Origin: Paraglomus occultum
Lineage: Eukaryota > Glomeromycota > Glomeromycetes > Paraglomerales > Paraglomeraceae
Direction: 5' to 3'
Assembly: GCA_910592205.1 (NCBI GenBank)
Contig: CAJVPJ010000319.1
Location: forward strand, 1-28,832
DNA: 28,832 nt
Part shown: positions 1 through 28,832 of the stretch, one piece after another
How positions within the stretch are numbered: position 1 is the first letter of the stretch
Layout of the letters: each line of letters starts with the position of its first letter
Program-made: the position numbers and the translations under genes
The notes under the pieces: generated by a model
What the model saw: the letters and a program-made list of their open reading frames with translations, nothing else
Databases searched by the model: none
What the model was told of the DNA's origin: nothing

Positions 1-482
1 AACAGAGTTTAGTCTTTACAGAAAAAGGATATTGTCAGACAAAAGTTGCAGAAGTTGTGCACCCGACTGTCCGGCTAGAAGTATAAGGGTGCTAACTATA
101 ATAATAATGACATCAGTTAATAGAGTGACAGGATCCTTAAGAGACTTACCAAAATAGAAATGATCGGTTACACGAAACTAATATACAAAGCAAATTCTCG
201 CCTCTGCCCTTTGAACCTCAAAGAGTCATATCTCAGTCGTAAAAAAAAAAAAAAAGGAAGAAAAAATCCGGATTCCCCCCCTAGACACAATATCAGACAG
301 TTGTTATTAATAGGCTTTAGTTGTTCTGGAAATTCGATTAGAGAGGATGGGAAGTAGCAAATCTAAGTTTGTGAATGGGATGAAAGAGCCCGCCTGTTGA
401 AAAAATTGCGACGGTTTTAGTAATGATTTCCCTTGAATTCTCGTGGTTATAGAAATCAGTACTCAAACCTAGACAATGTTTG
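1..482. other. left flank without recognisable gene
   Basis: No conserved coding segment was found. There is a run of A near 241-255 and a short CCCCCC near 275. The short open frames here are not supported by codon pattern or similarity that I can see. Confidence 0.5.
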
Positions 483-564
483 GACGACGTGCCCGAGTGG
501 TCTAAGGGGCCAGGTTTAGGTCCTGGTATGGAAACATGCGTGGGTTCGAACCCCACCGTCGTCA
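483..564 (+). tRNA. tRNA-Leu, anticodon UAG, no intron
   Basis: A full class II cloverleaf can be drawn. The acceptor stem pairs GACGACG (483-489) with CGTCGTC (557-563), with discriminator A at 564. The anticodon stem is CCAGG/CCTGG around the seven-base loop TTTAGGT, which gives anticodon TAG and reads CUA leucine codons. A long variable arm follows, as expected for leucine tRNA. The T arm is GTGGG-TTCGAAC-CCCAC (540-556) and supplies the internal B box; the A box lies in the TGGTCTAAGGGG part of the D arm. No anticodon-loop intron is present and CCA is not encoded, as is usual in eukaryotes. Confidence 0.95.
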
Positions 565-1123
565 TAGCAATATGTAATTAAGCATATGTGGTCTAGTGTA
601 TTATTTTGCCACTTCGCTAATTAGTTTAACATTGTAATAACTCGACTTTTCTTTTGCATTACTATTGGCATTGAGATACTGGCGTTGATGATGCTTCTCA
701 AACCTACGATTGATGTAAAGACTGGTTTTAGTAAAGTTTCCTTTACCGTGCGACAAGCTTTAGGCCTAGTAAACTAGTTTCGAATAAAGCAATGATACAT
801 CATAATTAACTGGGTGGGTTCAGCTTTTCACATTTTCACCCTCTTGAAAGCGCAAGGAAGGAGTTTTCTTCCTGACTGTCACCATATCGACAGGAAGGGG
901 ATTGAACGATAACTGCCAAAAAATGGCACGCGTCTACCTCTAGTTAGAGTTAATGGATCGGTAAATATAATCACAAGTCCTTGGGGATATGTATTAAAGA
1001 CCCCTGATACTGGTCAATTATTCCACCTAGCTAAACCAGAATATGGGTAAACTATGCTTTATTTCGTGTTAAAGTCATATAAATTATAAAGGTTCCAAGC
1101 TTAACTTTTGCAATGGTATTCAG
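565..1123. other. intergenic, nothing recognised
   Basis: AT-rich spacer between the tRNA and the 3' end of the minus-strand gene at 1124. I see no coding segment, RNA or repeat. The part next to 1124 is presumably the 3' UTR of that gene. Confidence 0.5.
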
Positions 1124-2140
1124 TCAAAATTCATCGTCCTTGTCGCTATCCTCCATATCAATCATTCCATCTGGTAAATTATACTTCCCACTAGCGACAC
1201 CTTTAGCGAAGTCCATCACTATTGTCAGTTCGCTAGGACTTAAATTTTCTAAAAAGCTCAGAGTATTTTCTTCAAGTTTGGCATAAGCCTCCTGACCCAA
1301 ATCTTGGAACAGAATATACGTCTGTGTTGCGTACTGTATGTGTTTCTCAGCCTCCTCCCACGGACATCGTAACGCATCTCGACTCTGTTGAACGCTCATA
1401 ATTTTCGGGTTATTCTTTAAGTAAAGTTGCAACTCTCCCAAACGAATTGCGGCCTTGAGACGGCTTCTAAAAGTAGCCTTTCTGTTACGAGAAATCCCAA
1501 ACTCTTTGTTTAATCGTCCTCGGATATCTTCGGGATTGGTTATCGCCCGAAATGTGAGTGGAGTAGCTGTCCCTTTCGCGGCGTTACGTAATAGCCGACA
1601 CAAATCATAATAATCATCGTCAACCAGAAAAGGCATCGGGGGATAGGTGCGCGGAGGATAGAATCGTTGTCTCGAATTAGACGCAGATTCTTGCTGTGGA
1701 TTAGGTAACGGTGACGCCACAGAAGATGAACGCGCCGGAGAAGATGTCATATTTGGATGTATGACATTATTGAGAATATCGGAACCCGTTCCATCAGATC
1801 TGTTTGATGATGGCATTCTGCTCCCGGACAAGTCTTTTTTTAGATCCATAATTGCCGATATTAGGTCGTTCACCTCTCTTTGGGTTACTGGCGCTGCAGT
1901 TGATTCTTTTGCCTTTTGTTTCTGCGAGGATGTATATCTACTTGACGTCGAGTATTCTTCAGTCGCATCATATATTCTCGTATCATTGATCACTTTGTCT
2001 CCAAGGACTAATTGAAACTGTGGGCGGAAAATGATGGTTATTGAGGCATGTCCTGCGTTATAAAGCTCCTTAATCATCTCTGCTAGCGTGTCCGGCTTAA
2101 ATGGAAAAGACAATTTGGGTGGTTGAAGATTCTCGGTCAT
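1124..2140 (-). CDS. uncharacterised 338-residue protein
   Basis: A single long open frame of 338 residues with no family I recognise. The N-terminal third (about 1-70) looks folded, with mixed hydrophobic and charged residues. Residues about 75-160 are Ser/Thr/Pro-rich and probably disordered, ending in a Pro/Tyr/Arg-rich stretch. The C-terminal half (about 165-325) is mostly helical in composition, with many charged residues, and the tail is a short acidic stretch ending DSDKDDEF. No signal peptide or membrane segment is apparent. A good donor GTATGT lies near 2235 on the minus strand and a CTATAG acceptor just before the start, so a 5' UTR intron is likely. It is head to head with BCP1, 207 bp apart. 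Confidence 0.7.
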   Translation of the reverse strand: MTENLQPPKLSFPFKPDTLAEMIKELYNAGHASITIIFRPQFQLVLGDKVINDTRIYDATEEYSTSSRYTSSQKQKAKESTAAPVTQREVNDLISAIMDLKKDLSGSRMPSSNRSDGTGSDILNNVIHPNMTSSPARSSSVASPLPNPQQESASNSRQRFYPPRTYPPMPFLVDDDYYDLCRLLRNAAKGTATPLTFRAITNPEDIRGRLNKEFGISRNRKATFRSRLKAAIRLGELQLYLKNNPKIMSVQQSRDALRCPWEEAEKHIQYATQTYILFQDLGQEAYAKLEENTLSFLENLSPSELTIVMDFAKGVASGKYNLPDGMIDMEDSDKDDEF

Positions 2141-2347
2141 GACTATAGGTATGGAGTGTGGGTGTTTGAGGTGTTGGGTGTGATTTTTGTGATGTCCCTA
2201 TTTCTATGTGAAAAGATATTGATTGCGTAACATACCTTCTTGATAAAGACCACAATGGTAAGCATATCACATGGCTACCAATATGCAAACAAAAAATTTT
2301 TTTGTCCGAGAATATACTTTTTTGTTAATATATATAAATATTCGAAA
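2141..2347. promoter_or_regulatory. shared divergent promoter region
   Basis: The 207 bp between the starts of the unrecognised 338-residue gene (-) and BCP1 (+) must hold both promoters. It contains the AT-rich stretch TTTTTTTGTCC to TATATATAAATA (about 2296-2341), the only TATA-like run, just upstream of the BCP1 start codon. The probable 5' UTR intron of the minus-strand gene also lies here. Confidence 0.45.
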
Positions 2348-3651
2348 ATGACTAAAAGAAAGAGACAAAATAAATCAACTGTCGATGATGACAATAAGGA
2401 AGATCAAATGGACATATCTGATGATGAAACTTCTGACGAAGAGGTATTGACGATCAAGTTTCGGATTTGCCTATAAGATACAGCTTGTAATCGCCAAGAA
2501 AAATGATTGATCGCTCAAATCTGTTATCTGACCAACTTTCGTATTTAGTTAGAAGACTTGACTGTTGACACAGAATTCGAGTTTTTTGATCCGCAGAAAC
2601 AAGATTTTCATGGAATTAAAAGACTTCTTACTCAATTATTCTCATCAGATGCGAAACTATTTGATCTCTCAGAGCTGACTGAGATAATATTAGATCAACC
2701 ATTGCTTGGAAGCACAGTGAAGATAGATGGAGAGGGGGCCCAGGGAGACCCATATGCACTGTTTACAGTCTTGAATCTCGGTGTCCATAAGGTTTGTAAT
2801 AATAGGCTATATTTATCGTAAGAACTTAGCAATGGTAATAGCTGATCACGTCTGCTTACGACTAATTTTCTTAGGAGAGATCAATATTCAAACAACTTCG
2901 CAAATATCTTTTAGAAAAGTCCAAGGAAGATGAGCAAGTACAGAAAAAATTGGACGAATTGCTTCAATCTGATAATGCGGGAATCGTTTTCAGTGAGAGA
3001 GTTATTAATATGCCCGTCGGAATTGTCCCGCCAATGTATAAAATGTTAATCGAAGAAATCCAATGGGCTGTCGACGAGGTAAATGTCGCATTGAAGGAAA
3101 ATTTAGTTTATACCGAGTTGAAATGGCATTAGGAGTAACTAGCATGTGCAACTGATAATAGAATGAACCGTACAAGTTTGACTGGTATTTAATACTATCG
3201 AGAACGTTCAAAGAAATTGAATCGACACTTGGATCAGAGTCCAGTGGAAATAAAAAGAAAAAGAAGAAAAAGCCCGATACAGTAAGCACAGTATATATAT
3301 ATTACTGAGTTTTCCTAGCAGCAATTGTCTTTACTTACTCTTGTTCATTTACACATTTTTTGTCACAGTTATCTTATTTCCATCCTGAAGATGAGATAAT
3401 TGAGCAGGTAGGAATTTTCTGCAAGTGTCTGCATATATCAAGTGGATCGCATATTAACTATAGGAACTTCCGTTTCGGTTCTGTAGAATTCAGATTTCAT
3501 ATTCGATTTCAAATTTACTCAGCAGCAAGCCTCTTCAGATTCAAAACGGACTTTTTATGATTTTGGGGTGTCAACAGCCATGCGATTATTTATTTTGCGA
3601 GGGGATAAGCTTCAAGCGGTGGCTGATGAATTAGAGAAAGCTTGTCAATGA
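2348..3651 (+). CDS. BCP1: BCP1/BCCIP family protein, ribosomal-protein chaperone and nuclear export factor
   Basis: Six exons: 2348-2443, 2549-2791, 2875-3078, 3162-3281, 3369-3407 and 3487-3651, all in phase 0, giving 288 residues (yeast Bcp1 is of similar size). Donors are GTATTG, GTTTGT, GTAAAT, GTAAGC and GTAGGA; all acceptors end in AG. Family hallmarks are visible: an acidic Lys-rich N-terminus, FEFFDPQKQDFHGIKRLL, DPYALFTVLNL, NEPYKFDWYLILSRT, YFHPEDE and a C-terminal FTQQQ...FYDFGVSTAMRLFI segment. In yeast the family escorts Rpl23 and supports nuclear export; in animals BCCIP binds BRCA2 and p21. The Lys-rich run before exon 5 is an insertion-prone loop. The gene converges with TGS1, with 106 bp between the stop codons. 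Confidence 0.93.
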
Positions 3652-3757
3652 CCATTCGTGTTACTACATTAAAACTGTCAAGAACATTATTTGACATATA
3701 CAAACCGTTGACGCGTGCCACAATGATATTCTATCAATCGTCTAGTTTGTCAAGTTT

Positions 3758-5160
<1,403 letters not shown>

Positions 5161-5181
5161 TATGACGAGAACGAAATTCAA

Positions 5182-6897
5182 CCGAGTTGCAAATAGATCA
5201 AAATATTTTTATATGACCAGTAACAAATTTTCAGGGGCCTAAATTTACGCATAAGTAATTGACCCCCTCGTCATTTGAAATGTTCAGACATCACCACAAC
5301 TGCAACCTATCTCGAGGAACGTATTGCCTTTTCATATTCAATGGAACCATTATAATTGAAGTTTTTCATATACTAATACGGGAATCCTATATAAACTTTA
5401 TGTTTAGCAGTCACATGCAATTGCTAAAAATTTACTCTGTATCTTTAATAAGCTTGCATAGTATTATCTCTATTGTTGGATTGATGAGACATGATATGCT
5501 GAAAATTGGTCAAACATTAGCTCACCCAGTCACCCATTAGCAAACATTGCTTCAACCAATTTGAAGGAAAAAAATGTTCTAATTATATTAGTGGATTAGT
5601 ACAAGCTGATTGCTCTTCTTTTTTTGTACTTTAGCTACAACATGTAACAAGTATTTACAAAAAATGATATGTCATAACGTCACTCTTTAGAGTTAGAATT
5701 ATCTTGAACTATCGCGCGATAATCTTTTATGAAACGCGACATAAACCCCGTCTTTCAAATGAACATTTCCTTAATTAAGTACACTATTCGTAAATTTAAA
5801 CGTCTAGTTCAATCTAGAAAATAAACGGAATCCTGCGACCGATGTGAGGGGGAAAAAACCAAGGATGCTAGGCCGCCTGCAGGTTGTAGAAATATACCGT
5901 CAAGTGCAAATGGAAACTCGACTCTATCAAATCAAAGACAAATTGTCCACTTTATCTTCGAACCAATAATTTAGTCATCTTGTTTAAGTATAAGTCCCTT
6001 GTATGTCATTATATCCAATACTACTTAATAAATCATGGTACTCTTTGAGAAACCACCTGAAAGTTGTTCTTGTTAGAATATTTGAGCCTTATGCTCTTTA
6101 AGAATATATCCAAACCAATAAATTTTGATTACACAATCCGGTAAGACACTCCGTGCGTGATTGCAGGTTGCTTATGCAATGATGTTTATATTTATTGTGG
6201 CTTTTGGGGTCTTCTTGAGTCCATCCTTAAAACTCAGAAACCCACATATACTCTTCTATTACTATTAGCCCAAATTCAAACCCCCCCCCCCCAAAAAAAA
6301 AAAAATTTTTTTTTTAATTTTTTCATATTAGAATAGGTTTAATCCGGTGTCGTTTAATCTGTCACATTTATTAACAGGTTAATCTTTAGAAAAATGGCAT
6401 TATTATTGTGATGCGAATGGTTACTGTAGGTGAGTTTTGTTAATTGCCTATGTGCGTCGCCGCCGTAGACGGAACAATATAGTCATGGACACCAATGGAG
6501 AAATCAATGCATCTTTCAACGTTAATGTGACTATTGTAGATATTAAAATCTGACTATGAATCGTACGAAGACGCTCTAACCAATAGTATAAGTTACATAT
6601 CAATTAGACATAGTTTCCAGTATGGCTCGTCAGAACAGAATCGTGTTTTCGTCTCGCAAGAGCAGCATTGACAAAATCTCTTTTGGGAGATTTGATTTTC
6701 ATGACTCAGCATACCGCAGACTTGTATTACTTTTCAAGTATTTTAAAGTTGGAATTGTTTCCAATTAATTTCTATTTCATTTTTTGTTACTACTCGTCAT
6801 ATAAAGTACAGGAAATGTTCATCATATCTATTTTCGATAGCTGAGATCCTCACAGATTTATAATTAATTAGCGCGTGACTCTGTTCCATTACATCAT
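5182..6897. other. 1.7 kb intergenic region, no gene seen
   Basis: No conserved protein segment on either strand. The ends are presumably the TGS1 promoter and the HRD1 3' UTR. It includes the homopolymer block at 6281-6321. Short open frames such as 5259-5540 have no supporting pattern. Confidence 0.5.
6281..6321. repeat. stacked homopolymer block, C12-A13-T10-AA-T6
   Basis: Twelve C are followed at once by thirteen A, ten T, AA and six T. The A and T runs are complementary and could form a hairpin. It lies in non-coding DNA. It may be a genuine slippage-prone site or a place where the assembly is unreliable. Confidence 0.85.
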
Positions 6898-7758
6898 TTA
6901 TTCGGAACCACCCGTCGAGCTGCTGCCGCGTTCTCCCTCGACAACTTCTTTGCCTTTGCCTTTTCTGTCAATGTTGTGTTCTTCAGTTGCTCCATTACGC
7001 CTCACGTCACCAAATTCAAATTGAGACCGTGTCTGTGTATTGGTGCTATCACTCCCGCCAGTTGACGGTATATTGGGCATAACACTGATCGTCTGCGTCA
7101 ATATTCCAATAAGATCAACAATTTGAGAATTGACCGTCTGGAGAATACGTAATTGTTCTTGGAGGCCTTCTCGAGTACCACTCTCAATTAACTTTATTTG
7201 ATCTTCTGATAAGCCATCCAATGACTGAGACACGGGCCCATTCCGAAGCCGTGTTGGAAAGAGGGGTATCAGGCCATTAGGAAGCGCTGTGAGAGGTTGC
7301 ATGAATGGAAGTGTCGTAGCCGAAGATGTTGACGATATCGTAGCCTGGATTGATTGACGTGGGAGAGTTGATGAATTAAATGAAAATTGCGTTTGAGCTG
7401 TGGACGATTGCGAATCGACTGGTTTGAGTAGTGGATGACTATAACACGTATTACGATCACTTGGTCAGCGATTTCCCCATTACCCACCTCATTCTGAGAG
7501 TTGCGAGGTTGTAAGTTACCTCCATCTCCCCCTACTCCGCCTGCTGGTGCTCCTTGTCTGTCGACTACATTCATTAATGGCACAGGTATAGCTGGCCATC
7601 CCCCTTGCATCGCCGGTGGAATCATCATAGGTGGCGGCAAGCCTTGAATAGGATTAGCAGCTACACCACCATTTCCAAATGGATAACCCCCTAATGGTGG
7701 TCGCGGCTGTTGTATTGGGGGTGCGTTACGCCCAGCACCAACTTGGCGGCCTTGTTGC

Positions 7759-7789
<31 letters not shown>

Positions 7790-9677
7790 GCTGTTGCTGC
7801 TGCTGCTGTTGCTGCTGTTGTTGCTGCTGCTGTTGCTGTTGTTGCGTTGGTTGATCTAGATGAGATTAAAATTGAGACTCGTATCAGCATCGGATATTAA
7901 ACAAAAAACATTTGGGCATTCAATTACTGTGTAACCTCTCTCGAGAACAGGTCTTCGACTAGAAATAGAAAAGTTAAGATTAATAACAATGTCGAGCAAT
8001 TTGCTTGATCGACAATAAAATCGATTCGAGTTCAACCAGTATTATTTACCATGTTGGGCAGCTCTGTTGTCTTTCTAGCCAACTTCGTAAACAATGAAAA
8101 TGAAATATATGTCCGCACGGTAACTTTTTGGGCGTATCTCCCATTCCATTATTTCTTGATTGAGTTCTTCCAGCTGCATTTGCTGGTTGATTATTTCCAT
8201 TATCAATAATGTTATTAATATTATTGTTGTTGTTGTTGTTGTTATTATTGTTGTTAATGTTATTATTGTTATTCAAATCATCCTGATTGCCATTAAAAGC
8301 AACCATGTCCTCACGGCATATGATACAGGTACGATCACTCAGTCGTTCCAATTCCTCATTAGTCGCATTTGGATAACGTTCATTCATATTTCTAGTAGCT
8401 CTACGATATCTTATTAGATCGCCGCACTTTTGAACGAAGGAGCGAAAAGTAATATAGACATCTCGTATTATATGAAGCGGTGGCCCATAATGATAAAGTA
8501 TTATGGCAAAGAATATGAGATATATTATCAGCTTGAAGAAATCTAGTCGACAAATGGGTGAACAGAATCAGTCAAATGTCACAAGATTTGAAATTTAAAC
8601 AAGACTAAATCTTGAAAGTATACCCGTCACAAGCTCCAGATAGAACACATAGATCGACTTGTTTTCCCAAGGTTCTTCACGTCTCATATCTATAACATTC
8701 AATAGATACTTGAGGAATGTAGCAATGACAGTACAAGCCAATATGGAATACTACGCGTCAAATATGCAGATCACAAGTCAGTCATAAGTACAAACGGCAT
8801 TGCTCGCTAAAAAATTATTACTTACCTCAAAAGCAAACATTATCATCATATTTGCGCCTTTTTGCCGTGTCACATTAATAGCATGCATTACAAGAAGCGA
8901 GTCCACCGAACACAATATCTCCATCAATGCCAACATTCGCACATGAAATAGCAAGGAAACAGCAGGCGATTGCCCCATCTACGCATAAAATCATTTTCAG
9001 TTAGCCAGAGAACATAATCTCTGCAGAATTCCACATCTCCGCACTCACAAACTCGATTCGATCCTGACATAGCCAATGGAATATTTTTAAGAACAACAGC
9101 GTTGTAAATGTCACCACGAATTTCGTATCAAATTCGTCTCGAAATATCGTCATCGCAAGACACGTTTCCGTAACTGCGTACCATGCTCTCTCATATAGAT
9201 GCTGCAGGAAAAACAGTGGGCATGATGAGAATTGAAGGTTCGCAAATAAAAAAACAAAAGATCTACTCAACGGCAACAAACTTCAATCTCCACGGCTCGT
9301 AACCGTCCAAAAAAGATACGAAAAAGTATCTGCCCGAAAACGAGTGTCAAGAATAATCCCATATTCATTAAAATCTGGAAAATAGAGAGTGTGTGCGTAA
9401 GAACCTTGAAATTGGTAAGACACTCTTTGATAACATTATTTGAGTCGGTGGCCATTCCAACAGATTCAACACAGGAGTATACTAATTACACCGTCCCAAC
9501 CTTGCTACATAAAGTAATGTTACATTCCTCCGGAGTATGACATACCATTAAACACGCACTTGACTTTGATAGGTAAATACAAGCCGAGTAAAAGTTGCTC
9601 CGCTGTCTGAGTGCATTTCCGACGATCGAGATCGTCAAAAGCGTGCTGACACTGCCATACACTGCCCAGCGAACCAT
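6898..9677 (-). CDS. HRD1: HRD1/synoviolin-type ER membrane E3 ubiquitin ligase
   Basis: Nine exons on the minus strand: 9677-9546, 9374-9282, 9201-9049, 8978-8826, 8750-8624, 8542-8050, 7958-7936, 7855-7484 and 7418-6898, giving 688 residues. It is the ligase of ER-associated degradation, anchored by an N-terminal multi-pass domain (about 1-250), with motifs such as [38 protein letters not shown] and FLKIFHWL. The RING-H2 ligands are C292, C295, C362, H364, H367, C370, C381 and C384. Between C295 and C362 sits an Asn-rich insertion; metazoan HRD1 has only about 12 residues there. Exon 7 is 23 nt and the last zinc ligand codon is split TG/T. A 31-Gln tract follows the RING, then a Pro/Gly-rich tail and a C-terminal helical, Ser-rich part. 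The exon 8-9 junction (donor GTAATG, 65 bp intron) is inferred from phase only. Confidence 0.92.
7752..7844 (-). repeat. CAA/CAG trinucleotide repeat encoding 31 glutamines in HRD1
   Basis: Thirty-one consecutive minus-strand codons are CAA or CAG, a mixed and therefore partly stabilised repeat. It lies in exon 8 of HRD1, twelve residues after the last RING cysteine. The plus-strand frame through it reads as an artificial Val/Ala-rich ORF (7679-7900) and is not a gene. Confidence 0.95.
8200..8276 (-). repeat. AAT/AAC trinucleotide repeat encoding Asn-rich insertion in the HRD1 RING
   Basis: Minus-strand AAT/AAC codons with a few ATT encode an almost pure Asn run broken by Ile and Asp. It lies between zinc ligands two and three of the RING finger. 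The frame stays open across it and the flanking RING residues are intact. Confidence 0.9.
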
Positions 9678-9826
9678 GTTGACTAAAAGAGACAGAATTT
9701 AGAATATTGCTATTATAAATAATGTCGTGTGATGAGTCAAATATGACAGTTGACGCACTCACGTGAATTCAAGCCTACGTTTTTGCCAACTCCTAGAGTC
9801 GACTTGTCTCTCCCGATTTTCTAACC
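9678..9826. promoter_or_regulatory. divergent promoter region of HRD1 and prefoldin 1
   Basis: Only 149 bp separate the start codons of HRD1 (-) and the prefoldin gene (+), so both promoters and 5' UTRs lie here. No clear TATA box is visible. Confidence 0.45.
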
Positions 9827-10331
9827 ATGTCGACGTCGGACCAAGCATTAAGACAGGCACGTAAATATTTGCAACAAATTTTATTTACAACGCTAATTGT
9901 AATAACGTCTGTCTAGTGAATTAATAGGTCATTGTTGACCTAAACAACCGTTTAGTAGAGAGCAACCGTCAACTGTCAGGTTTAAAGGTTCAGATCGCAA
10001 GCAAAGAGAGAGAGAAGCGTATGACAGAATTGACCAAGAAAGAACTCTCTACACTTGATTCCAATGTAATAACTTACAAATCTGTTGGCAAAGCGTGAGT
10101 AAAACAATACTTCTCTCGGTATCATGGTATTATTTTTTTTTACATTTGCAATAACGTCACGTTCAAATTAGGTTCTTTCGCGCAGACTTGCCGTTGCTGA
10201 TGAATGATATGGATAAACAAGTAGAAAAGGTTACATCAGAGATTGAAGTATTAGATAAAAAGAAAAAGTACCTAGAGAGGCACATTAATGAGGCACAAAC
10301 AGGATTAAAAGAAGTCCTTGGACGACAGTAA
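9827..10331 (+). CDS. PFD1: prefoldin subunit 1 (beta-type)
   Basis: Cytosolic co-chaperone subunit that helps deliver nascent actin and tubulin to the CCT chaperonin. The protein is two long coiled-coil helices joined by a short hairpin, as in the family. Seen here are VESNRQLSGLKVQI, ELTKKELSTL, YKSVGKAFFRADL (the conserved G-x-FF hairpin region) and KKYLERHINEAQ. Preferred exons are 9827-9856, 9928-10094 and 10172-10331, giving 118 residues, close to human PFDN1. This needs intron 1 to be GC-AG (CAG/GCACGT ... AATAG). The all-canonical alternative is 9827-9860 joined to 9956-10094, giving 110 residues, close to yeast Pfd1. Both keep the frame. It is divergent from HRD1. Confidence 0.9.
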
Positions 10332-10719
10332 CTGAAAGAGATTGTAAAAAGTTATGTACACAAGCATTCCGATATAATTATTAATTTGAAATAATATTGG
10401 GAGCGATAGAAGAGTTCTTTTTGGCGCGTCGAATAATGCATGTTTCAGACATTTGCGGAATTTTTTTGCACGGGTTAGTTATGGATTATAATTACAATAA
10501 AACCAATAGATGTCAAATCTGTCTGTCAAAATTAATAAATGTATTTTACAATGTCTGATTTAAGAAATCGCGTAAATAAAAATAAATACAAAATGCCAAT
10601 TTTCCAGGGTCAAAAAACTAATAAATAATTACATGAACAAAAATTCACCAGGAATCAATTTTTTTTGTAGCGCTTACTCTAAATCATCCCACTCCAATCA
10701 AACCCAGTTACAAATTTTA
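10332..10719. other. intergenic, converging 3' ends
   Basis: AT-rich spacer between the prefoldin stop and the minus-strand membrane protein. AATAAA-like motifs occur on both strands (for example near 10496 and 10575), which fits the 3' ends of two convergent genes. Confidence 0.45.
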
Positions 10720-11922
10720 TCATGACTCTTCAGCATCTCTATTCAGTACCGTAGTCTCGTCAGCATTGTCATCGTCAGCGGTACGGTTACTACTCATCGA
10801 TACTCTTTCATATGTTCCTTCATCCTCTTCGTCATTATCCGGGTTGCGAACAAGCAGAGAACTAGCACGTGAAGGCTGAGCTCGATTGGAGGCAGTTTCA
10901 ATGTCATTGTTGGGTTCACTCGAAGCCTCTTCCCCTCCCTCGATTTCGCCAGTCGTTTCTGATACTTCTCCACTATCTCTATTCCCCTCACCGGCATTCG
11001 CTTCCAGATCCGTCGTGTCGTAGGTTCTTCCGCCTTGCCTGCCGTCCAGGTTGCCATTCTCGTTCTCAACCACGCTCTCATACGAAGGCGGCAATTCTCC
11101 GGGTGGCATGATCCAACTCACCAACTGTGCCCACATCGAAGGATCTCCCTCAACCGTGTATCGTGGTAATGTAGCCGAGCTGTTCTGTCTAGTTAGTATC
11201 GTACCACTGAGTAAAAGACTGGCACCCCGCCGCATGCGCGATCCTACTCCAGTGTCAGCAGTATCCTGAGCGGCTTCGTCGTGCTTCTTGCAAATCTTTT
11301 TAGCATACATTATTGTTAAGAGCGACGTCAGCAAAATTATAACACAGCTAGCTATCGCTATTACTTGACTTGTGTTTGGTTGCGTTGAAGGCGGAGGACC
11401 AAAATAGTGAACGTTCGCCGGCCGGCTAAAGCCGCCAGTGAGTTCGCTAATTTGATCTTCGGATGGATCCGGTTGACATATTCCTTGTGAACAGATATAA
11501 GAGGCACAATGATTGGACGACAAGCATACTTCACCGGCATACAATTTGTGCCGGCATTTCCCTTCTTTACAGTAAAGGTTTGGCAGGTTGTTACTCAAAT
11601 CGTCTATACATGATCCGATTTCAAGCGGATTGTAAAATGTTCCTGACGGTGGAGAAATTGTGTCCGATGCCCAGAACTGTGATGCCCATCCGGTTACTTG
11701 TAATTTGACAGTGTCGTTTGTTATCTGCAGGTTTTCACATGCTGCATCTACGGAATCACCTGGATTCGTGGGCCCGACGTATTCGATGGGAGGAAATACC
11801 GTCGAATTCAATCGCCAAGACGATAATTGAGCAGTTGAACACGTAAGCGAATTTTCAGTGATATAGCAATAAGAATTCGAAGAACAGCTCGCGCTGCCAC
11901 AGTATGTAGTTTGATATGCCAT
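10720..11922 (-). CDS. orphan Cys-rich single-pass membrane protein with LPPSY motif
   Basis: A 400-residue frame with no family I recognise. The first 185 residues look extracellular: about a dozen cysteines, potential N-glycosylation sites (for example NDT, NST) and the cluster YCKEGKCRHKLYAGEVC. One membrane helix spans about 186-207, followed by a basic stop-transfer KKICKKH. The cytoplasmic part is disordered, Glu/Asp/Ser/Thr-rich, with LPPSY at 277-281, the kind of site bound by WW domains of Nedd4/Rsp5 ligases. The annotated start gives no proper signal peptide. In-frame codons upstream encode a hydrophobic SSSLIFYYL stretch up to a stop near 11952, so an upstream exon supplying a signal peptide is likely. 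Confidence 0.75.
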   Translation of the reverse strand: MAYQTTYCGSASCSSNSYCYITENSLTCSTAQLSSWRLNSTVFPPIEYVGPTNPGDSVDAACENLQITNDTVKLQVTGWASQFWASDTISPPSGTFYNPLEIGSCIDDLSNNLPNLYCKEGKCRHKLYAGEVCLSSNHCASYICSQGICQPDPSEDQISELTGGFSRPANVHYFGPPPSTQPNTSQVIAIASCVIILLTSLLTIMYAKKICKKHDEAAQDTADTGVGSRMRRGASLLLSGTILTRQNSSATLPRYTVEGDPSMWAQLVSWIMPPGELPPSYESVVENENGNLDGRQGGRTYDTTDLEANAGEGNRDSGEVSETTGEIEGGEEASSEPNNDIETASNRAQPSRASSLLVRNPDNDEEDEGTYERVSMSSNRTADDDNADETTVLNRDAEES

Positions 11923-13102
11923 TAAGTAATAAAATATCAGAGAGGAACTTTGTTAAAAAGTGTGTTGATTGTTAGGTAATAGTGATGAGCTCAATTTGTA
12001 ACACATTTTCCATATTTGAACCATGTGGCTTGGATTATACAACATTCAATGGCTTAGAAAGCTTTCTTGGTGAAAATATCACTTAGTTTGGCGTCAGAGA
12101 CAATAACTAGGGAGTGGAAAAGGGGGGCTTATGTCTGCGTAAAAGTAATTATTCCGGACTATGAAATGAGCAAATTGTGCAAGTTGAATCAGGTTCGCTT
12201 CTCTACTGCTTTGACGTTGTGTTGACAAATATTACACCATACAAAAATGAATCATAGTTCCTAAATCAGCATAGCATAATATTTTCTGGTAAATGAAACA
12301 TTTAAAATTAACCCGATTGCGTCATCGGGTCAGGTGATGCTGGGATTACATTGCATATCTTGCTCGCCTGAAGATTTGATTTCAGTCCCCGTTGTTGGAA
12401 GAATTAACCGTATTCGGGAGTAAAGATTGTCCCACAAGCATAAAAACTCGTGACATAAATATCAAATGAAGTTCTATCAATAGTAAATAATAATAGTAAA
12501 CAAGTCATCTTTTGGTCAGGTGAGTTTAGATTAGAGAGAAAAGTAAAAACTTTGACCGAAAAGCGATTTATTCAGAACGGGAAACGTAAAACGTGAATTA
12601 TTATTTGATCAGATAAATGTCACACAGGAGTCATAATTTTTATTATCAACGGCTCTTGACAAACCGTACAAATAGACTGTAGAACGTAAGTGATATCCAT
12701 GTAATGAAAAATTGATGAATACTGTAGATGCAGAAAGGTTAAATATACGCGAAAGGATAGATGTTTTGCCAACATCGCTTTATTTACTAAATTACAGTTT
12801 ATTATATCATGTAGACGATATGATAAAAAGCATACGATTTAGCAATGACTCAAAAATGTTACAACTTAACCATGGTATCAGCAATCAAACACCAGTACTA
12901 ACATTGCAAGCTTTTTTTCATTTTTACAATCTATTGTTTACAGTACTAAGCCTCCTATAACCAGCACTTTATACTTACCAACACACTCTTATTGCCTCTC
13001 CACCACAATCGACGCTCTTAGCCCAACGCCTTTCCCCCCCGTCTCCGACACATTTCCGTGGCTCCCTCTTATTCTCGCTTCGCTCGTCAGAATTTTCTTT
13101 GA
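11923..13102. other. 1.2 kb intergenic region
   Basis: No recognised gene. It may hold a missing 5' exon of the membrane protein. An 82-residue plus-strand frame at 12712-12960 has no family and an atypical composition, so I do not call it. The last 130 bases are C/T-rich, as in many fungal promoters, and precede the SAM-domain gene. Confidence 0.45.
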
Positions 13103-13672
13103 ATGCCACGTAAAAACAAAAAAAGCAGACTCTTAAAACCGATTCCACCCTCTATCTCCAAGCTCACGCCTACTATCGAAGATATGGAAGACTGGGACGC
13201 GAGTGATCTGCTCATGTACCTTCGAAATCGCCAGGAGAGTCTGAAATTAGACGAGGATGATTTGAAAACTGTTGAAAGGACAAGAATGACAGGAGAGGCG
13301 TTCCTAAAGGTGAATATAGGGAAATTGAGAGAGTTTGGGCTAACTTATGGAAGTGCAAAGAAATTAGAAAAGGAAATCGAGCGATTACACGGTAAGTGTT
13401 GTGTAACAAGTGGATTTTACACCTGCTCTGAATTTTAAACGGATTAGTCTAGTGTGCGTATAGGTGGCAATAACATCGTGTATTAATCATTATAATGCTA
13501 AAACATTTGTTTTCTACAAGTGTTTAATGGAAGTAGGGTGCGAACCGGTCTAATCAACAAGACAGGATGGATGGAAGCACCTCAAGGTAAACAACAAGAT
13601 CCTGAGCATTCATATAGTAGAGTATGCGATTATATTAACGCTAATCCAACAAATCCTTTCACATCACGTTAG
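13103..13672 (+). CDS. small SAM-domain protein
   Basis: Two exons, 13103-13391 (donor GTAAGT) and 13521-13672, give 146 residues. After a Lys-rich start (PRKNKKSR) comes a sterile alpha motif domain at about 30-95: WDASDLLMYLRNRQ, then acidic and Lys residues, then MTGEAFLKVNIGKLREFGL and AKKLEKEIERL. SAM domains mediate protein-protein or RNA contacts. The C-terminal 50 residues have no recognised domain. A second good donor, CAAG/GTAAAC near 13586, sits in exon 2 with a CGTTAG acceptor at the present stop, so a further intron and a longer protein are possible. Confidence 0.75.
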
Positions 13673-14393
13673 AATGATATTCATTTAATATTTGGGGTTC
13701 TGTCCTTACCTAACGTGTTTCACTACAACCATTTTTGTGCGATTACCATTGAAATTTCTAAGCTAATGCATATTTCGTCATAATATGGCGATTCCCATGT
13801 TTTATTGGTTGGCTACGAGCAAGCAACTAGAAATAAAGCAGTTTGTGGGGATGCAATACAATAAGATTTTTTAATGCAGAACAGTTTGTGGAGACATAAA
13901 TATTGTGATGCGACGCATGCACTTGCAATGACAAGATGCGTGACAGTCACACATATTGTTAGTATTAGTGTTACATATTCAATTATTCCGTCTCAAAGAA
14001 ATAGACACTTTTTTTTTCTAGCAAACAACGACGCCCTAGAATAGAATTACAACTAATCATCCTTGGTAGAAGAGCATCCTTTTAGGTATTTCGTTTAATA
14101 AATGTTGATATTGATTTCACTACTGACCTATGAGGTATGTGAGATACCTTTGTCAATCTCGCGTCTAGCATTTATTATACAACGCTTAGACGCATTGTTA
14201 TTGGTAAAACCAAACTATAATAATAATAATCGATTGGCTATAAGAATTGTTGTTATTTACCCAGTACACCAGTAAAATATAGTTGTTTACCCATTGTATC
14301 TGAACGTGTTGATCGACTAAAACCAGCATTCCCACGTTGACAGATGATCGACATGAATAAATTAATTATTGCTATAGCTTTCAAGCTCCAAGA
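13673..14393. other. intergenic, no gene seen
   Basis: AT-rich with TAATAATAATAA near 14219-14231 and T9 near 14010. It would include the promoter of the mannanase. The short segment 14353-14391, directly before the mannanase start, encodes a hydrophobic MNKLIIAIAF in a different frame (see findings). Confidence 0.45.
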
Positions 14394-16259
14394 ATGTCTT
14401 CCCCATCATTCATCAGAGTTTCATCAACACATTTTACATGGGGAGACAAGCCATACTTTCTTGTCGGTGCCAATTATTGGCAAGCGATGAATCTATCCAT
14501 GTCGACAGGAAATAGAGCGAGAGTGCTTCAAGATTTGGAGAAATTGAAACAAATGGGCATCAATAATGTGAGAATCATGGCCGGAAGCGAAGGGCCTAAT
14601 GAAGAACCGTTTAGAATGAAGCCGGCTTTGATGAAGGAACCAAATGTATACGATGAGGACGTGTTTAAAGGTAATGATAGTAAACGAAAAGGCGGAATGA
14701 TTATTCTTTGGAATGTGATAGAAACAACGTGACAGTATTATGCGCTTGTGCATTTAGGTTTAGACTGGTTCTTGGATCAACTGACCAAGTTTGATATGAC
14801 CGCTACGATGGTTTGTATACTATCACTTTCAATACTTTAACAATATGCGTTATAATTATCTTGTCTCTTTTTCTCGTTCTCTTTCCCGTTTTTCCTGTAA
14901 CTTACCCAAACATATTTACACGCTCGCATCAAAACTTCAAGACTCTCTCAAACTTTTGGCAATGGTCTGGCGGCTTTGCGCAATACGTATCTTGGTGCGA
15001 CCCCACACATCCCCCCATTCCATACCCGACATCTTCAGATTTCACAGCCTTTGAACGCTTTGCGGCTCGCTTCTATTCCGATCCTTCCATCTATTCCGCC
15101 TGCCAGTCACTTTACCAGCATCACATCAAGACGGTCCTCACGCGCAGAAACACATTTAACGGGAAGTTGTACAAGGAAGATCCCGTAATATTCGCGTGGG
15201 AGTTGGCAAACGAACCACAAATAGTTTTGGGAGATAATGGGAGAAAGATCGTCAGGACTTGGATCGAAGAAAGTGCAAGGGTGATCAAGGATCTGGATGC
15301 AAATCATTTGGTGACGACGGGAGCCGAAGGGAAGAATGGGAAAGAGTGGTTTCTGGAAATGCACGAGTGCAGCAATATCGGTATGAAATAATAACGTAAC
15401 AAGGATGAATGTGAGAAATAGATCATGAGGGGGGTGGGGCGGGGCAAGGATATTTTCAAAAATGGTATTAGAGTACTAACAGGGTATACAGATACGCTCT
15501 CCTGAAAAAAACTGACGGGCAGAAATGAAAACTGATTATTAAATCTTGACTCTCCCTCTTCCTCTTCTTCTCGCAGATTATGCAAGTGCTCACGTTTGGG
15601 TAGAAAATTGGGGATATTACAATTCAAATGATCCATCAACCGAGAATTACTCGCGAGCAGAAAATTTCATGTTGACTTTTATTGATAATGTTAGCAAATG
15701 GTCTACGGAAGAGTTGGGAAAACCCGTATATCTTGCAGAGTATGGTAAGAAGAATTTGCTCAAACGAGAATCCTCCATGTCAGTTTTTATCCTTTCCCCC
15801 GTCTCCCCTCGTAATCTATTCCAATCTTTGATCCTACACACCCCGCTTTCCAGGCCTTGCAAGAGACGGTTGGCTTCCTGTATCCAAATACTCCCCATCA
15901 GCATCGACAACAAATCGTAATAAATACTATAGCTCACTAATGAACAAAGTTTTGTCACTCGAGAAATCACGCTCTTTTAGTGGACAGGCATTTTGGGCAT
16001 ATTCCGGAATTGCGAGACCGAACGATTCGCCACCTCAATGGTTGGGTGATCCGCCTCACGAGCGTAAGTTTGGAAAGAGGGGAGGGAAGGTGTGGATAAG
16101 GAGGAAAAACAAGACTATTCTGTGCCAGAATGTATGGATTAGAATTGACAAATTCTGTGTTTTTTAGCTGCTGGCTGGTATTCGGTGTACGATGCCGATG
16201 AAGAGACATTGCAGATAATAAGAGAACATTCAGATAAAGTCAAAAAGTTGGCGGAATGA
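14394..16259 (+). CDS. GH5-family mannan endo-1,4-beta-mannosidase
   Basis: Six exons: 14394-14670, 14758-14810, 14942-15380, 15577-15744, 15854-16063 and 16168-16259, giving 412 residues. It hydrolyses beta-1,4-mannan backbones. Family 5 (TIM-barrel) features are in order: FLVGANYWQAMNL near the N-terminus, NNVRIMAGSEG, SNFWQWSGGFAQYVSW, FAWELANEP with the acid/base Glu201, HVWVENWGYY, and YLAEYG with the nucleophile Glu311, then GQAFWAYSG near the C-terminus. The pattern resembles subfamily 7 mannanases. The called start gives no signal peptide, although these enzymes are normally secreted. It converges with the gene ending at 16487. Confidence 0.93.
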
Positions 16260-16486
16260 TATAAAGATACTTTTCTTAGTGAAATTATTATTTCTTACAG
16301 TGCTAAAGATTTACTCTGAGCATCTCTATTGACAGCGACTTGGGTTTATCGAGTACGGGATTATATTTTGGAGAGTGACTATTACATAATATAATACTTT
16401 TACACAAAAACGCGTTTCGTTGTAACAACAAACCTTTTCGACATGTCATCGTATCACAGAGGAGCGTAGACTTCCCATTGCCATTA

Positions 16487-17339
16487 TTAGTCGTCATTGC
16501 AGATACTCTCTCGGCCAAGAGAGGATAGCGGCCGTAGAGCTATTCGATCTGCGACCAAACGAGCTTCATTTATTTCTTTCTCTATTTCTCGTAAAAGATG
16601 AAAATGTTGTTTCTGCCGAAATGAAAGAATTACATGGACGTTTAGATAAAACGCGAATTTGGAATGAGGGGAGCAGACCAAAAGACGTAAAAAGACAACG
16701 CCATCGTACCCTCTTCTCGTTAAGAATGAATTCGTACGCAACGGATTGGCTGTTGCCGACGTGATCTTGATTAAAATATTCGTCGCGTTGGTTATGCCCT
16801 TGAGCGAAATTATTGGGAGTTTCACAGTCGTCTTGGATGATATCGCTCTCATCATCTTCGGGCGTTTCATCTTCAAATATTTCGTTTTCTCGCATTCTGT
16901 GCTCGAACTCTTGCATTACGTTCTGATTTTTATAATGCTCGTCTGTTTTCTTTTCCACTTCAAATGCGCGATTGTCAGCCTTGCTCAGACTTTCATAACA
17001 CGTTTCGGTTCTTTCTTGTTCTCTCCGTTTAATGCTGACAGCCAACAAGATCACACACCGTTGTCTCCATAGCTGTTTCCAGTCTTCAGCCAGAGACTTT
17101 AACCCTAATGTTCTTTCTTTGTCGCGTTTAGTTGGATTGAGACAGTCGACCGCTGGCGTTAGTATGGGCGATGAAGATGGGAGAGTGTAGAAATGTAAGA
17201 AATTGGATATAGGGAAACTTGCAAAGAGAAACGGAACGAAATGCAGAAGAAAAGATGGAACAAATTGTGTGAAAGATAAAGGTGGAGTTGGACGAAAAAA
17301 TGTTGAGAGAATTAGAGATCGGGGTCCGAGTGTGGTCAT
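16487..17339 (-). CDS. uncharacterised protein, two exons
   Basis: Exons on the minus strand are 17339-16710 and 16612-16487, giving 251 residues; the intron runs from GTACGA to TTCGGCAG and keeps phase 0. No family recognised. The first 60 residues are very rich in Phe, Leu, Pro and Ser with few charges, perhaps a targeting or membrane segment. The rest is strongly charged and helical: KRREQERTE, FEVEKKTDEHYKNQ, an acidic EDETPEDDESD stretch, and a final EIEKEINEARLVADRIALRP helix. An upstream in-frame ATG at 17417 would add 26 residues. The intron call is supported by the change of coding pattern from one frame to another at that point. Confidence 0.6.
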
Positions 17340-19706
17340 GGTAAAAATGTCTTTCGTCGAGTTATGCTTATCTGATTGAATCCATAAGCCATCCACCAAA
17401 AATTGAATCCTGTTCACATTTCACATTATCACTCTGACCTTCAATCCATTGGATCACCGCTCTTTTGTCTTTGGAACAAAAGAAACTTGAAAAAAAAAAA
17501 GACCCCTGCTTGAAAAATGGGAAGAAATATGCACAAAATGTTGAATTTTTTGTTTTGCCTTGTGCTACTTTTAGTAGCAATTTCCTAATTTGTTGAACAA
17601 CGGAACAAGCGACGTATTAGTTCAATTATATCGCGTAGCTACGTGAAATTGGGCTGACGGCAATACGTATGTTATGCGGCGACCTAACTGTTATTCACCA
17701 TACTTTATGTAATGTTGTGCAGTGAGCCAAATAAAAGACTTGAATGTGACAAATAATAAGCTTATTGCCAACAATACACCATACATGAAGAATAATGAAA
17801 TGCAATAGCTTCACCGAATAGGGAATAGATTGCGATTGTGGTTGCGCCGAGCTCATGCAAGACATGAACAGCATCTTGTTCAGTCCATGATAATAACATG
17901 CTTCTTTGAGACACAATATGTCTTTTGCTCATATCATTTTGTCATGTGAATAAGTATTAAAGCGAATATCAATATGTCCATACCCAAAGCTTGTTTGATG
18001 GTAGACCAAGCCAAAGAAAATGCAGTGCGGGGTAAGCCTGGCGCGAAGATGGGATGCTTTTGTAACATACGAGAGCTGCGACTCGAGTATACGATAACAG
18101 AGATCAATCACTTGTGATGATAATTAATCGCTCGATCTTAATGAAGAACGGGTCTACGTCATCAAACACAACAATTGCGAGACCGTAACATTCGTGAGAA
18201 ATATGTAACACTTGCCGTGATGCAAAAGGAATTACTGGAAGAACCTTCTGTACAAACAATTAATAGGATTGTAACACATGTCACATTCCAGTCAACAGGT
18301 AAAATCTTATCTGCATTCGAGATGAAGCAAACAACGATACGCAAACAAATTGGTTGCATTTTCGCAAGGACAAATAATAACCAGTGTGATTATCATAAAT
18401 GACTGCTTTGTAATAATGTTATTGTCTGTACGAATTAAGTTTTATGGTACATGAACTAGGACAAATTCAAGTACAATGGTCGATCGAGAAAAGTGCTTTC
18501 AACATCCGAGACCTTTTGAACGGGGTTGTAAAAATATCGGCATCCAGAGTTGGATAGAGAAGCAGGCATTTCCGCAACAAGTATTTCCGAGAATTTAAAA
18601 CCTTTACGTTTCCGTCATCTTGATATCTTATGCTGAGAGTCATCACGACTGTAACTTATTGGTTGACCGAGTTAAGATTGTACGTTATGTCATAACAACA
18701 ATAATGCACCAGTGTGCAGAACAAGAGTCCCACAATTCGGTCATTGTCTTACTATTACGAGGCACGCTTATCTGCCGAGCCAACACCTTACAAGGTAGAT
18801 TATCGCCTGTACCCTTTATTGTGAGTAAATGTAAATTGTTTCTCGTCTCTAAATAGCGATCGGGGGTCTCTTTTACTATTTCCTGTTCGAATCGTCCAGT
18901 ATGACACAATAACCTAAAAATAACCAACTTCACATGGAAATGATTTTGCTATTATCAAGATTACGGACAGAAAACAAGTTTTGCCAGTTTAACTTGTAGA
19001 CGTCACAAATCGAACCGTTGAATAGAAAAAAGGGTTCGAGATTTCATAATCATGTAATCGAAATATAAAGATCGTTTCACTCTTAAATTTTTCGATTATC
19101 CGAAACGAAAAGATGATCTCGAGCTTTTTTTTTTCCCCTATTACTATGCAAATGCATGATGATGAGGCGATGGAAAATAATCCATGGTTTATAAAAAGAA
19201 TTTTTTTTTGTGTGGCGTTCGATTAGTTATGTTGCTCAAGTTGCCAATATTGCCCAATATGAACAATTCAGGAATGGCGTGCGGAATATTTCGCAATGAG
19301 AGACTTTTGCTTTTGGTTATTTTGTTTGTACATCAGAATTCTATTGGTAAACCGTTCCGAATGACGGAACTTTACGTAGCACAATCTCTAATAAATGCAT
19401 GACACATCCCGACTTTAATCGCTTGTACAGCTAGTCAATCACGGGGGACATTTTACACCTAATTTACTAATATCATTACCATGCGTTGTTGCTAAGTACT
19501 TATTCCCTCATCACCGAAAACTCGCAAATACACACACACACCAAAAGAGACTTTCTGTTCGTTATTATTTATAACGATATAGATACCTCTCTTCTCGTTT
19601 CATATAACCCCAACCGCCCGGGCGACCCGACCGGAGATTTTACATGCATAACAACGAACCGCTTTTTTTTTTTAATTAAAAAGTAGTTCGACATAAATCT
19701 TAAATA
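17340..19706. other. 2.4 kb intergenic region, no gene recognised
   Basis: Several short frames on both strands (17695-17916, 17929-18111, 18162-18402, 18620-18933) show no family, no splice partners and no strand bias, so I treat the region as non-coding. A run of T occurs near 19125, and a CACACACACAC near 19530 lies 5' of the phosphatase gene. Confidence 0.45.
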
Positions 19707-21132
19707 ATGTCCTCCTCAATATCACCTTTCTACCGCCCTGGCACATTCCCTGTTTTATCCTCCCGCGTACTCGCCAGCGCTTCACAATCTCTCCGATTAG
19801 CCATCCAGTCACAACACCTCATTCGCAGTTTTTACTCTTCACCACCGCTAATAACCCCACCTCTCACCACCACAAAGGGATTCACATATTTAATAGGCGC
19901 CGCCTGGTCACCAAAGAGAAAACGTCATAACGTAATAAATCATGTAACCGGAAATCCATGGTGGAGAGAACAAATGAGAACCGGAAAAGTCGATGCCGGA
20001 GAAGACGCTTTTTTCTACGTTTTAACAAATTGTGGTGTAGCTTTAGGGGTGGCTGATGGTGTGGGTGGATGGGCACAGGTAATTAACCCGATTGAAAGCT
20101 TTTTTCTTTTTTTCAGCGGTGAATTTAATAAATCTGAAAAAAAAAAACAACCTTGTTTATTATTAGATGGGTGTGGATTCGGCAGCGTTTTCGTGGGCTT
20201 TGATGGATAATGCGGCAAGCGTCGCAAAAGAACTTGGTACCGCAGAAAGGAATCGTTATAAATCTAGTGTTAGACGATATGACGATATGGTAGATGCCAA
20301 ACGCATATTAAGCAGAGCCTTTGAGAACATGATAAAGAGCGGAAAGGTTGAAGCCGGTTAGTTTTTGCAAGTCTTTGTCCATCTTTTTCACTCTATCAGA
20401 ATGACTTATTTCTTCACGTATCGACACACACATACACACATACACACATACACACATACACACACATACACACAGGGAGTTCAACGGCATGTATTCTCTC
20501 GCTTTCCAACGATTCCGGAATACTCAATGCTGCTACCTTGGGCGATTCAGCATTTCTTTTAATTCGCAGTGGCCGACTTCTTTACGAGTCTCCTTCGCAA
20601 CAACATTTCTTCAATTGTCCTTATCAACTTACATTAGTACCCGAACATTATCCCAATCAAAAATTATACATCAGAGATAAACCCAGTGATGCGGACCAGT
20701 CAACACATCAGTTGCAAGACGGTGATGTAATATTACTAGCAACGGATGGGTTTTATGATAATGTGTTTCCGGAAGAAGCGGTTTCTATCGTGAACGAGGA
20801 ACTCGATAAAGTTTTAAGCAGTAACAAAGGCACCCGGAATGTAAGCGTTGAGGAACTTACAAAACGGGTGAGGGGCTTGTCAAGAAGGCTCACAGATACT
20901 GCTAGAAAATATTCTGAGGATCGAAAACGAATTAGTCCGTTCAGTAAGAATGCAATGAATATGGGCGAGTCTCGGTTAGGAGGGTAAGTTTTAATAATGT
21001 TTCTTTGGGTTCTTTAATGTTTGGAAATTCCTTCTCTGGGTAAATTCCTGATTTTTATTTTTCTTTTTTTCAATTAATAGGAAAATAGACGATATAACTG
21101 TACTTATTACTCTGGTGAGGGCGAATTCATGA
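19707..21132 (+). CDS. PTC7: mitochondrial-type PP2C protein phosphatase, Ptc7-like
   Basis: Four exons: 19707-20078, 20167-20356, 20476-20983 and 21081-21132, giving 373 residues. It is a metal-dependent serine/threonine phosphatase. PP2C motifs appear in order: AGEDAFF (metal-binding Asp near 100), ADGVGGW (about 116-122), GSSTACIL, TLGDSAFLL, LLATDGFYDNV, and the final DDITVLI. The compact domain with a DGVGGW motif and a DDITV end matches the Ptc7/PPTC7 branch, which acts in mitochondria and on coenzyme Q synthesis in yeast. The first 45 residues are rich in Ser and Arg with no acidic residue (for example SSRVLASASQSLRLA), typical of a mitochondrial presequence. Intron 2 contains a CA/TACA microsatellite next to the acceptor. 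Confidence 0.9.
20426..20475 (+). repeat. CACACATA microsatellite inside PTC7 intron 2
   Basis: About 50 bases of CA interspersed with TA at 6-8 bp steps run straight into the acceptor CACACAG of intron 2. The usual pyrimidine tract before the acceptor is thus replaced by alternating CA. Confidence 0.9.
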
Positions 21133-22705
21133 AACAGGTCAAGTTATTTGTTTATAAGTAGAATAAGGGATTATATGAAAATGAAGAGCTTTTCCAAAAT
21201 TTCGACAATGCCTTGCAAACATTTAAGCAAATTGTCAAACATGTCATTTGTTATATATGCGAGTATTTCTTGTAGTTTATTCATAACATGCCAAATTGAA
21301 AGTCAAAGTATGTCACATCAAAAAGTAAATAAACATAATACAATCATACAAACATTCGATAATTTATATAGGTTCTCCTTTCACTTTTGTATAATGTATT
21401 GGACGTGTCTTGGAACCAATATTTGTATAAAAAGGTGTCATCTGATATCCATCTCCATATTAATATCCAGGCTAGTCTTTTTGTGGACCTCTTTAAAGTA
21501 CCATATGAACAATGTTTATTTGTAAGGGCACTTCCCCTCTCCCCTCCTCCCCAATATAGCAATCAGATACAAACTAAGAAATAATAGTAAAGAGATCAAC
21601 CGTCTTAATGGCAACTCGTCATTATCTCCAATACCATATGATGAGACGTCATTACAAAGTCTCGCTTGGTTGCTTAGAATGTAAAAGAAAAAACTCTCGG
21701 CAGTAAAATCAGCACTCTAAAAAAACACAGGCTACAAAGTAACGTTAGCAGTATGTAGTGTGAGATGCAAAAGCATGGCCTGTACCGTATGGCCTGTACC
21801 GCGTGGCCTGTACCGCATGGCATGGCCTGTATCGCATGGGACTTGTTCATTTCGGCAATCGAAAAATCGCAATCGATGTAAAAGAAAAGACGTTGGATTT
21901 ACATTAACGCTAACTCGATATGTTTCCAACTCCGAAAAATGATGGGCGGGTCTATTACGATTACTATAAAATCCTAAACAGTATCTGAATTGATAAAGTT
22001 TTTGAGTACGTTGTACGTACAAAAAATATGGTCTATGGTCGGTGCATAAATCGTATGACAGTGTGCTACTACCCCTTCAAGGTGAGATCATGATGCTAAG
22101 CTGTATATGTTTAGGCTGATTGAACGTGATCAAGGGTGAGGGAGTTCGCGTAATCAAGGAAATCCAAACACCTGACAATTTAAAGGACTATTTATAGCAA
22201 ACCCCTTTTTGTACACATAAATGTTTTTTCATATTCCAGATGAAAGAGTTTCAGTTCTATTTGATTGGGACGTATTCTCAATGCAAGCCCTTGTTCAATC
22301 AATGCATAACTAGAATTGCAGGTAGGCCAAGACCAAACTGTTGGGAGATGGACCTCGTGTAACGTATCCGATACTTAATGATACGGGTTTGAAGACGATA
22401 GGCTGTTTAGAAACCAAACGTCAAGAAGCAGTCCGGCATGAGAAGGTCGCATTATTCGCATTGGTATTACATGAGTCAATTTTTATTGCCTCAAAGTACA
22501 GTCGTTGCATATGCTAATATATCAAGTAATTATTAGTGGTATAAAGCGAATGATTATCTATCTGTATTAAATATGATGCCGATGCTTGTGAAAATGACTC
22601 ATCTACAATAAAAAATTGATTTCGAAAATAAAACAATTTGCGTAAACAACCATTCATGCAATACAACGTTTAAAGAGCACCAGAAAAAAAGCCTCAAAAA
22701 CATTC
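21133..22705. other. 1.6 kb intergenic region
   Basis: It starts with the PTC7 3' UTR. A 125-residue plus-strand frame (21148-21525) has no recognised family and is not called. The region holds the 14 bp tandem repeat at 21775-21839. Confidence 0.45.
21775..21839. repeat. 14 bp tandem repeat, about 4.5 copies
   Basis: The unit ATGGCCTGTACCGC occurs at 21775, 21789, 21803 and 21822 with one or two changes per copy; a 5-base ATGGC slip lies between the third and fourth copies. It is markedly more GC-rich than the surrounding DNA. Confidence 0.9.
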
Positions 22706-22770
22706 TTCTTTGTTCCTTCTTTGTTCCTTCTTTGTTCCTTCTTTTTTCCTTCTTTTTTCCTTCTTTTTTA
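22706..22770. repeat. 11 bp pyrimidine tandem repeat
   Basis: Three copies of TTCTTTGTTCC are followed by two of TTCTTTTTTCC and a partial copy. The strand asymmetry is complete: all pyrimidine except single G. It lies 16 bp past the stop codon of the minus-strand Myb gene, so it would be transcribed as a purine-rich repeat in its 3' UTR. Confidence 0.9.
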
Positions 22771-22785
22771 CCCCAAAATCCATTT

Positions 22786-23421
22786 CTAATTCAACAATCG
22801 TCGGATGGACATCTTCTGGCGAATGCGTCTTTGGCTAGAATGCCAGTAGTTTCGGATAATTCGGGAAGTACGACCAGGAAAGTAAGCAGAAATACGACTC
22901 CACTTTGATCCGTGTATGTTATGTAGTTTGTCAATCTCGTTACGTTCGTCCTTTGTAAGAGGCGAGTTGTTAACTGAAAAATAAAACAGAAATACTTTTA
23001 AATAACAAATCTCCCATGTTAACAAGACATTTCCATGGTTAACTCACTTCCGTTCCGCAGAGTGTTACGCCATCTATAGTAATAGTTATTAGCATTAATA
23101 TTAATGGTTTAACAATGTAACCGGAATTACATATTCCACGGTGTTTTAAATAAATATTTCGAGGGTTGAAATTTATCTCATGGGACTTTTATATTGTGTG
23201 TAATTATAGAAATAATCGTACCTTTCTGCACATTGTTTAGCGGTTCTATTGTGAAAGCGACGTGCTACTGTTGTCCAGACACCGTATTCCTTATACAGAC
23301 TAAGAAGACGAGCGTCTTCCTATTTGCGGATAAACAGTTTTTGAAAACAGCATTGTTGCATAACAAGAAACGTTGAGAAAGAATATGATACCTCCGGCGT
23401 CCATCTCTGTCTTGGTCTCAT
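22786..23421 (-). CDS. small two-repeat Myb DNA-binding protein
   Basis: Four exons on the minus strand: 23421-23392, 23319-23222, 23073-23048 and 22973-22786, giving 113 residues. The protein is little more than two Myb repeats. Repeat 1 is RWTPEEDARLLSLYKEYG, then VWTTVARRF and TAKQCAERWRN. Repeat 2 is SPLTKDERNEIDKLHNIHG, then SKWSRISAYFPGRTS and IIRNYW. The linker TLRNGINNSPLT is typical of R2R3-like proteins. A basic C-terminus (RRIRQKMSIRR) follows. Exon 3 is only 26 nt and encodes the WRNTLRNG link. An in-frame stop lies shortly upstream of the ATG, so this start is best unless a further 5' exon exists. It is a likely nuclear transcription factor. Confidence 0.87.
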
Positions 23422-25390
23422 CTCGTTCTTGAGGGTCGGCAGATATAATGGCTGGGGGCATTAGTTATATATTAATTGATGACGCATCACGGACTTTAAT
23501 TTCCGGGAGATGCTGCGTAATGAACACAGTAACATATTTGGGCAATTAACTCCGAGAACTGAAAACCGATGACTGAAGCTTTTGCCTGTCTTTCCGCTTT
23601 CCAATTATTAAATACGACAGAGTTTCTCTGAACGAATATTTGTGTGAGCCGGCATTTTCGTTGAAAGGAGTTATTGTAAATGAAACGTTTTCTTAAACTA
23701 TAGGATAGGTTTTGCTGTTTTGAATTGAAACTAAAGTTCTTCTGTAACGTCGTTATCAATACTTTTCTTTTCGGGACAAATTGACAAAATACGTGTACAG
23801 TATAGCTCTTTCCAATGGAATGTTCCATCGAACTTTGCAGCTACAGGCGTTAGAGTGCGTGTTTGAGAACCTATAAGACGAAGCATTTTTTTATATCGGG
23901 TATGGCGTATAGGAACGTTATAGATAACAAATGGTAATTAGTATATACCCAGACCATCAAAGTGTACAGTTACTGCGGTCTTGGAGCATCAGTAAACAAT
24001 TTGATTTTAAAGTAATATCAAATGATAATCGATTGAGAATGCACAATATGCTTTATTTTTCAGTTGGAAACGGCAAAAAAAAAAGAGAGACAAGTCTTTT
24101 GTTTTATTAGTAAAACGTTTTCGACAAAAGAGAGCCTTTTAAATTAGTCGATACGAGCTTGATTAATTTTCCCTTGCCGATGAAATTAAAAAAATTAAAA
24201 GCCGTATAAATTGTTAATGCAACATAAATGCTTCGAACAAGCCAATAACACCAACGTACCAACAAACAAGTTGTGCTCTTTTTTACGCCTTCTGTTTCCC
24301 AATATTATGTAAAACCACCTTGTAGAAAATATTTAATATATTTGATGCCGAGATGCATACAATTCTCCCAATAGTAATTAATTGGTTGGGTTTATCTGCT
24401 ATAAAAGTGTTATTTGACGTCATAGAATGCCCGCCTTCGGACTTTTTAAATTACCGATGATGACGAATGTAAAATTGCAATGACAAAGAAGCAACACACT
24501 ACGGCAAATATTAACCGAACTACTATGTAAGCCGTGAATTATGTCGGACACCGGGAGTTTAAATTTACCGTGTGAGTATTGATACTGTTATTTGTTTGTT
24601 ATTGTTATAATTATCGTCATTATTATCAGTTGGGACACGTACCACAATCTATTTATGTTGACAATTTATCATGGGTGCTCATCTGATTCGTGTTCGCGTT
24701 AAGTTCATTTTGTGTTACGTTTTAGTTTAGAAATGGATGTTTGATAAAATTTTTGTTATAAACTTTTCTTTTATATAACCATAATTTTTCCAATTAGAAA
24801 CATTTATTATTGTCTTGTTATTGAAGCAATTTTGATAAATAACCTTAAAACATAATGTTATGCAAAACTTGGATTAGCATGCTATTTCTTTTTTTTTTAT
24901 TTGGAATTTAGTTTTGATTTTTATACTTTGCTGTTTTGTTCACAAAACTGCACTACTAGCATAAAAATAAAGCGTGCTTTGAACTGTTAAATATTAATTA
25001 GCAGAAGCATTCATATTCAACTGATGCAAGAGCTGTCTTCTGGCACCCTTAATTGAGAATATACTTGTTGATACTGAGGTATTAATTTATAGTATCTTAC
25101 GAATAAGTAAAGTCATCATCAAGTATCAAAACAGAATAAAGACTACCATTTTTCTCTCTTGTTAGTTCAGCAGCATGGTAACAAAGATATGTATTGGTGC
25201 GGCTTGCCTAAAATGACGATATGGAGACGTTATGGATGCAAAAGTAACTCTACAGTTAAATGAGAATGTAAACAGGCATATATTAGATAAATAATTAACA
25301 CAAACGTAAGTAAAATATTATTTTTTTATTACATATTAATTGATATTAATAATTAACTTCTAATAATAAATTCTATTATCTTTTCACTAA
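23422..25390. other. 2 kb AT-rich region without recognised genes
   Basis: Base composition falls steadily to the right. A 110-residue minus-strand frame (23496-23828) shows no family. A short ATG segment at 24541 (MSDTGSLNLP) followed by a GTGTGAG donor could be an isolated first exon but no partner was found. From about 24560 on, the sequence is dominated by A/T runs. Confidence 0.45.
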
Positions 25391-25699
25391 ATGGGGCATG
25401 CTGCAACAAAACCAGACAAAGTGAACATTTGATTATGTGATGTAAATGAGAGGCTGATTATGATGTGGCTGTAAAATTGACCAGTATGACTGATGACGTT
25501 TTGAAAAGTAATAATGGTGCTCATTCATAACTTATGGACTTGTTAATTTTAATGCTCACTTTATTATACCAGAATGTGATGAATATAAACCATAATGTAA
25601 TTAATATAGGATTGCCCTATATATATATATATATAATATTAATATGAAACTAATTTACATTAAATCCACCATGGAACCCAAAAATTACAGTACTAAGCA
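25391..25699 (+). repeat. direct repeat, left copy
   Basis: This 309 bp segment matches 26958-27259 along its whole length, with scattered substitutions and small indels, by eye about 80-85% identity. It starts at ATGGGGCATGCTGCAACAAA and ends at ...AGCA; the flanks do not match. It contains the C-terminal codons of a reading frame (MGHAATKPDKVNI then TGA), a non-coding middle with a (TA)n run near 25619-25635, and the first codons of the next ORF (KLIYIKSTMEPKNYS). Confidence 0.92.
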
Positions 25700-25829
25700 T
25701 CTAAAAAAAGCTCAAGGAGAGAAAATTGCCCCTTACGTTTTTAAAATCAATGATACTCAAACTCTCCAGGAATATCTAGATAAAAAAAAAATTACTTATG
25801 AAATTTACCAAGAGGAAAGGAAATCATAA
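25644..25829 (+). CDS. short Lys-rich ORF starting in the left repeat
   Basis: A 61-residue frame, rich in Lys, Glu, Ile and Tyr, with no family I recognise (EKIAPYVFKINDTQTLQEYL). Its start lies inside the left direct repeat, and the matching start in the right repeat (MEPKNYS near 27231) is cut short after a few residues by the repeat end. At its 3' end a shift to another frame continues openly as ALTPTHDKPRKKRRRAE up to a TAA near 25892, so the ORF may be frameshifted. The second ATG (MEPKNYS) could be the true start. It lacks Trp, so the genetic code used is not testable from it. Confidence 0.4.
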   Translation: MKLIYIKSTMEPKNYSTKHLKKAQGEKIAPYVFKINDTQTLQEYLDKKKITYEIYQEERKS

Positions 25830-25944
25830 CTAATAAACGAGCATTAACACCAACACATGATAAACCAAGAAAGAAAAGAAGACGGGCAGAATAAACAATC
25901 AAATTATTATTAGAATACCTTTTTTGTGTTTCAAGCAACTTTGT

Positions 25945-26487
25945 CTATCATTCATCCTCTTCACCTTCAAACTCTTCCCCTTCAGCTTCAGCTGGTTGAT
26001 TTCATCAAGTGGTGACCTTTTTTCACTTAATAATAGCTCAAATAATACCTCCAACTAAGCTGAGTAATCCTAGTCCTGATAAGATAGCAGCAGGATTACT
26101 TCATCTTCATCTCGGCAAGAATTGTTCACTATCTTTAAAGAGCTTTTCATACTTCTTAGTAGCATGATTTTGCCCACCTAACTTTTCCGCATAGAATTTA
26201 ACAAATTCCCTCTTCAGTAAATTCTTTGCCATCTCCATAAATGGTGCGATCTAATAAGATTAGGTTATCTTTACTGTCTTCATAATTTTTTATCTCTGCT
26301 AAGATACTTTCTTTGAGACTACTAATTCTTGTAAAGCAATGGTTCCCACCACTACTTTGGGATCTCGGGTAAAGAATCAGTCTAATCAAGCTCGATTGTC
26401 AGCACTCACTTCAGGAAGATCATAATAATAAGTATCATCCATTAACCCCTCTTGTTTTTTATTTTCTCATTTGCCAATACCTATCAC
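25945..26487 (-). pseudogene. broken mycoplasma-like gene readable only with UGA = Trp
   Basis: Read on the minus strand with UGA as tryptophan, three open segments follow one another. Segment 1 (from 26487) carries DLPEVSADNRAWLDWFFTRD, with three in-frame UGA. Segment 2 (the frame of 26389-26198) carries SLKESILAEIKNY and LILLDRTIYGDGKEFTEE. Segment 3 carries FVKFYAEKLGGQNHATKKYE, then a membrane-like PAAILSGLGLLSLVGGII and an acidic tail EGEEFEGEEDE, with eight in-frame UGA, ending at TAG. No TGG occurs in segments 1 or 3. Two frame changes join the segments, so it is a relic. LILLDRTIYGD resembles the deoxynucleoside-kinase D-R-S/T motif, but the membrane segment does not fit that family. 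The product is uncertain. Confidence 0.55.
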
Positions 26488-26489
26488 AT

Positions 26490-26999
26490 ATGTTTCTGTC
26501 ATCCCATCCCACTTACACTACCTCTCTCCAACCTTGTTCACAAACTAAAACAATATTATTAGTGAAGAAACTCTCAACTGAAGAGAGCAAAGAAAAAATA
26601 AAGGATTTTATCAAGAGCATAGCACCCAATTATATGTTTCATAAAGTGAACAAGAGAAAATTGAAAAATACCAGAAGCAATGAGCAAGTGCTTGATAAAT
26701 TCTATAAAAATAAAAAGCCCCTACTACTACCATATAAATATGGCAAGAATGAAACAAGTCTGAATCTGTCAATGTTTGGAAAGGTATTAGACAAAGAACC
26801 AATGCATCATGGAGAAAAAAGAAAGTTTTCTGAATATGTATATGTTCAGGATGATTCAGGCCTGTCTGCTAAACACTACTTGATAACATTTGTTGGCCAG
26901 TCAGGCTCAGGCCAAGACAGTTTCAGTGATTGCTTTGACAAAGCAATATTTTGTCATATGGGGCATGCTGCAACAAAACCAAACAAAGTGAACATTTGA
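26490..26999 (+). CDS. uncharacterised Lys-rich ORF ending in the right repeat
   Basis: A 169-residue frame with no family recognised. The middle is Lys-rich (KVNKRKLKNTRSNEQ, FYKNKKPLLLPYKYGKN) and the C-terminus carries LITFVGQSGSGQDSFSDCFD then CHMGHAATKPNKVNI. GQSGSGQDS only loosely resembles a P-loop and lacks the Lys, so I do not claim nucleotide binding. The final 13 codons lie in the direct repeat and recur in the left copy with one change, without the rest of the ORF. If UGA were read through, the frame would go on for about 16 codons to TAG, and the two repeat copies differ there by an in-frame 6-base indel. The start at 26490 is arbitrary. Confidence 0.4.
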   Translation: MFLSSHPTYTTSLQPCSQTKTILLVKKLSTEESKEKIKDFIKSIAPNYMFHKVNKRKLKNTRSNEQVLDKFYKNKKPLLLPYKYGKNETSLNLSMFGKVLDKEPMHHGEKRKFSEYVYVQDDSGLSAKHYLITFVGQSGSGQDSFSDCFDKAIFCHMGHAATKPNKVNI

Positions 27000-27259
27000 C
27001 TATGTGACATAATAATAAATGAGAGGCTGATTATGATGTAGCTGTGAAATTGACCAGGGTGATTGATTATGATGACGTTTTGAAGTAAGAATGGTGCTTA
27101 TAGACTGGTTAATTTTAATGCTCACCTTATCATACCAGAAGGTGATTAATACAAACCAGAACAGGATTAATATAGTATTACCTCTATATATAAAAATATT
27201 AATATAAAACTAATTTATATCAAATCCACTATGGAACCAAAGAATTACAGTATACAGCA
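26958..27259 (+). repeat. direct repeat, right copy
   Basis: This 302 bp copy pairs with 25391-25699. It begins at the same ATGGGGCATGCTGCAACAAA and ends at the same AGCA. Its right edge is the exact point where leucine-rich-repeat coding similarity of the neighbouring minus-strand pseudogene stops. Confidence 0.92.
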
Positions 27260-28475
27260 CTATTAGAAGCATTCTAATTTTCAATGCTTTTCCTAACGCA
27301 GTCACTCCTTCAACACTGATAGAATTTGTACTAATATTCAAAGAAGTTAAAGTATAATTGGTTTCCAAAGCTTTTGCCAACGCCATTGCTCCGTTATCTT
27401 CAATATTATTATAATAGAGATTTAACTGAGTCAAAGTGTAATTTAACTCTAAAGCTTTACCCAAAGTCGTGGTTAAAGTGCCAAGCCCAACAAAGCCTAA
27501 ATCTAAACAAACTAAGGAGCAATCTCCCATTAGAAGTTTACATAAAGCTGTGTTGCCTGCATTCCCGTTATGATTGCCGTACAATTCCAAAGAAGTTAAT
27601 GTCGAGTTTAATTTTAATGCATTTGCCAAAGCCAAAATTCCTTCGTCTCCAATAGCGCTATATGAAAGATTTAAAAAGATCAACCGCATAGTCGTTTCTA
27701 GAGCTTTTGATAAAGCCGCTGCGCCAATATCTCCAATTTCGTTTCTGTCAAGTCTTAAGTAGGTCAAAGAAAAATTAGATCGCAAAGCTTCAGACAACGC
27801 TATTGCTCCTACTACTACGTCTCCAATCTCATTATCGTTCAAATACAAGGAATGCAAAGTAAAATTCGAAACTAAAGCTTTTGTTAAAAAAATTACTCCT
27901 GTATCTCCGATCTTATTTTTACCAAGATCTAAGGACGTTAAAAAACTTCATGTTTTCTACCAAACTTGATATTACAGTCTCACACAACTGATTATTTCTA
28001 AGATTTAGAGTGTTTAATGATGTGTTCATTTTTAGAACGTTGGCTAAAGCCGCCACTTCCGTGTCTCCGATTACATTGTCATGAAGTTGTAAGGATGTTA
28101 AACAAGAGCTTGATTCTAGGGCGCGCACTATTTTTCCTGTTCCACTTTTGATGCACCCATAAATTTCAACTGTTTTTAAATTTTGCTGGCATTGAATGGT
28201 TTTGCCAACTCTTCTTCATCGTTGCTTGCAAGAGAAATTTTTATGTCTTCAAGATTTGATAGGAGTTTGCTTGCTGACGCTAACAGTTCTCTCTTCACGT
28301 ACTTTCCGTGAAGAGTAATTTGTTTCAGACGTCTAAAGGCTGTATTGGCATTAGGTAACGTGAAGAGATTTAAGCCATCATTAATTGCAGAAAACCGACA
28401 CTTCAGCGTGAGGTTAACGCAATTGATTTGTGAAGAGTGCGAAACAACTAGTTTGCATAGAATAAGGCATAAATC
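27210..28475 (-). pseudogene. truncated, frameshifted RI-type leucine-rich-repeat gene
   Basis: The minus strand encodes at least ten ribonuclease-inhibitor-type repeats of about 28 residues, for example LTYLRLDRNEIGDIGAAALS and LTSLELYGN. An N-terminal region precedes them (from 28475: LCLILCKLVVSHSS, FRRLKQITLHGKYVKREL, NLEDIKISL). Two single-base frame breaks are needed to read it through: one near 28190-28205 and one at the A6 run near 27943-27948. The C-terminus leaves the repeat pattern at ALGKALK and ends in hydrophobic residues encoded by the antisense of the right direct repeat (27210-27259). RI-type LRRs are protein-interaction scaffolds and are abundant in mycorrhizal fungi. I call it a pseudogene; the upstream end is undefined. 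Confidence 0.75.
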
Positions 28476-28832
28476 TTACTTCCTTCTCTTACCACTAAAA
28501 ATATCTATATTTAATTGTGCAATTCTTCACATTTATCAAATTTAGGTAGTTCGTTATTCAAAAACTTTTCTTTACAATTTTACATGCTTTCTGTTTTGAA
28601 TTATCTTGTCAGTAACTTTACTACGACTTCTAATTTGTTACAAACTGCTTTGTTACTCTCATTTCTTAAGCTGTAGCAAAAGCTACAATAACAAACAGAT
28701 TCACATCACATCATTTTCCAACTCCAAAATTGCATAAAAATAAAATTTTTTTATAGTACACTCACTACCAAAAAGTATTGGCCGAAATTTGTCGATCAAT
28801 AGTAAAACATATGAAAAATCCAATTTTTCAAA
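28476..28832. other. AT-rich right flank
   Basis: No clear coding. On the minus strand a short Asn/Leu/Ile/Lys-rich frame upstream of the LRR relic could be part of its lost 5' region, but it is interrupted by stops. Confidence 0.4.

What the first reader, a model, noticed from the sequence alone, without database searches (positions are those of the whole stretch)
25945..26487. Gene relic that only makes sense with UGA as tryptophan inside a fungal contig
On the minus strand two long segments are interrupted only by UGA (three and eight times) and not by UAA or UAG, and neither segment uses UGG. The UGA positions sit where Trp is natural, such as RAWLDW and IIWAIIKWKK around a membrane helix. 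This is the signature of the Mollicutes code. Arbuscular mycorrhizal fungi are known to harbour Mollicutes-related endobacteria and gene exchange between them is reported. Here the relic has two frame breaks and lies within a repeat-bounded insert beside a fungal LRR pseudogene, which favours an old transfer over simple contamination.
Basis: partly seen in the sequence, partly recalled or inferred. Interest (0 to 1): 0.85.

Follow-up and report, generated by a model that had tools for sequence, protein, structure and literature searches.

The report
Bacterial-code transposon in fungal nuclear DNA
A stretch of fungal DNA that looked like one stray gene is a broken piece of a mobile element present in many copies in this genome, whose genes make sense only in the altered genetic code used by bacteria living inside such fungi, which suggests the element moved between bacterium and host.

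Summary
The UGA=Trp reading is right, but the object is larger than one transferred gene. The window fragment is the 3' end of a cargo gene of a DNA transposon family dispersed through the same 32.3-Mb assembly (terminus motif 313 times, reversed control 0). Two elements held with both ends are 7-8 kb long, with inverted repeats, a DDE-type (DUF7869) transposase and differing cargo. Cargo and transposase both carry in-frame TGA at tryptophan positions: in an unbiased alignment 85 of 117 TGA, but 4 of 24 TAA/TAG, fall on Trp of a relative. Codon-position bias shows protein-level selection while these TGA stood. A host gene in the window uses TGG at conserved Trp. The transposase has relatives in Geosiphon, Ambispora and Diversispora; its sister clade includes two proteins named Candidatus Moeniiplasma, the Mollicutes endobacterium of such fungi. 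I favour a transposon native to a UGA=Trp compartment, most likely the endobacterium, that inserts into host nuclear DNA and dies there. Not shown: Moeniiplasma DNA with these ends, direction of transfer, insertion machinery. The UGA pattern in the window alone is not beyond chance (42 of 200 simulations).

The parts
25391..25880 (.). Terminal inverted repeat (about 490 bp) of transposon copy 1; outer end at 25391-25393 (ATGGGGCATGCTGCAAC...)
   Evidence: Same end with different flanks at other loci; terminus motif 313x in the genome, control 0; inverted pairs in L055 and L056
25644..25826 (+). Remnant of the small repeat-borne ORF 'B' (MKLIYIKSTMEPKNYST...), 61 codons here, about 85-91 codons in other copies, no Trp
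   Evidence: codon-position differences 0.20/0.15/0.29 over 136 pairs
25945..26250 (-). UGA=Trp cargo gene, C-terminal part: end of soluble region, membrane helix, acidic tail; 7 TGA
   Evidence: matches P0001 up to its C-terminus
26198..26458 (-). Same cargo gene, middle segment in a second frame (KESILAEIKNYEDSKDNLILLDRTIYGDGKEFTEEGI); 4 TGA in the whole frame
26299..26517 (-). Same cargo gene, upstream segment (DDTYYYDLPEVSADNRAWLDWFFTRDPKVVVGTIALQEL), same frame as 25945-26250; homology begins near 26421-26445, so the copy is 5'-truncated
26446..26957 (+). Sequence between the two repeat fragments, with a standard-code ORF (26490-26999) matched nowhere else in the assembly
   Evidence: 1 match, the window itself (4 candidates scored)
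26958..27277 (.). Second terminal-repeat fragment, same orientation, interior side cut off at the LRR gene
27278..27956 (-). Leucine-rich-repeat gene fragment that the second repeat fragment abuts
   Evidence: LRR_6 E 2.4e-30 for 27213-27956

Best explanation
The fragment is cargo of a terminal-inverted-repeat DNA transposon with a DDE (DUF7869) transposase. The element's transposase and cargo genes are written in a code where UGA is tryptophan. Its lineage evolved under protein-level selection in a compartment that reads UGA as Trp, most likely the genome of the Mollicutes-related endobacterium living in the fungus. From there the element, or its DNA, has repeatedly entered the fungal nuclear genome. 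It inserted with precise ends, cannot be translated by the fungal cytosol, and decays. Shown: the family, its ends, UGA at Trp in transposase and cargo, selection, TGG at conserved Trp of a host gene, and named Moeniiplasma relatives of the transposase. Inferred: that the endobacterium is the home, the direction of movement, and that bacterial-made or standard-code fungal transposase makes the nuclear insertions.
Against: The Moeniiplasma relatives are 51-52% identical, are known here only by record name (a MAG), and their DNA, flanks and codons were not seen. No named Mollicutes relative of the cargo was found. Fungal mitochondria may also read UGA as Trp. One copy spanning both Trp sites, C195, has no stop at all, so some copies may read in the standard code. 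One TAA column is shared by 3 cargo copies, which fits mobilisation of a dead copy inside the nucleus. Repeats within L055 and L056 are only 79-81% alike, and no clear target-site duplication was seen. Only 8 of 20 TGG in the cargo copies fall on Trp of P0001. If P0001 was itself called with code 4, part of the TGA-to-Trp match is shared TGA rather than independent Trp. Host code was checked on conserved Trp of one gene only.
Confidence: 0.62

Rival explanations
1. Fungal nuclear transposon read by UGA suppression: the fungus (or the element) supplies a tRNA or readthrough that decodes UGA as Trp, and the element lives wholly in the nucleus.
For: High copy number in the nuclear assembly; transposase-to-cargo order also in an Ambispora gene model; one shared TAA column.
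Against: 14 TGA in 401 codons asks for near-complete reassignment, while a host gene has TGG at conserved Trp; no tRNA in 18 element loci. The genome-wide tRNA pattern was uninformative, since it failed to find even ordinary tRNA-Trp or tRNA-Cys.
Confidence: 0.12
2. Mitochondrial home: the element lives in fungal mitochondria, which may also read UGA as Trp, and nuclear copies are mitochondrial DNA transfers.
For: Same code reading; nuclear copies decay.
Against: Named relatives include an endobacterium record; no mitochondrial relative was named among the 120 listed hits; precise ends and inverted repeats are unlike passive mitochondrial transfers. No mitochondrial collection was searched.
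Confidence: 0.08
3. Standard-code fungal DUF7869 transposons captured endobacterial cargo, and the few TGA in the transposase are decay; a standard-code helper moves the copies in trans.
For: DUF7869 proteins annotated in the standard code with Trp at the first site exist in Rhizophagus; C195 spans both sites without a stop; the kinase-like gene of L056 has TGG at plausible Trp.
Against: TGA sits at the same two Trp sites in most listed well-kept copies and in other fungi; transposase selection with shared TGA; tree places the element with the MRE-labelled clade, not with Rhizophagus.
Confidence: 0.13
4. Assembly contamination or chimeras of endobacterial contigs.
For: MRE contigs are known in published fungal assemblies (PMC11423566).
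Against: Different flanks at each end; copy on a 97-kb contig near trehalose-phosphatase and M16 peptidase genes; Geosiphon gene models on contigs of 0.26-2.36 Mb; no DnaA match.
Confidence: 0.03
5. Base-change bias (for example TGG to TGA hypermutation) in a standard-code element.
For: A+T-rich element.
Against: At P0001 Trp sites 85 TGA but only 3 TAA and 1 TAG among 135 aligned; third-position excess shows selection, not mutation alone.
Confidence: 0.02

Closest known systems
DUF7869 (PF25273) transposase-like proteins of Rhizophagus nuclear genomes
   Same: Same domain, 39-46% identity, Trp at the first site (YDWAQN) in those aligned
   Different: Annotated in the standard code; fall outside the element plus MRE clade; Phe at the second site
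Candidatus Moeniiplasma glomeromycotorum proteins I3273_02745 (P0082) and I3273_07265 (P0135)
   Same: DUF7869 (E 6.7e-16 and 2.6e-17); P0082 has Trp at both sites; sister clade
   Different: Only 51-52% identical; P0135 starts after the first site and has Arg at the second; DNA and ends not seen
Cargo-carrying class II (DDE, terminal-inverted-repeat) transposons
   Same: Inverted repeats, DDE-fold transposase, differing cargo
   Different: Transposase and cargo need UGA=Trp in a genome where a tested host gene uses TGG; each repeat carries a small ORF
Fungus-endobacterium gene exchange reported for MRE (MGMT, PknD kinases; PMC10507103, Results part 1 read)
   Same: Same partners; kinases and LRR proteins recur
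   Different: Those are single genes proposed to have gone from fungus to bacterium; here a mobile element in many nuclear copies

Membership tests
Class II TIR DNA transposon | Terminal inverted repeats with precise ends | tested here: met
   L055 329-7368 and L056 299-8540, arms 79-81%; same end, different flanks
Class II TIR DNA transposon | Target-site duplication | tested here: inconclusive
   TA-rich flanks; L055 compatible with TA, L056 not
Class II TIR DNA transposon | DDE/RNase H-fold transposase | tested here: met
Class II TIR DNA transposon | Dispersed multicopy | tested here: met
   313 termini, control 0; 151 and 155 transposase matches, lower bounds
DUF7869 (PF25273) | Pfam match over cut-off | tested here: inconclusive
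   Own copy L056 19.5 bits against cut-off 26; homologues P0082, P0135, P0126 pass
Gene written in code 4 (UGA=Trp) | In-frame TGA at Trp positions, TAA/TAG not | tested here: met
Mollicutes (MRE) mobile element | Relatives in a named Mollicutes record | tested here: met
   Transposase only: P0082, P0135; not for the cargo
Mollicutes (MRE) mobile element | Same ends and cargo in endobacterial DNA | not testable with these tools
   GTDB scans with the cargo and with P0082 gave no relative; metagenome scans not available
Mitochondrial plasmid or transfer | Relatives in mitochondrial genomes | not tested
   No mitochondrial collection at hand

The most novel reading that the evidence does not exclude
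A two-host transposon: expressed and kept functional in a Mollicutes endobacterium, repeatedly jumping into the nuclear DNA of the fungal host, carrying bacterial cargo genes across the domain boundary, with the difference in genetic code acting as a barrier that keeps it silent in the host.
Probability: 0.4. Interest if true: 0.95.

Novelty: new variant of a known kind. Interest (0 to 1): 0.85.

Why it matters
If right, it gives a concrete vehicle for gene exchange between arbuscular mycorrhizal fungi and their Mollicutes endobacteria, in place of isolated horizontal-transfer cases. The code difference also makes direction readable: TGA at Trp marks DNA that was last selected outside the fungal cytosol, so each nuclear copy can be dated as an arrival. 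It also warns that AM-fungal gene models break at these codons, as seen in Geosiphon and Ambispora.

Tried and rejected
Rolling-circle or CRESS-Rep plasmid idea, from the weak PF02407 match of the small ORF (E 0.047-0.13) and the 1566-bp spacing of the window repeats: dropped once inverted repeats and a DDE-fold transposase were found. LINE-like 5'-truncation idea: dropped for the same reason. Pfam and NCBIfam named nothing over a cut-off for the coiled-coil cargo; its structure model is too poor to use (mean pLDDT 49.9). No relatives in phages (P0003), plasmids (P0082) or viral contigs (P0001, P0018, A2), nor in GTDB contigs. Search for a UGA-decoding tRNA: none in 18 element loci; genome patterns found not even ordinary tRNAs, so they say nothing. 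Literature: no paper found in the held library describes this element. Searches and numbers of papers holding the terms: 1; 26; 4; 7; 13; DUF7869: 0; 8; 41, 12 listed; 7. I read PMC10507103 (abstract, Results part 1 of 2, passages) and PMC11423566 (abstract, Observation part 1 of 2), and 12 passages of PMC10512289; the rest only as listings with the start of their abstracts. Most subscription papers are not held, including older MRE genome papers that I only recall. Labels that I recall rather than tested: 'coiled-coil', 'membrane helix' and 'acidic tail' of the cargo (read from the sequence), and that fungal mitochondria read UGA as Trp.

Full report
What was claimed and what is there. I find 7 TGA in 25945-26250, 4 in 26198-26458 and 3 in 26299-26517, the last with one TGG outside the homologous part. 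Taken alone this is weak: 42 of 200 simulated windows hold at least one such segment. Homology decides it. The fragment with relatives is about 25948-26421; its outer segments share one frame and the middle one is in another.

It is a dispersed repeat. The window is one contig (C319, 28,832 bp) of a 32.3-Mb assembly of 1408 contigs; the insert has 64 matches there (40 of 549 candidates scored). I lined up 27 ends taken from BLAST matches. They share one end, TGGGGCA(TG/GA)CTGCAACAAAACCAGACAAAGTGAAC, a few with changes, and their flanks differ. With up to 3 mismatches the motif occurs 313 times (153 forward, 160 reverse) and its reversed control 0 times. In the part of that list shown, many lie near contig ends with the interior running off the contig, as expected where an assembly breaks in a repeat (inference).

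Anatomy. Two elements with both ends held are C43 (L055, 329-7368) and C174 (L056, 299-8540, 8242 bp). Their arms are inverted and 79-81% alike. In L056 each arm carries a small ORF B (within 494-802 + and 8036-8362 -). Between them lie a kinase-like gene (PF00069, E 5.4e-8), a DUF7869 protein (PF25273, E 7.9e-4, below its cut-off) and cargo. The cargo of L056 is a cysteine-rich and HIT-like protein with a C-terminal hydrophobic stretch. The relatives of its second part, P0010-P0021, come from unnamed contigs; P0016 carries both parts; P0017 matches HIT (E 1.9e-7) and P0018 weakly (E 0.0022, below cut-off). The cargo in the window family is a long protein with coiled-coil-like stretches, a C-terminal hydrophobic helix and an acidic tail. 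Its 9 relatives are gene models of Dentiscutata, Funneliformis and Ambispora (6) and unnamed ENA proteins (3). In C125, C33 and C139 it follows the transposase in the same orientation, and matches of both lie close together in C101, C42 and C18. An Ambispora leptoticha gene model (P0033) joins the same transposase and cargo start (by eye). So the window holds one terminal repeat, a B remnant and the 3' end of this cargo, then a second repeat fragment (26958-27277) abutting an LRR gene.

UGA is tryptophan. tblastn of P0001 under the standard code, so without bias to Trp, against 16 copies: 117 TGA, 85 on Trp; 24 TAA/TAG, 4 on Trp; 20 TGG, 8 on Trp; of 135 aligned Trp sites 85 are TGA and 8 TGG. 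P0002 gives 46 of 55 TGA and 3 of 22 TAA/TAG on Trp, P0006 24 of 38 and 1 of 13. In code-4 alignments of 17 copies there are 13 TGA-majority columns; 12 are Trp in P0001 and the other (336) is Trp in P0002. Where such columns depart from TGA, TGG is the commonest (8 of 23). The window copy itself has 9 TGA, 5 on Trp of P0001. The C520 copy is open for 401 codons with 14 TGA. A caveat: whether P0001, P0002 and P0006 have TGG or TGA at these sites is unknown.

The transposase is written the same way. C125: 388 codons, TGA at YD-W-AQN and TI-W-FYL, no TAA/TAG. Among the listed genome copies of 80% identity or more spanning both sites, 15 of 17 contain TGA, with 25 TGA to 9 TAA/TAG, and 1 of 17 (C195) has no stop; in a neighbouring region without these sites, 16 copies have 3 TGA, 4 TAA, and 11 of 16 no stop (top rows only). 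In other species, of 17 homologues among 120 that end early, 8 end at the residue just before the second site: four Geosiphon gene models (P0067, P0112, P0115, P0127) and four unnamed ENA or JGI proteins. Over the 120, the first site is Trp in 50 of 58 aligned and the second in 70 of 97; the second is Phe in 18, including the four Rhizophagus proteins.

Selection. Codon-position differences (1/2/3): transposase C125 against C174 0.073/0.048/0.237; 15 transposase pairs 0.26/0.22/0.39; 125 cargo pairs 0.32/0.27/0.39; 136 B pairs 0.20/0.15/0.29. So the lineages changed under protein-level constraint while TGA stood at Trp. TAA/TAG codons in cargo copies are private in 27 of 29 columns, as if copies die one by one; one TAA column shared by three copies speaks the other way.

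The host. In the window's GH5 gene (best PDB match an exo-beta-mannosidase, E 5.4e-34), 5 of the 6 TGG of one exon fall on Trp of that relative, for example NFWQWSGGF. The lack of TGA inside these stretches proves nothing, because they were chosen as standard-code ORFs. I did not test host code more widely. A cargo copy on the 97-kb contig C8 lies within about 3 kb of trehalose-phosphatase and M16-peptidase genes. No DnaA match was found in the assembly, while the same search rang in 13 of 14 control genomes, so no endobacterial chromosome is evident by that one marker. Cargo GC3 is 0.13-0.28, transposase 0.30-0.36, six host stretches 0.36-0.52; MRE assemblies recovered in PMC11423566 have 29-33% GC.

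Whose element is it? Of 160 transposase homologues (120 listed), names include Geosiphon pyriformis on contigs of 0.26-2.36 Mb, Ambispora leptoticha, Diversispora, Gigaspora rosea, Rhizophagus, and two proteins of a Candidatus Moeniiplasma glomeromycotorum MAG on contigs of 124,773 and 27,320 bp. In a 35-row tree the clade with both Moeniiplasma proteins (7 rows, 100/99; one row is an Ambispora gene model) is sister to the AM-fungal element clade (21 rows, 99/99), joined at 100/96, with Rhizophagus outside (midpoint root). One member of the Moeniiplasma clade, P0126, continues into an LRR protein.

Mechanism. I favour a transposon at home in the endobacterium whose DNA enters nuclei and is inserted end-to-end by its own transposase made in the bacterium, or by a standard-code relative. 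In the fungal cytosol its genes would stop at the first UGA, so copies are dead on arrival. The family, the code reading and selection are shown; home, direction and insertion machinery are inferred. Rivals are UGA suppression in the fungus, a mitochondrial home, and a standard-code transposon with captured bacterial cargo.

Novelty. No paper found in the held library describes it (searches listed under Tried and rejected). The parts are known kinds; a transposon written for another cell's genetic code and spread through a nuclear genome is a new variant as far as I can tell. On re-checking I corrected the number of frames, the Geosiphon contig range, the ORF B coordinates and the weight of the host-code test; none of these moved the odds.

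Noticed in passing
26490-26999 (+): A 169-codon standard-code ORF between the two repeat fragments, matched only once in the assembly and with no Pfam or NCBIfam family over a cut-off; origin unknown.
   Followed up: partly
L056:3254-4324 (+): A protein-kinase-like gene inside the element with 4 TGG at plausible Trp positions; kinases and LRR proteins are also shared between MRE and Glomeromycotina according to PMC10507103.
   Followed up: partly
L009:1605-1892 (-) and both arms of L056: Repeat-borne ORF B, about 85-91 codons, with a basic tail (PRKKRR) in several copies and codon-position bias of a real protein, without Trp; function unknown.
   Followed up: partly
G000:C195:633-962: A transposase copy spanning both Trp sites without any stop (84% identity): a possible standard-code version.
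   Followed up: no
P0126 (JGI, 3265-bp contig): Moeniiplasma-clade transposase reading into a leucine-rich-repeat protein.
   Followed up: no
Geosiphon P0116: Gene model that starts like ORF B (MEPKNYST) and continues as transposase, so B and the transposase occur together in Geosiphon too.
   Followed up: no
P0108 (Ambispora leptoticha gene model): Groups with the Moeniiplasma protein P0135, not with the other Ambispora copies: endobacterial contig in that assembly or a separate transfer.
   Followed up: no
L054:12-723 (-): Looks like a decayed Tc1/mariner-type transposase beside the element (recalled motif, not searched).
   Followed up: no
14394-15920 (+): Host GH5 exo-beta-mannosidase-like gene in pieces, apparently with introns.
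   Followed up: partly
22694-22780: Short tandem array of 11-bp units (CTTCTTTGTTC type) some 2.6 kb from the insert.
   Followed up: no
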